DNA from: Bacteroidales bacterium | GTDB lineage: Bacteria; Bacteroidota; Bacteroidia; Bacteroidales; P3 | Length of the DNA: 64,000 nt | Assembly: GCA_017480785.1 (NCBI GenBank) | Contig: JAFURZ010000008.1 | Location: 62,001-126,000 of the forward strand | Direction: 5' to 3' | Shown: positions 1-64,000 of the stretch, one piece after another | Position numbering within the stretch: position 1 is the stretch's first letter | Layout: every line of letters starts with the position of its first letter | Notes under the pieces: generated by a model | The model's input: the letters and a program-made list of their open reading frames with translations, nothing else | Databases searched by the model: none | What the model was told of the DNA's origin: nothing | Position numbers and translations under genes: made by a program

Positions 1-134
1 GCATAGGTGGGGTAGCCCACCCATTGCGTCATGTTGCCGTCGGCGCGCATCAGGGAGCGCGAATGGTCATACATGGCCATCACCGTCTGCGTGTCGGCCT
101 CCGTTGTGGGTCGTATGGTGTAGTCATTCTTCAT
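1..134 (-). CDS. GNAT-family N-acetyltransferase, N-terminal part only
   Basis: Reading leftward from an ATG at 134 gives MKNDYTIRPTTEADTQTVMA, followed by a segment with MYDHSRSLMRADGN and a WVGYP motif, open to the left edge. The IRPTTEAD start and the YDHSRSLMRADGN helix are typical of GNAT acetyltransferases, which transfer acetyl from acetyl-CoA to an amine. Only about 44 residues are in the window, so the substrate cannot be judged. It is divergent from ffh and shares a 229-bp intergenic region with it. Confidence 0.6.
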   Translation of the reverse strand, partial: MKNDYTIRPTTEADTQTVMAMYDHSRSLMRADGNMTQWVGYPTY

Positions 135-220
135 TTTGCGGTCAGATAATGATAGAGAATAACGAAATCCGTGAAGAATTATTGTGCCGGAATGGGTATT
201 GGTATTCAGTTGATTAACGT

Positions 221-259
221 CTGTTCTTTTACAATTGTAAAAGAACAGTAAAAGAACAG
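221..259. repeat. Palindrome of 11/12-bp units (CTGTTCTTTTAC type)
   Basis: CTGTTCTTTTAC (221-232), a 4-nt AATT loop, its exact reverse complement (237-248), then one more direct copy of the 11-mer TAAAAGAACAG (249-259). It lies between two divergent genes, so a terminator role is unlikely. Related GTTCTTTTACT units occur at 24522-24560 and 36589-36611. Confidence 0.8.
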
Positions 260-304
260 TTGGAAAACGAGGGAAGAAAGCCCTGTGGAATGGTGAAAAA
301 AACA

Positions 305-336
305 TTTGGCTATGTCGACCTTTTTTTGTATCTTTG
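305..336 (+). promoter_or_regulatory. Bacteroidetes-type promoter of ffh
   Basis: A -33 TTTG (305-308) and a -7 TATCTTTG (329-336) are separated by 20 bp, matching the TTTG-N19/20-TAnnTTTG consensus. A possible in-frame TTG at 334 lies inside the -7 element, which supports the ATG at 364 as the true ffh start. Confidence 0.75.
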
Positions 337-363
337 CAACGGTTTTATTATGCACTGCAGACT

Positions 364-1683
364 ATGTTTGAGAACCTTAGTAGTAAGATAGAGAAAGCGT
401 TACACACCCTGCGCGGCAAGGGGTCGATTACCGATATCAATGTGGCGGAGACCGTCAAGGAGGTGCGCAAGGCACTGCTCGACGCCGATGTGAGCTACCC
501 GATAGCGAAGGAATTTACCGACAAGGTGAAGGCCGAAGCCATGGGTCGCAACGTCATCCAGAGCCTCGAGCCCGGCCAGCTGATGGTGAAGATAGTGCAC
601 GAGAAGCTGACGGAGCTGATGGGCTCGGAGAGCGTGGATATCAACGTGAAGGGACAGCCGGCCGTGGTGCTCATCGCAGGTCTGCAGGGCTCGGGCAAGA
701 CCACCTTCTCGGCCAAACTGGCCAACATGCTCCACACCAAGCGCGGCAAGAACGTGATGCTGGTGGCGGGCGACGTGTACCGTCCGGCCGCTATCAGTCA
801 GTTGCAGACGCTGGGCGGACAGATAGGCGTGCCGGTCTACACCGAAGAGGGGTCGCAGAACCCGGTGCAGATAGCCCGCAACGCTGTCAAGGAGGCCAAG
901 CAGAAAGGGGTGAACGTGGTGATTGTCGATACCGCCGGACGTCTGGCCGTCGACGAGCAGATGATGGACGAGATTGCCGCCCTGAAGAAGGAACTGCAGC
1001 CGCAGGAGACGCTCTTTGTGGTCGACGCCATGACTGGCCAGGACGCCGTGAACACGGCCAAGGCCTTCAACGACCGGCTGGACTTCGACGGTGTGGTGCT
1101 CACCAAGCTCGACGGCGACACGCGCGGCGGTGCGGCGTTGACCATCCGCTACACGGTGCAGAAGCCAATCAAGTTCGTGGGCGTCGGCGAGAAGATGGAT
1201 GCCCTCGACGTGTTCCATCCCGACCGCATGGCCAACCGCATCCTCGGCATGGGCGACGTGGTGAGCCTGGTGGAGAGGGCCGAAGCGCAATACGACGAAC
1301 AGGAGGCGCGCAAGATATCGAAGAAACTGATGCGCGACGAGTACAACTTCGAGGACTTCCTGTCGCAGGTGTCGCAGGTGAAGAAGATGGGGTCGATGAA
1401 GGAACTGGTGGGTATGATTCCCGGCATGGATAAGTTGACGAAGAACGTGGAAATCAGCGACGACGCCTTTGTGCCCATCGAGGCGATGATTGGCTCGATG
1501 ACGCCCTATGAGCGGCAGCATCCGCAGTGCCTCAACGGCAGCCGCAAGCAACGCATCGCCGCCGGCAGCGGCCGCTCGATACAGGAGCTCAACCGCTTTC
1601 TGAAGCAGTTCGACGACACGCGCAAGATGATGAAGATGGTGAGCAAGAACGGCGGCAAGATGCCGATGAGGAAAAGAAGATGA
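364..1683 (+). CDS. ffh: Signal recognition particle GTPase Ffh
   Basis: SRP54 homologue of 439 residues. It binds signal sequences emerging from the ribosome and 4.5S RNA, and docks with FtsY to deliver membrane and secreted proteins. Visible features are an N-terminal helical bundle, the P-loop GLQGSGKTT near residues 106-114, a DTAGR G3 motif, TKLDGD (G4), and a methionine-rich M domain containing MIPGMDKL, SMTPYERQHP and NGSRKQRIAAGSG. The start is placed at the ATG giving MFENLSSKIEKAL, the usual Ffh beginning, because an upstream TTG overlaps the promoter. It is followed by a heptamer array and then folD on the same strand. Confidence 0.96.
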   Translation: MFENLSSKIEKALHTLRGKGSITDINVAETVKEVRKALLDADVSYPIAKEFTDKVKAEAMGRNVIQSLEPGQLMVKIVHEKLTELMGSESVDINVKGQPAVVLIAGLQGSGKTTFSAKLANMLHTKRGKNVMLVAGDVYRPAAISQLQTLGGQIGVPVYTEEGSQNPVQIARNAVKEAKQKGVNVVIVDTAGRLAVDEQMMDEIAALKKELQPQETLFVVDAMTGQDAVNTAKAFNDRLDFDGVVLTKLDGDTRGGAALTIRYTVQKPIKFVGVGEKMDALDVFHPDRMANRILGMGDVVSLVERAEAQYDEQEARKISKKLMRDEYNFEDFLSQVSQVKKMGSMKELVGMIPGMDKLTKNVEISDDAFVPIEAMIGSMTPYERQHPQCLNGSRKQRIAAGSGRSIQELNRFLKQFDDTRKMMKMVSKNGGKMPMRKRR

Positions 1684-1689
1684 TATACA

Positions 1690-1760
1690 ATTCTAATTTC
1701 TAAATTCTAATTTCTAATTTCTAAATTCTAATTTCTAAATTCTAATTTCTAAATTCTAAT
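1690..1760. repeat. Tandem heptamer array WTTCTAA, about 10 units
   Basis: Ten consecutive 7-bp units alternating ATTCTAA and TTTCTAA fill almost the whole gap between ffh and folD and end 7 bp before the folD ATG. The same heptamer occurs at 2654-2702 and, inverted, at 47382-47440. The array may supply the folD leader. Confidence 0.9.
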
Positions 1761-1767
1761 CCGCGAT

Positions 1768-2646
1768 ATGACTGATATTTTGGATGGCAAAGCACTGGCT
1801 TTGCAGATTAAAGACGAGATAGCCAACGAGGTGCGTCAGCTGACGGCCCAAGGCAAACGGGCGCCGCACCTGGCTGCCGTAATTGTGGGCACCGACGGTG
1901 CCAGTATGACCTATGTGGCCAACAAGGAGAAGTCGAGCCACGAGGTGGGTTTCACTTCGAGCGTGTACCGCATGTCCGAGACCACGACCGAGCGGCAGCT
2001 GCTGGAAAGCATCGAATTCCTCAACAACGACCCCGACATCGACGGCTTCATCGTGCAGCTGCCGCTGCCGAAACACATCAACGAGCAGAAGGTCATCAAC
2101 GCCATCTTGCCGGAGAAGGACGTGGATGGTTTCACGCCCGTCAACATCGGCCGCATGGTGTTGGGTGAGGATTGCTTCGTGCCCGCCACGCCGATGGGCA
2201 TCTGCACGCTGCTCAAGCGCTATGGCATCGAGACGGCAGGCAAGCATTGTGTGGTCATCGGCCGCTCCAACATCGTGGGTACGCCTGTGGCCAATTTGCT
2301 GAGCCGTAAAGGTTTCGACTGCACGGTGACGATGTGCCACAGCAAGACACAGAACCTGAAAGAGATTACGCTCCAAGCCGATATACTGGTGGTGGCCATC
2401 GGGAAGCCTGAGTTTGTCACCGCCGACATGGTGAAGGAGGGTGCCGTGGTGGTCGACGTGGGTATTCACCGGGTGGAGGATGCCACGAAGAAGAACGGCT
2501 ACCGCGTCATAGGCGACGTGAAGCACAGCGAGGTGGATGCCAAGTGCAGTTGGGTGACGCCGGTGCCTGGTGGCGTGGGCCCGCTGACGATAGTGAGTCT
2601 GCTGGAGAACACCTTGAAAGCATACAAAAAGAGAGAGAGCTTGTAA
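1768..2646 (+). CDS. folD: Bifunctional methylenetetrahydrofolate dehydrogenase/cyclohydrolase FolD
   Basis: FolD of 292 residues (family about 280-300). It interconverts 5,10-methylene-THF, methenyl-THF and 10-formyl-THF in one-carbon metabolism in the cytosol. Sequence signs: the catalytic Tyr/Lys pair in MTYVANKEK, the QLPLPKHI substrate loop, the NADP-binding [14 protein letters not shown] motif, and the C-terminal [12 protein letters not shown] signature. The start [11 protein letters not shown] is canonical. It is flanked on both sides by WTTCTAA heptamer arrays. Catalytic motifs look intact. Confidence 0.97.
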
Positions 2647-2653
2647 AAAGCTC

Positions 2654-2702
2654 TCTCTAATTTCTAATTTCTAATTTCTAATTTCTAAATTCTAATTTCT
2701 AG
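2654..2702. repeat. Tandem heptamer array WTTCTAA, about 7 units
   Basis: Seven 7-bp units (TCTCTAA, then TTTCTAA and ATTCTAA) lie between convergent folD and the lipoprotein gene. The orientation matches the array at 1690-1760. Confidence 0.88.
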
Positions 2703-2703
2703 G

Positions 2704-3150
2704 TCAGTCGACCGGCATGGATACCACCACACGGAAGGTCATGGGGGCACTGTTGGTCAACCCTTCGGGCATGCCGCCATCGAGGTCTTGCATGCGGAAG
2801 GTGACTTTTCCAGGGGCGAGGTCGTAGGAGATGTTCTCCGCCACAGTCACCTCACCGGTGTTGGTGGTATAGGTGATGGGGATGACGTAGGGCAGCGGGC
2901 ACTGGTAATCGCCGTCGTAGACGTAGGCGACCACGGTGCCGACGTTGAGCACGTCGGGGGTGATGGCATCCCAGGGCACTTCGGCATAGAGGTAGGAGGT
3001 CTGGCCGTCGTCGACCCAGTCGTTCCAATAGACGGTGGTCGTCATGGCGCGGGTGTTGCTGTCGCCAAAGTACTCATCGCTGCACGATGTCATGCTGAGG
3101 CCCAACACGAGTGCCATCAGCAGGGGGAGGATAAGGGTTCTTTTTTTCAT
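2704..3150 (-). CDS. Small surface/periplasmic lipoprotein of unknown function
   Basis: 148 residues with a lysine/arginine start (MKKRTLI), a hydrophobic stretch and the lipobox LSMTSC near residue 23. It should therefore be lipidated and exported. The mature part is rich in T, Y, D and V with alternating hydrophobics (TTVYWNDWVDD, TTNTGEVTVAENISYD), suggesting a small beta-sandwich. No family is recognised. It is monocistronic, convergent with folD, and has its own -7 element about 75 bp upstream. Confidence 0.7.
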   Translation of the reverse strand: MKKRTLILPLLMALVLGLSMTSCSDEYFGDSNTRAMTTTVYWNDWVDDGQTSYLYAEVPWDAITPDVLNVGTVVAYVYDGDYQCPLPYVIPITYTTNTGEVTVAENISYDLAPGKVTFRMQDLDGGMPEGLTNSAPMTFRVVVSMPVD

Positions 3151-3224
3151 AATATGTTTTTTTTATTGGTTTATTATTCTTTTTTATTTTAACGCTCTCG
3201 GGTTGTATTTATTGTTTTCGAGTG

Positions 3225-3232
3225 CAAAAATA
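3225..3232 (-). promoter_or_regulatory. -7 element TATTTTTG upstream of the lipoprotein gene
   Basis: The reverse strand reads TATTTTTG followed by C, fitting TAnnTTTG. No convincing -33 TTTG is seen at the expected distance. Confidence 0.45.
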
Positions 3233-3360
3233 CAACACTTCGGGCGATAAAATTCCTGCGAAGGAAAATATTTTTCCAAAAAAAGTTTATCGGCACGTAA
3301 CAAATGAAACTTTTTTGCGTTATAGGGAATGAAAATTGGTACTAACAAAGAGAGACGAGT

Positions 3361-4221
3361 ATGAGACAACTGAAGATTACCCATTCCATTACTAACCGCG
3401 ATATCAAGTCGTTGGATAAGTACCTGCAGGATATCTGTAGCGAGGAATTGCTCACCCCCGAGCAGGAGGTGCAGCTGGCGCAGCGTATCAAGCAGGGCGA
3501 CCAGGCGGCATTGGAGCGCCTGACGAAGGCAAACCTGCGTTTTGTGGTGTCGGTGGCCAAACAGTACCAAAACCAAGGTCTGAGTCTGCCCGACCTCATC
3601 AACGAGGGCAACGTGGGCCTCATCAAGGCCGCCAAGCGGTTTGACGAAACGCGCGGTTTCAAGTTCATCAGCTATGCCGTGTGGTGGATTCGTCAGAGCA
3701 TCCTGCAGGCTATTGCCGAGAATTCGCGTATTGTGCGCCTGCCGAGCAACCAGTTGGGTGCCCTAAATAAACTGAAAAAGGAAATCAGCAAGCTGGAGCA
3801 GCAGCTGGAGCGTCCGCCATCGGAGGAGGAGCTGGCTGATATGCTCGACATCCCGGAGGATAAAATCAAGGCCATCATGGGCATCAGCGGACGCCATGTG
3901 AGCATCGACGCTCCGCTGGCAAGCGACGAGGATGTTAACTTCGTCGATGTGTTGCCCAATGAGGATACCCCGCCGACTGACAGCAAGCTGATGCAGGAAA
4001 GCCTCTCGCAGGAGATTGAGCGTTGCCTCTCCACGCTGACAGAATATGAGCGTGAGGTAATCAAGATGTACTTCGGTATTGGCATGCCGCATCCGTTGAG
4101 TCTCGACGAGATAGCCATGAAGTTCAACCTCACGCGCGAGCGTGTGCGCCAAATCAAGGAGAAAGGCATCAAGCGACTGAAGACCAGCAGCAAGAGCAAA
4201 CACCTGAAGGCTTACTTGTAG
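3361..4221 (+). CDS. rpoD: Primary sigma factor RpoD (sigma-ABfr type)
   Basis: 286-residue sigma-70 protein that directs RNA polymerase to TTTG/TAnnTTTG promoters. The protein starts directly in region 1.2 ([19 protein letters not shown]). Regions 2.1-2.4 are clear ([35 protein letters not shown]), then region 3, and the region 4 helix-turn-helix ([20 protein letters not shown]). The acidic region 1.1 of proteobacterial RpoD is missing, as is usual for the Bacteroidetes primary sigma. Nine or more promoters in this window match its expected -7 motif. Confidence 0.95.
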
Positions 4222-4233
4222 GAAAAGAGAATC

Positions 4234-4854
4234 GTGGATATAATCAATAAATATTTCCCGAATCTTACAGAGCGGCAGCGTGAGCAGTTTGCCGCTCTGT
4301 TGCCTTTGTATGAGGAGTGGAATGCGCAAATCAACGTTATCTCACGCAAAGACATGGAGCATTTCTACGAGCACCATGTACTGCACTCTCTGGCTATTGC
4401 CAAGGTGATACAGTTCAAACCGATGGCAGAGGTTCTTGATGTGGGCACGGGCGGCGGTTTCCCTGGTGTGCCGTTGGCGATAATGTTTCCAGAGAGCCGT
4501 TTCACACTTATTGATTCTGTAGGGAAGAAGATAAAGGTTGTGAGCGATGTGGTCAGTCGCTTGTCGCTTACAAACACGAAAGTGCAACAGATACGCGCGG
4601 AGCAGATGGACGGCGAGTTTGACTTTGTGGTGTCGCGGGCAGTCACCACGCTGGGTGAGTTTGTCCCATGGGTGAAGAAGAAGATATCAAAGTCGCAGTA
4701 TCATCAGCTGCACAACGGCGTACTGTATCTCAAGGGTGGCGACCTGACCAATGAACTGTTTCCCTTCCGCCATAAGGTGCGGACATGGGATATCAGTGAC
4801 TATTTCGAGGAAGAATACTTTGAAACGAAGAAGGTAATCTTCCTTCCTTTATAG
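4234..4854 (+). CDS. rsmG: 16S rRNA (guanine-N7) methyltransferase RsmG
   Basis: 206-residue class I SAM methyltransferase modifying G527 (E. coli numbering) of 16S rRNA. The SAM motif VLDVGTGGGFPGVPLAI is near residues 67-83, followed by FTLIDSVGKKIKV and a SRAVTTL motif typical of RsmG/GidB. The start is GTG (MDIINKYFP), 12 bp after the rpoD stop, so it is probably co-transcribed with rpoD. It is convergent with the moxR gene. Confidence 0.94.
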   Translation: MDIINKYFPNLTERQREQFAALLPLYEEWNAQINVISRKDMEHFYEHHVLHSLAIAKVIQFKPMAEVLDVGTGGGFPGVPLAIMFPESRFTLIDSVGKKIKVVSDVVSRLSLTNTKVQQIRAEQMDGEFDFVVSRAVTTLGEFVPWVKKKISKSQYHQLHNGVLYLKGGDLTNELFPFRHKVRTWDISDYFEEEYFETKKVIFLPL

Positions 4855-4856
4855 CT

Positions 4857-5792
4857 TTATTTCAGCAGGCTGGCGATGATGTCGTCGGTGCTGATGCCCT
4901 CGGCTTCGGCATAGTAGTTGCGCACGATGCGGTGACGCAGCACGTTGAATGCCACGGCGTGGACGTCTTCAGCGTCGGGCGAGTATTTTCCATGGATGGC
5001 GGCATGGCATCGGGCACCAATAATAAGGTACTGCGAGGCGCGGGGACCGGCACCCCACGATATGTACTTGTTGGCGTTGTCGCGCGTACTGGTCACCAGT
5101 CGGACGGCATGCTCCACCACGTTGTCTGGCACCGGCATGTGCCGGATAATCTCTTGGTATGTGAGTATCTCGTCGGCGGAGAGCACCTTCTCGATTTCCT
5201 GGGATTGCTGGACGGTGGTTTGCTTGACGATAGCCACCTCCTCTTCAAAGCTGGGATAGTCGAGCTTCACGTTGAACATAAAGCGGTCAAGTTGGGCTTC
5301 GGGAAGCGGGTAGGTGCCTTCCTGCTCGATGGGGTTTTGTGTGGCCAGAACGAAGAAGGGGGAGGGAAGTGGGTAGCTGGTGCCGCTGACGGTGACATTG
5401 CGTTCCTGCATGGCTTCCAGCAGAGCCGCCTGTGTCTTGGGCGGAGTGCGGTTGATTTCGTCGGCCAGCACTATGTTTGCAAAGACCGGTCCCTGGATGA
5501 AACGGAACTGGCGGTTGCTGTCGAGTATCTCACTGCCGGTGATGTCGCTGGGCATCAAGTCGGGGGTGAATTGGATACGGCTGAAGGAAAGTCCGAGGGT
5601 GCGGGCAAGGGTGCTGACCATGAGTGTCTTGGCAAGACCAGGGACTCCCAACAGGAGGCAATGTCCGCCACTGAAGATGGAAAGGAGCAGACTGTCGACA
5701 GCCTCGTGTTGGCCCACAATGACCTTGCCAATCTCTTGCTTTAGTATGCTGTATTTTTCAACCAGTCGGTCGAGTTGTTCTTTGTCATTCAT
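4857..5792 (-). CDS. MoxR-family AAA+ ATPase
   Basis: 311 residues, the usual length of MoxR ATPases, which act as chaperones in metal-cofactor insertion or envelope stress, often beside VWA or DUF58 proteins. Walker A is GVPGLAKT, Walker B is [11 protein letters not shown], sensor 1 is [22 protein letters not shown], and the C-terminal lid is [11 protein letters not shown]. It is the last gene of the guaB/foldase run, 6 bp after the SurA-like gene. No VWA or DUF58 partner is in the window, so its client is not evident. Confidence 0.9.
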
Positions 5793-5798
5793 GGAAGT

Positions 5799-7142
5799 CT
5801 ATTTAAGGTTCTCGAAGACGCAGTCTTTGTATTCGTCGCTGAGGCGCACGTAGGTGATTGACATCTGGTAGCGGGCCCATTTGCGTAGCTTCTGCTGTTT
5901 GGCGGCGGCGAGGGCGGCGTTGTAGATATTGTCGTAGTCGTCGGTAAGATTGGCGCGATGGGCGGGATGCTTCTTGTTCAGCCGCACGATGCGGTATGCG
6001 TCGCGGTTGTCGGCGGTTTTCATGGCGGTGGCATTGCTTATCTGCCCTTCGTCCATTCCTTGTATGCCGATGTTGTAGTAGCGCTCTTTGATTGCGTTTT
6101 GGTCGAAACGGGTGGACCCGTCGGCTTCATTCACTGCTGTACCACCTTGTTTGGCGTTGGCGGCTGTGCTGTACTTCCTGGCGGCATCTTCAAAGCTGAT
6201 TTTCCCGTCGCGTATCTCTGTCGCAAGACTGTCGAGTGTCATGCGGGCACGCAGCATGTCTTCTGCCGACACTTGGGGAATAATGAGTATGTGGCGTGCG
6301 TTTACTGTGTTGCCGCGACGTTCGATGAGTTGGATGATGTGAAATCCAAATTGGGTCTCGATGATGGGCGATACCTCACCGGGCTTCAATGCGAATGCTG
6401 CCGATTCAAATTCGGCCACCATCCTGCCACGCGGGAAGAATCCCAGCTCGCCTCCTTTCTTGGCCGAACCCGGGTCCTGTGAGTAGAGTGCTGCCAGCAT
6501 GGAGAACTTCTCTCCCTTGATGACGCGTTCGCGCAATTCTGCCAGCTGGGTGCGCACACGGTCGCGTTCAGCCTCGGAGATTACCGGTTGCATCTCGATT
6601 TCCGACAGCTCGTATCGTTCCGGCATCTCGGGCAGGCTGTCGATGGGCAGGTTGTTGTAGAACTCGGTCACTTCGCGAGGGGTGATGTTGACGTCTTGCG
6701 TCAGCTGGTACTGTACCCGCTGCCCCAGCATATAGTTGCGCAGCATGCGCTGGTATTGTTCTTTCAGTTCGTCATAGGTGAAACCCGTTGCCTCCCGCAG
6801 AGCCTCCTTCGAGCCATACTGTTGCAGGTCGTTTTCCAGATACTCCTGTGTGTACTGGTCTATCTCTTCATCGGTAACCTCGACGCTATCCACCTCGCCT
6901 TTGTGTATCAGTAGCTGGTTGAGGATGAGGTTTTCCAGAATGGCGCATTTGCTTTCAAACGGTTTGTCGTTGCCCGAGCGAAGCCGTATCTGGGCATAGG
7001 CTCGGTCGATGTCGGAGTATTTCACAATATTCTTACCGACCACGGCGGCTACGCCGTCAACGATGGTCTCTTGGGCGTTCGACACCGAGAAAGGTATGCT
7101 GAGGATGGAGAGGATGGCGCTGGCCAAAAGTATTCTTTTCAT
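5799..7142 (-). CDS. SurA-like periplasmic peptidyl-prolyl isomerase
   Basis: 447 residues with a signal peptide ([23 protein letters not shown]), an N-terminal SurA-like chaperone domain ([19 protein letters not shown]) and two parvulin (PpiC) domains: one around [20 protein letters not shown] and [11 protein letters not shown], the other around [11 protein letters not shown]. It should assist folding of outer-membrane proteins in the periplasm. It lies 3 bp downstream of another foldase lipoprotein and upstream of moxR in one leftward operon. Length and domain order match SurA (about 430 residues). Confidence 0.88.
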
Positions 7143-7145
7143 GCT

Positions 7146-8006
7146 TTATATATATCGTTTTACGTTATCGTTTTTCTCGGCCTCTTTTAGCAGGTCGGAC
7201 TGCAGGCGGTTGAGTATTTCCAGTTTGCGATGGTTGAGCAGGATGGAACGTATGTTCTCTGTCTGTAGCTCCAATGGCGATGTCTCGTCACTCACTTTGT
7301 AGTCCAGGATGCGTACCAGATAGGTGAGGCCGTTGTCGCTGAGGGTGATGGTGCGGTTCTGTTTGAGGTATATGTCCTCGTTGTAGGTAGTAATGGGCAC
7401 GGCTTTCTGCAGGGTATAGAAAGGTATCCAGGAGTCGATGTCGTAATAGCCCGTCAGGTTGTTGCGGGAAGACAGCTCCTCCAACTCCACCACGTCGTGG
7501 TCGTCGAAACCTTTGCGTTCGATAATCTTCTTCAGTTTGGCCACCGCGGGCGACTTGTCGGGTGCTGTTACGTAGACGGCCTTGACGATGGCGTTCTTGA
7601 GGTGGAAGTCGTCGCGATGTTGCTCGTAGTAGTCGGCTATCTGTTCGTCGCTGATGTTCGTGTCGAGCAGCTGGTTGACAATCTTCTGCTCGTAGGCGTA
7701 AATGAGCAGGCTGTTCCTGTACTCGTTCAGTTGACGGTCGAAGTCGTCGGTGATGTTCTTCTCGGCTTTGGCGAGCAGCACGGTCTGCCGAATCCACTGT
7801 TCGACATAACTGGCCACGATGGCTGTGCTGTCCTCTGCTGATACCCCTTCGCCCACCAGTCCGGCCAGGTCGCTGCTGTGGAGCTCATGCCCGTACACAG
7901 AGGCCAGCAACGGAGTGTCGTCGGTGTGTTGTCGACAGCCGGTGGCGAGCAGGGCCCCCAGTAACAAGAGGCTAGAAAGAGAGCGAGCGCACGACATTGC
8001 GGTCAA
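7146..8006 (-). CDS. PpiC-related foldase lipoprotein
   Basis: 286 residues with a lipoprotein signal ending LLATGC. The start could be 8006 or the second Met at 7997; both keep the signal peptide. The mature part (VASYVEQWIRQTVLLAKAEKNI, YYEQHRDDFHLKNAIVKAVYV, LTYLVRILDYKVSDETSPL) resembles the SurA N-terminal helical domain with a degenerate parvulin region; the full parvulin signature is not clear. Its start overlaps the end of the upstream foldase gene by up to 35 bp, suggesting translational coupling. Probably an inner- or outer-membrane-anchored folding helper. Confidence 0.7.
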   Translation of the reverse strand: MTAMSCARSLSSLLLLGALLATGCRQHTDDTPLLASVYGHELHSSDLAGLVGEGVSAEDSTAIVASYVEQWIRQTVLLAKAEKNITDDFDRQLNEYRNSLLIYAYEQKIVNQLLDTNISDEQIADYYEQHRDDFHLKNAIVKAVYVTAPDKSPAVAKLKKIIERKGFDDHDVVELEELSSRNNLTGYYDIDSWIPFYTLQKAVPITTYNEDIYLKQNRTITLSDNGLTYLVRILDYKVSDETSPLELQTENIRSILLNHRKLEILNRLQSDLLKEAEKNDNVKRYI

Positions 8007-10065
8007 TCTTCACGTTGTATTGCTTGCGCAGGTTCTCGTTCAGGTTCCTTTCCACCTCGTTCTGCCAGGCGTTCAGGTAGTAGCCACGCGCTTGTCCGAT
8101 GCCTTTGAGGCTGCGGGGCAGTATCTCTTCCACGGCAATCAGCCGGTAGCCGGTGTTCTGGTTCACCAGATAGACTCCCCGCTGCCACTGGTCGTCGGCG
8201 AGCAAGCTCTGGCGGCTCTTCTCCACCTGGTCTACGCTGACCTTTATCAGATTGTCGGCAGGGTGTTTCTTCCGGTCAATCTTTTTCATCAGCTGTTGTT
8301 TCATCTCGCTGCTTCCCATCTCCTTCTGCACGGCCTTCTCGATTATCTTCTGTGCCTTCTTGGGTGCCAGCGCGTCGGCATCGGCCACATCAATGACGGT
8401 CACCCGAGCACGGGGGTGGAAGAAGTAGATAGAGTCATCGGGGTTGTCGAGACGCTTGTTGCGGCTCTCACGGGCGTAGAAGTCGACTAATCCTGCCGAG
8501 TCTTCGATGGCCTTGTGCCAGATGAGGGCGTCGTTGTAGTTGAATATCATCAGTCCGCGACGGTATTCCTCGACCACCTGTGCAAACTCCGGATACTCCT
8601 TTTCCAGCTGGCTGTCGGCATAGACGATGGTGACGCTGTCGAGGAACTCCTCATAGCGCTCTTGCAGCAGTTTCCTCATGTTGTCGTAGCGGGCCTTCTT
8701 TTGGTGAGTGGAGATGTAGCGTGCCACGTCGAGTGAGGTGTACCTTCTGTCGGGAGTCACCACTAGGGCACTGGTGTCGACAAACTGGCCTTCGTTGATT
8801 TTCCATCTGCCATAGCGTACCGTGTCGGGTACTACCCGTATCAGCTCGTCGAGCGAAGCCATCATCTTCACCGGGGCTCCTTTCTTCTTGCGCCCTTTCA
8901 CAGTCTGTTTGGCGGGAGTGGTGGTGAGGTCGACGATGCCGTATTTCTTGCGGCAGTTGGCGGCAAAGGTCTTGCGCGACGCATCGCCCCGCTGGTCACG
9001 GGTCATCCGTTGTTTGTAGAAGCCTTCCAGGTCGGTTGCGCCCGGCAGGGTGTCGCGCTGGATGAGTTTGATGATGTGCCATCCGTACTGTGTGAAGAAC
9101 GGCTTGCTGAACTCACCTTCTTTCATCGGCACCAGCTCGTGGATGTATTCCGGCGGCAGTTGCGACAGGGTGGCGTCGGTCAGCACGCCTCCTTTGCTAG
9201 ACGTGGTGCGGTCGTCGCTCTGACGGGCCAGTGCTGTGAAGTTGACGCCCCTCTTCAGCTCGTCGTAAATCTGATAGATTTCCGACCGGCGTGAGGCCGA
9301 GTCGGTGCTGTGCAGCCAGATGTGGGCCATGGTGATTTTCCCGTAGAGCCCTTCCACCCGGTCGAGCAGATTGATGATGTGGTAGCCGAAGCGGGTGCGT
9401 ATGGGCTTGCTCACCTCGCCCACCTTCAGGGCGTAGGCGGCGTTCTCGAAGGGATACACCATCTCGAATACGGTGAAGTAGCCCAGGTCGCCTTCGTTGG
9501 GACGCCTCTTGCCGTCGGGGTCGACCTGGCTGTAGTATTCGGCGGCCACGTCGAAGAACTCCTCTCCTCCGACGGTGATGCGGTTATACAGCTCCATGGC
9601 TTTCTCGTAAGCCTTCGTCGAGTCCTCGGGGGCAGCACTGGCGGGTATCGACACGAGGATATGGGCGGCATGCAGCGAGTAGTGGTTGCGTTCGTAGGCT
9701 TCGGCCAGCAGGTGCTGCAGCACGGCCGAGTCGATGAGGTAGGGAGCCGCCAGCTCTTTGCGGTAGCGCGCGAGCTCGGCTTTCAGGGGTGCCATGGTGT
9801 CGAAGCCACGCTCGTGGGCGTCCAGCAGCTTGGCACGGAACAGGGCGTACAGGTCGACATACTCTTCCAGTGCCGCCCGCTTCTCGGCGTCGGTGATGTC
9901 GTGGCGCTTGTCGAGCTGGGGTTTCACGTTGCTGTTGAACTCCCGCATGAACTCCGAGCTGCGTATCTGTTGCCCGCCCACCTCGATTACCACGGGGTCG
10001 TTCTGTGCCATCAGGCCGAGTGACGAGAGGGCTGCGACAGCCAATGTCATCAGTATTTTCTTCAT
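7972..10065 (-). CDS. Large periplasmic peptidyl-prolyl isomerase with two parvulin domains
   Basis: 697 residues with signal peptide MKKILMTLAVAALSSLGLMAQ. The N-terminal segment is helical (VDLYALFRAKLLDAHERGFD). Two PpiC/parvulin domains follow: HAAHILVSIP through EGDLGYFTVFEMVYPFE and TRFGYHIINL, then MAHIWLHSTDS through KGGVLTDATLSQLPPEY and TQYGWHIIKL. The C-terminal half is a long helical region containing another SurA-like segment. It is probably the major outer-membrane-protein foldase of this three-foldase operon, and lies 12 bp downstream of guaB. Confidence 0.86.
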   Translation of the reverse strand: MKKILMTLAVAALSSLGLMAQNDPVVIEVGGQQIRSSEFMREFNSNVKPQLDKRHDITDAEKRAALEEYVDLYALFRAKLLDAHERGFDTMAPLKAELARYRKELAAPYLIDSAVLQHLLAEAYERNHYSLHAAHILVSIPASAAPEDSTKAYEKAMELYNRITVGGEEFFDVAAEYYSQVDPDGKRRPNEGDLGYFTVFEMVYPFENAAYALKVGEVSKPIRTRFGYHIINLLDRVEGLYGKITMAHIWLHSTDSASRRSEIYQIYDELKRGVNFTALARQSDDRTTSSKGGVLTDATLSQLPPEYIHELVPMKEGEFSKPFFTQYGWHIIKLIQRDTLPGATDLEGFYKQRMTRDQRGDASRKTFAANCRKKYGIVDLTTTPAKQTVKGRKKKGAPVKMMASLDELIRVVPDTVRYGRWKINEGQFVDTSALVVTPDRRYTSLDVARYISTHQKKARYDNMRKLLQERYEEFLDSVTIVYADSQLEKEYPEFAQVVEEYRRGLMIFNYNDALIWHKAIEDSAGLVDFYARESRNKRLDNPDDSIYFFHPRARVTVIDVADADALAPKKAQKIIEKAVQKEMGSSEMKQQLMKKIDRKKHPADNLIKVSVDQVEKSRQSLLADDQWQRGVYLVNQNTGYRLIAVEEILPRSLKGIGQARGYYLNAWQNEVERNLNENLRKQYNVKIDRNVVRSLSF

Positions 10066-10077
10066 CTTTTTGCTGTC

Positions 10078-11550
10078 TTATCTTGAGTAGTTGGGTGCTT
10101 CGCGGGTGATGGCGATGTCGTGCGGGTGGCTTTCGGTGCGACCGGCGGCGGTGATGCGGATGAACTTGGCCTTCTGCAGGTCTTCGATGGTGGCGCTGCC
10201 GGTGTAGCCCATGCCGGCCTTCAGGCCACCCACCATCTGGTAGAGCACCTCGCTGAGGGTACCTTTGTAGGGCACGCGGCCCACCACGCCTTCCGGCACC
10301 AGCTTCTTGGCGTCGGTCTCCTTGTCTTGGAAGTAGCGGTCCTTCGAGCCGCTCTGCATGGCCTCCAGCGAGCCCATGCCGCGGTAGCTCTTGAACTTGC
10401 GGCCCTCGAAGATGATGGTCTCGCCTGGGGCCTCGTCGACTCCGGCCACCAGCGAGCCCACCATGATGGAGCTGGCGCCTGCGGCCAGGGCCTTCACGAT
10501 GTCGCCGCTGTAGCGGATGCCGCCGTCGGCAATGACAGGCACGTCGTAGCCCGCCTGCTTCAGGGCACCGCACACCTCGCAGATGGCTGTCAGCTGCGGC
10601 ACTCCGATGCCGGCCACTATGCGGGTGGAGCAGATGCTTCCGGGTCCGATGCCCACCTTGATGGCGTCGGCGCCGGCCTCGGCCAGCATGAGGGCGGCCT
10701 CGCCGGTGGCGATGTTGCCCACCACCACGTCGATGTCGCTGTATTTGCCTTTCACCTTCTTCAGTGCCTCGACCACACGGATGCTGTGGCCGTGGGCGGT
10801 GTCGATGACGATGGCGTCGGCACCGGCCTTGACCAGGGCGTCCACACGGTCCATCATGTCGGGTGTGATGCCCACGCCGGCGGCCACTCGCAGACGGCCG
10901 TTGCTGTCCTTGCAGGCATTGGGACGCTCTTTGGTCTTCATAATGTCGCGGTAGGTGATGAGGCCCATGAACTGGCCCTCCTTGTTCACCACGGGCAGCT
11001 TCTCAATCTTGTGCTGCTGCAGTATGTCGGTTGCTTCGGCAAAGGTGGTGCCCTCGTGGGTGGTGATGAGCTTGGTAATCATGATTTCGCTCAGGGGGCG
11101 TTCCATGTCGCGCTCGAAGCGCAGGTCGCGGTTGGTCACCATGCCGATGAGCATCTTGTTCTCGTCCACGATGGGTATGCCTCCGATGCCGTACTCTTCC
11201 ATCAGGTGCAGGGCATCCTTCACTTTGGCGTCTTTCGACAGGGTGATGGGGTCGATAATCATACCGTTCTCGGCGCGCTTCACCTTGCGCACCTCGTTGG
11301 CCTGGCGTTCGATGCTCATGTTCTTGTGCAGCACTCCGATGCCGCCTTCCTGGGCCATGCCGATGGCCATGGCGGCCTCGGTGACGGTGTCCATGGCAGC
11401 CGACACGAGCGGTGTGTTGAGCATGATGCGCTTGGAGAAACGCGATGCGACGCTCACCTCGCGGGGGAGCACTTCGGAGTAGGCGGGGACGAGCAGCACG
11501 TCGTCGTAGGTGAGGCCTTCGCCAATGAATTTAGTGGTGTCTGTGTACAT
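10078..11550 (-). CDS. guaB: Inosine-5'-monophosphate dehydrogenase
   Basis: 490-residue IMPDH catalysing NAD-dependent IMP to XMP, the committed step to GMP. The TIM barrel is interrupted by two CBS domains (residues about 95-210: [20 protein letters not shown] and neighbours). The catalytic loop [13 protein letters not shown] carries the nucleophilic Cys, followed by the YRGMGS flap and the [11 protein letters not shown] region. The start is placed at the ATG of MYTDTTKF; an upstream TTG is less likely. It heads the operon with three foldases and moxR, and has a strong promoter about 36 bp upstream. Confidence 0.96.
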
Positions 11551-11585
11551 ATTATTGCGCAATTTTATTCTCTGTAAATAAAATG

Positions 11586-11616
11586 CAAAAATACAAAAAT
11601 TATTATATACTACAAA
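11586..11616 (-). promoter_or_regulatory. Strong Bacteroidetes-type promoter of the guaB operon
   Basis: On the reverse strand a TTTG (11616-11613) is followed by exactly 19 bp and then TATTTTTG (11593-11586), a textbook -33/-7 pair in a very AT-rich stretch. The expected transcript start is near 11580, giving a leader of about 30 nt. Confidence 0.8.
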
Positions 11617-11701
11617 ATAAAAATATATAAAAAAACACTATCGGTTGAATGCTAGTGTTTTGTTTTTTACCAAATGGGTGATTGCACCGTATTGACACCG
11701 T

Positions 11702-11762
11702 CTGTTCTTCGGTTGTTCTTCGGTTGTTCTTCGATGGTCATCGAAGAACAACCGAAGAACAG
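11702..11762. repeat. Hairpin of tandem 11-bp units (GTTCTTCGGTT type)
   Basis: The left arm has three units of GTTCTTCGGTT, the last running into CGATG. After a 2-nt loop the right arm CATCGAAGAACAACCGAAGAACAG is an exact reverse complement of two units. It sits 29 bp beyond the mannosidase stop and upstream of the guaB promoter. The unit length matches the other 11-bp hairpins in the window but the sequence differs. Confidence 0.88.
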
Positions 11763-11791
11763 TCGTCGAAAAGCCGATGATGGAGGCTGCA

Positions 11792-13969
11792 TTATCGGGA
11801 GTGGTTCCGATAGAGATCGTTAAGGGTGCGGACGGTGACCTTCACTTTGCCGACGTCGGCTTTCGGGTCGACTGGGACGAAGGTGGTGGTGACGCTTTCG
11901 CCAGCCTTGAGGTCGAAGAAGTTACGGGTAAAGTGGCCGTCGATATGCGGCTCGGTGTCGATAAAGACATCGAAAAGGTCCGTCTCGGCTTTCATCGTCA
12001 CCACCAACGAGCCGTCGCTCTGCCAGGCTTGGTTAAATTTGAACTTCGGCTCGGGATAGCTGCGGTCTTTGGGGTAGACGCTATAGTATTGTTCCCATTT
12101 CTTTAGGTCGACGTTGTCGTCAAAGAGGGCTTGGGCGCGGTAGTGCAAGGCTTTCCAATTGCCGTAGTAGTCGATGCTGCTCCACGAGGCGACGGGCCAG
12201 CAGTCGTTGAGCTGCCAGTAGAGGGTGCCGTCGCAGCGTGGGTCGCTGATGTGGCACAGTATGCCGTAGCCGGTGCCCCAGGCCTGCAGCAGCTGGCTGA
12301 CGTAGCAGAAGTCCTCCAAGGAGAGGCTTTTGCTGTCGAAGCCGTAGTACTGTCGCATGGCCTTGTCGATGATTTGCAGGCCGCGGCCGTGCTTCTGGTG
12401 GCTGCGGAGGGTGGGGGAGTCTATATATAGTTGGTCTTCAGGGCAGAACTGCTTGATTGTAGACAGCATGGGGTAGCTCTGGAAGCCGTATTCGCTCATA
12501 AAGCGGCCGGTCTTCTCCTTGTACACCTCGAAGGGCTGTTCTCCCCACCAGACGCCCCAGTAGTGGCTGTCGCCGTGGGTGGTGCACTCGGGGTGGCCCC
12601 AGCCGTAGAGCGGCGAGGTGGTGATATAGGGGCGGCCGTAGGGGTCGCAGTCGCGGACGGCTTGGGCCAAAATAGCCTCACCCCCGCCCCCTCTCCGGTT
12701 GGAGAGGGGAGTAGATACCTTATGCTTGCCTCCCCCCTCTCCAATCGGAGAGGGACCGGGGGTGAGGCCGAAGATAGTATCTATTGCATGTTCTAGGCGT
12801 GCGCGCTGCTCGGGGGTCCAGTTGAATTGGCTTTGCCAGCCCCAGTCTTCCCAGCCGTTCTTCACCTCGTTGTTGCCGCACCAGAGGACGACGCAGGGGT
12901 ACTTGGCAATCCTTGTGACATTCTGGCGGGCCTCCTTCTTGATGCTCTCCAGCATTTCCGTGTTATCAGGGTAGAGCATGGTAGAGAAATTGAAGTCCAT
13001 CCAGACCATGAGGCCCAGCGAGTCGCAGAGGTCGAAGAAGTAGTCGTGCTCATAGATGCCGCCGCCCCAGACGCGTAGCATGTTGAAGCCCGCCTCCTTG
13101 GCCGAGGTGAGCAACAGGCGATAGCGGTCTCTATTGGCCTTGTCGTCGATGGGGAAGCTGTGGACGGGAATCCAGTTGGCGCCCTTGATGAAGAGCCTCA
13201 CCCCAGCCTCACCCCCGCCCCCACTCCGATTGGAGAGGGGAGTGGATACCCCTGTGTCGGCAACAAAATAGAACGACTGTCCTATGCTGTCTTGTTCTTG
13301 CATCAGGCGCACATTACGATAAGGAAAGCCATCAGCTCCCCTCTCCACTCGGAGAGGGGTAAGGGGGTGAGGCCGGTTGGTGATATACACCCTCTTCCAT
13401 ATTCCGCAGGTGGGCAGTTTGGGACCCCAGTCCCAGCCCTGCTGGTAGGGCGCGATGCGGGTGAAGGCGCGGCGGTCGGGCAACGGGATGCCGTAGAATG
13501 CCTCTTCAATCGAGTCTTCGAGCGGGATAAAGGTAACTTTGACGTTGATGGAGTCTTCGATGTTATGAAATGAAAAGGCATACTGGCAAAACATGTTATC
13601 TGCATCGGGCACCCAAAGCAGGTGTTCGTAAGTGCCCTGGGTGTTCGAGATGCGGATGTCCGCACGGCCGGCGAGACCTTCAAAGACAATCCGGAGGCTG
13701 TCGCCTTCGGGCAAGTCTTTCTTCAGCAGCGTGGTTCGGTAGGTCCACACGCTGTCCGCCACCCACCGCACCGAGTCCTCGTTGGTGCTGAGGTACGGGT
13801 CGGGGATCAGTCCGTTGGCCATCAGGTCGGTGTGGATAAACCCCGGCACTGTGGCGGGATACCACTCGCCGTTGTATTTGAACTGCCATTCGGTCAGCTC
13901 CACCGTGTCAGTCTTCGTCGTGCATGCCGCCAGCAGCAGCGGCATCAGGATGTAGGCTATGCGTTTCAT
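11792..13969 (-). CDS. GH2 beta-mannosidase lipoprotein carrying repeat insertions, missing beta-sandwich domains
   Basis: 725-residue lipoprotein (lipobox LLLAAC) of the GH2 beta-mannosidase group, expected to remove terminal beta-mannose. The jelly-roll domain (TVPGFIHTDLM, YQQGWDWGP, TCGIWKRVYI) and the TIM barrel (FIKGANWIP, NMLRVWGGGIYE) are present. The acid/base Glu is in WCGNNEVKNGW and the nucleophile in MSEYGFQSYP, so catalysis could be retained. Between KRVYI and VRLMQEQDSIG the second (Ig-like) domain of about 90 residues seen in homologues is replaced by a few repeat-derived residues. A C-terminal sandwich also looks shortened after WKALHYRAQ. A 31-residue repeat-encoded insert (SPIGEG, PLSNRRG) lies before ILAQAVRD. 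Start chosen at MKRIAYIL, 2 bp from the DUF486 stop. It may be decaying. Confidence 0.85.
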   Translation of the reverse strand: MKRIAYILMPLLLAACTTKTDTVELTEWQFKYNGEWYPATVPGFIHTDLMANGLIPDPYLSTNEDSVRWVADSVWTYRTTLLKKDLPEGDSLRIVFEGLAGRADIRISNTQGTYEHLLWVPDADNMFCQYAFSFHNIEDSINVKVTFIPLEDSIEEAFYGIPLPDRRAFTRIAPYQQGWDWGPKLPTCGIWKRVYITNRPHPLTPLRVERGADGFPYRNVRLMQEQDSIGQSFYFVADTGVSTPLSNRSGGGGEAGVRLFIKGANWIPVHSFPIDDKANRDRYRLLLTSAKEAGFNMLRVWGGGIYEHDYFFDLCDSLGLMVWMDFNFSTMLYPDNTEMLESIKKEARQNVTRIAKYPCVVLWCGNNEVKNGWEDWGWQSQFNWTPEQRARLEHAIDTIFGLTPGPSPIGEGGGKHKVSTPLSNRRGGGGEAILAQAVRDCDPYGRPYITTSPLYGWGHPECTTHGDSHYWGVWWGEQPFEVYKEKTGRFMSEYGFQSYPMLSTIKQFCPEDQLYIDSPTLRSHQKHGRGLQIIDKAMRQYYGFDSKSLSLEDFCYVSQLLQAWGTGYGILCHISDPRCDGTLYWQLNDCWPVASWSSIDYYGNWKALHYRAQALFDDNVDLKKWEQYYSVYPKDRSYPEPKFKFNQAWQSDGSLVVTMKAETDLFDVFIDTEPHIDGHFTRNFFDLKAGESVTTTFVPVDPKADVGKVKVTVRTLNDLYRNHSR
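12675..12768. repeat. Full palindromic repeat element inserted in the mannosidase gene
   Basis: 94 bp bounded by 11-bp terminal inverted repeats (GCCTCACCCCC and GGGGGTGAGGC). Inside are two small hairpins of the type CTCTCCGGTTGGAGAG. It is read through in frame and encodes the SPIGEG and PLSNRRGGGGE peptides. The same element occurs at 15165-15269. Confidence 0.92.
13194..13250. repeat. Half palindromic element in the mannosidase gene (left half)
   Basis: AGCCTCACCCC is followed by a second copy AGCCTCACCCCC and one hairpin (ACTCCGATTGGAGAGGGG). It encodes STPLSNRSGGGGEAG just before FIKGANWIP. The duplicated end suggests an imprecise recombination. Confidence 0.85.
13335..13373. repeat. 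Half palindromic element in the mannosidase gene (right half)
   Basis: One hairpin (CTCCCCTCTCC, ACT, CGGAGAGGGG) is followed by GGGGGTGAGGC, the other terminal repeat. It encodes PHPLTPLRVERGA exactly where the Ig-like domain of the GH2 enzyme should begin. About 85 bp of native coding sequence separates it from the left half. Confidence 0.85.
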
Positions 13970-13971
13970 AA

Positions 13972-14349
13972 TCATTTCGTTTTCCAAAAGGCGAAGACCA
14001 CTGCCAGGATGATGAAGAGGAAGCTGACGAGGTGGTTCCAGCGGATGGGCTCGCTCTTGAAAACGGTGGCCACGATGATGGTGAAGACCGTCAGCGAAAT
14101 GCACTCGGCCAGTATCTTCAGCTGCATCAGCGAGAAAGGGCCGCCGTTGATTTGGCTGCCGATGCGGTTGGCCGGTATCATAAACGAGTACTCGAAGAAA
14201 GCCACGCCCCACGAGGTGAGAATGATGAGTATCAGTGGCCAGCTGGTGTTTATCTTCAGTTCGGTGAGCTTGAGGTTGCCGTACCAGGCGAAGGTCATGA
14301 AGATGTTGCTGACGATGAGCAGCAGGACGGTGATCAGTGCTTTGGGCAT
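13972..14349 (-). CDS. DUF486 family membrane protein
   Basis: 125 residues with four predicted membrane helices, of the small DMT-like DUF486 family (FMTFAWYGNLK, SWGVAFFEYSFMIPANRIG). The function of the family is unknown. The fold resembles half of a drug/metabolite transporter. It ends 2 bp before the mannosidase start and begins 8 bp after cinA, inside the hydF-folA-cinA operon. Confidence 0.85.
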   Translation of the reverse strand: MPKALITVLLLIVSNIFMTFAWYGNLKLTELKINTSWPLILIILTSWGVAFFEYSFMIPANRIGSQINGGPFSLMQLKILAECISLTVFTIIVATVFKSEPIRWNHLVSFLFIILAVVFAFWKTK

Positions 14350-14357
14350 TATAAGGT

Positions 14358-15689
14358 TTAAGGTTTAAGGAGTTTTATGAGCATGGAGTAGGCCTGATTG
14401 GTTGTGCGGTCGATGTTCTGCTGGCGACGGCGGCCAGGGAAGTTCAGCAGCTGGGCCTCGGTGTGCGTGGCGTCGGCCACGGCAATCCACACCGTGCCGA
14501 CGGGCTTCTCGGGCGTGCCGCCGTCGGGCCCGGCGATGCCGGTGGTGGCGATGGCCAGGTCGGCGCCGAGGCGCTGGCGCACCTCTTCGGCCATCTCGCG
14601 GGCGGTCTCCTCGCTTACGGCGCCGTGGGCCTCCAGCGTGCTGTGCTTTACGCCGAGGGCGCATTCCTTCACCTCGTTGCTGTAGGCCACCACGCCGCCA
14701 CGGAAGTAGGCCGAGGCGCCGGTCTGGGCTGTCAGCTGGCTGGCAATTGTGCCGCCGGTGCAGCTCTCGGCGGTGGCCAGGGTCTTGCCCTTGGAGATAA
14801 GCGTCTTGTGCACCAGTTCGGCCAGGGTCTCGCAGTCTTCGCCGACGATGTATTGTCCGGCCAATTCGTAGAGCCCTGGCAGTACACTGGATATACTAGG
14901 CTCTCTGGAATCTCTAGGATATCTGGCCGTGAGTCGCAGTTTGGTCATCCCCGCCACGGGCAGGTAGGCCAGCTTGATATGCTTGGGCAGCGAGAGCTCC
15001 CACGGCTCTATCAAATCGGATAGGAATGATTCCCCGATGCCTTGAACGAGTATGTTCTTGTTGATGATGGTTTCGGTGAGCAGGTGCTCCTGCAGCTTGG
15101 GAATGACGCGGTTCTGCATCAGCCACTCCATCTCGAAAGGTACTCCCGGCAGGGAGACCAGAACAGTCTCACCCCCGACCCCTCTCCGATTGGAGAGGGG
15201 AGTGGTTACCGGTGCACAGTCTTGCATTCTACCCCCCTCTCCAATCGGAGAGGGGCTGGGGGTGAGGCTAAACCACATGCACGGTGCCGTGCCGAGGTCG
15301 TTGTTCAGCACCTCGCAGCATTCGGGCACGAGGGCCTGGGCACGGTTGACGGGCGTCAGTTCGAAGCCGCGCACGGCAAAGATGCGCCGCACGTTCTCCA
15401 GCGCCACGGGGCTCTCCACCAGCTTGCTGCGGAAGCGGTCGCACAGCACCTGCTTGGTGATGTCGTCCTTGGTGGGGCCGAGGCCGCCGGTGACCAGCAC
15501 CACGTCGTAGTGCTCCATGCCGTCGTCGATGGCCTTGGCAATGTCGGCACGGGTGTCGCCCACCACCTCCACTGCGGCCACCTCGAAGCCAGCCTCGGTG
15601 AGCATCCGGCCCATCGTGGAGGCATTGGTGTTGACGACCTGCCCGATGAGCAGTTCGTCGCCTATGTTGATAATCTTTACTACGTTCAT
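14358..15689 (-). CDS. cinA: CinA: nicotinamide-nucleotide amidase / competence-damage protein with a repeat-encoded insert
   Basis: 443 residues. The N-terminal COG1058 (MoaB-like) domain has IINIGDELLIGQVVNTN and TGGLGPTKDD; the C-terminal PncC-like nicotinamide mononucleotide deamidase domain has TAESCTGG, YFRGGVVAYSNEVK and TTGIAGPDGGTPEKPVGTVW. The protein recycles pyridine nucleotides. About 35 residues (SPSPIGEGG to PLSNRRGVGGE) are encoded by a palindromic element between APCMWF and VLVSLPGVPFEM, which are adjacent in homologues. The frame is preserved and all catalytic motifs downstream are intact. A nonamer array encodes part of RYPRDSREPSISS. The start ATG overlaps the folA stop (ATGA). 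Confidence 0.93.
   Translation of the reverse strand: MNVVKIINIGDELLIGQVVNTNASTMGRMLTEAGFEVAAVEVVGDTRADIAKAIDDGMEHYDVVLVTGGLGPTKDDITKQVLCDRFRSKLVESPVALENVRRIFAVRGFELTPVNRAQALVPECCEVLNNDLGTAPCMWFSLTPSPSPIGEGGRMQDCAPVTTPLSNRRGVGGETVLVSLPGVPFEMEWLMQNRVIPKLQEHLLTETIINKNILVQGIGESFLSDLIEPWELSLPKHIKLAYLPVAGMTKLRLTARYPRDSREPSISSVLPGLYELAGQYIVGEDCETLAELVHKTLISKGKTLATAESCTGGTIASQLTAQTGASAYFRGGVVAYSNEVKECALGVKHSTLEAHGAVSEETAREMAEEVRQRLGADLAIATTGIAGPDGGTPEKPVGTVWIAVADATHTEAQLLNFPGRRRQQNIDRTTNQAYSMLIKLLKP
14880..14924. repeat. Tandem nonamer array inside cinA
   Basis: Consecutive 9-bp units GGATATACT, AGGCTCTCT, GGAATCTCT and AGGATATCT, with a weaker fifth at 14880, share the pattern RGRNTMTCT. Because 9 is a multiple of 3 they stay in frame and encode the tripeptides RYP, RDS, REP and SIS. 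Confidence 0.6.
15165..15269. repeat. Full palindromic repeat element inserted in cinA
   Basis: 105 bp running from AGTCTCACCCCC to GGGGGTGAGGCT, with two internal hairpins (CCTCTCCGATTGGAGAGG and CCTCTCCAATCGGAGAGG). 105 bp is 35 codons, so the host frame is kept. It matches the element at 12675-12768 in ends, hairpins and encoded peptides. Confidence 0.93.
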
Positions 15690-16207
15690 ATCCTGAACTT
15701 TCTGTCGTACTCTTCGTAGGCGTAGTCAAGGCCGCTCTCCTCGTCCAGCATGGGTTCACTGAGTTTCACGAGGGTGAACTCCGACATGTCGATGACGGGG
15801 AAGTAGACGTCGGCCTCGAAGTCGCGGTAGACGCGGGTGATGTAGAGCCGATGGGTGAAGGGCAGTAAGGCCCTGTAGATGGCGGCACCGCCCATGACGA
15901 AGACCTCCTTGTCGCAGCCCTTGAGGGTGCGGAAAAGGTCGTTGATGCTGTGCACCACGGTGGCGCCTTCGGCCGTGAAGTCGGGGTTCATGGTCATCAC
16001 GATGTTCTGCCGGCCGGGCAGGGGCCGTTTGGGCAGGCTCTCCCATGTCTTGCGGCCCATCACCACAGGGTGTCCGGTGGTGAGTTTCTTGAACCGCTTG
16101 AGGTCTCCGCCGAGGTGCCACAGCAGGTCGTTGTCCTTGCCGATGGCTCCGTTCTGCGCGATGGCCACGATGATGCTCAGGTTGGGTTTCTTGTTGATAT
16201 CAATCAT
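15686..16207 (-). CDS. folA: Dihydrofolate reductase
   Basis: 173-residue DHFR reducing dihydrofolate to tetrahydrofolate with NADPH. Motifs: LSIIVAIAQNGAIGKDNDLLWHL with the catalytic acidic residue further on at GGDLKRFKKLT, VVMGRKTWESLP, and VMGGAAIYRALLP near residue 110. The start is placed at MIDINKKPNL; an ATG 36 bp upstream would overlap hydF more deeply. It overlaps hydF by 8 bp and cinA by 4 bp, so it is translationally coupled to both. It complements folD in folate metabolism. Confidence 0.94.
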   Translation of the reverse strand: MIDINKKPNLSIIVAIAQNGAIGKDNDLLWHLGGDLKRFKKLTTGHPVVMGRKTWESLPKRPLPGRQNIVMTMNPDFTAEGATVVHSINDLFRTLKGCDKEVFVMGGAAIYRALLPFTHRLYITRVYRDFEADVYFPVIDMSEFTLVKLSEPMLDEESGLDYAYEEYDRKFRI

Positions 16208-17324
16208 GTTGGAATATCTTAATTGCTCTGTTGAATATGCCATTGCACCAGGCCAATGTCAGACCGTAGTTGCTTACGGGTACACCGGCTTCGAGGGCTG
16301 GCAGCAGGCGGGCACGCACCTGCTGTGCCGTGATGACGCAGCCGCCACACTGGATGACGAGATTGTAAGTGGAGAGTGGAGCATGGAGGGAGGAGAGCGC
16401 ATCGCTTCCGGCAAGGATGTCGAACTGCAGGTCTTTGCCGGTGGCCTTGCGCAGGGCGGCGGGCAGTTTCACGCGGCCAATGTCTTCGCAGGTGACGTTG
16501 TGCGTGCAGCTTTCGAGCATCAGCACTCGGTCGCCGTCCCGCAGGTCGCCGATGGTCTGCGTGCCGCGCAGATACTCGTCGAAGAGTCCTTTCTGCCGCG
16601 CCAGCACGACGCTGAACGAGGTGAGCGGTACCGTGTCGGGCACCACCTCGGCCACCTGTCTGAAGGCCTGGCTGTCGGTGACCACCAATGCCGGCGGTTC
16701 CTTCAGTGTCGCCAGCGTTAACGGTAATTCCTCGGGTTGGCAGAAGAAAGCCTGTGCGTGGACGTCCATCAGGTCGCGCAGCACCTGCACCTGCGGCAGT
16801 ATCATACGTCCTTCGGGAGCCGACGAGTCGATGGGGGTGACCAGCACTACCGTGTCGCCCCGGCCAACCACGTCGCCCAGCAGTGTCCGTCCGCGGTAGG
16901 CGCTCTCCGGCAGCGAGGCTTTTATCTGTGCTATAAGAGCTTCCTTGTCGATGGGTTCGGCTTTGGTGCGGACCTTCAGCATCGGCGTGCCATGTTCTGT
17001 ACACCAGCGCTCCACGCGCTCCTCGGGCTCGCCCCATTCGGTGAAGAGCAGCAGTGCCAGGTCCACCTCGGCCAGTGCCGCCATGCTCTTCTCCACGCGC
17101 TGGCGCCCCAGCTCGCCTTCGTCGTCGATGCCGGCGGTGTCGATGAGCACCACGGGGCCGATGCCGCCGATTTCCATGCTCTTGCGCACGGGGTCGGTGG
17201 TGGTGCCGGCGGTGTCGCTGACTATGGCTATCTGCTGACCGGTCAGGTAGTTGACCATGGTGCTTTTGCCCACGTTGCGCCTTCCGAAGAAGCCGATGCG
17301 GGGTTTCAGTTCATTACCAATCAT
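16200..17324 (-). CDS. hydF: [FeFe]-hydrogenase maturation GTPase HydF
   Basis: 374-residue scaffold GTPase that assembles the 2Fe subcluster of the H-cluster with HydE and HydG. GTPase motifs are GRRNVGKST (P-loop), DTAGTTTDPV and IDTAGIDDEG. The C-terminal cluster-binding region has ESCTHNVTCEDIG and VIQCGGCVIT. The usual His before CGGC is Gln here. Four heptamers (16368-16395) add a few residues (SSLHAP) just before this motif. HydE, HydG and HydA are not in the window. The start MIGNELKPR lies only 5 bp after the -7 element, implying a leaderless transcript. Confidence 0.93.
   Translation of the reverse strand: MIGNELKPRIGFFGRRNVGKSTMVNYLTGQQIAIVSDTAGTTTDPVRKSMEIGGIGPVVLIDTAGIDDEGELGRQRVEKSMAALAEVDLALLLFTEWGEPEERVERWCTEHGTPMLKVRTKAEPIDKEALIAQIKASLPESAYRGRTLLGDVVGRGDTVVLVTPIDSSAPEGRMILPQVQVLRDLMDVHAQAFFCQPEELPLTLATLKEPPALVVTDSQAFRQVAEVVPDTVPLTSFSVVLARQKGLFDEYLRGTQTIGDLRDGDRVLMLESCTHNVTCEDIGRVKLPAALRKATGKDLQFDILAGSDALSSLHAPLSTYNLVIQCGGCVITAQQVRARLLPALEAGVPVSNYGLTLAWCNGIFNRAIKIFQHD
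16368..16395. repeat. Heptamer array inside hydF
   Basis: Four 7-bp units AGTGGAG, AGTGGAG, CATGGAG and GGAGGAG are read within the coding frame and encode the SSLHAPLS region, which appears longer than in typical HydF sequences. Confidence 0.6.
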
Positions 17325-17328
17325 GCTG

Positions 17329-17336
17329 CAAAAATA
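17329..17336 (-). promoter_or_regulatory. -7 element TATTTTTG directly upstream of hydF
   Basis: The -7 element ends 4 bp before the hydF ATG. With the usual spacing of about 5-7 bp to the start site, transcription would begin at or beside the initiation codon. Confidence 0.55.
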
Positions 17337-17497
17337 CAAAATAATATCCACGCGCACGCGAAAAGTTATCAACTGCATGGTTAATCCTTTCTTGCAGCAG
17401 GTTATCTCCCTGTCGTCCACCCCCCGGGGTGGAGCACATGTGGAGGGGGTGTGGAGGGGATGTGGAGAGGAGGTGGTGATGTGTCGATAAAAAATCG

Positions 17498-17505
17498 TAT
17501 CTTTG
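17498..17505 (+). promoter_or_regulatory. -7 element TATCTTTG of the DUF4919-like gene
   Basis: TATCTTTG matches the consensus, 21 bp before the chosen ATG at 17527. A TTG at 17503 lies within the element and is not a credible start. Confidence 0.6.
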
Positions 17506-17526
17506 CCGATGAAAAAAGATGGAGAT

Positions 17527-18009
17527 ATGAAACGGTTTTTGTTGATAACGGCTTTGCTGATAGTTTGTTGTGCTTCCATGGCGCAGGAGGGAGGGCGCAC
17601 GCTGAAACCCAACTACCGCAAGATTGCGCGGGTGGTGAGGTCGGCAGCGAGCCCCTACTACCTCGACTCGCTTGAGGTGCGCTTTTCCGAATGCGACACG
17701 GCGATGACTGTCGACCATTTCCGTTGCCTCTACTATGGCGGCACGGAGGGCATGTTGACTGCGGCGCATAGCGCCCACCGGGGCCTTTCCGGCCGTTTCG
17801 GCCTCCACTCGCGGCAGGCGGGTGCGGCCTGGTGGCACTACCAGATGCTGCTTTCGGCGGTGTGGAGCACAGGCGACGGCAGCAAACGCCGTCCGCTGTA
17901 CGTCACGTCGCTGTCCGATGCCGTCACGGCGGCCACCGATTTCGGAGCCCCGTTGTGGTTCAAGATCAAGGGGAAGTGTCGCAAGGTCAACGCAGCTCCA
18001 CAACCGTGA
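17527..18009 (+). CDS. Exported DUF4919-like protein
   Basis: 160 residues with signal peptide MKRFLLITALLIVCCASMAQ. The segment YYLDSLEVRFSECDTAMTVDHFRCLYYGG, split by short turns, resembles the 'YxxLxxxFxxGDTSLTxxEYRxLYYG' core of the Bacteroidetes DUF4919 family. The C-terminal STGDGSKRRPLYVTSLSDAV and APLWFKIKG fit the family's second half. Function is unknown. It is shorter than I would expect for the family. The 3' end overlaps the convergent mutS2 end by 23 bp. Divergent from hydF. Confidence 0.55.
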   Translation: MKRFLLITALLIVCCASMAQEGGRTLKPNYRKIARVVRSAASPYYLDSLEVRFSECDTAMTVDHFRCLYYGGTEGMLTAAHSAHRGLSGRFGLHSRQAGAAWWHYQMLLSAVWSTGDGSKRRPLYVTSLSDAVTAATDFGAPLWFKIKGKCRKVNAAPQP

Positions 18010-20437
18010 TGCCGGCGCCGCCGAGCTCCAGTTTCTCGGGGTGGAAGGTGCGCACGTCGTGCATGGCTTTCAGCTCCTGCTGGATGACCTGCATCAGGAT
18101 GCCGTAGCCCTTGCCGTGCAGTATGCGCACTTCTTTCTCGCTGAGCAGCAAGGCGGTGTCCAGGAATTGATGCAGCTCGGCGATGGCCTCCTCTGCACGG
18201 TGGCCGCGCAGGTCGAGGGTGGGGTTGAAGTGGATGCGCTTCTCGTTGATGTCGTCGTAGATGCCGCGGCTGATGTTCACCGGTCGCTTGTCGGTGGGGA
18301 TTTTCTGCTTGGCGGTGGCGGAGAGCCGGCCGAGGGGAATGGTCATACGGATGCTGTTGCTTTCCACCACGGCTTTCTTGCCCTTGATTTCCACCACTTG
18401 TCCGTAGGTTTCCTCTCCGTCGATACGGACAATGGAGCCTACCAATACAGGCATATCTTTTTCTCTATCAGAGCTAAAGGAACTTTCAGAAGACTTACGT
18501 TTTTCTTTTTGTTCTTTTAGTTCTAATTGAGCTTTGATATTCAACTCTGTTGCTTCGGCTAGGCGGGCGCGGGCCTGCTGGGTGGCCTCTTTCTCGGCCT
18601 TGGCACTCTTGATGTCGCTGATGGTGCGCTCCACGGTGCGGTTGGCGTCGGCGAGAATCTGCTGCGCCTCGCGACGGGCGCCGCCTATGATTTCGTGGCG
18701 GCGGGCCTGCAGGTTGTCGTTGAGGCGCTGGTATTTTTCGGTCACCTCGGCCAGGAACTCGTCGGCCACGCGCAACTCCTCTTTCTTGCGTTCTATTTCC
18801 TTCTTGTCGAGTTCGAGCTGCTGCAGCTGGTGCTCGAAATTGAGTTGCTCCCGCCCCACCATCACACCGGCCCGGTCAAGTATCTCTTTCGGGAAGCCGA
18901 TGCTTTCTGCAATCTCGAAGGCGAAACTGCTGCCGGGATGACCTATGCTGAGGCGGTAGAGGGGGCGCATGGCTGCGGTGTCGAAAAGCATGGCGCCGTT
19001 GACCACTCCGTGTAGCCGGTCGGCCAGCAGCTTGAGGTCGGCGAAGTGGGTGGTCACCACGCCGAAACAACCTTTCTTGTGGAGTTCCTCCAGCACTGCC
19101 TCGGCGATGGCGCAACCCGAACGCGGCTCGGTGCCGCCTCCCAGCTCGTCGAGCAGGAAGAGGGTCGTCCCGTCGGCTGACCCGATGAGGGTCTTCATGT
19201 TCTGGAGGTGGGACGTGTAGGTCGAAAGGTCGTTGTCTATAGACTGCTGGTCGCCGATGTCGATGAAGATGCTCCCGAAAAGACCGCACTCCGACGTGGG
19301 GCGCAGCGGTACCGGCATGCCGCATTGCAGCATGTACTGTATCAGCCCCACTGCTTTGAGCAGTACCGACTTGCCACCGGCGTTGGGTCCCGAGATGATT
19401 AAAATCCTGTGCTCCCCGTCAGCCCCATCTCCATTCAACTCAAGGTTGAACGGCACCACGCCTTCTTTCTTTTGCAGATAAAGCAGCGGGTGTCGGGCGT
19501 CGAACCAGTCGATGCGTGGCTCGGGGTGTAGGACGGGGACACTGGCGTTGAGCTCCACGCCCACACGGGCTTTGGCTCGCAGGAAGTCTATGCGGGCCAG
19601 GAAGCGATAGGCCTCGTCGAGCTGGGGCAGCAGGGGCCGCAGGCGGTCGCTGAAGGATAGCAGGATGCGCTGTATCTCGTGCCGCTCGTCAAAGTCCAAC
19701 TCCCGCAGGTCGTTGCCCAGCTCCACCACTTCGGCGGGTTCGACAAAAGCGGTGAGACGGGTGGCACTCTCGTCTTGTATCAGGCCTCGTATCTTGCGGC
19801 GATTGGTGGTGAGCAGCGGTATGACGGGTCGCCCGTCGCGGATGGTCACTTCGGCTCCTTCGGGAGCCCACCCTTCGCGCTTGGCACGTGCCAGAGTGTT
19901 GTTCACCTGAGCCTCCACTTCGGCGGCTTTGCGGGCTTTGGTGCGCCGTATCTCGGCCAGGGCCGGCGAGGCGTTGTCGTAGAGGTCCCCGTGGTCGTCG
20001 ATGAGTTTCCCCAGGAGCGAGTTGATGACGTTGAGTTGCGAACTCTTGCCGCCGTAGCCCAGCTCCACCTCGATGGCCAGGTTGCGCAGGGCCTCGTACT
20101 GCTGGTGCTCCTCGGCGGTGAAGAAAAGGTAGCATTCGCGGATGGTGCGCAGCGAAAGCTTCAGGTCGAAGAGGGCTTCGAGGGGAATGAAGGTATTGCC
20201 CACCCGCAGATGGGTGAGGGTGGGGGTGAGGTCGATGAAGTCCTGCTGCGGAAAGCTGCTCTCCATGAGTACAATCTGGCGCATCTCTTCCACAAACCGA
20301 AGCTCTCGGCTCAGTGCTTCATAGTCGTTCATAAAAGTCATCTGTGCAGCCATCTGCGCTGCCAGCGTGTTGGTGCACTCCTCCGCCACCATCTGGCGGA
20401 TGCGGTCGAAACCTAGTCTTTGTTCAATATTGGTCAT
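17987..20437 (-). CDS. mutS2: MutS2 family endonuclease/ATPase
   Basis: 816 residues. The core and lever helices precede the MutS-type ATPase: Walker A is ISGPNAGGKSVLLK, then STYTSHLQNM, Walker B FLLDELGGGTEP and THFADLK. A long coiled coil (KKEIERKKEELRVADEFL) follows, with a C-terminal Smr nuclease domain (LDLRGHRAEEAI, LHGKGYGIL). MutS2 acts on recombination intermediates or collided ribosomes, not on mismatches. A short AT-rich patch (about 18455-18540) encodes the basic/serine linker KEQKEKRKSSESSFSSD and stands out from the GC-rich gene. Last gene of a five-gene leftward operon. Confidence 0.94.
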   Translation of the reverse strand: MTNIEQRLGFDRIRQMVAEECTNTLAAQMAAQMTFMNDYEALSRELRFVEEMRQIVLMESSFPQQDFIDLTPTLTHLRVGNTFIPLEALFDLKLSLRTIRECYLFFTAEEHQQYEALRNLAIEVELGYGGKSSQLNVINSLLGKLIDDHGDLYDNASPALAEIRRTKARKAAEVEAQVNNTLARAKREGWAPEGAEVTIRDGRPVIPLLTTNRRKIRGLIQDESATRLTAFVEPAEVVELGNDLRELDFDERHEIQRILLSFSDRLRPLLPQLDEAYRFLARIDFLRAKARVGVELNASVPVLHPEPRIDWFDARHPLLYLQKKEGVVPFNLELNGDGADGEHRILIISGPNAGGKSVLLKAVGLIQYMLQCGMPVPLRPTSECGLFGSIFIDIGDQQSIDNDLSTYTSHLQNMKTLIGSADGTTLFLLDELGGGTEPRSGCAIAEAVLEELHKKGCFGVVTTHFADLKLLADRLHGVVNGAMLFDTAAMRPLYRLSIGHPGSSFAFEIAESIGFPKEILDRAGVMVGREQLNFEHQLQQLELDKKEIERKKEELRVADEFLAEVTEKYQRLNDNLQARRHEIIGGARREAQQILADANRTVERTISDIKSAKAEKEATQQARARLAEATELNIKAQLELKEQKEKRKSSESSFSSDREKDMPVLVGSIVRIDGEETYGQVVEIKGKKAVVESNSIRMTIPLGRLSATAKQKIPTDKRPVNISRGIYDDINEKRIHFNPTLDLRGHRAEEAIAELHQFLDTALLLSEKEVRILHGKGYGILMQVIQQELKAMHDVRTFHPEKLELGGAGITVVELR

Positions 20438-21217
20438 CTAGTCGAAGTCAAGGTAAAAGGGCCAGTGCTGCTGGAAGGTCGCGAGGGCATCCTTATTGAG
20501 GGTGGCACTGATGCACTGCTCCCCGTCGCCCTCGGCCACAACAATCCCCTTGTAGTTCACGGCGGCACTGTCGCCGGTGTAGAGTATGCCCTCCTGGTCT
20601 GTACCGATGCGGTTGCATCCTACGACGTAGCACAGGTTCTCGATGGCTCGTGCTTTGAGCAGGGTCGTCCACGCCTCGTGGCGGCTGCCGGGCCAGTTGG
20701 CACACACCAGCAGCAGGTCATATTGCAGTTCTCCGTTCTCCTCTGTCCGTACCTCGTTCCTCAGCCACTTGGGGAAGCGCAGGTCGTAGCAGACGGCGGG
20801 CTTGATGCGCCATCCTTTATACTCGAACACCGCCCGCTCGCTTCCACGGGTTATCTGGTCTGATTCCCCGCTGACGCGGAACGTGTGTGCTTTGTCGTAA
20901 TGGCCATGGGTGCCGTCAGGGTAGACCCAATGCAGGCGGTTGTAGCACCGCTCCCCCTCTTTCACCACCCATGTGCCGACAAACAGCAGTTGGTGTCTCT
21001 CCGCCATGCGGCGGGCCCATTCGAGGGTGGGACCATCAGGTGTCTCGGCCAGGGCCGACATGTGGTTGCCGAAACCCGTAGTGAATGTCTCGGGCACCAC
21101 GAAGATGTCGGTGTCCCTCCGAATGGAGCCGAGTTCCTCTTCCACCCTGCGGCGGTTGGCCTCAGGGTCGCCCCACGCTATGTATTGTTGATAGAAGGTG
21201 ATGTGAAGGTTATTCAT
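20438..21217 (-). CDS. Nitrilase-superfamily omega-amidase-like hydrolase
   Basis: 259 residues. The catalytic triad is visible: Glu in FVVPETFTTGF, Lys in HYDKAHTFR and Cys in PAVCYDLRFP. The family (YafV/Nit2-like) hydrolyses omega-amides such as alpha-ketoglutaramate, clearing products of glutamine transamination. It overlaps ribF by 8 bp upstream and abuts mutS2 downstream. The exact substrate is inferred from length and motifs only. Confidence 0.88.
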   Translation of the reverse strand: MNNLHITFYQQYIAWGDPEANRRRVEEELGSIRRDTDIFVVPETFTTGFGNHMSALAETPDGPTLEWARRMAERHQLLFVGTWVVKEGERCYNRLHWVYPDGTHGHYDKAHTFRVSGESDQITRGSERAVFEYKGWRIKPAVCYDLRFPKWLRNEVRTEENGELQYDLLLVCANWPGSRHEAWTTLLKARAIENLCYVVGCNRIGTDQEGILYTGDSAAVNYKGIVVAEGDGEQCISATLNKDALATFQQHWPFYLDFD

Positions 21218-22157
21218 ATTGGCGGCAGTCTTTAAGGTCGTGTGCTAATTGTTCCTGGAGTGCTTCGGCCGAGCTGAAGCGCATGATGTCGCGGAGGCGG
21301 TGGACGAACTCCACGGTGACCGTTTGCCCGTACAGGTCGCCGTCATAGCCAAGCAGGTGCACCTCGAGGGTCGGCCGTTCGATGCCAAAGGTGGGCATCG
21401 GCCCTAGGTTAGCCATTCCGAGGCTCCCCGCCTTCCACTGTTCACTCTTCACCTTCACGGCATACACCCCTTCCCGGGGCATCATCTTGCGTGTTCCCGC
21501 CAGGTCGATGTTGGCCGTCGGAAACCCCAGGCTGTGCCCCACGCCGCGGCCGTGACTCACCACGCCGCTCAGGCTATAGGGTCGCCCCAGCAGCGCCTGT
21601 GTCTCTTCCACGCGTCCCTCCTCCAGCGACGAACGTATGCGGCTCGAACTGATGGGTTCGCCCTCCAGCAGGAACGGCTCCCCGCGGTCGTAGTAAAAGC
21701 CCAGCTCGGAGGCCAGATGTGGCAACCGGTCGAAATCGTCGTCTGCCTTGCTCCCGAAGCGGCTGTCGTAGCCCAGCAGCAAGGCGCGCATGTTCAGCCG
21801 CTCATGCAGCAGGCGGGCCATCTGACAAGCCGTCAGGCGGGCTACCTCGGCAGTGAAGGGAAGTTCGGCCACATAGTGCACGCCCGCGGCCAACAGCAGC
21901 CGCTCGTGCTCCTCTGGGTCGTCAAGCCAGTACTCGCTCGTCCTCCTACCCAACACAAACGACGGATGGCTGGTCAGCGTAACCACCAGGCTCTTCATTC
22001 CACCCCCGGTGGATGAGGCCAGCGAGACCAACTGCTCCAGCAGCGCCTGGTGTCCGCGGTGCACCCCGTCGAACACCCCCAGCGTGACGGCCGTCGCCCC
22101 GTCCACAGCTTCCACGCGTCCTGCAGCACTATATAGTCTTATCGGTGGCAGTGTCAT
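21210..22157 (-). CDS. ribF: Bifunctional riboflavin kinase / FMN adenylyltransferase
   Basis: 315 residues, the usual RibF size. It makes FMN and then FAD. The N-terminal adenylyltransferase domain has GVFDGVHRGHQ and the ISSSRIRSSLEEG loop. The C-terminal kinase domain has GRGVGHSLGFPTANI and EVHLLGYDGDLYG. A stretch of heptamer-like DNA (21432-21458) encodes VKSEQWK in the kinase domain. It overlaps the outer-membrane gene upstream by 4 bp and the nitrilase downstream by 8 bp. Confidence 0.95.
   Translation of the reverse strand: MTLPPIRLYSAAGRVEAVDGATAVTLGVFDGVHRGHQALLEQLVSLASSTGGGMKSLVVTLTSHPSFVLGRRTSEYWLDDPEEHERLLLAAGVHYVAELPFTAEVARLTACQMARLLHERLNMRALLLGYDSRFGSKADDDFDRLPHLASELGFYYDRGEPFLLEGEPISSSRIRSSLEEGRVEETQALLGRPYSLSGVVSHGRGVGHSLGFPTANIDLAGTRKMMPREGVYAVKVKSEQWKAGSLGMANLGPMPTFGIERPTLEVHLLGYDGDLYGQTVTVEFVHRLRDIMRFSSAEALQEQLAHDLKDCRQYE
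21432..21458. repeat. Heptamer-like array inside ribF
   Basis: Roughly 7-bp periodic units CTTCCAC, TGTTCAC and TCTTCAC, with a fourth partial copy, lie in frame within the kinase domain coding sequence and encode the KSEQWK segment. Confidence 0.45.
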
Positions 22158-23326
22158 AGCGTGGGATTAATGTGTATGTAGGCCCCGAGGGTATAGCTCG
22201 TCTCCACTCCGCGTTCCACCTTCGGATAGCCCGGTCGGTCGCCGCTGAATGGCAGGTATATGTACAGCAGACCGGCAAACATCACCGAATACAATTTGCT
22301 CCACCGGCTCGCCGTGTAGGCAGTGTGCAGGGTGACCACGTCCATGCGGTCCAGCGTCAGCCCCGGTGTGTTGGCCGAGACATTGGAGTAGTGCGGGCTG
22401 CCCAGCAGCGGCACGAACGCCTCGCCTCGCCAGAACGAACACTCCGCCAGCAGTCCGAAATCCCATTCCGCGCGCACCAGTCCGTAGAGCCCCCAGCCGT
22501 TGTCGAACTCCCGCGGCGCCGCCTCCGTGGCCTTGCTCCACAGATGGTGATAGTTCATCTTGCGGAGGTATCCCATTGCGTGCACCTCAGCCTCCAGCCG
22601 TGCCTTCCCCACGCGGTGACCCACGCCTATTCCCACCGAGCCGTTACCCGTGTTGCACACCGGCATTGTGTCGGCCAGCGACTGGCCACCATTATGCTGC
22701 GCCACCGCATGCAGCGGCAGGTACAAATTCCATTGGCCGAGGCCGAAAGCGCCCCTCGCCGATACCCCGCCGACAATACGTTCCTGCACCGGACTGCCCA
22801 GCCAGATGAAATTCCGCCAGTCGACCCATGCGTCGGCGTTGAAGTTGCCCGCGTCTACCAGCAGCTGTGCGCCGGCCTCGGGGTCGGCCGTGATGCCTCG
22901 CTCGGGATTATAGAGCGGACGGGGCAGCCCGTGGCCTGTATTCTCCAGGTTGCCCAGCACCATGTTCAGCCACGGCAGCAGCCGTACCTTCGCCCGCAGC
23001 CACGGCCGCAGGTGCAGCGGGCTCGCCGTCGTGTCGTCGTAGGCCGCGATGCCTTCGTAAGTCACCCCCGCAGGGTAGCGGCTTGCACCCCAGTAGTAGA
23101 GCCAGTTCAGGCCCCCTTCGACCCGCACACGGCTGTCGGGACTCCACACCACCTTCGAGCGCAGCACGAACCCCGGCAGGGTGCTCCCGTTCACCTTCTC
23201 GCCGCTGAACTCGTTGTTGTGGAAAAACAGCAAGGCCTCGGGATTGAAGCGGAAGGCGGTGTCTTGCGCCCTGACGCCCCCTCCGAGGGCGAGCAGCCCT
23301 AGCAGACAGGCGAGGAGTCGCTTCAT
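22154..23326 (-). CDS. Outer-membrane beta-barrel-like protein, function unknown
   Basis: 390 residues beginning MKRLLACLLGLLALGGGVRAQ, a clear signal peptide. The rest alternates aromatic and hydrophobic residues with short turns (VRVEGGLNWLYYWGASRYP, GLYGLVRAEWDFGLLAECSFW, LYSVMFAGLLYIYLPF) and ends near YTLGAYIHINPTL, which suggests an outer-membrane barrel. I do not recognise the family. The start is fixed by an ATGA overlap with the TlpA-like gene; a longer upstream reading is out of context. It is coupled to ribF downstream. Confidence 0.7.
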   Translation of the reverse strand: MKRLLACLLGLLALGGGVRAQDTAFRFNPEALLFFHNNEFSGEKVNGSTLPGFVLRSKVVWSPDSRVRVEGGLNWLYYWGASRYPAGVTYEGIAAYDDTTASPLHLRPWLRAKVRLLPWLNMVLGNLENTGHGLPRPLYNPERGITADPEAGAQLLVDAGNFNADAWVDWRNFIWLGSPVQERIVGGVSARGAFGLGQWNLYLPLHAVAQHNGGQSLADTMPVCNTGNGSVGIGVGHRVGKARLEAEVHAMGYLRKMNYHHLWSKATEAAPREFDNGWGLYGLVRAEWDFGLLAECSFWRGEAFVPLLGSPHYSNVSANTPGLTLDRMDVVTLHTAYTASRWSKLYSVMFAGLLYIYLPFSGDRPGYPKVERGVETSYTLGAYIHINPTL

Positions 23327-24432
23327 CTCTTGAGTGCCTTGACGACGGCCTCCTCGATGGCTGCTCCCCTCAGGTCTCGCGCCAGGATGGTGCCGTCTTT
23401 GTCGATAAGTATGATTTGCGGTATGCCGTCCACACCGTAGGCGTCGGTAGCCGTCCGGGTGCTGTCCACCACCTGCGGGTACTTCACGCCCAGGTCGGCC
23501 ATGGCTTTCCCATGCGCCGCCTTGCGCTCCTCCGCGCTCCCGCGCTCCCACACGTTCACACCCACAATCATCAACCCCTTGCCCTCGTATTTCTTCCACA
23601 GCGGCACCATGTTGTCGCGTATCTCATTGCGGCAGGGGCCACACCACGAAGCCCAGAAGTCCACCAGTGCCACCTTGCCGTCGATAAGGTCGCTCAGCCG
23701 GCCGTCCACTCCCTCGATGTCCGTGTAGTGGTGTCCCACCGACGTCGCGTCCAACGCCCGCAGCTGTCCCAGTTTCCGCTGCACCGACTCGTGTCCGGCC
23801 ACCATCGGGATGGCCTCGCTCACCACCTTCTCGAACTCGCCGTAGTCCAGGTCGTCGGTCCTGACGATGGCCTGCATGGCATGCAGGGCGAGTACGTTGT
23901 CGTGGTTTCCGTCGTACAGCTTCCAGCTTGCGTCAATCACCTTTGCCATGCCCACCGAGTCAATGCTGTCAAGCATCCGCTCGGCCTCGGCGCGCTCGGC
24001 CGCGTCTTTGGTCGTGTAGTACACGGCCATGTAGGCCTCCATCTCGTCATACATCGCCGACAGGTCGGTCGCTTCCGTGTAGGCCTGCAGCTGCTCGTTC
24101 AGCGGTGTGCCTCCCACGCTGTCGCCTTTGAGGACGATGGTGCCGGGCTCCACCACAAAGGCGCTGAAGATGGCCTGGGTGGTGGCTCCCTCGACCAAGG
24201 CCATCCACGGCTCATCCACACTGCCCCTCATCGTGTAACGCCCGTCGGTCACCACGCAGCTATCCACTATCATGCTCGCATCTTCCCCGTACAGGTTGTA
24301 CATGTAGACCCGCTCCCCGTTCAGCGCCGGGTCCTCCACGCTGCCGCTGATGGTGAATTGGTTCTTGTTCCCGCAACTCGCCATCAAGGCTATAAGCGTT
24401 GCAGCACAGACGATTAGAATGCTTCTATTCAT
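23323..24432 (-). CDS. TlpA-like thioredoxin-fold lipoprotein with DUF4369-type N-terminus
   Basis: 369 residues with lipobox LMASC. An N-terminal beta-rich domain (FTISGSVEDPALNGERVYMYNL, RYTMRGSVDEP) of the DUF4369 type is followed by a helical linker and a C-terminal TlpA/ResA thioredoxin domain with active site WASWCGPCRNE and cis-proline loop GVDGIPQIILID. It is expected in the periplasm as a thiol-disulfide reductase, a common Bacteroidetes architecture. It is the first gene of the operon running to mutS2, with a -7 element 26 bp upstream. Confidence 0.9.
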   Translation of the reverse strand: MNRSILIVCAATLIALMASCGNKNQFTISGSVEDPALNGERVYMYNLYGEDASMIVDSCVVTDGRYTMRGSVDEPWMALVEGATTQAIFSAFVVEPGTIVLKGDSVGGTPLNEQLQAYTEATDLSAMYDEMEAYMAVYYTTKDAAERAEAERMLDSIDSVGMAKVIDASWKLYDGNHDNVLALHAMQAIVRTDDLDYGEFEKVVSEAIPMVAGHESVQRKLGQLRALDATSVGHHYTDIEGVDGRLSDLIDGKVALVDFWASWCGPCRNEIRDNMVPLWKKYEGKGLMIVGVNVWERGSAEERKAAHGKAMADLGVKYPQVVDSTRTATDAYGVDGIPQIILIDKDGTILARDLRGAAIEEAVVKALKR

Positions 24433-24457
24433 GTTCCAGGTATTTAATTTTAAACTG

Positions 24458-24465
24458 CAAAGATA
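24458..24465 (-). promoter_or_regulatory. -7 element TATCTTTG of the TlpA-like operon
   Basis: The reverse strand reads TATCTTTG followed by C, with a T-run ending TTTG a short way upstream. No TTTG is seen at the ideal 19-bp distance. Confidence 0.55.
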
Positions 24466-24521
24466 CGCAAAAAAACGAATTCGCTCCCTTCTTCCGCCAT
24501 TTTTCTGTTATTGTTTCTCTG

Positions 24522-24560
24522 CTGTTCTTTTACTGTTCCTTTACTTTTGTAAAAGAACAA
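24522..24560. repeat. Imperfect palindrome of GTTCTTTTACT units
   Basis: Two 11-bp units (CTGTTCTTTTA, CTGTTCCTTTA) are followed by a 4-nt TTTT loop and GTAAAAGAACA. The 367-bp gap 24433-24799 contains this palindrome, the element at 24649-24731 and two divergent promoters; no gene is seen there. Confidence 0.7.
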
Positions 24561-24648
24561 GGGTTAATCAATTGAAAACCATTATGGAAAAACATGCACT
24601 TTGTTCTACTCGCCCTGCTTTCCATTCCCCACATCCTCAGGGTTTTCA

Positions 24649-24731
24649 ACTACAGTTCAACTTGCGTTTTACGGTAGTATTACGCTTTTTTCAAGTTGAA
24701 CTGGAGTCGAACTACCGTAATACTACCGTAG
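24649..24731. repeat. Composite inverted-repeat element with ACGGTAGTATTACG arms
   Basis: Order: ACTACAGTTCAACTTG, ACGGTAGTATTACG, its near-complementary CAAGTTGAACTGGAGT, then CTACCGTAATACTACCGTAG-type arm. The same two modules recur at 36561-36653. CCCCACATCCTC, a flank shared with the 32 kb and 48 kb elements, occurs at about 24627-24638. Confidence 0.8.
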
Positions 24732-24743
24732 AAATAATTATTT

Positions 24744-24775
24744 TTTGACGGTGTCAGTTTTTTTCTATACCTTTG
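24744..24775 (+). promoter_or_regulatory. Bacteroidetes-type promoter of gene 24800
   Basis: TTTG (24744-24747), a 20-bp spacer, then TACCTTTG (24768-24775). The start codon follows 24 bp downstream. Confidence 0.7.
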
Positions 24776-24799
24776 CAATTTCTTATTTGACGAAACAAT

Positions 24800-26086
24800 A
24801 TGGGTAAAAATAAATCTAATAGTCTGATTGTAAGTCTGAAGCGGTGCGCCCTGCTTGTGGTCGCCGTCCTCTGTTCCGGTCCGTTGGCGGCACAGTCGGG
24901 CCTCTATGTACCTTCGGCCAAGCCGGTGCGCGACATGCAGAAGGCGCTGACCAATCCCGAGGCTTTCTACCTGCTGCTCTCCGGTCCGGAGGGCGCAACG
25001 GCCTATTCGGAGGACGACCTCGACCTGCTGGATTCGGCCTACGGCATCGCCTTCAGCCTCGACAATCCGATGCTCTACACGATGACCATCGAGGGTTACG
25101 GTGGGGCTGACGAGAATCTTACCAAGCAGCGCGTTGATGCCGTCTACCGCTACTTCGCCATGCGCAGCCATGCCCAGTTCCCCATCCGCTATGCCCGGAA
25201 CCCTATCCACTGCTCGTGCCAGGGCGACACCACCGAGGTGCTGCGCTTCGAGGTGCCGGTCTCGACGGCGGTCTACCGCTATGCCGAGCTGCCGGAGACC
25301 CGCCGCCTGCTGAACAAAAGCGTCGACCTGAAAGGCAGTGTGCTCATCACCTTCCGCAACAACCCCGACGAGTGTGTGGGTAGCGCCCGCGGATGCTACG
25401 TGCCCCGCGAGGACAGCACGGTCTATGGCTACTACGCCTCGCTGCTGCTCAGCAAGGGGTCGGTCTATGCTGTGGAGAACACCAAGGACACCTGCCCCGG
25501 CGGCTTGCAAATCAAGATTGACGACTACCTCGACTACAAATACATCATGGAGCGCTACCGCCTCATTCCGCACCGCAAGCAGATACTCGTCCAAGCGGGC
25601 TTCATCGTGGTGCACTGCCAGCTGCCCGTGGCGCTCGATTCCTGCTCCGAGGTGCAGAAGGACAGCATCTTCGTGCGCATCCCCGTCACCCAGGAGCAGC
25701 TGGACGCCAAGCTGAAGTTCTTCGCCAAGGTGCGCACCTCGCGTGGCATGGAATACAAGCAGCTGCCCACGCGCAAGGTGCCGGGCAAGGGCGTCTTGGC
25801 GCTGCAGGCTCCGGTGAACGTGACCCAGCTTGACACCATCTATCTCGGCAAACGCATCCAGGACAAGGAGGTATCGAAGTACTTCTACGAGGTCTCCAGC
25901 CCCACCGAGGCCGCCTCGTTCGCTATCGGCGACCGCTTCTATGTGGCTTCGCGTCCCGGCAAGGACGGCCAGCCCGAGCTGAAGAAACCCCTCAAGCAGC
26001 TGTTCCGCATCATCCCCGACCAGGAGGAGGACACCACCCCCGTGAAAACAATAACGCCCAAGGGCGAAGAAATAATAGAAGAGTAA
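24800..26086 (+). CDS. Exported protein of unknown function
   Basis: 428 residues. The N-terminus has basic residues, a hydrophobic stretch and an AQS cleavage site ([17 protein letters not shown]). The mature protein is mixed alpha/beta, with several cysteines ([23 protein letters not shown]) that may form disulfides. The tail is acidic ([16 protein letters not shown]). I recognise no family. The stop overlaps the panB start by 1 bp (TAATG), so the two are translationally coupled, which gives no clear functional link. Confidence 0.7.
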
Positions 26087-26904
26087 TGGCTTATTTACAG
26101 ACAGATGTGACCAAGGTCACTACCCGTGTACTACAGAATATGAAGCTTCATGGCGAGAAAATCGCCATGCTCACGGCCTACGACTACTCCATGGCCTCGT
26201 TGCTGGAGAGCACCAAGATTGACGTGGTGCTGGTGGGCGACTCCGCCGCCAATGTGATGGAGGGTCACAAGACCACCCTCCCCATCACCCTCGACGAGAT
26301 GATTGTCTACGCCACCTCGGTGGTGCGCGCCATCCAGCGGGCCCTGGTGGTGGTGGATATGCCCTTCGGCACCTATCAGGGCAACTCCAAGCAGGCCCTC
26401 GCCAGCGCCATCCGCATTATGAAGGAGACCGGCGCCGACGCCATCAAGCTTGAGGGCGGCGAGGAGGTGCTGGAGAGCGTGCAGCGCATCCTCTCGGCAG
26501 GCATCCCCGTGATGGGTCACTTGGGGCTCACACCTCAGAGCATCAATAAGTTCGGCACCTATGTCGTCCGTGCCACCGAGCAGGAGGAGGCCGACCGGCT
26601 GAAGAAGGACGCCCTGCTGCTGCAGGAGGCTGGATGCTTTGCGCTGGTGCTGGAGAAGATTCCCGCCAAACTGGCCGCCGAGGTGTCCTCCGAGCTGAAG
26701 ATTCCCACCATCGGTATTGGTGCCGGCCCACAGACCGACGGACAGGTGCTGGTGCTGCAGGACATGCTGGGCATCACCCGTCAGTTCAAGCCCCGCTACC
26801 TGCGCACCTACGGCACCTTCGGCGAGGATATAGCCAACGCCATCCGCCACTATATCAACGACGTGAAGAGCGGCGACTTCCCCAACGAGAAGGAACAGTA
26901 CTGA
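26086..26904 (+). CDS. panB: 3-methyl-2-oxobutanoate hydroxymethyltransferase
   Basis: 272-residue PanB, first step of pantothenate synthesis (ketopantoate from alpha-ketoisovalerate and methylene-THF). Motifs: [52 protein letters not shown], and [13 protein letters not shown] with the catalytic Glu. TIM-barrel length is normal. Methylene-THF is provided by the folate enzymes encoded elsewhere in this window. Convergent with clpS. Confidence 0.95.
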
Positions 26905-26908
26905 AGAG

Positions 26909-27193
26909 CTATTCTTTGATTTCCGAAGTGAGCTCCTTGTCGAGCAGCGCCTGGTGCATGGGCAGCAGCTCGCTGTAGGGGCCTTGCTTGACGACGCACG
27001 AGCCGTGGCAGTGGACGAGGATGGCACACTGCTCGGCCTGCTCCTCGGTGTGGCGGCAGATGTCGACCAGCGCCTTGATGACATAGTCGAACGTGTGCAC
27101 GTCGTCGTTGTAGAGCAGCAGACTGCAACCGCTGTCTTCCAACGTGTCTATCTCTTCTTCGGCCTCAGGGCTTATGTAGGGTCTCTCTTCCAT
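26909..27193 (-). CDS. clpS: ATP-dependent Clp protease adaptor ClpS
   Basis: 94 residues. ClpS delivers N-degron substrates to ClpAP (or ClpCP). The core SLLLYNDDVHTFDYVIKAL and the CAILVHCHGSCVVKQGPY segment are diagnostic, including the Asn-Asp and His residues that line the N-degron pocket. The start MEERPYISPEAEEE is the typical acidic N-terminus. It lies 11 bp downstream of ispF and ends 4 bp from the convergent panB stop. Confidence 0.93.
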   Translation of the reverse strand: MEERPYISPEAEEEIDTLEDSGCSLLLYNDDVHTFDYVIKALVDICRHTEEQAEQCAILVHCHGSCVVKQGPYSELLPMHQALLDKELTSEIKE

Positions 27194-27204
27194 GGTGTGC
27201 GTCT

Positions 27205-27684
27205 CTAGTTGTTGGTGGTGATGAGCGCCACAGCCTGGGCGCTGATGCCTTCTTCCCGCCCCTCGAAGCCCAGGTGTTCGGTGGTGGTGGCCTTCACCGA
27301 CACTTGGTCCAGGCCGATGCCCAGCGTGTCGGCTATGTTGCGGCGCATCTGCTCGATGTGGGGTGCCAGCTTGGGACGCTGCGCCGCCACGGTGCTGTCG
27401 ATGTTGCCGATGCGGTAGCCGTTCTCGCGCAGCAGGGAGCCTACGTGCGCCAGCAGCTTGAGGCTGCTGATGCCGCGGTATTGTGGGTCGGTGTCGGGGA
27501 AGTGCTTCCCTATGTCGCCCAGTGCGGCGGCCCCCAGCAGGGCGTCGCAGATGGCGTGCAGCAGCACGTCGGCATCGCTGTGGCCGATGAGACCGTGCGA
27601 GTGTGGCACCTGCACGCCCCCCAGCCACAGGGGCAACCCCTCGCCCAAGGCATGCACGTCATATCCGAATCCTACTCTCATCAT
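27205..27684 (-). CDS. ispF: 2-C-methyl-D-erythritol 2,4-cyclodiphosphate synthase
   Basis: 159 residues (158 from the second ATG at 27681). MEP isoprenoid pathway enzyme. Metal ligands are in [14 protein letters not shown] and [18 protein letters not shown]; the FPDTDPQY loop and the AQRPKLAPH motif are present. It overlaps the end of porV by about 4 bp and lies upstream of clpS. Confidence 0.95.
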
Positions 27685-28844
27685 TTCTCGGGCATGAGGT
27701 CCATCGACAGGGTGATGCGGATGGTGTTCGACAGAGGATTGGTGCTGAGTTTGGCCGTGGGAACCAGGTAGGCGAAGTCGAAGGAGAAGATGTTGTAGCG
27801 CAGTCCGAATCCCACGGTGGCATACTGGCGGCCGCCTTTGTTTTTATGCTCGAAGAAGTAGCCCGCGCGTACAGCGAAGGTCTCGGCATACCAGTATTCG
27901 GCTCCTGCCGACAGTTGCAGCTCCTGCACCTCTTCGCTGAAGCCACCCGGTGCGTCGCCGAAACTCTGCAGGGCGCCGGCGATGACGCCGATGTTGTTGT
28001 AGGAGGTCAGGTCCTGCGTGCTGTCGCTCCGGAAGCGCGGCGTGGGAACCAGCAGCTTGTTGATGTCAAGCATCACGGATATCTTGTTATAGTCGTCGAT
28101 GCGGTTGGTGTAGCGTCCGCCGACACGCAGGTTGGCCGGGAGGAACTCCTGGTTGTTGTTGTCCTCGCTGTAGCGCAGTTTGGCACCGAGGTTGCTGACA
28201 AAGGCGCCGAGGGCTATCTCCTCGGTCTTGCTGACGGGGCGCTGGTAGTAGAGTCCGATGTCGGCAGCCACCGAGTTGGCTGCGTGGGTCTCGCTGTTGC
28301 CGCTACCGTCGTTGATGGTCTGGCCATTGGTGAGGTCGCTTCGCATAAAGCGTCCCGTGGCGCCGAGCGACAGGTTGTCGTTAATCATCAGCGCATAGCT
28401 GACGTCGAAGGCGAACTCGTTGGGGTGCAGGTCGGTGACTTTCTCGCCCAGGATGTCGGTCATCTCGATGTCGCCCAGCGAGAAGTAGGTGAGCGAGGCC
28501 GCCGCGGTGCTGCGTTTGTTGATACGGTAGTAGCCGCCGAGGTAGAGCAGATTCATGTCGCCCACCTTGAGGTTGCGCAGCCATGGCGTGAAGGTGGTGC
28601 TGATACCCATGGTGCCTTCGATGAAGGCAAACTTGGCGTTGTTCCAGTGAGCCGAGTAGGCGTCGGGTGTGGTGGCCACACCCACATCGCCCATGCCGCT
28701 GCTGACGGCGTCGGGGGCAATGAGCAGGATGGGCATACCGGTGGAGATGTAGTTCTGGTTGTTGCTCTGTCCCAGCCAGGTGGTTTGTGCACACAGGCTG
28801 CCGCCCAAAGCCAGGACTATTGTCAGAATGGTGAGTCTCTTCAT
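27681..28844 (-). CDS. porV: Type IX secretion outer-membrane protein PorV
   Basis: 387 residues with signal peptide ending SLCAQ. FadL-like barrel signatures of PorV/Lpt[21 protein letters not shown] near residue 37, the NNAKFAF motif, and [19 protein letters not shown]. PorV shuttles type IX cargo from the translocon to the PorU sortase for cleavage and surface attachment. Adjacent, 53 bp after porU, on the same strand, which supports the assignment. Confidence 0.9.
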
Positions 28845-28897
28845 TAATTTTAATGTTGTTTTGTGCTATATAACGCAGGTCTGTTTGTTTTATTGCG

Positions 28898-31800
28898 TCA
28901 GCGAACCACACATTTTGTAGTTTGCTGATAGGAGTGTCCTTCGGTATCGGTCACGATGAAGCGTGCTAGGTAGAGCCCTGGCGGCACACCGGTGAGGTCC
29001 CACACCACCGGCCCCACTACGTAGCCGTCGGTGGCGACGGACGGCGTGTGCCTGTGGATACATTTCCCGTAGGAGTCGTATATCTGCATCTCGGCGGAGG
29101 CTACCTTGGCCGTGTTGTTCACCTCCAGGAGGAACTGGGTGCGTTCCCGTGCGGGATTGGGATGGCAGTGCAGTTCCGAGAGGGTCAGCGTGTCGCGATG
29201 GCAGACGGTGAAGCTCACCGTGGCCTCGGCCGAGCGGTTGAAGATGTTCCAAGCCTTCAGCGTGAGGGTGTGGTGCCCGGGGGCGAGGCTGGAGAACTGG
29301 TATCTGACGCTTCCGTGACCGTCGTGTTCCACGTCGGGCTCATACAGGTCGTTGAGCACCACCAGACTGCTGGGGTTGCCGTCGAGGATGGCGGTGATGT
29401 CGTGCCCCAGGCCCGCTCCGGCATTGATGCCGGTTGAGTCGTAGAGGAGCGCCACCAGGGTGGGGTCGCTGTCGGCGATACCGCCGTCAAGGAAGTTGGT
29501 GTCGCCGATGAAGAGCCGTATGGCGGGGGCCGAGGTGCACACCGATGCGCTGTCGTCCAGCCCACCGAGCAACAGCTGCATGTAGCTGCCCGAGGCGTGG
29601 TCGTTGGCCGACTTGGCATAGTGGCTCAGCTTGGCATAGCCGTATTGGTAGGCCACGTCCTGCGGCACGATGAAGGAGTACTCGAAGCGCCCGCCGCTGA
29701 CGGCCACGCTGCCGCGGTAGAGCACGTTCTTCTGCTGCTCGAAGCTCACCTCCGTGCCGGGGTTGTCGTTGGCCAGGGTGTGGCTACGCATGGTGCGGTC
29801 GAAGACGATGGGGTAGAGCGTGCCCTCGAAATCGGGGAGGAGCATGCCGGTGGAGTCCTGTATCTCTCCGGTGACGGTGACGCGCGACAGCACGGTGGCC
29901 GTGTCGTCGACACCCTCGGTGACGGCGCGTGCGTTGATGTGGGTCACCACCACGCGGTTCTCCGGTTGGCTCAGCCGCAGGGCGGGGTCGCCCGTCAGAC
30001 CGATACACTGTGCCACGGTGGTGCGGTTCTTGGCCATTCGCAGCGCATCGCCTATGGTGTTGCTGGGGTCGAGCGCGAAGGTCACCACATCGTTGTTGAA
30101 GCGTTCGATGTGGCTGATGGGACGGCTGGCGCTGATGACCGCCACCGCCGCCGCCGGTGCCAGCAGGAACGCCTCGGCGCCGCTGATGATGTCGGGCCGG
30201 TCGAAGCGTCCGTAGGAGCAGGTGCTCGTCACGAACAGCGGCAGGCGGTCCGTGTTGCTGTAGGCCTCCACGTCGCTCAGCTCTATGTAGCGCTCCGTGC
30301 CTATGTAGCTGTTCGACCCGTGGCCGATGTAGTTCAGCAGCAGGCATCCTTTGTTCATCCGCTGGCGCAGGGCGTTGTTCAGGTCTGGATAGTAGGAGCC
30401 TATGGCGCCGGAACTCTGGTGGTAGGCGTCGGCGTAGAGCTTGTCGATGTTCAGTTGCGGGTACAGGCGTCCGATGTTGCGGGCAACCACCTCGCTCGAG
30501 TGGGCAAAGGCGCTGTCGCCCGGATGACCCGGGTCGGCATCGTCGGCCAGCAGGGTCACATAGTTGCGCCAGTCGCCCCGCTCGCCGTCGGTCAGCAGGT
30601 CGCGCCGCGTCATGTAGGCTTCAATCTTGTCCACCATGTGGCGTGCCTCGGCCAGGCTCCTGGCCGGCAGGCGTCCCACGCTCACCTCCATCGTCTCGCT
30701 GGTGGCTCCGCGGCCGGTGGGCGAGAGGTAGCCCATCACGTCGTCGCTGCAGTAGGAGATGCCGTCTTCGTCGAAGGAGTAGGGGGTCTCGTAGGTCACC
30801 ACCGACGGCACGTCGGCTCCGCCCAGCAGGTGCCGTGCGTCGTAGGTGCCGCTGCCCATGATGAGGAGCCACCGCGGCGCCTCGGCGGGATGCCGCGCCT
30901 TCAGGTCGCGGAGCAGTGTCCGTATTGCCATGGGGTCCTGTTTGCCCGACGAGTATTCGTTGAACACCTCCTGGTCTGTGACCGTCAGGGTGCTGATGCC
31001 GTCGAAGAGTTCGTGCAGCGTGGCCACGCGTTGGGCCTCGCTCAGCAGGGCGGGGTGCGACACCACCACCAGCTCGGCGGCACCGCAACCGTGCAGGTCT
31101 TGGTTGGGCTGGGTGGCGACGGCGGCGGGCGTCAGGTAGCTCGTGCCGTCGAAAAGGACATATCTCCGGGCCGTGGCGGTGCTGTCGCTCCACTGGCCGG
31201 CGGCCAGCGCCATCTCGCGCTCGTGTCCTGCCTGCGTCACCTCCCACACGCGCACGCCGGCAGCGGTCCCGTCCAGGCTGAACCGGGCCGTCCCGCCCAG
31301 CTGCTGGTCGTTGCGCACCGTCAGCTGTCCGCCCCCGAAGGTCAGCGGCGCATGGCTGTTCAGCTCGATGAAGTCCAGATAGCCCGAGGCGGCGCTCTCG
31401 CCGGCGGTGAAGGTCACCGTGAAGGTGACGCTGGCGGCCGCCGTCGTGAAGGCATCGGTGACGGTGGAGTACACCTGGCGGCTGCTGATGCCGATGCGGT
31501 TGCTGTAGCCCGGGGCGCTCACCGCAAACTGGCCCGCGGCCGACGACTGGTTGGCCAGGGCGTAGCGCACCTTCATCAGGCCGTCGCTGTTGCCGGCCGT
31601 CTGCAGGGTGAAGGTGCGGCTGGGCAGGCCGGAATTGAAGCGCTCGCCCATCCATCGCTGCCCCGTTTGGAATATGTTGGTCAAATCGTTTTCTATGCGG
31701 GCCACGCTCGTGTAGGTCGTCACCGTCCCGGTGGCTTCCACGGCCGTGGAGGTGGCGATGCGGCGGCGCTCGCGGCAGCCGGTGGTGAGGAAGTAGTGGT

Positions 31801-32239
31801 TCGCGGTGGCGTAGGCGTGCTGCTCGTGTTCCCAGCGGGCGTCGGCGGAGGAGTAGTACCAGCGGCCGGCACCCTCGCCGTAGAACAGCACCGCGTCGCC
31901 GCTCCCGAACGTGCCGTCGCCGTCGGCATCAATCACGTCGATGGCCAGGGGCCTCAGCCCGTCGGTGGGCACCGCGCTGTTCTCCAGCGGAAGCATGCCG
32001 CCGCCGGCGCCGTAGACGCCTATGCTGTCGACGTCGGCCCCCGCCAGGCCCGGCACCTCGGCCGTCGTCAGGCGGTACAGGCCCTCGTGCTCCACGGTCA
32101 GCCTCCACCAGCGGCCGCTGCCCAGCGCCGACCCCTGCGCGCAGGCTCCCGCGCACGTGGACGCTATTATTAATATGTATAGCAATGCCCTTCTTGTCAC
32201 GATTGTCAATTCTTGCCTTTTGTATTCAATCTTCAACAC
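28898..32239 (-). CDS. porU: Type IX secretion sortase PorU (C25 peptidase family)
   Basis: About 1113 residues. PorU cleaves the C-terminal signal of type IX cargo and transfers it to the cell-surface glycolipid. The gingipain-like peptidase core has the catalytic His in LLNYIGHGSNSY and Cys in FVTSTCSYGRFD. The C-terminal domain (CHPNPARERTQFLLEV, IYDSYGKCIH, GLYLARFIV) is itself a T9SS-type beta-sandwich. A hydrophobic signal ends CAGACAQ. The start is uncertain: GTG at 32239 or GTG at 32200, the latter giving a more compact signal peptide. Coupled with porV. Confidence 0.92.
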   Translation of the reverse strand: MLKIEYKRQELTIVTRRALLYILIIASTCAGACAQGSALGSGRWWRLTVEHEGLYRLTTAEVPGLAGADVDSIGVYGAGGGMLPLENSAVPTDGLRPLAIDVIDADGDGTFGSGDAVLFYGEGAGRWYYSSADARWEHEQHAYATANHYFLTTGCRERRRIATSTAVEATGTVTTYTSVARIENDLTNIFQTGQRWMGERFNSGLPSRTFTLQTAGNSDGLMKVRYALANQSSAAGQFAVSAPGYSNRIGISSRQVYSTVTDAFTTAAASVTFTVTFTAGESAASGYLDFIELNSHAPLTFGGGQLTVRNDQQLGGTARFSLDGTAAGVRVWEVTQAGHEREMALAAGQWSDSTATARRYVLFDGTSYLTPAAVATQPNQDLHGCGAAELVVVSHPALLSEAQRVATLHELFDGISTLTVTDQEVFNEYSSGKQDPMAIRTLLRDLKARHPAEAPRWLLIMGSGTYDARHLLGGADVPSVVTYETPYSFDEDGISYCSDDVMGYLSPTGRGATSETMEVSVGRLPARSLAEARHMVDKIEAYMTRRDLLTDGERGDWRNYVTLLADDADPGHPGDSAFAHSSEVVARNIGRLYPQLNIDKLYADAYHQSSGAIGSYYPDLNNALRQRMNKGCLLLNYIGHGSNSYIGTERYIELSDVEAYSNTDRLPLFVTSTCSYGRFDRPDIISGAEAFLLAPAAAVAVISASRPISHIERFNNDVVTFALDPSNTIGDALRMAKNRTTVAQCIGLTGDPALRLSQPENRVVVTHINARAVTEGVDDTATVLSRVTVTGEIQDSTGMLLPDFEGTLYPIVFDRTMRSHTLANDNPGTEVSFEQQKNVLYRGSVAVSGGRFEYSFIVPQDVAYQYGYAKLSHYAKSANDHASGSYMQLLLGGLDDSASVCTSAPAIRLFIGDTNFLDGGIADSDPTLVALLYDSTGINAGAGLGHDITAILDGNPSSLVVLNDLYEPDVEHDGHGSVRYQFSSLAPGHHTLTLKAWNIFNRSAEATVSFTVCHRDTLTLSELHCHPNPARERTQFLLEVNNTAKVASAEMQIYDSYGKCIHRHTPSVATDGYVVGPVVWDLTGVPPGLYLARFIVTDTEGHSYQQTTKCVVR

Positions 32240-32316
32240 CCATAACGCCCGTTTGCAATATTTATTGTATTGCTGCCCGGCAATTAATTTCCCTCCGCCG
32301 AAATCACCCCACTCTT

Positions 32317-32437
32317 CTCCCTCATTTTTACGGTAGTATTACGGTAGTATTACGGTAGTATTACGCTTCAAAAGCGTAATACTACCGTAATACTACCGTA
32401 ATACTACCGTAAAAATGGCGGAGGATGTGGGGAGGGG
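32317..32437. repeat. Large perfect hairpin of tandem ACGGTAGTATT units with conserved flanks
   Basis: Three 11-bp units ACGGTAGTATT and ACGCTT, a CAA loop, then the exact reverse complement: about 46 base pairs of stem (32323-32417). The left flank is CTCCCTCATTTTT and the right flank AAAAATGGCGGAGGATGTGGGG. The same element, both flanks included, is inverted at 47948-48066. It lies between divergent porU and tRNA-Arg; nothing else is seen in 32240-32534. Confidence 0.95.
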
Positions 32438-32534
32438 AGGGAGGGGGTACGGGAGTCGTTTCCGGGGAGGGTGAAAAATTTTTTTTCGACTACATACAAT
32501 AATATTTTCCGGTTGGAGTTATAGTAGGCGAATT

Positions 32535-32608
32535 GGCCCCGTAGTTCAGCTGAATAGAACGTCGGATTCCGGTTCCGAAAGTCGTGGGTTTGAATCCCGC
32601 CGGGGTCA
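32535..32608 (+). tRNA. tRNA-Arg(CCG)
   Basis: A 74-nt cloverleaf: acceptor GGCCCCG/CGGGGTC, D arm GTTC/GAAC, anticodon stem TCGGA/TCCGA with loop TTCCGGT (anticodon CCG at 32569-32571, reading CGG), T arm GTGGG/CCCGC with loop TTTGAAT. The discriminator is A and CCA is not encoded. Confidence 0.93.
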
Positions 32609-32615
32609 CAAAGAT

Positions 32616-33491
32616 ATGAAAAAATCCACCCATCCCTTGCTGCAAATGCTTGTGATGCTGGCTATGGCATTGGGTCTGATGCTTGTCGCCACGCTCGTCA
32701 CGGCGCCGTTGCTTGTCCTTTCCGGCGGCACGCTCTCCACCCCGGCCCTGCTGGTGGTGCAGGCCGTCACCCAGCTGCTCACCTTTCTGGTGCCGGTGCT
32801 GCTGACGACGCTCATCTACTACCGTGGCCGCCAGCGCGAGTTCTACCGCCTCGACTTCAGCGGGCCGAAGTGGCTCCTCGGCCTCGCGGGTGTGGTCGTG
32901 ATGTTGCTGCTCATCCCGGTCAACGACTGGCTCACCGTGTGGAACGACTCGTGGAATCTCGGCCGCCTGGGCGAGCTGATGCGCAGCCTGCAGGAACAGA
33001 CGGAGGCCATCCTGCAGCAACTGGTTGCCGTCGACACCGTGGGAGGCCTGCTGGCCAACCTGTTGGTGGTAGCCCTCATTCCCGCCGTGTGCGAGGAGGT
33101 CTTCTTCCGCGCCGGCATACAGAACCTGTTGCAGCGTTGGATTTCGGCCGACGGGCGCAAGCCGTGGGGTGTGCATGTGGCCATCTGGCTCACCGCCATC
33201 CTCTTCAGCCTCGGCCACGGCGAGCTCTTCGCCTTCATGCCGCGCCTGGTGATGGGAGCCACGCTGGGCTACCTCTACGTCTATGGCGGCTCGCTCCTGC
33301 CCAACATGCTGGCCCACTTTGTCAACAACGCCCTCGTGGTGGTGCTCTACTGGCTGGTGGCCCGCGGAGTGCTCGACATTGACCCCGAGGCGCCGCTCCA
33401 GGCAGGCCTTGAGCTGACGGTGTGCTGCACCGTCGCCGCCGTCGCCCTCTTCGTGGTGACATTCACTAAAAGAATGAAAACTAGCCGTTAG
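32616..33491 (+). CDS. CPBP-family intramembrane metalloprotease
   Basis: 291 residues with about eight hydrophobic segments. The CPBP (Abi/CAAX prenyl protease-like) motifs are complete: EEVFFRAG (motif 1), FSLGHGEL (motif 2, His) and NMLAHFVNN (motif 3). Such proteins cleave or bind membrane substrates; roles range from prenyl processing to bacteriocin immunity. It starts 8 bp after the tRNA-Arg gene and may be read from the same transcript. The substrate is unknown. Confidence 0.88.
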   Translation: MKKSTHPLLQMLVMLAMALGLMLVATLVTAPLLVLSGGTLSTPALLVVQAVTQLLTFLVPVLLTTLIYYRGRQREFYRLDFSGPKWLLGLAGVVVMLLLIPVNDWLTVWNDSWNLGRLGELMRSLQEQTEAILQQLVAVDTVGGLLANLLVVALIPAVCEEVFFRAGIQNLLQRWISADGRKPWGVHVAIWLTAILFSLGHGELFAFMPRLVMGATLGYLYVYGGSLLPNMLAHFVNNALVVVLYWLVARGVLDIDPEAPLQAGLELTVCCTVAAVALFVVTFTKRMKTSR

Positions 33492-33649
33492 TAGCCACCT
33501 ATTATGTGCCCGACTGAGGCCTTCCGGGCTGCTTGTGTGAAAAATATTGTTCGAGTGCATATAGTTGTTTTCCAGCGGGATGTGCGATATTTGATTGTTA
33601 AAAAACAATTAAATTGAAAAAAAATATTCACCAATTGGAAAAAAAGTAG

Positions 33650-33657
33650 TAATTTTG
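33650..33657 (+). promoter_or_regulatory. -7 element TAATTTTG of the HU gene
   Basis: TAATTTTG followed by C, about 50 bp before the HU start, in a very AT-rich 215-bp gap (33492-33706). No clear -33 TTTG. Confidence 0.5.
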
Positions 33658-33706
33658 CAGTCCGATTTTGATGAAAGACAAACAATAACATTAAAATAAA
33701 AGTAAA

Positions 33707-33991
33707 ATGACAAAGGCAGAAATCGTAGCTGAAATAGCTCAGAAAACCGGTATCGAGAAGGTCGCCATCCAGGCCACCGTCGAGGAGTTCATGTCCGTTA
33801 TCAAAGAGAGCCTGTCGGAAGGCGAGAACGTCTACCTGCGTGGTTTTGGCAGCTTCATCGTGAAGAAGCGCGCCGAGAAGACCGGCCGTAACATCAGCCG
33901 CAACACCACCATCATCATCCCGGCTCACAACATTCCCGCATTCAAGCCCGCCAAGACCTTCATGCAGGAAGTGAAAAAGAAAGTGAAATAA
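33707..33991 (+). CDS. HU-family DNA-binding protein
   Basis: 94-residue histone-like protein that bends DNA and compacts the nucleoid. The fold signature is clear: helices MTKAEIVAEIAQKTGI and VEEFMSVIKESLSEG, then the beta-arm segment VYLRGFGSFIVKKRAEKTGRN with the conserved GFGSF, and PAHNIPAFKPAKTF. Normal HU length. Followed 17 bp later by a tiny basic gene and a strong terminator. Confidence 0.94.
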   Translation: MTKAEIVAEIAQKTGIEKVAIQATVEEFMSVIKESLSEGENVYLRGFGSFIVKKRAEKTGRNISRNTTIIIPAHNIPAFKPAKTFMQEVKKKVK

Positions 33992-34008
33992 AGTAAAAGT
34001 ATCTACAA

Positions 34009-34098
34009 ATGCCTAACGGAAAGAAACACAAACGCCATAAAATGTCGACGCACAAGCGTAAAAAACGCCTGCGCAAGAACAGACATAAGAAGAAATAA
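34009..34098 (+). CDS. Tiny basic protein, ribosomal type (AURKAIP1/COX24-like)
   Basis: A 29-residue ORF: MPNGKKHKRHKMSTHKRKKR followed by LRKNRHKKK. Over half the residues are Lys, Arg or His. The 'KRHKM.THKRKKRLRKNRHK' pattern resembles the AURKAIP1/COX24 (bS22-like) mini ribosomal proteins, so a ribosome-bound role is likely but unproven. It lies 17 bp after HU and just before an intrinsic terminator, suggesting an HU-small protein operon. Confidence 0.7.
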   Translation: MPNGKKHKRHKMSTHKRKKRLRKNRHKKK

Positions 34099-34140
34099 GG
34101 CGTAAGAAAGGTAGCAAGGCTACCGCCTCTGAAAAGACTA

Positions 34141-34190
34141 AAACAAATTACACACCACCCTTCGAGGGTTGGTATGTAATTTGTTTTATT
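34141..34190 (+). terminator. Intrinsic terminator after the HU / small basic gene operon
   Basis: The stem AAACAAATTACACACCACCC pairs with GGGTTGGTATGTAATTTGTT around a short TTCGA loop with one or two mismatches, and is followed by a T-rich tail (TTTTATT). It lies 42 bp after the small ORF and before rng, and makes longer upstream reading of rng unlikely. Confidence 0.85.
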
Positions 34191-34225
34191 GTATTGAACC
34201 TGTATTAATCACTGCAATATTATTA

Positions 34226-35779
34226 GTGGAAAAAGAACTCATCATATCCCAGCAGCCTGACGGTGTGCAGATTGCCCTCACCGAGGACAAGAAGCTCGTG
34301 GAGCTCCACAAGGAGCAACCCGGCGGGCAGTTCGCTGTGGGCGACATATACTTCGGCAAGGTGAGGAAGATTATGACGGGCCTCAACGCCGCTTTCATCG
34401 ACCTGGGCGGCGACAAGGAGGGCTTCATGCACTACCTCGACCTGGGCCCCGACTACAACTCCGTCGACAAATACCTGCGACTGGCCATGAATGGCGACAA
34501 GGGTGCCGCCACGCTGGCCAACTTCAAGATAGAACCCATTCTCGGAAAGGTGGGCAACTTCGACAGTGTCCTCAAGGTGGGACAGCCCATCCTGGTCCAG
34601 GTGACCAAGGAACCCATCTCCACCAAAGGCCCCAAGGTGACGGGCGACATCAGCATTGCCGGCCACTACCTGGTGCTCACTCCTTTCAATAACAAGATAT
34701 CCATCTCGCAGAAAATCAAAGGCTCCGAGGAACGCAACCGCCTGCGTCGCCTAATGCAGAGCATACGGCCGCAGAACTTCGGCGTCATCGTGCGTACCGT
34801 GGCCGAGGGCAAGAGCGTGGCCGAGCTCGACACTGACCTGCGGCAGCTCATGGACGCCTGGCGCGACATGACCGAGAAGCTCAAGCGCGTCAGCGCCCCC
34901 GTCAAGGTGCATGCCGAACTCGACACCACCAGCGCCCTGCTGCGCGATGTGCTCACCGACGACTTCTCCAGCATCCATGTCGACAACGCCCAGCTCTACG
35001 ACGTGGTGCGCAATGCCGTCAAGGCCATGATGCCCGGCAAGGAAGACCTGGTCAAGCTCTACAAACTGGAGACCCCCATCTTCGAGCAGTTCGGAGTGCA
35101 GCGCGACATCAGGCGTGCCTTCGGCCGCATCGTCACCATCCGCTCGGGTGTCTATCTCTACATCGAGCACACCGAGGCCATGCATGTCATCGACGTGAAC
35201 AGCGGCAACCACATCAAGGCCGGCAGCGGCCAGGAAGACACCGCCCTGCAGGTGAACATAGAGAGCGGCAAGGAAATAGCCCGTCAGCTGCGCCTGCGCG
35301 ACATGGGCGGCATCGTCATCATCGATTTTGTCGACATGGACAAGGCCGAGAACCGCAAGAAGCTCTTCGACGTGATGCAGGAGGAAATGCGACGCGACAA
35401 GGCCCGCCACACTATCCTGCCGCTCAGCAAGTTCGGTCTGATGCAGATTACACGCCAGCGCGTGCGCCCTGCCATGGAGGTCGACGTGCAGGAGAAGTGC
35501 CCCATGTGCGACGGCACTGGCCACATCAAGCAGAGCCTGGTGGTGGTCGACGAGATAGAGGCCAACATTCGCCACCTGGCCACGGCCCAGGGCGAGCGGA
35601 GGCTCACCATCATCCTGCATCCCTATATCCATGCCTACCTCACCCGCGGCGGCCTGCGCAGCCTGCGCCACCGCTGGATGCGACGCTACCATGTGCGGCT
35701 GAAGATGCAGAGCTCGGAGAAGTACGGCCTGCTGGAATTCAAATTCTTCCACAGCAATGGCGACGAAATTCAGATGTAG
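34226..35779 (+). CDS. rng: Ribonuclease G / E family endoribonuclease
   Basis: 517 residues starting at GTG (MEKELIISQQPDGVQIALTE). RNase E/G endonuclease for rRNA processing and mRNA decay. S1-like RNA-binding region VGDIYFGKVRKIMTGLNAAFIDLGGDKEGFMH (shown in parts), catalytic Asp residues in MHVIDVNSG and GIVIIDFVDMDKAEN, RQLRLRDMGG, and the Zn-link CPMCDGTGHIK. The start is placed after the upstream terminator. Its 3' end overlaps the GH25 gene by 23 bp. Confidence 0.94.
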   Translation: MEKELIISQQPDGVQIALTEDKKLVELHKEQPGGQFAVGDIYFGKVRKIMTGLNAAFIDLGGDKEGFMHYLDLGPDYNSVDKYLRLAMNGDKGAATLANFKIEPILGKVGNFDSVLKVGQPILVQVTKEPISTKGPKVTGDISIAGHYLVLTPFNNKISISQKIKGSEERNRLRRLMQSIRPQNFGVIVRTVAEGKSVAELDTDLRQLMDAWRDMTEKLKRVSAPVKVHAELDTTSALLRDVLTDDFSSIHVDNAQLYDVVRNAVKAMMPGKEDLVKLYKLETPIFEQFGVQRDIRRAFGRIVTIRSGVYLYIEHTEAMHVIDVNSGNHIKAGSGQEDTALQVNIESGKEIARQLRLRDMGGIVIIDFVDMDKAENRKKLFDVMQEEMRRDKARHTILPLSKFGLMQITRQRVRPAMEVDVQEKCPMCDGTGHIKQSLVVVDEIEANIRHLATAQGERRLTIILHPYIHAYLTRGGLRSLRHRWMRRYHVRLKMQSSEKYGLLEFKFFHSNGDEIQM

Positions 35780-36488
35780 CCTGCTGGTGCTGTTGCTGAG
35801 CCTGTGCGCCGTGGGCGCACAGGCTCAGGTGCGCACCCGCGGCATCGACGTCTCCAAGTTCCAGGGCACCGTCAATTGGACCAAGGTGGCCAAGGACTCG
35901 ACCATCAAGTTCGTCTACATCCGCGCTACCGAGGGCACCTCCATCCAGGACGCCTACTACCGCACCAACCTCACCAAGGCCCGCAAGGCGGGTCTGCTCG
36001 TGGGCAGCTATCACGTCTACAGCTCGAAGACCACCGCCTACCAGCAGATGGGCAACATCCGCAAGATGATAAAGAAAAGCGAGCAGGACCTCATCCCCGT
36101 GCTCGACATCGAGGGGCACCACTCCGGGCGCCTCTACATGGAGCGCGTCGACAAGCTGCTCGAGCTCATGGAGGCGGAATACGGCGTCAAGCCGATGATA
36201 TACACCTCCGAGCGGGTCTACAAGACCCACTTCGCCACCAAGAAGTATGCCAAATACCACATCTTCATAGCCAACTACCGCGGCTACCCCACCACGCGCT
36301 TCACTCTCTGGCAGTACACCGAGAAGGGGCACTGCAGCGGCATCAGCGGATATGTCGACTTCAATCGCTTCCATCGCAACCACTCGCTCAGCGACATCAA
36401 GATGCCCAAGCCCAAGAAGAAAGCCGCCACCCCCGCCGCCGCGCCCGCCACCCAGGCCTCGAAGGCCGACACCGCCGCTTCCAAATAG
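35757..36488 (+). CDS. Exported GH25 muramidase
   Basis: 243 residues with signal peptide (SLLVLLLSLCAVGAQAQ). GH25 lysozyme domain: RGIDVSKFQGTVNW at the start, FVYIRATEGTSIQDAYY, the catalytic acidic pair in IPVLDIEGH, MIYTSERVY, and FTLWQYTEKG. It hydrolyses the glycan strands of peptidoglycan. A lysine/alanine/proline-rich tail (KPKKKAATPAAAPATQASKA) is low-complexity. It overlaps the end of rng, implying coupled expression. Confidence 0.9.
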   Translation: MATKFRCSLLVLLLSLCAVGAQAQVRTRGIDVSKFQGTVNWTKVAKDSTIKFVYIRATEGTSIQDAYYRTNLTKARKAGLLVGSYHVYSSKTTAYQQMGNIRKMIKKSEQDLIPVLDIEGHHSGRLYMERVDKLLELMEAEYGVKPMIYTSERVYKTHFATKKYAKYHIFIANYRGYPTTRFTLWQYTEKGHCSGISGYVDFNRFHRNHSLSDIKMPKPKKKAATPAAAPATQASKADTAASK

Positions 36489-36560
36489 TGACGGGTGGTG
36501 TACAATACACATTTCTAGGACTATATCTACAGCACCGACGCAGGGGGCACAACCCGTGCC

Positions 36561-36653
36561 CTCTGCCATTTTTACGGTAGTATTACGGTTGTTCTTTTAC
36601 TGTTCTTTTAGAAAAAGCGTAATACTACCGTAAAACTCAAGTTGAACTGTAGT
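36561..36653. repeat. Composite hairpin: ACGGTAGTATTACG arms around GTTCTTTTACT units
   Basis: The arm ACGGTAGTATTACG (36574-36587) and its reverse complement (36618-36631) enclose GTTGTTCTTTTACTGTTCTTTTA. CAAGTTGAACTGTAGT follows at 36638-36653, the exact complement of the module at 24649. It combines units of two other hairpin types. The rest of the 328-bp gap 36489-36816 holds the kamD promoter and no gene. Confidence 0.82.
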
Positions 36654-36738
36654 GGAAAACCCAGAGGAAACCCGGAGGGGAAGGGGAGGCGCGAGGTGGT
36701 TTTCCCGGGGGTGTCCGTGCGATTTATAAAAAGATATG

Positions 36739-36768
36739 TTGGCAATTCAAATTTTTTTCGTATCTTTG
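36739..36768 (+). promoter_or_regulatory. Promoter of the kamDE operon
   Basis: TTGG (36739-36742), an 18-bp spacer, then TATCTTTG (36761-36768). The kamD ATG is 48 bp further on. Confidence 0.6.
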
Positions 36769-36816
36769 CAGTTCGATTGCTAATGTAAAAACGATAAACT
36801 AACAATACGTAAAACA

Positions 36817-38373
36817 ATGCAAAAAAGTAAAGTAGGACTTGATTTTAACGAAGTTGAGCATGCGCGTTCGGTGGCAAAAAAGATTGCCGGGCAGGTGCAG
36901 GATTTCGTGGAAGACTACACCACGGTGGCCGTGGAGCGCACGCTGTGCCGCTTCCTGGGCATCGACGGGGTGGATGCCAACGATGTGCCTATGCCCAACG
37001 TGGTGGTCGAAGAGCTGAAGAGCAAAGGAGTGCTGGGTGAGGGGGCGATGTTCTATGTGGGCAACGCGATGGTGGAGACCGGCAAGAGTCCGCAGGAGAT
37101 AGCCGAGGCCATCGCCGACGGCAAGCTTGACATCACGCAGCTGCCTATCCACAGCAAAGCGGATATCGACAAGGCCCTTGCGCCTGTGATTGAGACGACC
37201 ATCGAGCGGGTGCGCGGCAACCGGTTGCGCCGCGAGAAGTACATCGCGACCATCGGCGAAGGCACGAAGCCCTACCTCTACATCATCGTGGCCACGGGCA
37301 ACATCTATGAGGACGTGGTGCAGGCCCAGGCCGGCGCCCGTCAGGGCGCCGACATCATTGCCGTCATCCGCACCACGGGCCAGTCGCTGCTCGACTACGT
37401 GCCCTACGGTGCCACCACCGAAGGCTTCGGCGGCACCTTCGCCACGCAGGAGAACTTCCGCATCATGCGCAAGGCCCTCGACGAGGTGGGCGAGGAGGTG
37501 GGCCGCTACATCCGCCTGTGCAACTACTGCTCGGGTCTCTGCATGCCCGAGATTGCCGCCATGGGTGCGCTGGAAGGCCTCGACGTGATGCTCAACGACG
37601 CCCTCTACGGCATCCTCTTCCGCGACATCAACATGCAGCGCACGCTGATTGACCAATACTTCAGCCGTATCATCAACGGCTTTGCAGGCGTTATCATCAA
37701 CACCGGCGAGGACAACTACCTGACCACCGCCGACGCCTACGAGGAGGCGCATACGGTGCTGGCGAGCGACCTCATCAACGAGCAGCTGGCCCTGATGGCT
37801 GGCCTGCCCGAGGAGCAGCAGGGCCTCGGCCACGCCTTCGAGATGGACCCCATGCTCGAGAACGGCTTCCTCTACGAGCTGGCTCAGGCGCAGATGATTC
37901 GCGAGATATTCCCCAAGGCGCCGCTGAAATACATGCCCCCGACGAAGTTCATGACGGGCAACATCTTCCGCGGCCACATCCAGGACGCCCTCTTCAACAT
38001 CATCGGACAGTGGACCCACCAGGGTCTGCAGCTGCTGGGCATGCCCACCGAGGCAATCCACACGCCCTTTATGAGCGACCGCTACCTCTCCATCGAGAAT
38101 GCCAAGTACATCTTCAACAACATGAAGGACATCGGCGAGGAGGTGGAGTTCAAGGAGGGCGGTATCATCAAGAGCCGCGCCCAGGAGGTGCTGCACAATG
38201 CCACCAAACTGCTCGAGACCATGGAGAGCGAGGGTCTCTTCACCGCGCTGGAGAAGGGTATCTTCGCCAATGTGAAGCGTCCGAAGACAGGCGGCAAGGG
38301 CCTCGACGGCGTCACCCTCAAAGGCGAGCACTATTTTAACCCGTTTGTTGAACTGATGAAAGGTAAAAAATAA
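36817..38373 (+). CDS. kamD: Lysine 5,6-aminomutase alpha subunit
   Basis: 518 residues. The alpha subunit of the adenosylcobalamin- and PLP-dependent enzyme moves the terminal amino group of D-lysine or L-beta-lysine from C6 to C5 in lysine fermentation. Diagnostic stretches: KVGLDFNEVEHARSVAKKIA, TVAVERTLCRFLGIDGVD, PYGATTEGFGGTFATQENF, LCNYCSGLCMPEIAAMGALE and YMPPTKFMTGNIF. Length matches the family (about 515). It overlaps kamE by 1 bp and has its own promoter. Confidence 0.96.
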   Translation: MQKSKVGLDFNEVEHARSVAKKIAGQVQDFVEDYTTVAVERTLCRFLGIDGVDANDVPMPNVVVEELKSKGVLGEGAMFYVGNAMVETGKSPQEIAEAIADGKLDITQLPIHSKADIDKALAPVIETTIERVRGNRLRREKYIATIGEGTKPYLYIIVATGNIYEDVVQAQAGARQGADIIAVIRTTGQSLLDYVPYGATTEGFGGTFATQENFRIMRKALDEVGEEVGRYIRLCNYCSGLCMPEIAAMGALEGLDVMLNDALYGILFRDINMQRTLIDQYFSRIINGFAGVIINTGEDNYLTTADAYEEAHTVLASDLINEQLALMAGLPEEQQGLGHAFEMDPMLENGFLYELAQAQMIREIFPKAPLKYMPPTKFMTGNIFRGHIQDALFNIIGQWTHQGLQLLGMPTEAIHTPFMSDRYLSIENAKYIFNNMKDIGEEVEFKEGGIIKSRAQEVLHNATKLLETMESEGLFTALEKGIFANVKRPKTGGKGLDGVTLKGEHYFNPFVELMKGKK

Positions 38374-39161
38374 TGAGCGAAGGATTGTATTCAATGGAGG
38401 CAAAGGATTACGACAAAACCCTTGACCTCACCAAGATAAAACCCTACGGGGACACGATGAACGACGGCAAGGTGCAGCTGAGCTTCACCCTGCCGGTGCC
38501 TGCCGGTGCCGAGGCCGAAGAGGCCGCCAAGCAGCTGCTGAAGAAGATGGGCTTCGAGAACCCCCTGGTGGTGTATCAGAAAGAGCTCACCGAGGGCTTC
38601 TGCTTCATGAACTGCTACGGTTCGCTGACCCACACGGTCGACTACACCAGCATCCATGTGCCCAAGGTGGAGAGCACGACGATGGATATGCACGAGTGCG
38701 ACGAGTATATACGTGAGCACATCGGGCGCAAGATAGTCATCGTCGGCGCCTCGACGGGTACCGACGCCCACACCGTGGGTATCGACGCCATTATGAACAT
38801 GAAGGGCTATGCCGGCCACTACGGTCTGGAACGCTACGACATGATTGACGCCTACAACCTCGGCAGCCAGGTGCCCAACGAGGAATTCATCGCGAAGGGC
38901 ATAGAGCTGCATGCCGACGCCCTCATCGTCAGCCAGACGGTGACCCAGAAGGATGTGCACATCAAGAACCTCACCGAGCTGGTGGAGATGCTCGAGGCCG
39001 AGGGTCTGCGCGACAAGGTAATCCTCATCTGCGGCGGTCCGCGTATCAGCCACGAGTTGGCCAAAGAGCTCGGGTACGATGCAGGCTTCGGCCCCAACAC
39101 CTATGCCGACGACGAGGCTTCGTATATCGCCCAGGAGATGGTGGCCCGCGGCTGGAAATAA
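38373..39161 (+). CDS. kamE: Lysine 5,6-aminomutase beta subunit
   Basis: 262 residues. The beta subunit holds cobalamin through His133 in GASTGTDAHTVGID and PLP through Lys144 in MNMKGY; these residues fall at exactly the positions numbered in the characterised clostridial enzyme. The Rossmann B12 domain continues through VILICGGPRISHELAKELGYDAG. Encoded immediately after kamD, which it needs for activity. Confidence 0.96.
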   Translation: MSEGLYSMEAKDYDKTLDLTKIKPYGDTMNDGKVQLSFTLPVPAGAEAEEAAKQLLKKMGFENPLVVYQKELTEGFCFMNCYGSLTHTVDYTSIHVPKVESTTMDMHECDEYIREHIGRKIVIVGASTGTDAHTVGIDAIMNMKGYAGHYGLERYDMIDAYNLGSQVPNEEFIAKGIELHADALIVSQTVTQKDVHIKNLTELVEMLEAEGLRDKVILICGGPRISHELAKELGYDAGFGPNTYADDEASYIAQEMVARGWK

Positions 39162-39192
39162 TCAAGCAATCAAACAATCAAAAAATAACAAA

Positions 39193-39852
39193 ATGGAAAA
39201 AGAACAGATTAAACCCTTTATTGCCAAGCGTGCGGCTCAGGAGCTGCACGACGGCGATGTCGTCAACCTCGGTATTGGTCTGCCGACCATGATTCCCAAC
39301 TTCCTGCCCGAAGGCGTGCACGTCATCCTGCAGAGTGAGAACGGCATGATTGGCATGGGCCCCACCCCCGAAGAGGGTAAAGAGGACCCGTGGTTCATCA
39401 ACGCTGGCGGCGGCTACATCACGCATGTGCCCGGTGCATCGACGTTCGACAGCGCCACCTCGTTCGGCATCATCCGTGGCGGCCATGTGGACGTGAGCGT
39501 CCTGGGTGCCATGCAGGTGGATGAGGAAGGCGACCTGGCCAACTGGATGATTCCCGGCAAGAAGACCCCCGGTATGGGTGGTGCCATGGACCTCCTGGTG
39601 GGTGCCAAGAAGGTCATCCTCGCCATGGAGCATACTGCCAAGGGCAACCCCAAGATTCTGAAGAAATGCACGCTTCCGCTGACGGCCAAGGGACAGGTGA
39701 ATATGATTATCACCGAGATGGGCGTCATGGAGATTAGCCCCAAGGGTATCGTCTTGACGGAAATCAATCCTGAATTCACGGTGGAGCAGGTGCAGGCCGC
39801 TACCGAGGCACAGCTGATTGTCAGTCCCGACCTCAAGCCGATGAATGCTTAA
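39193..39852 (+). CDS. CoA-transferase beta subunit (AtoA-like)
   Basis: 219 residues of family I CoA-transferase subunit B. The active-site Glu is in ILQSENGMIGMGP; other marks are DVVNLGIGLPTMIPNF, INAGGGYITHVPGAS and GKKTPGMGGAMDLL. In lysine fermentation the enzyme would be butyryl-CoA:acetoacetate CoA-transferase. It starts 31 bp after kamE at the ATG of MEKEQIKPF. The partner alpha subunit (AtoD), needed for activity, is not next to it or elsewhere in the window. Confidence 0.88.
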   Translation: MEKEQIKPFIAKRAAQELHDGDVVNLGIGLPTMIPNFLPEGVHVILQSENGMIGMGPTPEEGKEDPWFINAGGGYITHVPGASTFDSATSFGIIRGGHVDVSVLGAMQVDEEGDLANWMIPGKKTPGMGGAMDLLVGAKKVILAMEHTAKGNPKILKKCTLPLTAKGQVNMIITEMGVMEISPKGIVLTEINPEFTVEQVQAATEAQLIVSPDLKPMNA

Positions 39853-39861
39853 AGACCAACT

Positions 39862-40470
39862 ATGAAAAGAATAGTCATTGCTATTGTGGCCATCGTGGCT
39901 CTGTGTGGTGTTGCCCAGGCGCAACACCACATAGAGTACCGCTGGCATGGTGCCTATTTGGTGGGTGATGCCTCCTACGGCTTCAATCTCAACCGCTCGA
40001 TTGACGAGTACGACACCATCGCCACCACCCTCAATGCCATCATGCCGGGCTTCTCGGCGGGCTACCAGTTCCGCAAGGAGGCCGGTGTGGGCTTGGGTTT
40101 CAACTATGTGGCCGACCCGACGGGTGCCTATACACAGCTGCCCGTCTTTGTCGAGTTGCGCAGTCATTTCATGCGCAGCCAGCTGACACCTTACGGGGTG
40201 TTGCAGGTGGGTTACACGTTGCCGCTGGGCGCCTCGTCGGAGGCCGACCCCGTCAGCACCAAGATTGAAGAAGGCGGACTCTACTTCGGACTGGAAGTGG
40301 GTGCCCGCTATGCCTTCAGTCGTTCGGTGGCGGTGGCAGGTCATGTGGGCTACCGTCTGTTGCAGTCCAACCTGGTCAGCCGTACCGACCTGCAGGGGCA
40401 TTCCATTCTCTCGGTGCCTATCACGCTGCATGTTATTGCCATCGGTGCTTCGGTCTATTTCAGCAACTAA
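39862..40470 (+). CDS. Small outer-membrane beta-barrel protein, function unknown
   Basis: 202 residues with signal peptide (VIAIVAIVALCGVAQAQ). The mature part has alternating strands ending in aromatics (PGFSAGYQFRKEAGVGLGFNYVA, FGLEVGARYAFSRSVAVAGHVGYRL) and a terminal VYFSN, consistent with an 8-strand OmpA/OmpX-like barrel. No specific family recognised. It follows the CoA-transferase gene by 9 bp but probably belongs functionally with the downstream envelope genes. Confidence 0.7.
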   Translation: MKRIVIAIVAIVALCGVAQAQHHIEYRWHGAYLVGDASYGFNLNRSIDEYDTIATTLNAIMPGFSAGYQFRKEAGVGLGFNYVADPTGAYTQLPVFVELRSHFMRSQLTPYGVLQVGYTLPLGASSEADPVSTKIEEGGLYFGLEVGARYAFSRSVAVAGHVGYRLLQSNLVSRTDLQGHSILSVPITLHVIAIGASVYFSN

Positions 40471-40476
40471 ACACTG

Positions 40477-43400
40477 ATGCGCAAGAGAATTGTGGTCTTC
40501 TTCGCTGCCACATTGATGGGCGGCGTGTGTGCTACGGCTCAGCCGTCGCTGCCGTCGCGTGCCAATGTGGTGGCCTACTATGAGGAGTCCGCTATCGAGA
40601 AACAGGCCTACCGTGAGTCGCCCTACTACATGGAACTCACGGGCAGCTGGCAGCAGCGCCAGACCGACTCGTCGATTCTCTACACACGTCAGTTGGAGGC
40701 CGAACGGACGTGGAAGGACTATTTGGTCTATCTTAATGTCAGGGCCGGCCGTGCAGTGCGGGTGCTGCTGAACGACAAGGTGATTGGCTATGGTGACGAT
40801 TCTCGCCATTGGAATGAATTCCTGCTCAGTCGCGAGTTGCGCTACGACAGGGACAACAAACTCACCATCGAGGCACTAAAGCACCCGAAAGGCGCCTTGC
40901 TGGAGGATACCGCCTTGCAGGTGGGCCTTAATGGTGAGCCCTTCATTCTCTTCAAGAACGACCCCAACGTGGCTGACTTCTCGCTGGTGGCCGACTACGA
41001 CGCCTCGACCGCCACAGGTGTGTTTTCTTTGGCGGCTGGCATCTACTGTGGAAAACGGAAGGGCAAGTATTACCTGGAGGTGGAGGTGTGGGACCCCAAG
41101 GGGCGTAGCCTTGACCGCATGGGACGATGGGTGGTGTTCAATGGCCGGAGTGAAGAGACGGTCGACATCAGCCGCTCCTGGCTCAACGTGCAACCTTGGA
41201 GTGCCGAGGAACCAAGTCTATACACCGCTGTCGTCCGCCTCCGCAACGACAAGATGGAGGAAGAGACGGTGGGCGCCCGCTTCGGTTTCCGGCGGGTTGA
41301 AGTGAGGGATGGCGTGTTGCAGGTCAACGGCAAAGCCGTTACACTCAAAGGCGTTACCTATGGCTTGGAGCATACGGAAGGCTATGCTTCCAGACAGCAG
41401 ATGATACGCGACATCGAGACGATGAAGCGGCACAATGTCAACGCTGTGCGTACAGCTCGCTATTCTCCCATGGAGCCGTATTTCTATGAGTTGTGCGACC
41501 GGTATGGCCTTTACGTGGTCTGCGATGCCAACCTGATGCCCCTCTCAACCCAACAGATGGCGGTGGCTACCGACCAGGACTATATGCCCTGGTTTGAGCA
41601 TCGCGTGGAGAACCTTTACGGGAAATACAAAAACTATACGAGCATTATTGCATGGTCGCTGGGCAATACGCGTGACAACGGAGTCTGCATGACGGCAGCC
41701 TACAAGCGGCTCAAGGCGAAGGACAAGACGCGCCCTGTCATCTTCTCGGGCGCCGATTATGGTGATGCTACCGACGTGATTGCCCCGATGATGCCGGCTG
41801 TCGGCGTGTTGCAGCAAGCGTTGAAAAAGCAGGGGGACCGTCCCAGCCTGATGCTCGCCTCGGTTGGGAAGAACAACTTCTCTGAATTGGAGTCTCTATG
41901 GCAGCTCGTAATGAACAATCGCCAGCTGCAGGGCGGTTTTGTCGACGGGTGGCCGCTCTCTTCAACGATGCTTTCCGAGTTGAAGCATCTATACAGCCCT
42001 TTCGATGTCAGGCTGGAAAAACTGATGCCTGACGACGGCGAGTTTATTGTGCAAAACCGCAATGATTTCGCAAACCTGGGACGATACTCTTTAGACTATA
42101 ATGTCTTTACCAACTACACTCCTGCCATTACAGGAGGAGCCTTGCCACTGGTGGTCCCCAGCGGCAGCAGTGACAAGGTGCAGATGCGCATTCCTCGGGT
42201 CGACCTACGCCCCGGTGAGGAGCTCTTTGTCCGGTTCAGCCTGACTACAAGGTGCAACGAAATGCAGTCGTGGCAATCGTCAGGTGACCTGACGGTGGGC
42301 ACGGTGGAATTTGCGTTGCCACAGACAGCTCCGCACCGTAAGTTGGAGAATGACGGCATTCCTGTTCTTGACAGCGCGATGCTGGACTATCAGTTATATT
42401 TCGACGGCTACCAGGATTGGATTGGCGAGTTGGCAGGCCGAATGGTGCGGCATCCTGACGAGCGTACGCTCTGTATCGACGACATGTGGCGCTACAAGTC
42501 CCCCGACGGGAATATGATGTGTGATGTCCGCAGCACCTATACGCGTTTCAGCACAGGTGATGTGGTGATAGACTATACGATTATGCCCAACGACCGTGCC
42601 ATAGCCGGCAAACTGCGACCCGTAGTGCTCCTGCCGATAGCCGGCGACAGCATCAGGTGGTTCGGCCTCGACCGGGAAGTGCTGTTCTCGGGTCGCAACT
42701 CCGGTCTTGTGGGTACCTTTACGCAGTCCACTGCCAATGCAGTGGCCCGCAAGCAGGTCCGCTGGTGTGCAACCAGCAAGGGTGGGGAAGGAGGCCTCTT
42801 TGCCGAAGTGCTTGGCAAGCGCTTTGACATTAGGGTCAACAGCGCCAGGCTCCGTATTTATCCCCAGTCATCCGATTCCTTCCGCATTCATCTGAGACCA
42901 TACACCCAGCAGAATCCGTCCGACTTCTATGGTGTCAGCTTCCCACGGATGTCGATGGGAATGCTCGAGCCGCCAACGATTACCGGCTCGGAAGTGCGTT
43001 TCTCGCAGCCTTTGATGGTCACCATCACTAATTCAGCCGCCAGTGAGATACGCTACACCCTCGATGGCTCGGAACCGACTGAATCGTCCCAGCGCTATGC
43101 CGACCCCTTTGTCATTTCATCCACCACGGTGGTTAAAGCCAAGGCTTTTGCAAAGGACACGCCGCCATCGTTCACTGCCACGCGCAAGTTCAACTACGAC
43201 TATATCGTTCGCACCACCTTCTCCCGCAAGCCGAATACGCCGTATAATGTGGGGGCCGACACCCTCTTGTTCGATGGAGAAAAGGGAGCGGTCGATGAAC
43301 TGACACATGGCTGGCTTGGCTTCTCGGGCGAGCCTGTCGTCACCACCGTGCAGCTGGCCAAGCCCATTGACGTTGAAACCGTCGTCCTCCGCTATGCCCA

Positions 43401-43683
43401 TACCCCGGCCACGTGGGCTTTCGCTCCCCGGCAGGTCAGCGTGGCGGTGTCGACCGATGGAATAAACTATACGGATACCTTGAAGGTCGACCTCCCCTTC
43501 GACCCCTCCGATGAGGCAGAGACCCCGTCACGGGTGGTCGAACTGAAACTGCCTGTCAACAGGGAAGGCCTGGTATCCATCAGGATAATACCCCAAACCA
43601 TAGCCACCATTCCTTCCTGGCACCGTGCCAAGGGACTCAAGCCGTGGCTTCTCATGGATGAAATAGAAATAATAGAACGATGA
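40477..43683 (+). CDS. GH2-like exported protein with degenerate catalytic sites, plus CBM-like C-terminus
   Basis: 1068 residues with a signal peptide. N-terminal sugar-binding and Ig-like GH2 domains (WKDYLVYLNVRAGRAVRVLLND; VLQVNGKAVTLKGVTYGLEH) lead into a TIM barrel. At the acid/base site the sequence is IIAWSLGNTRDNG, with Thr where active enzymes have Glu (NE). The nucleophile region reads LMLASVGKNNFSELESLW, with no CEYxHAMGNS motif. It is therefore probably not an active glycosidase. C-terminal domains: a chitobiase-like segment (EIRYTLDGSEPTESSQRY) and a discoidin-like domain (WAFAPRQVSVAVSTDG). Likely a surface glycan-binding protein. Its stop overlaps the next start (ATGA). Confidence 0.82.
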   Translation: MRKRIVVFFAATLMGGVCATAQPSLPSRANVVAYYEESAIEKQAYRESPYYMELTGSWQQRQTDSSILYTRQLEAERTWKDYLVYLNVRAGRAVRVLLNDKVIGYGDDSRHWNEFLLSRELRYDRDNKLTIEALKHPKGALLEDTALQVGLNGEPFILFKNDPNVADFSLVADYDASTATGVFSLAAGIYCGKRKGKYYLEVEVWDPKGRSLDRMGRWVVFNGRSEETVDISRSWLNVQPWSAEEPSLYTAVVRLRNDKMEEETVGARFGFRRVEVRDGVLQVNGKAVTLKGVTYGLEHTEGYASRQQMIRDIETMKRHNVNAVRTARYSPMEPYFYELCDRYGLYVVCDANLMPLSTQQMAVATDQDYMPWFEHRVENLYGKYKNYTSIIAWSLGNTRDNGVCMTAAYKRLKAKDKTRPVIFSGADYGDATDVIAPMMPAVGVLQQALKKQGDRPSLMLASVGKNNFSELESLWQLVMNNRQLQGGFVDGWPLSSTMLSELKHLYSPFDVRLEKLMPDDGEFIVQNRNDFANLGRYSLDYNVFTNYTPAITGGALPLVVPSGSSDKVQMRIPRVDLRPGEELFVRFSLTTRCNEMQSWQSSGDLTVGTVEFALPQTAPHRKLENDGIPVLDSAMLDYQLYFDGYQDWIGELAGRMVRHPDERTLCIDDMWRYKSPDGNMMCDVRSTYTRFSTGDVVIDYTIMPNDRAIAGKLRPVVLLPIAGDSIRWFGLDREVLFSGRNSGLVGTFTQSTANAVARKQVRWCATSKGGEGGLFAEVLGKRFDIRVNSARLRIYPQSSDSFRIHLRPYTQQNPSDFYGVSFPRMSMGMLEPPTITGSEVRFSQPLMVTITNSAASEIRYTLDGSEPTESSQRYADPFVISSTTVVKAKAFAKDTPPSFTATRKFNYDYIVRTTFSRKPNTPYNVGADTLLFDGEKGAVDELTHGWLGFSGEPVVTTVQLAKPIDVETVVLRYAHTPATWAFAPRQVSVAVSTDGINYTDTLKVDLPFDPSDEAETPSRVVELKLPVNREGLVSIRIIPQTIATIPSWHRAKGLKPWLLMDEIEIIER

Positions 43684-44663
43684 AACACAATATTGTTTTT
43701 TATTCTTTGGTTGCTGTAATGGCACTCGTGCTGACCTCCTGCGAGGTGGAATTCTCGCCCAACGCAGAGTATGTCGAAACGCCGGTGGTCTATTGCGTGC
43801 TCGACCAGGACGACGACACTACATGGGTGCGGGTGGAACGATGCTTCCTCGAGGATGGCAATATCTATAATTACGGCTCCCAAAGCCAGCTTTACACCTA
43901 TCCGCAAGGCTCCTTGCAGGTAAGCCTCAAGGCCTACCGCTACGGCAACCTTGTCTCTACCGTCACGCTTGCCGACACCCTGCTCCCCCATGCCGACGGA
44001 AGCTTCGACAACACCCCGCAGCCTGTCTACTTTACCGCAACACACCTCGACACCACGTGCATGTACCAGCTGCAGGTGCGCCGTGTGGCCAACGATAGCC
44101 TCATCGCCTCCACCGACTCTATCCCGCTTCTGCTTCAAAGAGAGACCTCACTGATTACCAGTCCCACCAACACCCAGCGCTTCCGTTTCGTCGGAGGAAA
44201 GTGCAGGATTGCCTGGACCGAATTGGTCAATACCCGCCGCTATCAGCCTTATGTCCGTTTCTACTATGGTGAGGAAGAAGACACATTGTATGTCGACCTC
44301 TTCTGCAATATCGTCACCTCCGGCTACCTTAATACCGAGTACTCTCTCCAGTCCTTCCTCAATTCCCTGAAGGAAGCCCTCAAGGACGATACGAACCATA
44401 AGGAATACCTTGAGATGGTTGATATCTATCTTACCGCCTGCGACGAGCATCTCAATGCCTATATGAACTCCGTCAGCAATGGCACTAACCTTAACCAGAC
44501 CACTGATGCATATACCAACATCCGGGGCGGCGTCGGTGTCTTCGCCGCCCGACGCACGCACCTGTACAAGAGCTTCCTTGCCGACAACTCCATGCTCCCC
44601 ATTCAGTCCAGCAACCCGGGGCTTCGGGCCTATCTCAAAGAGCTCGGAATAGGGTTTGATTAA
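43680..44663 (+). CDS. DUF4249-like surface lipoprotein
   Basis: 327 residues with lipobox LVLTSC. ETPVVYCVLDQDDDTTWVRVERCFLEDGN and TCMYQLQVRRVANDSLIASTDS (in short stretches) match the general layout of DUF4249 proteins, which occur beside outer-membrane transport or adhesion genes in Bacteroidetes. Function unknown. It overlaps the GH2-like gene by 4 bp, so the pair is likely co-translated. Confidence 0.65.
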   Translation: MKHNIVFYSLVAVMALVLTSCEVEFSPNAEYVETPVVYCVLDQDDDTTWVRVERCFLEDGNIYNYGSQSQLYTYPQGSLQVSLKAYRYGNLVSTVTLADTLLPHADGSFDNTPQPVYFTATHLDTTCMYQLQVRRVANDSLIASTDSIPLLLQRETSLITSPTNTQRFRFVGGKCRIAWTELVNTRRYQPYVRFYYGEEEDTLYVDLFCNIVTSGYLNTEYSLQSFLNSLKEALKDDTNHKEYLEMVDIYLTACDEHLNAYMNSVSNGTNLNQTTDAYTNIRGGVGVFAARRTHLYKSFLADNSMLPIQSSNPGLRAYLKELGIGFD

Positions 44664-44693
44664 TATTTATTTATATATGTGAAAAAAAATGTG

Positions 44694-44701
44694 TATTTTT
44701 G
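44694..44701 (+). promoter_or_regulatory. -7 element TATTTTTG of the tig gene
   Basis: TATTTTTG followed by C, 52 bp before the trigger factor start, in an AT-rich gap. Confidence 0.55.
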
Positions 44702-44753
44702 CATTTCAAAATAATAGAAGAAAATATTAAAAATCAAAAAAATAAACAACCAG

Positions 44754-46109
44754 ATGAACATCACAAGAGAGAATTTAAGTGATTTGGAACTCTGTATCAA
44801 GGTAGATATCGAGGAAAAAGACTACACCGAGAACGTCACTAAACAGCTCAAGGACTATCAGAAAAAGGCCGTCGTTCCCGGCTTCCGCAAAGGTATGGCC
44901 CCCATGGGTCTCATTCAACGTATGTATAAAGGCGCCATCGTGAGAGATGCCGTGCAGAACGAGTTGAACAATAGCCTTTTCAAGTATATCGACGATGAGA
45001 AGCTGCACATCCTCGGCATGCCCATGAGCGACGACGAGAAGACCGGGGAGATTGATTTTGCCAAGCAGCAGAACTTCACTTTCTACTTCAATGTGGCCCT
45101 GGCTCCCGAGTTCGACATCGACTGGAGCAAGGTCAACGTCGTCTACAACCAAATCAAGGTGACCTCCAAGGAGGTGGAGACCGAAATATCCAACGTCACC
45201 AACCGCTACGGCAAGTTCGAGACTCCCGAGACCGTCGGCAAAGGTGATATCCTGTACGGCAAGCTCGTCGAACTCGACAAGAAAGGTGCCGTAAAGGAAG
45301 GGGGCGTCGACACCTTCGTCAGCCTCAACCTTATCAACCTCAAGGACGAGGAGCTCCTGCCCCTCTTCGAGGGCAAGAAGGCCGAGGAGAAGATACAGTT
45401 CAACATGGCAAAGGCTTTCCCCGTGGCCGATATCGAGCGTGCCCTCCACATGGACAACGCCACCGCCAAGAAGTTCAAAGCCGATGTCGAGCTCACCCTC
45501 AGCGGCATTTCGCGCATCATCCCCCACGAAATCGACGAGGACCTCTTCAAACTCGTCTTCCCCGACCAGAAGATTAAGGATGCCGACGCCTTCACCAAGG
45601 CCATGAAGAAAGAGTTCGAGAAGGCCAACGGCGAGCAGAGCGACTTCCTCTTCGTCAACCAGGTGCGCAAGGCGCTGGTCGACAACTTCGACAAGCCCCT
45701 GCCCGAGAGCTTCCTCAAGCGCTGGTTCGCCAGCCGGGGCGAAAAAGACATGACCCCCGAGAGCATCGAGGCCGACTGGGCCGAGAAGTACCTTCCCTCG
45801 CTGAAGTGGGAGCTCATCGAGAACAAACTCGAGGAAATCCAGCCCGTCGAGCCCACCAACAACCAGATTGTCGACTACATCAAGGACATCCTCCGCCGCA
45901 ACGACAACAAGCCCGAAGGCGAGAAGAAGGAAGAGACCGAGCAGCGCCTTGAGCAGGCCGCCCGCAGCATCGCCGCCGACCGCAAGAACGTGCAGCAGAT
46001 AGTGGACCGCCTCTATGCCGACAACCTCGCAAAGCTCTTCAAGGCCCAGCTCAACCCCACCGTCGAGAAGGTGTCCGCCAAGGAGTTTGCCGAGCGCGCC
46101 AAAGCGTAA
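44754..46109 (+). CDS. tig: Trigger factor
   Basis: 451-residue ribosome-associated chaperone that receives nascent chains at the exit tunnel. The ribosome-binding signature GFRKGMAP is near residue 43. The central FKBP-type PPIase domain is divergent and the C-terminal helical arms (YLPSLKWELIENKLEE, AADRKNVQQIVDRLYADNLAKLF) are long. It starts MNITRENLSDLELCIKVDI, as is typical for Bacteroidetes. Length matches the family. Confidence 0.94.
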   Translation: MNITRENLSDLELCIKVDIEEKDYTENVTKQLKDYQKKAVVPGFRKGMAPMGLIQRMYKGAIVRDAVQNELNNSLFKYIDDEKLHILGMPMSDDEKTGEIDFAKQQNFTFYFNVALAPEFDIDWSKVNVVYNQIKVTSKEVETEISNVTNRYGKFETPETVGKGDILYGKLVELDKKGAVKEGGVDTFVSLNLINLKDEELLPLFEGKKAEEKIQFNMAKAFPVADIERALHMDNATAKKFKADVELTLSGISRIIPHEIDEDLFKLVFPDQKIKDADAFTKAMKKEFEKANGEQSDFLFVNQVRKALVDNFDKPLPESFLKRWFASRGEKDMTPESIEADWAEKYLPSLKWELIENKLEEIQPVEPTNNQIVDYIKDILRRNDNKPEGEKKEETEQRLEQAARSIAADRKNVQQIVDRLYADNLAKLFKAQLNPTVEKVSAKEFAERAKA

Positions 46110-46159
46110 ACATCCATTAAAGGGTGAGAGGTGTAATGAAACGAACAAAAACAGAAAAT

Positions 46160-47377
46160 ATGAAGCACAATCTTTATAAACCGTTGGTGTGGGTGCTCGT
46201 GGCCGTCGTCGCCATCCACCTCTCACCTCTCACTCTTCAAGCCCAGGAGAACGACGGGCTCGTCTATCCCAATGCCAAGTACGGCTCCCTCAACGTCGGA
46301 GGCTTCGCCTACGGCCATAACGGCGAGACCTCCTTCGGCGCTCCTTCGTTCAGCCTGACCGGTGGCTGCTGGGTGGGTACCTCGTTGGCAGCCCAGTTCA
46401 CCTTCGACGGAGCCTTGGCCCCCAACACGGCTGGCGACAACTCCCTTTTCCTCTTCGTTGGACCCGAATTCAAGTGGGATGTCAACTCCACGTTCTTCCA
46501 TGTCTACAACCGCAACTACCTTTTCCCCATCCCCTTCTATCCCTTGGTCGGGTTGGGCCTGTCGATGTGCAACCTCGGCGACACCGCATCGGTCGACTAC
46601 GCCTTCCACATGATGCTCGGACTGCAGATTCCCTACCGCATCAAAGAGAATATCGACGCATACCTGCAGTACAAATGCTACTTCTTGCGCCAGGGCTTCG
46701 ACAACTCGCCCGGCGACAACTACATGCACACCGTCGGCATCGGCCTGCTCTTCAGCCAGCGGCGCGACCCCTTCCACCGTCGCACCATCTTCTCCACCCG
46801 CGAAAAGGGTGAGGACTGGTTCTTCGGCCTCGGCATCGGCGCCAACTACTCGGCCTTTGACCTCTTCACCAACGATAACCTCGGCGGAACCTCCATGTTT
46901 GGAGTGGCGCCGGAGATAATGGTGGGACGCAACTTCAGCAACTTCTGGTCCGTTCGTCTGCAGCTCGGCGGCCTTTCGGCCCACGAGATGTACGACACCG
47001 TGTGGCAGGAGGCCGGACAGAGCTACAGCTTCTCGCACCTGCATGCCGACCTGATGCTCAACGTCACCAGTCTCATCTCGCGCCACAGGGGCGTGAAGTT
47101 CAACGTGATGCCCTACCTCGGCGCAGGCCCCGTATGGCGCTACGACAACCTGACGTTCGACGTCGGGGCCGACATGGGTGTCTTCCTGCGTTACTATATC
47201 GACCGCAAGAGCGACCTCTATATGGACCTCAAGTATCTCATGGTCGCTCCCTCCATCGGTGGCGGCCGCGGCCCCTCGGGCAGCTTCTACGGCGTGGGCC
47301 TGCCCAGCCTCACGGTGGGCTACATCTACAACTTCGGCCACCACACCACACGCTACCGCATGCCCATCGGCGAATAG
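46160..47377 (+). CDS. Outer-membrane beta-barrel-like protein, function unknown
   Basis: 405 residues. The start is placed at MKHNLYKPLVWVL so that a normal signal peptide ends at LQAQ; upstream Met codons add a charged extension. The mature protein alternates Gly/aromatic strands (YGSLNVGGFAYGHNGETSF, DWFFGLGIGANYSAFDLF, GVGLPSLTVGYIYNFG), consistent with a porin-like barrel. The signal peptide segment IHLSPLTLQA is partly encoded by CACCTCT heptamers. It lies 50 bp after tig. Confidence 0.7.
   Translation: MKHNLYKPLVWVLVAVVAIHLSPLTLQAQENDGLVYPNAKYGSLNVGGFAYGHNGETSFGAPSFSLTGGCWVGTSLAAQFTFDGALAPNTAGDNSLFLFVGPEFKWDVNSTFFHVYNRNYLFPIPFYPLVGLGLSMCNLGDTASVDYAFHMMLGLQIPYRIKENIDAYLQYKCYFLRQGFDNSPGDNYMHTVGIGLLFSQRRDPFHRRTIFSTREKGEDWFFGLGIGANYSAFDLFTNDNLGGTSMFGVAPEIMVGRNFSNFWSVRLQLGGLSAHEMYDTVWQEAGQSYSFSHLHADLMLNVTSLISRHRGVKFNVMPYLGAGPVWRYDNLTFDVGADMGVFLRYYIDRKSDLYMDLKYLMVAPSIGGGRGPSGSFYGVGLPSLTVGYIYNFGHHTTRYRMPIGE
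46217..46237. repeat. Heptamer array inside the signal-peptide coding region
   Basis: CACCTCT, CACCTCT, CACTCTT: 21 bp, or 7 codons. An inverted AGAGGTG copy is at 46127-46133, just upstream of the gene start. Confidence 0.5.
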
Positions 47378-47381
47378 TAGG

Positions 47382-47440
47382 ATTAGAAATTAGAATTTAG
47401 AATTTAGAAATTAGAAATTAGAATTTAGAAATTAGAATTT
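47382..47440. repeat. Tandem heptamer array TTAGAAW (inverted WTTCTAA), about 8 units
   Basis: Eight 7-bp units lie between convergent genes, including the last bases of the rhodanese gene. They are the reverse complement of the heptamer at 1690-1760 and 2654-2702. Confidence 0.9.
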
Positions 47441-47843
47441 ACTTCACGGTCGGCTTTCCCGCCTGTCGCCAGGCCATGATGCCGCCTCCCAGTTCATACA
47501 CGTTGTAGCCCTGCTCGGCTATCAGCAAGGCTGCCTTCGCGCTCCGCTTCCCGCTGCGGCAGTAGATGGCCACGTCGTCCTTCAGACGCAGCCGCTCGAT
47601 GAAATCGGGCTGGTTCACGTCCACATTCTCGGCTCCCGCGATGTGGCCTTCGGCATATTCGCTGCGTGTCCGCACGTCAATCACCCGCATTTCGCCCTTC
47701 TGCACCACCTGCTCGAAGTCGTTCACATGAAGGATAGTGATATAGTCCTGCAACTTCACCTCCCTCTTCTGTTCCGTCTGCTTGCTTCCGCCGCACCCCA
47801 CTGCCAGCAGGGCCGCGACCGTCATCATAAGTATTCTCTTCAT
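47439..47843 (-). CDS. Rhodanese-like lipoprotein
   Basis: 134 residues with lipobox LLAVGC. A single rhodanese domain: RVIDVRTRSEYAEGHIAGAENVDV, then the active-site loop IYCRSGKRSAKAALLI with the catalytic Cys. Such proteins transfer sulfane sulfur; being lipidated it should work in the periplasm. The start is at MKRILMM (second Met); the upstream extension lacks a signal. The stop lies at the edge of the heptamer array. Confidence 0.85.
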   Translation of the reverse strand: MKRILMMTVAALLAVGCGGSKQTEQKREVKLQDYITILHVNDFEQVVQKGEMRVIDVRTRSEYAEGHIAGAENVDVNQPDFIERLRLKDDVAIYCRSGKRSAKAALLIAEQGYNVYELGGGIMAWRQAGKPTVK

Positions 47844-47947
47844 AGTTTTATACCTTTTTCGCCTTAACGGCGTCAGTCCACTTTTATTGTACTCAAACGT
47901 CACAAAACTTTCCACCCTCGCCCCCCCGCCTCCTCGACCCCGATTTC

Positions 47948-48066
47948 TCCCCCCACATCCTCCGCCATTTTAACGGTAGTATTACGGTAGTATTACGGTA
48001 GTATTACGCTTTTAAACCGTAATACTACCGTAATACTAGCGTAATACTACCGTAAAAATGAGGGAG
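47948..48066. repeat. Large hairpin element, inverted copy of the 32317-32437 element
   Basis: CCCCCCACATCCTCCGCCATTTT, three units of ACGGTAGTATT, loop TTTTAAA, three complementary units (one with a C-to-G change, ACTAGCG), then AAAAATGAGGGAG. Both flanks are those of the 32 kb element in the opposite order. Located between the malY-like stop and the rhodanese start. Confidence 0.93.
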
Positions 48067-48108
48067 CTATGGCGCTTCCGGGACTGCCGTGACGGTTGCC
48101 GGGAGGCG

Positions 48109-49275
48109 TCAGAAAACGGCCTTGATGCGCTCCAGCGCGTCGAGTAGCTGGGCACGTGGGCAACCGATGTTGAGGCGGAAGCACCCTTCGTATTCACTGC
48201 CTCTAAATGTCGTGCCGTCATTCATCACCACGCGGGCCTTGTTGATGAAGCGGTCGGCCAGTTCGCGGTGCGGTATGCCGTAGTCGCTGAAGTCGAGCCA
48301 GGCCAGGTAGGAGGCCTCGGGGAGGACGGCCTTCACCCGCGGCAGCTGCTCCCGCAGGAAACGCTCCAGTGCCTGCACGTTTTCGTGCAGGTAGGCCAGC
48401 ATCTGGCGCTGCCATTCCTCTCCCTGGCCGAAGGCGGCCTCGGCGGCCGTGAAAGCGAAGATGTTGCCGGCCGCCACGCCCAGGGCGTCGAGCCAGCCGA
48501 AGAAACACTTGCGGAGGGTTGCATCGGTGATGTAGCATACAGAACTGCCGAGGCCGGCGATGTTGAAGGTCTTGCTGGGGGCCATGAAGGTGAGGCTGTG
48601 GCGCGCGGCGGCTTCCGACACGGTGCTGTAGCTCACATGGTGGTGCCCCGGCAGGGTGAGGTCGGCGTGGATTTCGTCGCTGATGACGATGACGCCCTTC
48701 CGCTCGCAGATGTCGGCTATCCTCCGTAGCACCTCCGTGCCCCACACCGTCCCGGCAGGGTTGTGCGGATTGCTCATAATGAATACCTTGCATCCCTCGG
48801 CCTTGCGCTCGAAGTCCTCGAAGTCGATGGCGAAACGGCCGTTGATGATTTGGAGTGGGCTGCACACCAGCTCCCTACCGCTCTCCTTCGGCAGGTTGAG
48901 GAAGGGTGGGTAGACGGGCGTGGTGACCAGCACACGGTCGCCCGGCTGCGTCAGGCACAACAGGGCATAGCTGATGCCCGCCACGATGCCGGGGATGAAG
49001 TGGAGGGTCTCCTTGGTGGTGTGTATGTTGTAATGCTTTTCGAGCCACTGGGTTACGGACATCCAATAGCTTGCCGAGGGCATGGTGTAGCCCAGCATGG
49101 GGTGGTCGCAACGGCGTCGGATGGCCTCCAGCACAAAGTTGGGTGACGGCCAGTCGTTGTCGGCCACCCACATGGGGGTCAGGTCGTCGCGCCCGTACAT
49201 CCCGGGCAGCGCGTCCCATTTGAAGCAGTCGCTCCCGCGGCGCTCCACAGGAGTGTCAAAGTCGTATTGTTTCAT
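48109..49275 (-). CDS. MalY/PatB-type PLP-dependent cystathionine beta-lyase
   Basis: 388 residues, fold-type I aminotransferase family. Motifs: YDFDTPVERRGSDCFKWD, PMWVADNDWPSP, FIPGIVAGISYALL, SNPHNPAGTVW, VISDEIHADL and the PLP Lys in FMAPSKTFNIAGLG. Members cleave C-S bonds of cystathionine or cysteine conjugates. The start at MKQYDFD overlaps the upstream stop by 1 bp (TAATG). Last gene of a leftward run that reaches back to the HEAT or rubrerythrin gene. Confidence 0.92.
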   Translation of the reverse strand: MKQYDFDTPVERRGSDCFKWDALPGMYGRDDLTPMWVADNDWPSPNFVLEAIRRRCDHPMLGYTMPSASYWMSVTQWLEKHYNIHTTKETLHFIPGIVAGISYALLCLTQPGDRVLVTTPVYPPFLNLPKESGRELVCSPLQIINGRFAIDFEDFERKAEGCKVFIMSNPHNPAGTVWGTEVLRRIADICERKGVIVISDEIHADLTLPGHHHVSYSTVSEAAARHSLTFMAPSKTFNIAGLGSSVCYITDATLRKCFFGWLDALGVAAGNIFAFTAAEAAFGQGEEWQRQMLAYLHENVQALERFLREQLPRVKAVLPEASYLAWLDFSDYGIPHRELADRFINKARVVMNDGTTFRGSEYEGCFRLNIGCPRAQLLDALERIKAVF

Positions 49276-49946
49276 TACTGTATGTTGATGTTTCTGAGTA
49301 GTTTCTTGTTTTCGTCGCTGATGCGGAAGCTCTCGCAGGCTTTGCGGATGGTCATGCGGCGCAGGGGAGTGGGGAGGGTAGGGATGAGCGGCAGGGTGGC
49401 GTCCCACTGCTTGGCAAGGGCGGTGGCGAGGTACCAGGCCTGCATCATCTGGATGTAGTACTCGTCGCGGCGAATGGTGACGACCCACTGCAGGTGCTCG
49501 GGTGTGAAGTCGGCGTCGAGGAAGTGGCGTAGCAGCATGCCGATGCCGAACCGCACGGTGTATTCGTGCTGCGAGGCCATCCATCGGCGGATGTGCGGCA
49601 GGAGGTCGGCATGGTGTTTGGTGAAGCAGGTGGGTGAGAGTTGGTCGCAGGTGGCCCAGTTGTCGATATGGGGAAGGAATGCCTCTACCATCTGCAAGCA
49701 ACGGCTGAAATCGCGTTCGAGTGAGATGATGAAGGCATGGAGTTGGTTCTCCTCGAAAGTGGTGTGCGGGAGTGCGGCGAGGAACTCTTCGATGCCGGGG
49801 TCTTTGGCCAGCTTTTTGGCCAGTGTCCTGAGTGCCGGTGTGCGTACCCCGATGATGCTCTCTGGCGGCAGGGTGGGGAGCAGACGGCGCTGGTAGTCGG
49901 CGTATTGCTTATCGCGCAGGGCGATGATGTCGGGCAGGATATTCAT
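49275..49946 (-). CDS. AlkD-like DNA alkylation repair protein
   Basis: 223 residues of helical HEAT-like repeats. The sequence MNILPDIIALRDKQYADYQRRLLP, SIIGVRTPALRTLAKKLAK, ENQLHAFIISLERDF, HIDNWATCDQLSP and RWMASQHEYTVRFGIGMLLRHFLD fits the AlkD/COG4912 family, DNA glycosylases for bulky alkylated bases. WATCD holds the conserved Trp and Asp. It overlaps the neighbouring helical gene by 4 bp (ATGA). Confidence 0.88.
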   Translation of the reverse strand: MNILPDIIALRDKQYADYQRRLLPTLPPESIIGVRTPALRTLAKKLAKDPGIEEFLAALPHTTFEENQLHAFIISLERDFSRCLQMVEAFLPHIDNWATCDQLSPTCFTKHHADLLPHIRRWMASQHEYTVRFGIGMLLRHFLDADFTPEHLQWVVTIRRDEYYIQMMQAWYLATALAKQWDATLPLIPTLPTPLRRMTIRKACESFRISDENKKLLRNINIQ

Positions 49947-50455
49947 TGGTTTAGTTCTTTTAGCAGTTTGTTGCGTGTATGGCGTACTCCGGTGCCCAGC
50001 TCGGCGGGTTCCAGCATCGACAGGCTTCGGCGTAGTTCGTCTGCCAGCTCGGCATAGGGTGTGCTTATCTTGTATGCAATTTTCATGCACAGAGACCGTA
50101 CACCGTAGGCTTCGTCTGACAGCATCATGTGGTTCAGACAGAAATCCAATAGGGAGATGTAGTACTCGGGCATATCGTCGACCGTAGTGGTCCAATCGAG
50201 CCGTTCGAGGAGTGTAAGGGTGAGTCGCCGCAGGGATGTGTCTGTGGTTTCGGTAGCAAGAGAGGTCAGCCTTTTGCGGTGGGTGGCAATATGGATGTTG
50301 TCGGCTGAGGGGAGGTGTGTCAGTATCCATGCCGACTTGACAGCTGTGTCGCGGCTCTTGCAGTGAATGTCGGCAAAGAACTGTTCTCGCAGCTGCTCGT
50401 CGCCATGGGCTTCTGCCGCCAGGCTGGTAATCTCGCTTATATGCGTTGCTGACAT
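49943..50455 (-). CDS. Helical-repeat protein of unknown function
   Basis: 170 residues, nearly all alpha-helical, lacking a signal peptide (SRDTAVKSAWILTHLPSADN, RLTLTLLERLDWTTTVDD, LSDEAYGVRSLCMKIAYKIS). The pattern suggests HEAT-like repeats. No family recognised. Coupled to the AlkD-like gene by ATGA overlap and 1 bp from the GNAT gene upstream, so it may act with that repair protein. Confidence 0.7.
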   Translation of the reverse strand: MSATHISEITSLAAEAHGDEQLREQFFADIHCKSRDTAVKSAWILTHLPSADNIHIATHRKRLTSLATETTDTSLRRLTLTLLERLDWTTTVDDMPEYYISLLDFCLNHMMLSDEAYGVRSLCMKIAYKISTPYAELADELRRSLSMLEPAELGTGVRHTRNKLLKELNQ

Positions 50456-50456
50456 A

Positions 50457-51017
50457 TTATTGCACTATTTCCAAATGTGTCTCTTCCTGCCTATAACGCC
50501 CTGTCTCCAGCTTCATCACCTTTACGGGCCTGTCGTCTGCGTGGTATAGGTGGCTGAGGCTGTTGACCATGCCGGTGTCGCGGAAGCCGCACTTCTCCAT
50601 CACGCGGCCACTGGCGGGGTTGTCTACGAAGTAGTCGCTCCAGAGGGTACGGAATCCTTTCTCGCGGATACAGTAGTCAATCATCAGTCGCAGGGCTTCG
50701 GTGCAGATGCCGCGGTTCCAGTAGGGGCGCGCCAACCAGTAGCCGAGCTCCGCGTCGTGCTCACCTATAGGGATGTTGCTTTCGCCGTAGGGGTAGTATC
50801 CCATGCAGCCGACAGGCTCGCCTGTTGCTTTGAGCGTGATGGCCCAGGTGTGGTCGTTGTGGAAGATGGTGCGTATAATGTTGAGGCTTTCTTCCACGCT
50901 TCGATGTGGCGGCCATCCGGCCCGTGGCCCCACCTCGGGGTCGCTGGCATATTTGTACAATGCCTCCGCGTCTTCCTCGTGCCATGGGCGTAGCAATATT
51001 CTGTCAGTTTCCATCAT
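50457..51017 (-). CDS. RimJ/RimL-type GNAT acetyltransferase
   Basis: 186 residues. TDRILLRPWHEEDAEALYKYASDPEVG is the classical start; GYWLARPYWNRGICTEALRLMIDY holds the acetyl-CoA P-loop region and NPASGRVMEKCGF the C-terminal signature. It acetylates N-terminal amines or small molecules. It overlaps the HEAT gene upstream by 14 bp. Confidence 0.9.
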   Translation of the reverse strand: MMETDRILLRPWHEEDAEALYKYASDPEVGPRAGWPPHRSVEESLNIIRTIFHNDHTWAITLKATGEPVGCMGYYPYGESNIPIGEHDAELGYWLARPYWNRGICTEALRLMIDYCIREKGFRTLWSDYFVDNPASGRVMEKCGFRDTGMVNSLSHLYHADDRPVKVMKLETGRYRQEETHLEIVQ

Positions 51018-51612
51018 GTAAAACCTTTAAGGCGCCGGCGCTGTGGATGCGTACCACGGGGTCGGGGTCGTTATTTGCCAGCTGTTGCAGGGTGTCTGTG
51101 TAGGGAATTACCGCCTTTGGTAGCCGCTTCCCCATTACGCGGAACATTTCTGGTGCTTCCATGCGCACGCGGTCGTCGTGGTCGTGCAACAACTCGGCAT
51201 ACAGCGGCATGTGCTGCTCATAGACCTCCGGCGTGTGGGTGGCGATGTTCTCCGACGCCCAGATGAAGGCCAGCCTGACGCGCGGATTGCTGTCCGTGGC
51301 TAGCGATAGCATCTTTTCCCAATGGGGTTTGATGGTTTCAAACTTTGCCCGCCCGATACGACCCAATGCATTCAAAGCACGCTCACGCAGCAGGTCGTCA
51401 GGTGAGTCCAGATAGGTGGCTATCTTGCTGACGTAGGGCGCAACTTCGTTTGGATATTTCAGTCCCATCTCGCCCAGCAGCCACAGAGCCTTCGCGGTTA
51501 TCTTTGGCGACAGCCCTTCGAGCAACGCCCCCACGTGACTGATGTTCTCTCGCCATAGGTCTTTGCTTCGGGTCAGTGTGCCCAGTTCGCGGTATAGTTG
51601 ATTGTCATCCAT
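51004..51612 (-). CDS. HEAT-repeat protein
   Basis: 202 residues forming about five HEAT-type helical hairpins (AKALWLLGEMGLKYPNEVAPYV, LLRERALNALGRIG, PRVRLAFIWASENIA, DRVRMEAPEMFRVMG, PVVRIHSAGALKVL). A protein-interaction scaffold; no enzymatic motif. It lies 32 bp after rubrerythrin and overlaps the GNAT gene. Confidence 0.85.
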   Translation of the reverse strand: MDDNQLYRELGTLTRSKDLWRENISHVGALLEGLSPKITAKALWLLGEMGLKYPNEVAPYVSKIATYLDSPDDLLRERALNALGRIGRAKFETIKPHWEKMLSLATDSNPRVRLAFIWASENIATHTPEVYEQHMPLYAELLHDHDDRVRMEAPEMFRVMGKRLPKAVIPYTDTLQQLANNDPDPVVRIHSAGALKVLHDGN

Positions 51613-51644
51613 TGACGTTTATCGTCAGAGCGATTACGTCTATC

Positions 51645-52187
51645 TTAATAGTTCTCGGGCTTGAGTTGGAAGTAGGCTTGCTCGTGGTTGCAGACGGGGC
51701 AGACCTGCGGGGCTTTCTTGCCGACGACGATGTGGCCGCAGTTGGAGCACTGCCAAATCATGTCGCCCTCGCGGCTGAAGACGAGGCCGTCCTCGATGTT
51801 CTTGAGCAGGCGGCGGTAGCGCTCCTCATGCTCACGCTCGATGGCGCCGACCATCTCGAACTTGGCGGCAATCTCGGTGAAGCCCTCTTCGCGGGCCTCG
51901 CGAGCCATGCGGGCGTACATGTCGGTCCACTCCTGGTTTTCGCCGTCGGCGGCGTCCTTCAGGTTGTCGGTGGTGGTGGGCACGCTGCCGCCGTGCAGGT
52001 ATTTGAACCACAGCTCGGCATGCTCTTTCTCGTTCTTGGCGGTCTCCTCGAAGATGTTGGAGATTTGCACATAGCCGTCCTTCTTGGCCTTGGAGGCATA
52101 GTAGGTGTACTTGTTGCGCGCCATGCTCTCGCCGGCGAACGCCTCCATCAGGTTCTTCTCGGTCTTGGTACCTTTCAGTTCTTTCAT
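51645..52187 (-). CDS. rbr: Rubrerythrin
   Basis: 180 residues. An N-terminal ferritin-like diiron domain ([47 protein letters not shown]) and a C-terminal rubredoxin domain with two CxxC pairs (WQCSNCGH and QVCPVCNHE). It reduces H2O2 in anaerobes. The N-terminal [13 protein letters not shown] is canonical. Confidence 0.96.
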
Positions 52188-52248
52188 TTTTTTTTCTATG
52201 TTTTAGGGTTAGTATTTCGTTAAATCTTTTTCTGTTTTTTTTTAATTC

Positions 52249-52354
52249 TCCTGCTCGCTGCGCTTCGCGAAATCTTGTAAATCTTGTAGATTTCTCCCGC
52301 CTGCGGCGTAATCTATAAATCTATTGGATTCCTGGATTTCAGCCGCCAGGCTGG
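52249..52354. repeat. Repeat element overlapping the 3' end of a GNAT gene
   Basis: Contains GCGCTTCGCGAAATCTTG, the nonamer AAATCTTGT twice, CCGCCTGCGGCG (palindrome), ATAAATCTATTGGATTCC, and the palindrome CAGCCGCCAGGCTG. The nonamer periodicity recalls 14880-14924. It supplies the stop and last residues of the GNAT gene and fills the gap to rubrerythrin. Confidence 0.65.
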
Positions 52355-52605
52355 GAGTTTTGATACCGCTGGAGCCAGGCGATGGCGTAGGAACAGGTAG
52401 CGCGGACGGTGCCACCCTGGGCCTTGATGTGCTCCACGGCGCGCCGCACCAGCTCGCCGGCGATGCCCTGTCCCCGCAGCCGGTCGTCGACATAGGTGTG
52501 GTCGATGACGAACACTCCCGGCTCCCTTTCGGGAAACGTTATCTCCGCCAGTTCCTCGCCCTCATGCTCGAGGTATATGCGGTTGGGAGTGGTGATGTAT
52601 TGCAT
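52339..52605 (-). CDS. Short GNAT (YidJ/GCN5-like) acetyltransferase
   Basis: 88 residues from the ATG of MQYITTPNRIYLEHEG. HTYVDDRLRGQGIAGELVRRAVEH is the acetyl-CoA-binding core of the small YidJ-type GNATs, and TVRATCSYAIAWLQRY the family end. The terminal NSQPGG and the stop come from the repeat element at 52249-52354, so the natural C-terminus may be replaced. Confidence 0.8.
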   Translation of the reverse strand: MQYITTPNRIYLEHEGEELAEITFPEREPGVFVIDHTYVDDRLRGQGIAGELVRRAVEHIKAQGGTVRATCSYAIAWLQRYQNSQPGG

Positions 52606-52680
52606 AGTCGTATCTTGTTTTACAAGTGTCATTATGTAATTTCTTTATACCAAAGCGTTGAATAGGAATTTTTTCGTTGT

Positions 52681-53719
52681 TTATTGTTCCAAGAGTCGGT
52701 CTAGTTGTTCCTGAAGCTCTTCTCGTCTAGGCAGATAAAGTTGGTAGCGTGCGGCAAACAGTTGATTTGTGATGCCTTGCAAGGCGTATTCCATCAAGAG
52801 TTCGTCCTTTTTTGCACCAAGCACGATTCCAATGGGAGGGTTGTCGTCTGGTTGGCATATCTCTGTTTTGAAATAGTTCAGATAGAGATTCATCTGCCCG
52901 ATGTCGCTGTGTTTTATCTCTGCTCGTTTCAGGTCTATCAATACGTAGCATTTCAGTATGCAATGGTAGAAAACCAGATCCACCTTGAAACGTCGACTTC
53001 CTATTGGGATAATGTACTGTCGGCCAACAAAAGCGAAGCCTCGGCCTAGTTCCATCAAGAATTGCTCCATGTGAGCCTTCAGCGCATCTTCCAAGTCCTT
53101 TTCCTTGTAGCGTTTCTGTTTGGGTAGTCCAGCAAATTCCAATACGAATGGGTCTCGTATGATGTCCGTGGAGGTTTGAATCTGGTGTCCTTCGTTGGCA
53201 AGAGCCAGCACACCTTCTTTGTCTGTACTTAGAGCAAGACGTTGGAACAGTGAACTTTTTATCTGCCGTCTTAATTCTCGAACCTTCCACCCGTCTTTTA
53301 TTGCGGTTTTGTAATAGAATTGCATTTCCGTAGTGTCGTCGCACTTGAGCAACTCCAGATAATGGCTCCATTGTCAATTGTCCAGACACTGTCTGGATTT
53401 TTGGGAACCGCAGGTAGAAGAGTCTCATATTAAAAAGATTAGACCGGGAATAACCTTTTCCACGGAGTCTGGTAAGATCCCGAGACAGGTTTGTAAGTAG
53501 TTGTTTACCATACTCTGCTTTGATATTACCGTGTTGTTCGAATTCCACGATATATCTGCCTGTTTGCCAATTGGCATCAAGCAACTCCGTATTAACAGCA
53601 AGTGCGGCTTTCCCTTTTGCGCTCTCCCATATACCGGAAATAAGTGAGACAAGTCTCACATATTCCGAGTCATTGTTTTGTAGAGCATTTGCCGTTGTCG
53701 TCGTTATGTCTTTTGTCAT
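52681..53719 (-). pseudogene. DUF1016/YhcG-type PDDEXK nuclease with a frameshift
   Basis: The N-terminal part (MTKDITTTTANALQ to FPKIQTVSGQLT) and the C-terminal part (WSHYLELLKCDDTTEMQFYY onward, including KVDLVFYHCILKCYVLIDLKRAE) together form one YhcG homologue but lie in different frames. The break is near 53370-53376, where ACAATGGAGC would be in frame with one A fewer. C-terminal nuclease residues D and DLK are intact. Start placed at 53719, 22 bp after a -7 element. Either a pseudogene or a sequencing/phase-variation state. Confidence 0.85.
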
Positions 53720-53762
53720 ATCTTGTTTCAATTCTTTTTGCAAAGATACTCAAGTCATTTCA
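53711..53762 (-). repeat. 52-bp direct repeat (copy 1) holding a promoter and start codon
   Basis: Contains the reverse-strand -7 TATCTTTG (53748-53741) and the ATG start of the frameshifted nuclease gene. It differs by one base from 55069-55120. Confidence 0.9.
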
Positions 53763-53844
53763 ATTATGTATTTCGTTTAATCAGATTTTTATTCTACAGA
53801 AGATTATGGGGACTTGCTTTTCGGGAGGCTTGTGTCGTGAATCT

Positions 53845-53885
53845 CGGCAGCCACAGCACCGCAACTATCGGCTAATCGGAATTGT
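53845..53885 (+). repeat. 41-bp imperfect direct repeat (copy 1)
   Basis: Starts CGGCAGCC and contains GCACCGCAACTATCGGCT; about 85% identical to 56040-56080 in the same orientation. Overlaps the end of the second DUF1016 gene. Confidence 0.75.
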
Positions 53886-55017
53886 CATCCATTAGTTTTT
53901 TCAGTTCCTCAATATCGGGAAGGGCATTCTGCATCTCTTTGGGCATGTCGGAGAATGTTTTATATGTGGCAACACCCATGGGTTTATTATAGTCTCGAAC
54001 TGCATATTCTGCATACGCTTGGTTTGCACTCTTGCACAACACAATGCCGATGCTTGGATTCTCGTGAGGCTTCCTCACTTTGTCATCAAGAACCTGCAAA
54101 TAGGCAAACAGTTGACCAAGATATGCAGGCCTGAACTTTCCAACCTTCAGTTCAATGGCGACCAAAGCGTTCAGCTCTCGGTTAAAAAAGAGCAAGTCGC
54201 TCCACATCTCTTCTCCATATATTTCTAAGTGGTATTGGTTGCCGACGAAAGTGAAGTCGCGCCCCAATGTCATAATAAAACGCTTTATGTTATGTATGAT
54301 GCGTTGTTCCACCAGTCGTTCGTCTACATCTTCCTCTCGGGCATCAATATCTTCTACATTGATATAGTCAAGAAGGTATTCGTCCTTGAACATTCTGATG
54401 GCTTTCATTGCCTGTTTGGACGAAGGCATGGTCTGGACGAAATTGTTTGGGGCAACGTGGTCAGGTTGTGGGATTCCAGTTTTCAGAACATCTCGAAGTG
54501 TGTATTTGTCCCATTGGTGCACAACGGTTTCGTGGATGCAAAACAACACTTCATTGATGTCTTTCGTCTTATGCAATATTTCCATATGATGCGAGAAACT
54601 GATGCCAAGGAACTCGTCTCTGTCGATTTCGGTCGCCAATGGCGACCAATTTGCCAAAGCGAACGTATCGTATTCTATTTCATTGCGCAAACCCGCTATC
54701 TCCAATTTGCTCGCCGATGGCGAGCGAAATAGGAATGGCTGCCAGTATTCCGCAAACTGACGCATGTTTCGAATATTCTTGGCGGAAAAGCCACGTAATC
54801 CCGGTAACTCCTTATGCAATTGCTTGCTGATATCGTCGATGGCTCCGGTACCCCACGTTCCCTCACGAGAATTGGCCGACACATATAGGCCAACACCAAA
54901 GTACAGCGACAACTGTGAGCCGCTGATCATCCTTGCGGCACGGGCCTGGCTTTGCAGGATGGCGTTTTTGATGGTTTGAACGGCCTGTTTTATTTCTGTT
55001 GTCATATCTGTATCCAT
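53872..55017 (-). CDS. DUF1016/YhcG-type PDDEXK nuclease
   Basis: 381 residues. The N-terminal DUF1016 helical domain (ISGSQLSLYFGVGLYVSANSR, LRGFSAKNIRNMRQFAEYW) and the C-terminal nuclease (SDLLFFNRELNALVAIELKVGKFRPAYLGQ, in parts) with D and ExK catalytic residues. YhcG proteins are nucleases found with restriction or transposon systems and in defence loci. The last residues lie in a direct repeat. Its promoter is apparently the 52-bp repeat copy at 55069-55120, with a short leader ORF in between. Confidence 0.85.
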   Translation of the reverse strand: MDTDMTTEIKQAVQTIKNAILQSQARAARMISGSQLSLYFGVGLYVSANSREGTWGTGAIDDISKQLHKELPGLRGFSAKNIRNMRQFAEYWQPFLFRSPSASKLEIAGLRNEIEYDTFALANWSPLATEIDRDEFLGISFSHHMEILHKTKDINEVLFCIHETVVHQWDKYTLRDVLKTGIPQPDHVAPNNFVQTMPSSKQAMKAIRMFKDEYLLDYINVEDIDAREEDVDERLVEQRIIHNIKRFIMTLGRDFTFVGNQYHLEIYGEEMWSDLLFFNRELNALVAIELKVGKFRPAYLGQLFAYLQVLDDKVRKPHENPSIGIVLCKSANQAYAEYAVRDYNKPMGVATYKTFSDMPKEMQNALPDIEELKKLMDDNSD

Positions 55018-55020
55018 ATG

Positions 55021-55077
55021 TTATATAACGTTCAGTAGTTGTTTATTATTGCGTTCTATGAGGTCTTGTTTTGTCAT
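55021..55077 (-). pseudogene. 18-codon remnant ORF of an ATPase gene
   Basis: Reads MTKQDLIERNNKQLLNVI then stop. The first nine codons equal those of the ATPase gene starting at 55942 (MTKQDLIER). It ends 3 bp before the DUF1016 start, so it may serve as a translated leader. Confidence 0.7.
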
Positions 55078-55120
55078 ATCTTGTTTCAATTCTTTTTGCA
55101 AAGATACTCAAATCATTTCA
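55069..55120 (-). repeat. 52-bp direct repeat (copy 2) holding a promoter and start codon
   Basis: One mismatch to 53711-53762. It includes -7 TATCTTTG (55106-55099) and the ATG of the 18-codon remnant. Confidence 0.9.
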
Positions 55121-55186
55121 CAGTTACTATTCTTATGCGGTTTTCAATTCTTCTTTTTTTGTTTTATTTGAAGTACGAAATACATG

Positions 55187-55942
55187 TTATTGTAGCATCC
55201 AATCAATGACATTCAGTTTACGGATGCCGTCGTACACGGGGTTGAAGTCGAAATCTGTTGTCAACAGGTATTTAGGGTTGGAGTCTTTGATAGCTTTAAG
55301 CGAGGCAAGTTCTCGTTCCAGTGTCTCTGGACTTTCAGTTGTCCAAGCCACCTGATAATAGGATGTGTAGCCGTCGTTGTCTGTAACAACAAAATCCACT
55401 TCTGGAACACCACCGTAATGTATATAATTCGCCAAAGTTTCGATTTTTGTCAAGTTTGGCGATTTTGACATGATAAAATTATAATACTCAGAAAATTGTA
55501 ATGGCAGAATATTAATCTCCACATAACGGCCAGTCAGTAATGTGGCCAGCTCGCCAGAGAGCATATACGCATTGGAGCCAGTGATATACACATCTACATT
55601 GGGTTTTATATAAAGGCTGTCAACGAGTCGTTGGAATTCTTTCACATTCTGAACCTCATCAAGAAAAATATAGTTTGGTTTGTCTTCAACTAGGCGTTCC
55701 TTAATGTGGGTGTGAATCTGGTAGATGTCTCCTATTGCAAGCGTGTCTAGGTCTTCGAAATTATAAAACTGGATTTGTTCCTTTGGGATTCCATTTTGCG
55801 CCAACTCGTCGGCAAACATCATCAGCAATGTCGACTTCCCACAGCGGCGCACACCGGTAATGACCTTTATGATATTCTGGTCTTTAAGGTTGCGCAGTTG
55901 CTGCATGTATTGCTTGCGTTCTATGAGGTCTTGTTTTGTCAT
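55187..55942 (-). CDS. AAA/DUF4143-type ATPase with an internal deletion
   Basis: 251 residues. The N-terminal AAA_14 ATPase is complete: VITGVRRCGKSTLL (Walker A), NYIFLDEVQNVKEFQRLVDSL (Walker B, in parts), ITGSNAYMLSGELATLLTGRY. After NYIHYGGVPE it joins directly to VDFVVTDNDGYTSYYQVAWTTESPETLERE, the far C-terminal part of DUF4143. Full homologues have roughly 150 further residues here, so an in-frame deletion is likely. Function of the family is unclear. Compare the second family member at the right edge. Confidence 0.8.
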   Translation of the reverse strand: MTKQDLIERKQYMQQLRNLKDQNIIKVITGVRRCGKSTLLMMFADELAQNGIPKEQIQFYNFEDLDTLAIGDIYQIHTHIKERLVEDKPNYIFLDEVQNVKEFQRLVDSLYIKPNVDVYITGSNAYMLSGELATLLTGRYVEINILPLQFSEYYNFIMSKSPNLTKIETLANYIHYGGVPEVDFVVTDNDGYTSYYQVAWTTESPETLERELASLKAIKDSNPKYLLTTDFDFNPVYDGIRKLNVIDWMLQ

Positions 55943-56039
55943 GTTCTTTTCGTGGAACTTTTATTTGATTCATTTAATCTGATGTCAAGGTTTTTCTGGC
56001 TGTTGGCGCATCAGCCTTTCAGGGGGCGCAGGGTTACCA

Positions 56040-56080
56040 CGGCAGCCTCGGCACCGCAACTATCGGCTTGTCGGAAATGT
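56040..56080 (+). repeat. 41-bp imperfect direct repeat (copy 2)
   Basis: CGGCAGCC, CGGCACCGCAACTATCGGCT, CGGAAATGT; same orientation as 53845-53885. Lies between the deleted ATPase gene and brxL. Confidence 0.75.
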
Positions 56081-56175
56081 TGGTGAAAACATATACATCT
56101 ATACCCTTAAAATTCATGACGATTAAGCGTCAATATATATGATTATTCAGAGTAAAGGTTTGCGTCGAGCATCGG

Positions 56176-57597
56176 TTAACGACTCCCTTTCACATGGATA
56201 TTAGGCATTCTGACGGTATACTCGGGGTCGATGAGTTGGCATTGCTCTATTATTATGCGGCGGCGGGCGATTGCGGGCTGTAAGCAGTAGGTGTCGAATT
56301 CCTCCAGGTTGACGTCCTTCTCCTCCACCCAATGCGGGAACAACAGTTTCATGTAGGCGGTCGCAATGCGCTTGATGGCCGTGAAGTCGCGCATATCGCT
56401 GGGGTCGTATTCAATCAGTTTGTCATAGAGCCGTCCATAGTTGCTCTGCACGCGCATCATGTGCATAATCTCCGAGAAATACTCGATGTTGAGCGTCCAA
56501 CCCTTGTAGAGCATACTGGTGTCGATACGCGGCAGCAGCCATCCCTCGATGAAGCAATGGAAACGCTCAATCAGAGCCGACTCGCGGAAGGTGTCCGGCA
56601 GCTCGTCAAAGTAGCGCGGCGAACGAGGCTTACGGTTCTCTGTCAACGCGATATTGCCCATCAGCATCATCCCACACTCAGATGTAAGGTTTTGGTCAGC
56701 AATGGAGACTTTGCCCTGTTCGAGATACGATTTGAAGGCGCCCTGAAGGTCGGCAGGCTCCGCCATCACAATGGTTTGCACCTCGTCAAGCACAGCAAAG
56801 TCGCGTTTCATCAATATTCCCGGCTGTTTCTTCGAGAGGTCGTAGAACATCTTAGCGCGTGTAATCTTTCCGCTTCCCAGCCAGCCATATTTGCTGATAT
56901 TGTTGAACACATACGATTTGCCAGTACTCTTCGGAGCCAGCTCAATCGTGTTCAGGCGGGGTTCTACAAAGATTAGCAGTCGTGTGAGGAATTCCAGTTT
57001 CTGATGCATCCCTTGGAAAGCGTCCGGCTCATATTCCATCGACGAAAGCATCAGGTCAATCCACTCTTCAAGAGTGAAATGACGACGAGCCTCTTGGAAG
57101 AACTCAATGCTGATGTCGGTAAACGGTTTGAATGGACGAAAGTCAATCATTTCCACGTGGTTCGTCTTTCCGTTGTCGTTGGGCATCAGACAAATCTTGA
57201 TGATTCCCCACATCTCGCCATCCACCAATTCGGGATATTTCGTTGTGAGTCTCATCGGGATAATACCCTCATTCTCACCAATTCCTTGTTCGGGAATGCC
57301 GAAACGGCAGACGTTGTTCCTGAGATCAATATTCACCGTGAATCGTGTCAGCAGTTTCACCTCCTGTCCTTCGTGAAGCTTACGCTTGATGTTTCCTTTG
57401 GGCATCATCTCGGAGAGGAAACGGCTCAAACCACCAGCATCCACCTCGCTCCCATTCGAGTAGCGTCGCAGCAGGAAGTCCTTCACGAAAGAAGGCAGAT
57501 TGCGTCCGCTGAAGAGAGTGTTGGTAGTGGCGCTGTCTTTATAAATAGCGACATCCTTCAGGTATGTCTGTACTTTTTCGGCAATCTCTTGTTTCAT
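56176..57597 (-). CDS. brxL: BREX system Lon-protease-like protein BrxL (short form)
   Basis: 473 residues. N-terminal region PSFVKDFLLRRYSNGSEVDAGGL, P-loop IELAPKSTGKSYVFNNIS, Walker B FAVLDEVQTIV, and the segment SPRYFDELPDTFRESALIERFH typical of BrxL AAA+ modules. Long BrxL proteins (about 680 residues) carry a C-terminal Lon-like protease domain; none is visible here. It is either the short BrxL subfamily or a trimmed gene. Last gene of the BREX run, 3 bp after pglZ. Confidence 0.85.
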   Translation of the reverse strand: MKQEIAEKVQTYLKDVAIYKDSATTNTLFSGRNLPSFVKDFLLRRYSNGSEVDAGGLSRFLSEMMPKGNIKRKLHEGQEVKLLTRFTVNIDLRNNVCRFGIPEQGIGENEGIIPMRLTTKYPELVDGEMWGIIKICLMPNDNGKTNHVEMIDFRPFKPFTDISIEFFQEARRHFTLEEWIDLMLSSMEYEPDAFQGMHQKLEFLTRLLIFVEPRLNTIELAPKSTGKSYVFNNISKYGWLGSGKITRAKMFYDLSKKQPGILMKRDFAVLDEVQTIVMAEPADLQGAFKSYLEQGKVSIADQNLTSECGMMLMGNIALTENRKPRSPRYFDELPDTFRESALIERFHCFIEGWLLPRIDTSMLYKGWTLNIEYFSEIMHMMRVQSNYGRLYDKLIEYDPSDMRDFTAIKRIATAYMKLLFPHWVEEKDVNLEEFDTYCLQPAIARRRIIIEQCQLIDPEYTVRMPNIHVKGSR

Positions 57598-57600
57598 AAC

Positions 57601-60003
57601 CTAAAAATCCATTATATCGTTTTCTTTCACAGCCATCTGCAATTCCACATCAAAAGTCTCGCTATGTAATCCAACAATCACTGTCACTTGTTTCACATCG
57701 GGATCTAATTCCAGTCGCTCGCTTCGGTAATTCGCCTCTTCCTTCCTCAATTTGTAGTTCTCTCTATTGTAGAGGAGGCTTGGGGTTTCATTAGGTTGTA
57801 ATCCCACAAAAGCAACTTCAAATATAGGATTGGATGCATTCAGCGAGGTGGTAATCTGTCTAGCTGTCCAACGTCTCGATTCCTTCTTGTCCGAAATGAC
57901 AATGATGGGCACAAGAGTCTCTTCGGGTGTTGCTCCTCCGTGTGCACCTGTACCTTCTGCCACTTTTCTGCTGAGAGAATTGTGTCGTAATGCCACCAGT
58001 TCTTTCCCCTCATTGATGCGCAAATAGTATTCGTCGGCCACAATGCCTTTCTTGCATCCCGCACAACGTCCGTAGTGGTCGCTATCTATTCCTTTCAGGT
58101 TCCTTCCATCGACCATCTGCGACAGGTAGGTCATTCCGTGATCACTCACGATGGCTATCTTTTGCTTCGGATGGGCATCGAGGACTGTATTGATGGCTTT
58201 ACGTACCGCAGCGATATCGTCAATGATATATTGCGGATATTCTCTGACAGTATGAGCCAATGAATCCAAATCGCCTATCTTTTCCAATAGAACTCCACCC
58301 AGTTGTTGCAGGTCTTCTTTGTTATTCTTGGTTCTGGTGGGTAGTTTGGCCCGGGCCACAAGCACCTCATTCAAATAGTAGCCGTCGTTCTCTCGCTCTT
58401 TCACCACTTGTTGTATCAGCGGCACCCAATCCAATCCCAAACCGTCTATCCAGAAGAACACGTTGATGTCTGTACGTCCGCTCATCACCGTTTTCACCGT
58501 CGAGAAGCGGTCATACCAATCGTGGAACGAGGATTCCGATTCATTGACGCTTGAAATGAGCTCACCCATCTCTTTGGAATATACGCCCGCCAATTTGGCA
58601 TACTTGTATTCTTCAAAATATTGGGTCACCCAGGTAACTTCTGACGATAGTTGTGTATTGGCCAAATAATAGTACAAATCTGGATAGAGTAGCTTTAGGT
58701 TGGTTTGTACAATGTGACCGTTGTTGTACCACTCTATGACAAGCCGTTTCTCCACGTCCGTGGCATGAGTAAAGAAACGAAGCGCAGTGGCGACCCCATC
58801 CCGTTCAGCCACTTTTTGTAGCCGTTCTGCAAGTATTGACTGTGCTGTGGGCGACAAAACGACACCTCTCCGCAGAGCCTCTTCCATTCCGCTCTTCCGC
58901 TCTTCAATATAGTCATAGGCTTCGTCTTCAAGGGTGAAGATTTGCAGGGCTATTTGTTCAAGGAAACGTGGCGTAGCGTAGTCATCCATCGTGGCTAACA
59001 CACGGCAAATATATCCTTTCTCGCAGACTCGATTGCGATAGTACATCGAGATAAGCCAGCGGTCAAAACTGCTATTGTTATCAAACCAGAGACGATAGAA
59101 ACTACTGTATTCCGTCAATTCATAAATTCCGAATCGTTTGGTAAAATAGTTGTCAAAATCGAAATCTTCAATGCTTATCTCCGTGGCCAATTGTTCCCAG
59201 TATTGGCGGTCTTCCTCGCGATATTCGCATTGTGGTACCTTGACATTCAATGCGTCGTGTATGAATTGGTAAGCATTATAGCAGATGCAATAACTAAAAG
59301 CGTTGTCGGGCTGTGCATGTCCTGCATTGGCAAAGATAGCCGATGAGGTGCAGATGATATTAGGTTTCAGTTCCGGATAACGCCAACATCTCAACCATTC
59401 GGTCACCGTTGGAGCGATGTTGTAGTGTCGTTCCACATCGTGTACCCCATAGGTGGTGTTGTTTGTCAACACCAAGCGATAATTGAGTTGCCGGTCGCTG
59501 TTATGGAAATAGTATATGAACGACTGGCTTTGCTCTCGGAAACGTTCCGTTTTGCTTTCAAGACCAATAATGGGAACATATACCCGTTGATGGAAATCCA
59601 CACCATCGGTAGTGGCCTCAATGCCACGTATGGTACCTATCAAGGCATTGAACTCAAAGTGCGGTTCGCTGTTATCGTAAAAACGAGCCAATTCCGATAG
59701 AGGTGTAATCAGTAGGTGTTCGCTACTGTGCCCGTGGATGGTTTCCCTTATCTTCCTTTCCAATGTGGTGTGGGTGATAAGGGTATCGGGATATTCTTCG
59801 TCCATCCATTTGTCGATGCTGACAAAGGTCATCGAAATCTTGTTCTGTTGTTCCTCGATAAAACTACAGCAGTCGCGGAAGTTGTCGAACAGCAGCAACC
59901 TTACCGGGAAGCGGTCTCGCGTCGATGCTCCCACGCCTTTCTGACACCGATCGTCATCCAATGCGGCCATCAGGTCGGCCAGACTTTCACATTGTTGAAA
60001 CAT
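57601..60003 (-). CDS. pglZ: BREX phosphatase-like protein PglZ
   Basis: 800 residues. The C-terminal alkaline-phosphatase-like domain shows VFFWIDGLGLDWVPL, AIVSDHGMTYLSQM and GTGAHGGATPEETLVPIIV, the metal-site motifs that define PglZ. The N-terminal half is helical and divergent, as in BREX type 4 PglZ. PglZ is a core component of every BREX anti-phage system. Gaps of 4 bp to brxC and 3 bp to brxL show one transcription unit. Confidence 0.92.
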   Translation of the reverse strand: MFQQCESLADLMAALDDDRCQKGVGASTRDRFPVRLLLFDNFRDCCSFIEEQQNKISMTFVSIDKWMDEEYPDTLITHTTLERKIRETIHGHSSEHLLITPLSELARFYDNSEPHFEFNALIGTIRGIEATTDGVDFHQRVYVPIIGLESKTERFREQSQSFIYYFHNSDRQLNYRLVLTNNTTYGVHDVERHYNIAPTVTEWLRCWRYPELKPNIICTSSAIFANAGHAQPDNAFSYCICYNAYQFIHDALNVKVPQCEYREEDRQYWEQLATEISIEDFDFDNYFTKRFGIYELTEYSSFYRLWFDNNSSFDRWLISMYYRNRVCEKGYICRVLATMDDYATPRFLEQIALQIFTLEDEAYDYIEERKSGMEEALRRGVVLSPTAQSILAERLQKVAERDGVATALRFFTHATDVEKRLVIEWYNNGHIVQTNLKLLYPDLYYYLANTQLSSEVTWVTQYFEEYKYAKLAGVYSKEMGELISSVNESESSFHDWYDRFSTVKTVMSGRTDINVFFWIDGLGLDWVPLIQQVVKERENDGYYLNEVLVARAKLPTRTKNNKEDLQQLGGVLLEKIGDLDSLAHTVREYPQYIIDDIAAVRKAINTVLDAHPKQKIAIVSDHGMTYLSQMVDGRNLKGIDSDHYGRCAGCKKGIVADEYYLRINEGKELVALRHNSLSRKVAEGTGAHGGATPEETLVPIIVISDKKESRRWTARQITTSLNASNPIFEVAFVGLQPNETPSLLYNRENYKLRKEEANYRSERLELDPDVKQVTVIVGLHSETFDVELQMAVKENDIMDF

Positions 60004-60007
60004 AGGG

Positions 60008-63000
60008 TCAATCGTTTATCAGAACATCCAATACATCTTCAATACCCAACTCCGTAATCCTGTTCAGCAGTCGCTTGGCTTCGTCCAACGTCTTTATATC
60101 CTTTACTCTACCACGCGCCATTGCCACTTTCATTTGTGAACCGTAGGTGGTAGTTGACTCTTCTGCAACCTTGCTTACGTTGTCGAGGTCTATCTTGTCA
60201 ACTATTCGGATAGTATTATTACTGGATAGATTTGTTGGCGACATTTGACTCAGTCTCCAGTCCTTCAACTTTTCGGCCACATCAGCTTCTGTCCACAAAC
60301 CCACCTCTGCCTGCATGTTCTGTTGCACATACAGTTTGGCATCATCCAGTTCATTGGGCTTCAATCCCACTTTGTCTTGGGAGAACAAGAACTGCTCGTA
60401 TCCTTCGATGAAGTTGTTTTGCTTGTCGGTAACGGTGAGCAATCCACGGAATTCAAAGTCGTAATTCTTCAGCAATTCCAGAGTCTCTGTCATCAACGCG
60501 GGATTTTTCATTCCATCGGGTTCGCAAATACGCAGCAGGTTATCCACTAACTGGCATAAATTGTTGCGCATCGCATTTTTGGGCATCGATTTGCAGTATT
60601 TCAATCCCCACAACGGGGCGCCTTTCTCTTTCAAATAGGCGTGAGTCAATGCCCAGCGGGCATCAGTCAAACTACTCACATCATGATAGTCTTTTAGCGT
60701 ATTGAGTTTAAACAGGTTGATGAACTGCTTTGCCAACTGGCCCTCTTCTTTGGTTTGGAACTTGAACTCAAGTTTATTGCGGTTTCCGCCACCATCCCAT
60801 ACTTTGAACAATTCCGCCACATCGTCTACAAGATGTTTTGCTGTGCGAGGTTTTCCATTGAGATCAAATATCTTGCCAATATAGGGGCGCAAGGCAAACG
60901 CCACCATTCCCATACCTGCGTGTGAGGGAAACAAGCCATAGGGCGGCTTGGTCAATGCTTCCAAATGATACGACAGGTTGAAGTTGGCCGACTTGTCTGC
61001 ATGGTCAATCTTGCTCTTCACGAACTTGCACACCTTCACCAAGGGATGATTGGGGTCAACGTCATCTTTGAATTGCAGGTTCTCGTCCACGCTGTCCTGT
61101 AGCAGGAAGTTCATGTGCATGGCCGGTCCTTTGCAGCGGTCGCACACCTCCTGCTTTGTGTTGAATTGCAGCACCGCCTCTACGGTAGCTTTCACAAACT
61201 GCTTCTTCCAGTAGGTGGTGGAGGACTTCAGACGTATCAACTCCAATCCTTCGGGACCTGCGGGGAAAATCATAGGAGCAATACTGCTGTTGATGAAAGA
61301 GGTAATTCTACCGGCATCTATACTCAACGGATCGGTGACGCTTGCGGGTTTGTTGCTAAGATAGATGTATGTTATTCCTCTCATCGCACTCTCCACCCAC
61401 TCTTTCACCATCTGCTCAGCATTGTCAGTATGCGATTTCATCTGGTCGGCAAATCCGTGCCGTTGGGCACATTGTGCATTGGCTTGATATTCGATAAATC
61501 GCTCATATTCACCATCACCCAAGCTCTTATCCATCACCAGGAATACGACATCTTTGTATTTCCCGTCCTCATCTTTCGCGGATTCTTCTGCTATCTGACG
61601 CAGCTCTATCAGTTCGTCGGCATTGCGGGCAAAGAACATAGCCAGCATCAGTTCATATCCTTGTGCTTTCTTTGCTGTACGTTCCATGCTGCTCAACAGA
61701 GTGTATTTGTTGGAGTCCAACGAGAAAAACTCAAGCCAATAAGGACGTGCAACATTGGCCAGTTTCTTCTCCACAACCGTGCGGGCCGTATTGAAAGCAC
61801 GAAGTATATTGTAGGTGTATCTGAACTCTGTCAGTTTGAGGTTTTGTTTGATGTCGTTCACCTCACCCAGCGGCAATGCCGAGAAGCGTATCTCGTACAA
61901 CCCGGAGGGTGATCGTTGGATGACACCCGCTTCGTTCAACCATCCGAGAATGTCATTCAGTTGCGGTTCAACGGTTGTGCCAATGAATAGGTTGGCTATG
62001 TTCTCCTCGCTGGGTGTGACTGTTTCGGTATTGGCTATATTGTTGAATGCATTCAGTAGCAGTATTCCCTTAAATACCCGCATGGTGGCTTCACCTTGAT
62101 GCTCTACCGTTTTCTGATAGGAATTGAATCGCTCGTTCACCACACCGAATTTGCTGACATTCTGCTGCATCTCGGGCATGATGTAATCCCATAGGTAATC
62201 CACCGTAATGGTTTCTCCTTGTTTAAATACTTTTGAATCATTTAGGAATTCCCTTACAGGGTCGCTGGCAAGGAAATCGAACACCGAGCGGCTACTGCTT
62301 CCCACCTCACGGGCATAGTAGGTGGCCAGGTTGGCGGTGGCTGGATGCAGCGGGAAAAGATTCTTGAGGTCTTTCTCTGTTTCTGCAGGCTGATTACTGG
62401 TTTGTGCCAGTTGTGAGTAGAGATTCTTTGCCTCAAAATAGAAAGTTGCCGATGCTGTCACCTCGCTCAGGGGGACTATCTGACGGAACTTGCGGCTCAT
62501 AATCTTGAAGGCCGACACGGGTTCCATATTATAGTGCAGATAATGATATCGGCCAATGGTCTTGGTGCGCTCCTGTGCACTCAGGCGGTCGAGTGCCGAC
62601 GGGTGTGAGATGAACAGGAAGTAACTATCGTTGTCGGCATTCATGGCCTCCTCTGCCAATAATTGCAACTCTACCAGGATAGATATTCCAAGTTCTGATT
62701 TCACAACATCGGTAAACTCGTCCCACACTACCAGAAGGCCATTGTAGGCAGACTTCTCTCGTAGGAGGTTCTGTACCTCAAAGAACCAACGGCCAAGGTT
62801 CTCCTGACGCAGACGCACGCTGAGGCCTTGCCGACGACATGCATCTTTGGCTTTTCGCAAGGTTGCGCTGTCATAATCACGCAGCAATTTCACCAGTCTT
62901 TTGCGGTCGGGCGCGATGGAACGAAGTTCGGCATCCGCAGCAATGGTCAAATCCCAGAAACTGGCATTATGCTCGATGTGTTGAATATAGTTGTCGTAGT

Positions 63001-63472
63001 CGGTGCGGATATCAAGCTCGATACCATTGGCTTGCAAAGCCTTCTGTATGCGTGTCTGCATTACCAGAGCAAGGTCTTCTTTGTTCGAAATGCCACATTG
63101 CCCCACCAGGGTGACAGGCATCAGGCGTTTTTTCTCGCGGAGCCCAAAAATCTGTTTGCGTAGCAGGTCATACTGCGGATCACGATATTCCTCGTTCACC
63201 CACTGGCGTATTTCCTCCACGTTGTCGCATAACAGATGTTTCAGCACAGCACCAGCATGGCTCTTTCCCGTGCCGTATGTACCCTCAATCCATAGTGAGC
63301 GGTGCTTGTCCATGTCGTTGTTACGCACAGCGCCTATGGCCTTGATGAGAATCTCGTTGAACTGTTGATTAGGCAGGAAACTCTCCCAGTTGCCAGCCTC
63401 TTCCATTTCAATATTGTAGGCGGGCTTTCCTTCGCGGATTTGCACCGCATCCCAGTAGGTTTTTATTGCCAT
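60008..63472 (-). CDS. brxC: BREX large P-loop ATPase BrxC
   Basis: 1154 residues. Walker A in WIEGTYGTGKSHAGAVL near residue 67, Walker B in GLLVVWDEFTDVV, FLFISHPSAL, and long helical C-terminal regions. This matches DUF499/BrxC-type ATPases that pair with PglZ. First BREX gene in reading order, 15 bp after the DUF4143 ATPase. Start MAIKTYWDAVQ. The set brxC-pglZ-brxL without pglX fits type 4. Confidence 0.88.
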   Translation of the reverse strand: MAIKTYWDAVQIREGKPAYNIEMEEAGNWESFLPNQQFNEILIKAIGAVRNNDMDKHRSLWIEGTYGTGKSHAGAVLKHLLCDNVEEIRQWVNEEYRDPQYDLLRKQIFGLREKKRLMPVTLVGQCGISNKEDLALVMQTRIQKALQANGIELDIRTDYDNYIQHIEHNASFWDLTIAADAELRSIAPDRKRLVKLLRDYDSATLRKAKDACRRQGLSVRLRQENLGRWFFEVQNLLREKSAYNGLLVVWDEFTDVVKSELGISILVELQLLAEEAMNADNDSYFLFISHPSALDRLSAQERTKTIGRYHYLHYNMEPVSAFKIMSRKFRQIVPLSEVTASATFYFEAKNLYSQLAQTSNQPAETEKDLKNLFPLHPATANLATYYAREVGSSSRSVFDFLASDPVREFLNDSKVFKQGETITVDYLWDYIMPEMQQNVSKFGVVNERFNSYQKTVEHQGEATMRVFKGILLLNAFNNIANTETVTPSEENIANLFIGTTVEPQLNDILGWLNEAGVIQRSPSGLYEIRFSALPLGEVNDIKQNLKLTEFRYTYNILRAFNTARTVVEKKLANVARPYWLEFFSLDSNKYTLLSSMERTAKKAQGYELMLAMFFARNADELIELRQIAEESAKDEDGKYKDVVFLVMDKSLGDGEYERFIEYQANAQCAQRHGFADQMKSHTDNAEQMVKEWVESAMRGITYIYLSNKPASVTDPLSIDAGRITSFINSSIAPMIFPAGPEGLELIRLKSSTTYWKKQFVKATVEAVLQFNTKQEVCDRCKGPAMHMNFLLQDSVDENLQFKDDVDPNHPLVKVCKFVKSKIDHADKSANFNLSYHLEALTKPPYGLFPSHAGMGMVAFALRPYIGKIFDLNGKPRTAKHLVDDVAELFKVWDGGGNRNKLEFKFQTKEEGQLAKQFINLFKLNTLKDYHDVSSLTDARWALTHAYLKEKGAPLWGLKYCKSMPKNAMRNNLCQLVDNLLRICEPDGMKNPALMTETLELLKNYDFEFRGLLTVTDKQNNFIEGYEQFLFSQDKVGLKPNELDDAKLYVQQNMQAEVGLWTEADVAEKLKDWRLSQMSPTNLSSNNTIRIVDKIDLDNVSKVAEESTTTYGSQMKVAMARGRVKDIKTLDEAKRLLNRITELGIEDVLDVLIND

Positions 63473-63487
63473 ATATTGTTTCTGTTT

Positions 63488-64000
63488 TTAATTCGATGTG
63501 TTGTTCTCCATTTCGAGCAGAAAGTCGCCGATGTACACACAGCGCACGCCGTCTATGTTGCCCGCCACCATAGGGTTTCCCACGACAATATATTTTGGAT
63601 GGTTGTCCTTGATGGCCATCAGTGGACGCAATTCGCGTTTCTGAGTCTCGTCTGATTCCATATTGTTGGTTACTTGCAGGTATACGACCTCGTCGCCTCT
63701 GCGGGCTACCAAGTCAACCTCAGTCGAACCCATCCAACCCGTATACACCTCATATCCGTTGCGACGGAGCTGAAGGTATACCAGATTCTCGAGCATGCCG
63801 GCTATCAGTTCTGGGGTATAACCTCTCACGCTATAGATGAGTGAAAGGTCAGAAACATAGTATTTCTCGTTTGTCTTCAACAGTTCTTTACCTTTGATGT
63901 CATATCTTTTCACTTTGTTGATGATAAACGAAGACTCTAACGCCTGAAGGTAGTTGTAAAGCGTCTCACTGTCGAGCGAACGACCCTGACTCTTCAGGTA
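63488..64000 (-). CDS. AAA/DUF4143 ATPase, C-terminal part only
   Basis: 171 codons, open to the right edge: LKSQGRSLDSETLYNYLQAL, then SSFIINKVKRYDIKGKELLK, NEKYYVSDLSLIYSVRG, LENLVYLQLRRNGYEVYTGW, and TEVDLVARRGDEVVYLQV. This is the C-terminal half of the AAA_14/DUF4143 family, including the region deleted from the 55187 gene. It ends 15 bp before brxC in the same direction and may be co-transcribed with the BREX genes. Confidence 0.85.
   Translation of the reverse strand, partial: YLKSQGRSLDSETLYNYLQALESSFIINKVKRYDIKGKELLKTNEKYYVSDLSLIYSVRGYTPELIAGMLENLVYLQLRRNGYEVYTGWMGSTEVDLVARRGDEVVYLQVTNNMESDETQKRELRPLMAIKDNHPKYIVVGNPMVAGNIDGVRCVYIGDFLLEMENNTSN

Follow-up and report, generated by a model that had tools for sequence, protein, structure and literature searches.

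A palindromic repeat in frame within CinA of a Bacteroidales bacterium: a probable MITE-like, protein-compatible element with DUF559 as candidate mobiliser

A 105-bp palindromic segment lies within the cinA reading frame of a Bacteroidales bacterium, which raises the question of whether a mobile repeat has donated a peptide to this protein and, if so, what moved it. The window, that is, the whole stretch of 64,000 nucleotides that was analysed, is part of the 2.25-Mb genome (92% complete) of a gut bacterium. A sequence-only reading had proposed an element with terminal inverted repeats and two internal hairpins, without a stop in the host frame, adding about 35 residues between motifs that lie close together in homologues, and behaving like the Rickettsia palindromic elements (RPE). 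Our results bear out this description and, on the basis of sequence comparison, support the notion that the insert is probably one copy of a mobile palindromic family, MITE-like and compatible with protein coding, for which DUF559 is a candidate mobiliser. The features of the locus are collected in Table 1.

Table 1. Features of the cinA locus and of the adjoining reading frame, in window coordinates
Feature	Position	Strand	Basis or remark
cinA ORF (443 aa), host of the insert	14358..15689	-	ORF list, Pfam
Whole palindromic element in cinA, 105 bp including outer bases	15165..15269	-	encodes SLTPSPSPIGEGGRMQDCAPVTTPLSNRRGVGGE in frame
Left arm, CTCACCCCC..hairpin, 33 bp	15168..15200	+	core arm
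Element interior, 33 bp	15201..15233	.	by eye the family's 24-bp interior plus 9 extra bases
Right arm, inverted, 33 bp	15234..15266	-	core arm
Glycoside hydrolase 2 (GH2) type ORF adjoining cinA, with in-frame arms	11792..14212	-	ORF, Pfam, codon model
Second complete element (90 bp), in frame within the GH2 ORF	12677..12766	-	
Single arm, in frame within the GH2 ORF	13208..13240	-	
Degenerate inverted arm in the GH2 ORF, about 100 bp from the arm at 13208..13240	13338..13370	-	

The inverted arms of the element (15165-15203 and 15231-15269) are 39 nt long, 90% complementary and 27 nt apart. The 33-bp core arms follow the layout CTCACCCCC-xx-CCCCTCTCC-loop-GGAGAGGGG, the second arm being the reverse complement of the first, and the two internal hairpins have 9 bp each. 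The cinA reading frame is open throughout the element, with 35 residues at the site. Pfam placed a MoCF_biosynth domain across the insert and a CinA domain downstream of it, both above the cut-off, and CinA_KH slightly under it. In an AlphaFold model of the protein (mean pLDDT 83, pTM 0.61, built on 28 sequences), the only segments of at least three residues with a pLDDT below 50 were residues 13-16 and 144-172, the latter being the turn between predicted strands 137-142 and 175-179. The insert site is thereby predicted to be a disordered loop. Among the NCBIfam models matched when two proteins were searched, none was named for the inserted peptide.

Comparison with relatives, which come from Bacteroidales assemblies, many of rumen or gut origin, indicates that the insert is absent from them. 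The site could be read by motif, from GTAPCMWF to VSLPGVP, in 77 of the 80 CinA orthologues kept; 51 of these have just 4-6 residues there and the other 26 have 8-53, versus 35 here. Neither the insert nor its SPIGEG residues occurred in any of the 77, and none encoded the same residues without the palindromic DNA. The same turn has nevertheless received other sequences: at least 14 residues are present in 15 of the 77, and L060, which the motif search overlooked, also has a long insert. By eye, at least ten of these 16 long inserts (at least 10 of the 80 orthologues) are other inverted or tandem repeats unrelated to the element, namely heptamer families in L047, L096, L121 and L122 and further repeats in L051, L056, L060, L062, L075 and L085. 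Genome-wide copies of these other repeats were counted for the heptamer alone: matches, overlaps included, numbered 26, 16, 16 and 131 in four genomes with the heptamer in CinA (reversed-pattern controls 0, 1, 0 and 2) versus 3, 0, 2 and 7 in four genomes without it (controls 4, 2, 0 and 0). TsaD presents a parallel case: in G094 and G001, which are closely related to one another, it has a different repeat where the source genome has its element. The turns in CinA and TsaD, at which unrelated repeats have landed in related species, amount to natural experiments that reveal which loops accept new peptides.

The element is a multi-copy repeat. The genome contains 50 exact copies of its 22-bp hairpin core, and 84 when up to three mismatches are allowed, versus 0 and 1 for the reversed control pattern, and a BLAST search of the element against the genome returned 117 pieces (40 of the 51 first-look candidates were scored). 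The 464,652 bases around the copies yielded 79 arms that match at 26 or more of the 33 positions; these form 25 pairs and 29 single arms. The 84 cores suggest that a few copies lie outside this examined set. Of the 54 elements, 37 were classed as in frame within genes, 5 as in frame at the end of a gene, 2 as the arms of the DUF559 gene and 10 as intergenic. No gene-breaking element was seen among the 54, a count in which a split gene could pass as two genes and in which the intergenic calls checked by ORF reading are those of the fab cluster; the bias for frame preservation that a protein-compatible repeat should display is thus strong. The classification drew on a codon-usage model, stop-to-stop ORFs, Pfam, frame profiles, ORF lists and direct translation. 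The codon model agreed on both flanks for 35 of the 37 intragenic calls, with small margins at several places, and the GT2 and third UvrA arms were called in frame from Pfam and PDB homology. Frames that had seemed shifted or ambiguous at a GNAT gene, at the start of PagL and at the end of a DUF6266 gene turned out on frame-by-frame reading to be open and at gene ends.

A Pfam match was obtained for 24 of the 25 host ORFs, the exception being L016, which holds three elements, and the hosts include UvrA, RadA, TruB, TsaD, NqrA and ABC-F. The hosts that were aligned are homologous to their families on either side of the insert, and alignment to solved homologues showed the inserts as extra residues in TruB, UvrA (four arms), TsaD, NqrA and RadA, as well as for the second of the two inserts in ABC-F. 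The four in-frame arms of UvrA (L039, 8051-11044) all fall within residues 158-316, where solved UvrA aligns less well. Inverted arms also enclose 80-100 bp apparently native to the gene at C8:41832-41978 and C8:42733-42893 (L026) and at 13208-13370 in the window; such pairs look as if they were separate nearby insertions.

Fourteen pairs measure exactly 90 bp, all of them intragenic, and their 24-bp interiors are mostly alike. When all 25 pairs are considered, interior lengths that are multiples of three occur in 16 of 18 intragenic pairs, in neither of the two gene-end pairs and in none of the five intergenic ones (intragenic versus intergenic, p = 6e-4), and the frames of the two remaining intragenic pairs are still open; this count replaced one on the 90- and 99-bp pairs alone (15/15), which is circular. 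The phase is biased too. Of 62 arms located in 25 ORFs, 36 are Y arms, and 32 of these are read in phase 0 even though the Y arm is open in all three phases (binomial p = 7e-12 if copies were independent, which they are not), and the R arm lies in its stop phase in 1 of 26 cases, a degenerate copy without the stop. Stop avoidance alone is insufficient for this phase bias; thus, selection on the peptide (SLTPxPSPIGEG..STPLSNRRGxGGEA) or a target preference must be added.

A candidate for the activity that moves the family lies between its own arms. The source genome has a single DUF559 match, the domain of which (C8:60983-61300) is situated between arms at 60921-60953 and 61366-61398, the former encoded within the last codons of the DUF559 ORF. 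Among 120 genomes of the genus, DUF559 was detected at E <1e-30 in all nine with at least 10 arms (source included) versus 3 of the 111 others (Fisher p = 2e-11; the cuts were set once the data had been inspected); at the loosest cut (any arm, E <1e-20) the figures were 13 of 31 versus 9 of 89 (p = 2e-4). Flanking inverted repeats scoring at least 14, a cut also chosen after seeing the data, were found at 26 of 43 DUF559 loci, whereas none of 240 random positions and none of 86 control positions within those loci scored as high. The 43 loci remained after 17 of the 60 fetched, which were shorter than 3,200 bases, had been dropped; 17 of them have no strong flanking inverted repeat, and some of the scored repeats are self-palindromic hairpins. 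Of 17 stretches around widely spaced or clustered arms, five contain a small coding region enclosed by a pair of arms, and this region is DUF559 by search in L134, L135 and L136 and by eye in L139 and L140. There are exceptions: the arms around DUF559 in G464 face outward (L137), the DUF559 gene of G205 is beside the arms and not between them (L141), G047 has 26 arms yet the repeats round its DUF559 gene look different, and G105 has DUF559 and no arm. The loops of the DUF559-flanking arms are of the genome's commonest type, own arms counted and among those listed, in G000, G001 (one of two copies) and G094; G047 does not fit. The FabF-FabZ gap is empty in G084, contains a 134-bp pair in G000 and a DUF559 element in G094, and the right interiors in the latter two are alike by eye. 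These associations suggest that the family has a gene-bearing form, with DUF559 between the same arms, of which the short palindromes look like deletion derivatives.

DUF559 is also found inside host proteins, and many of its matches are located in long open frames. Ten hand-chosen ORFs (nine of at least 14 long open frames, plus L135), all of which hold DUF559, have it in frame with domains of LeuRS (3), MetH (3), HsdR (3) and a DegT-type aminotransferase (1). The LeuRS insertion amounts to about 160 residues and falls between positions 236 and 240 of the Thermus enzyme. The loci with DUF559 in a host are L185, L188, L135, L194, L200, L202, L190, L193, L198 and L161. A Foldseek search of the PDB with the predicted DUF559 fold returned 3HRL first and then I-Bth0305I (3r3p; E = 1.7e-4, TM 0.79-0.81 on the target), with a weak match to Vsr (E = 0.008), and an alignment of 17 sequences shows no variation at D59, E70, D72 and H76. 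The predicted structure therefore matches a homing-endonuclease-like fold.

The arms are widespread. Their 16-base motif was detected in 31 of the 120 genomes of the genus and in 48 of 395 sampled genomes of the phylum (33 of 171 genera), many of the genomes used being draft assemblies; the reversed motif matched in two genomes at most. At the GT1 site and the second transglutaminase site, G001 and the source genome have an element at the same place, so these copies may be old. Same-site elements were seen in G000 and G001 (L223, about 9381-9543; L222, about 9385-9458), in which the stems are paired and the loops differ; loop differences at common sites hint at gene conversion within each genome. 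No target duplication was visible by eye at the element flanks, and the empty-site alignments were too diverged to reveal one.

Other explanations have to be weighed against mobilisation by DUF559. It has some appeal, but is in our opinion unlikely, that another activity moves the palindromic arms, which would be the primary unit, and that DUF559 was caught between them and rides along. Single arms do exist, inverted arms also enclose native protein sequence, and 18 of the 31 arm-bearing genomes of the genus lack DUF559 at E <1e-20 (16 of these have at most four arms and two have five). However, in other parts of the phylum DUF559 genes are accompanied by different inverted hairpin repeats built in a similar way, so that such a capture would have to be repeated frequently. 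Slightly less plausible again is that the arms are the terminal repeats of a Y1 tyrosine transposase of the REP-associated type, DUF559 being a mere passenger. The arm end GGGGTGAG fits the GGGGWSAS terminal motif described for TIRYT repeats (PMC3733652), and the source genome has three Y1_Tnp matches; none of the three has arms, however, and the 8-base motif was matched just twice, in isolation, within these loci and the 1.5 kb to either side. It is DUF559 and not Y1 that lies between the arms in the source genome, and DUF559 tracks the arm number in the genus. On the evidence of the three matches in this genome, the Y1 transposase was set aside as mobiliser. Two of the Y1_Tnp genes, L042 and L043 (C14:7456 and C11:50999), were seen by eye to be near a repeat-like segment, RGxxPT...SPAGATQ, which may represent a separate REP-like family.

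We give little credence to the idea that nothing moved and that loops prone to repeats expanded locally, by slippage or template switching. In its favour, several of the other inserts in CinA consist of short repeats in tandem or inverted order, but the 90-bp pair with its 24-bp interior, mostly similar from copy to copy, occupies 14 places in nine unrelated ORFs. Least credible of all is removal of the insert before or during translation, by splicing or by ribosomal bypass of the hairpin. The high stability of the hairpin in CinA (gene-strand RNA fold -81 kcal/mol, z -10.2, equalled by none of 200 shuffles) speaks for it, but removal would need neither an open frame nor a preferred phase, and both are seen.

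To our knowledge, the route by which protein-coding palindromes spread has been unclear so far. The family described here combines terminal inverted repeats with many copies, as MITEs do. If DUF559 is the mobiliser, it would cut DNA at the arms or at target sites, perhaps as a dimer on the inverted arms, and repair of the break would then copy the element and lead to its spread. Insertions within genes would survive when they are short, keep the frame and contribute a flexible peptide to a loop that tolerates it; translation would run straight through the mRNA, with nothing spliced out. We also propose, more tentatively and with rather more doubt than conviction, a class of non-splicing, protein-compatible homing elements, in which a DUF559 gene between hairpin arms inserts in frame in conserved proteins and is retained, and arm-only derivatives spread as translated palindromes. 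Such a class, if real, would supply the missing mobiliser for RPE-like repeats, and unrelated repeats would meanwhile keep sampling the same tolerant loops. With a candidate enzyme located between these very repeats, the spread of protein-coding palindromes becomes directly testable, and the predicted proteins of such bacteria will contain repeat-born segments. No link between DUF559 and hairpin repeats was found in open-licence papers, which is weak evidence of novelty.

Among known systems, RPE are the closest in behaviour: they are described as multi-copy palindromes of about 100-150 bp that lie in frame in unrelated conserved genes (PMC10969869, PMC2229807), and TruB is listed among their hosts as well (PMC3733652). 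The comparison with Rickettsia made in the sequence-only reading therefore holds for behaviour, that is, in-frame insertion in unrelated genes; the phylum, however, is another one and a putative nuclease gene lies between the same arms here. REP, TIRtron and TIRYT repeats likewise form hairpins, often in inverted pairs, with intragenic copies reported in repair genes such as uvrA (PMC3733652), and TIRYT share the terminal motif noted above. In contrast to REPs, the arm ends lack a GTAG or CGTC tag: the arms start with CTCACC, their outer flanks are mostly AGC/GCT, and some interiors have AGTAG on the other side of the hairpin (by eye). The arms are also mostly intragenic, whereas most REPs are described as intergenic (PMC3733652), and, unlike in TIRYT, no Y1 transposase lies between arms in the source genome. 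Finally, EDxHD homing endonucleases, represented by I-Bth0305I, have a catalytic fold similar to that predicted for DUF559; a DUF559 gene has already been placed in this family (PMC9403480), and dimerisation on a target of almost 60 bp has been described for I-Bth0305I (PMC3943268). What distinguishes the elements presented in this work is that DUF559 lies in frame in host proteins, between hairpin arms, and is accompanied by putative short derivatives.
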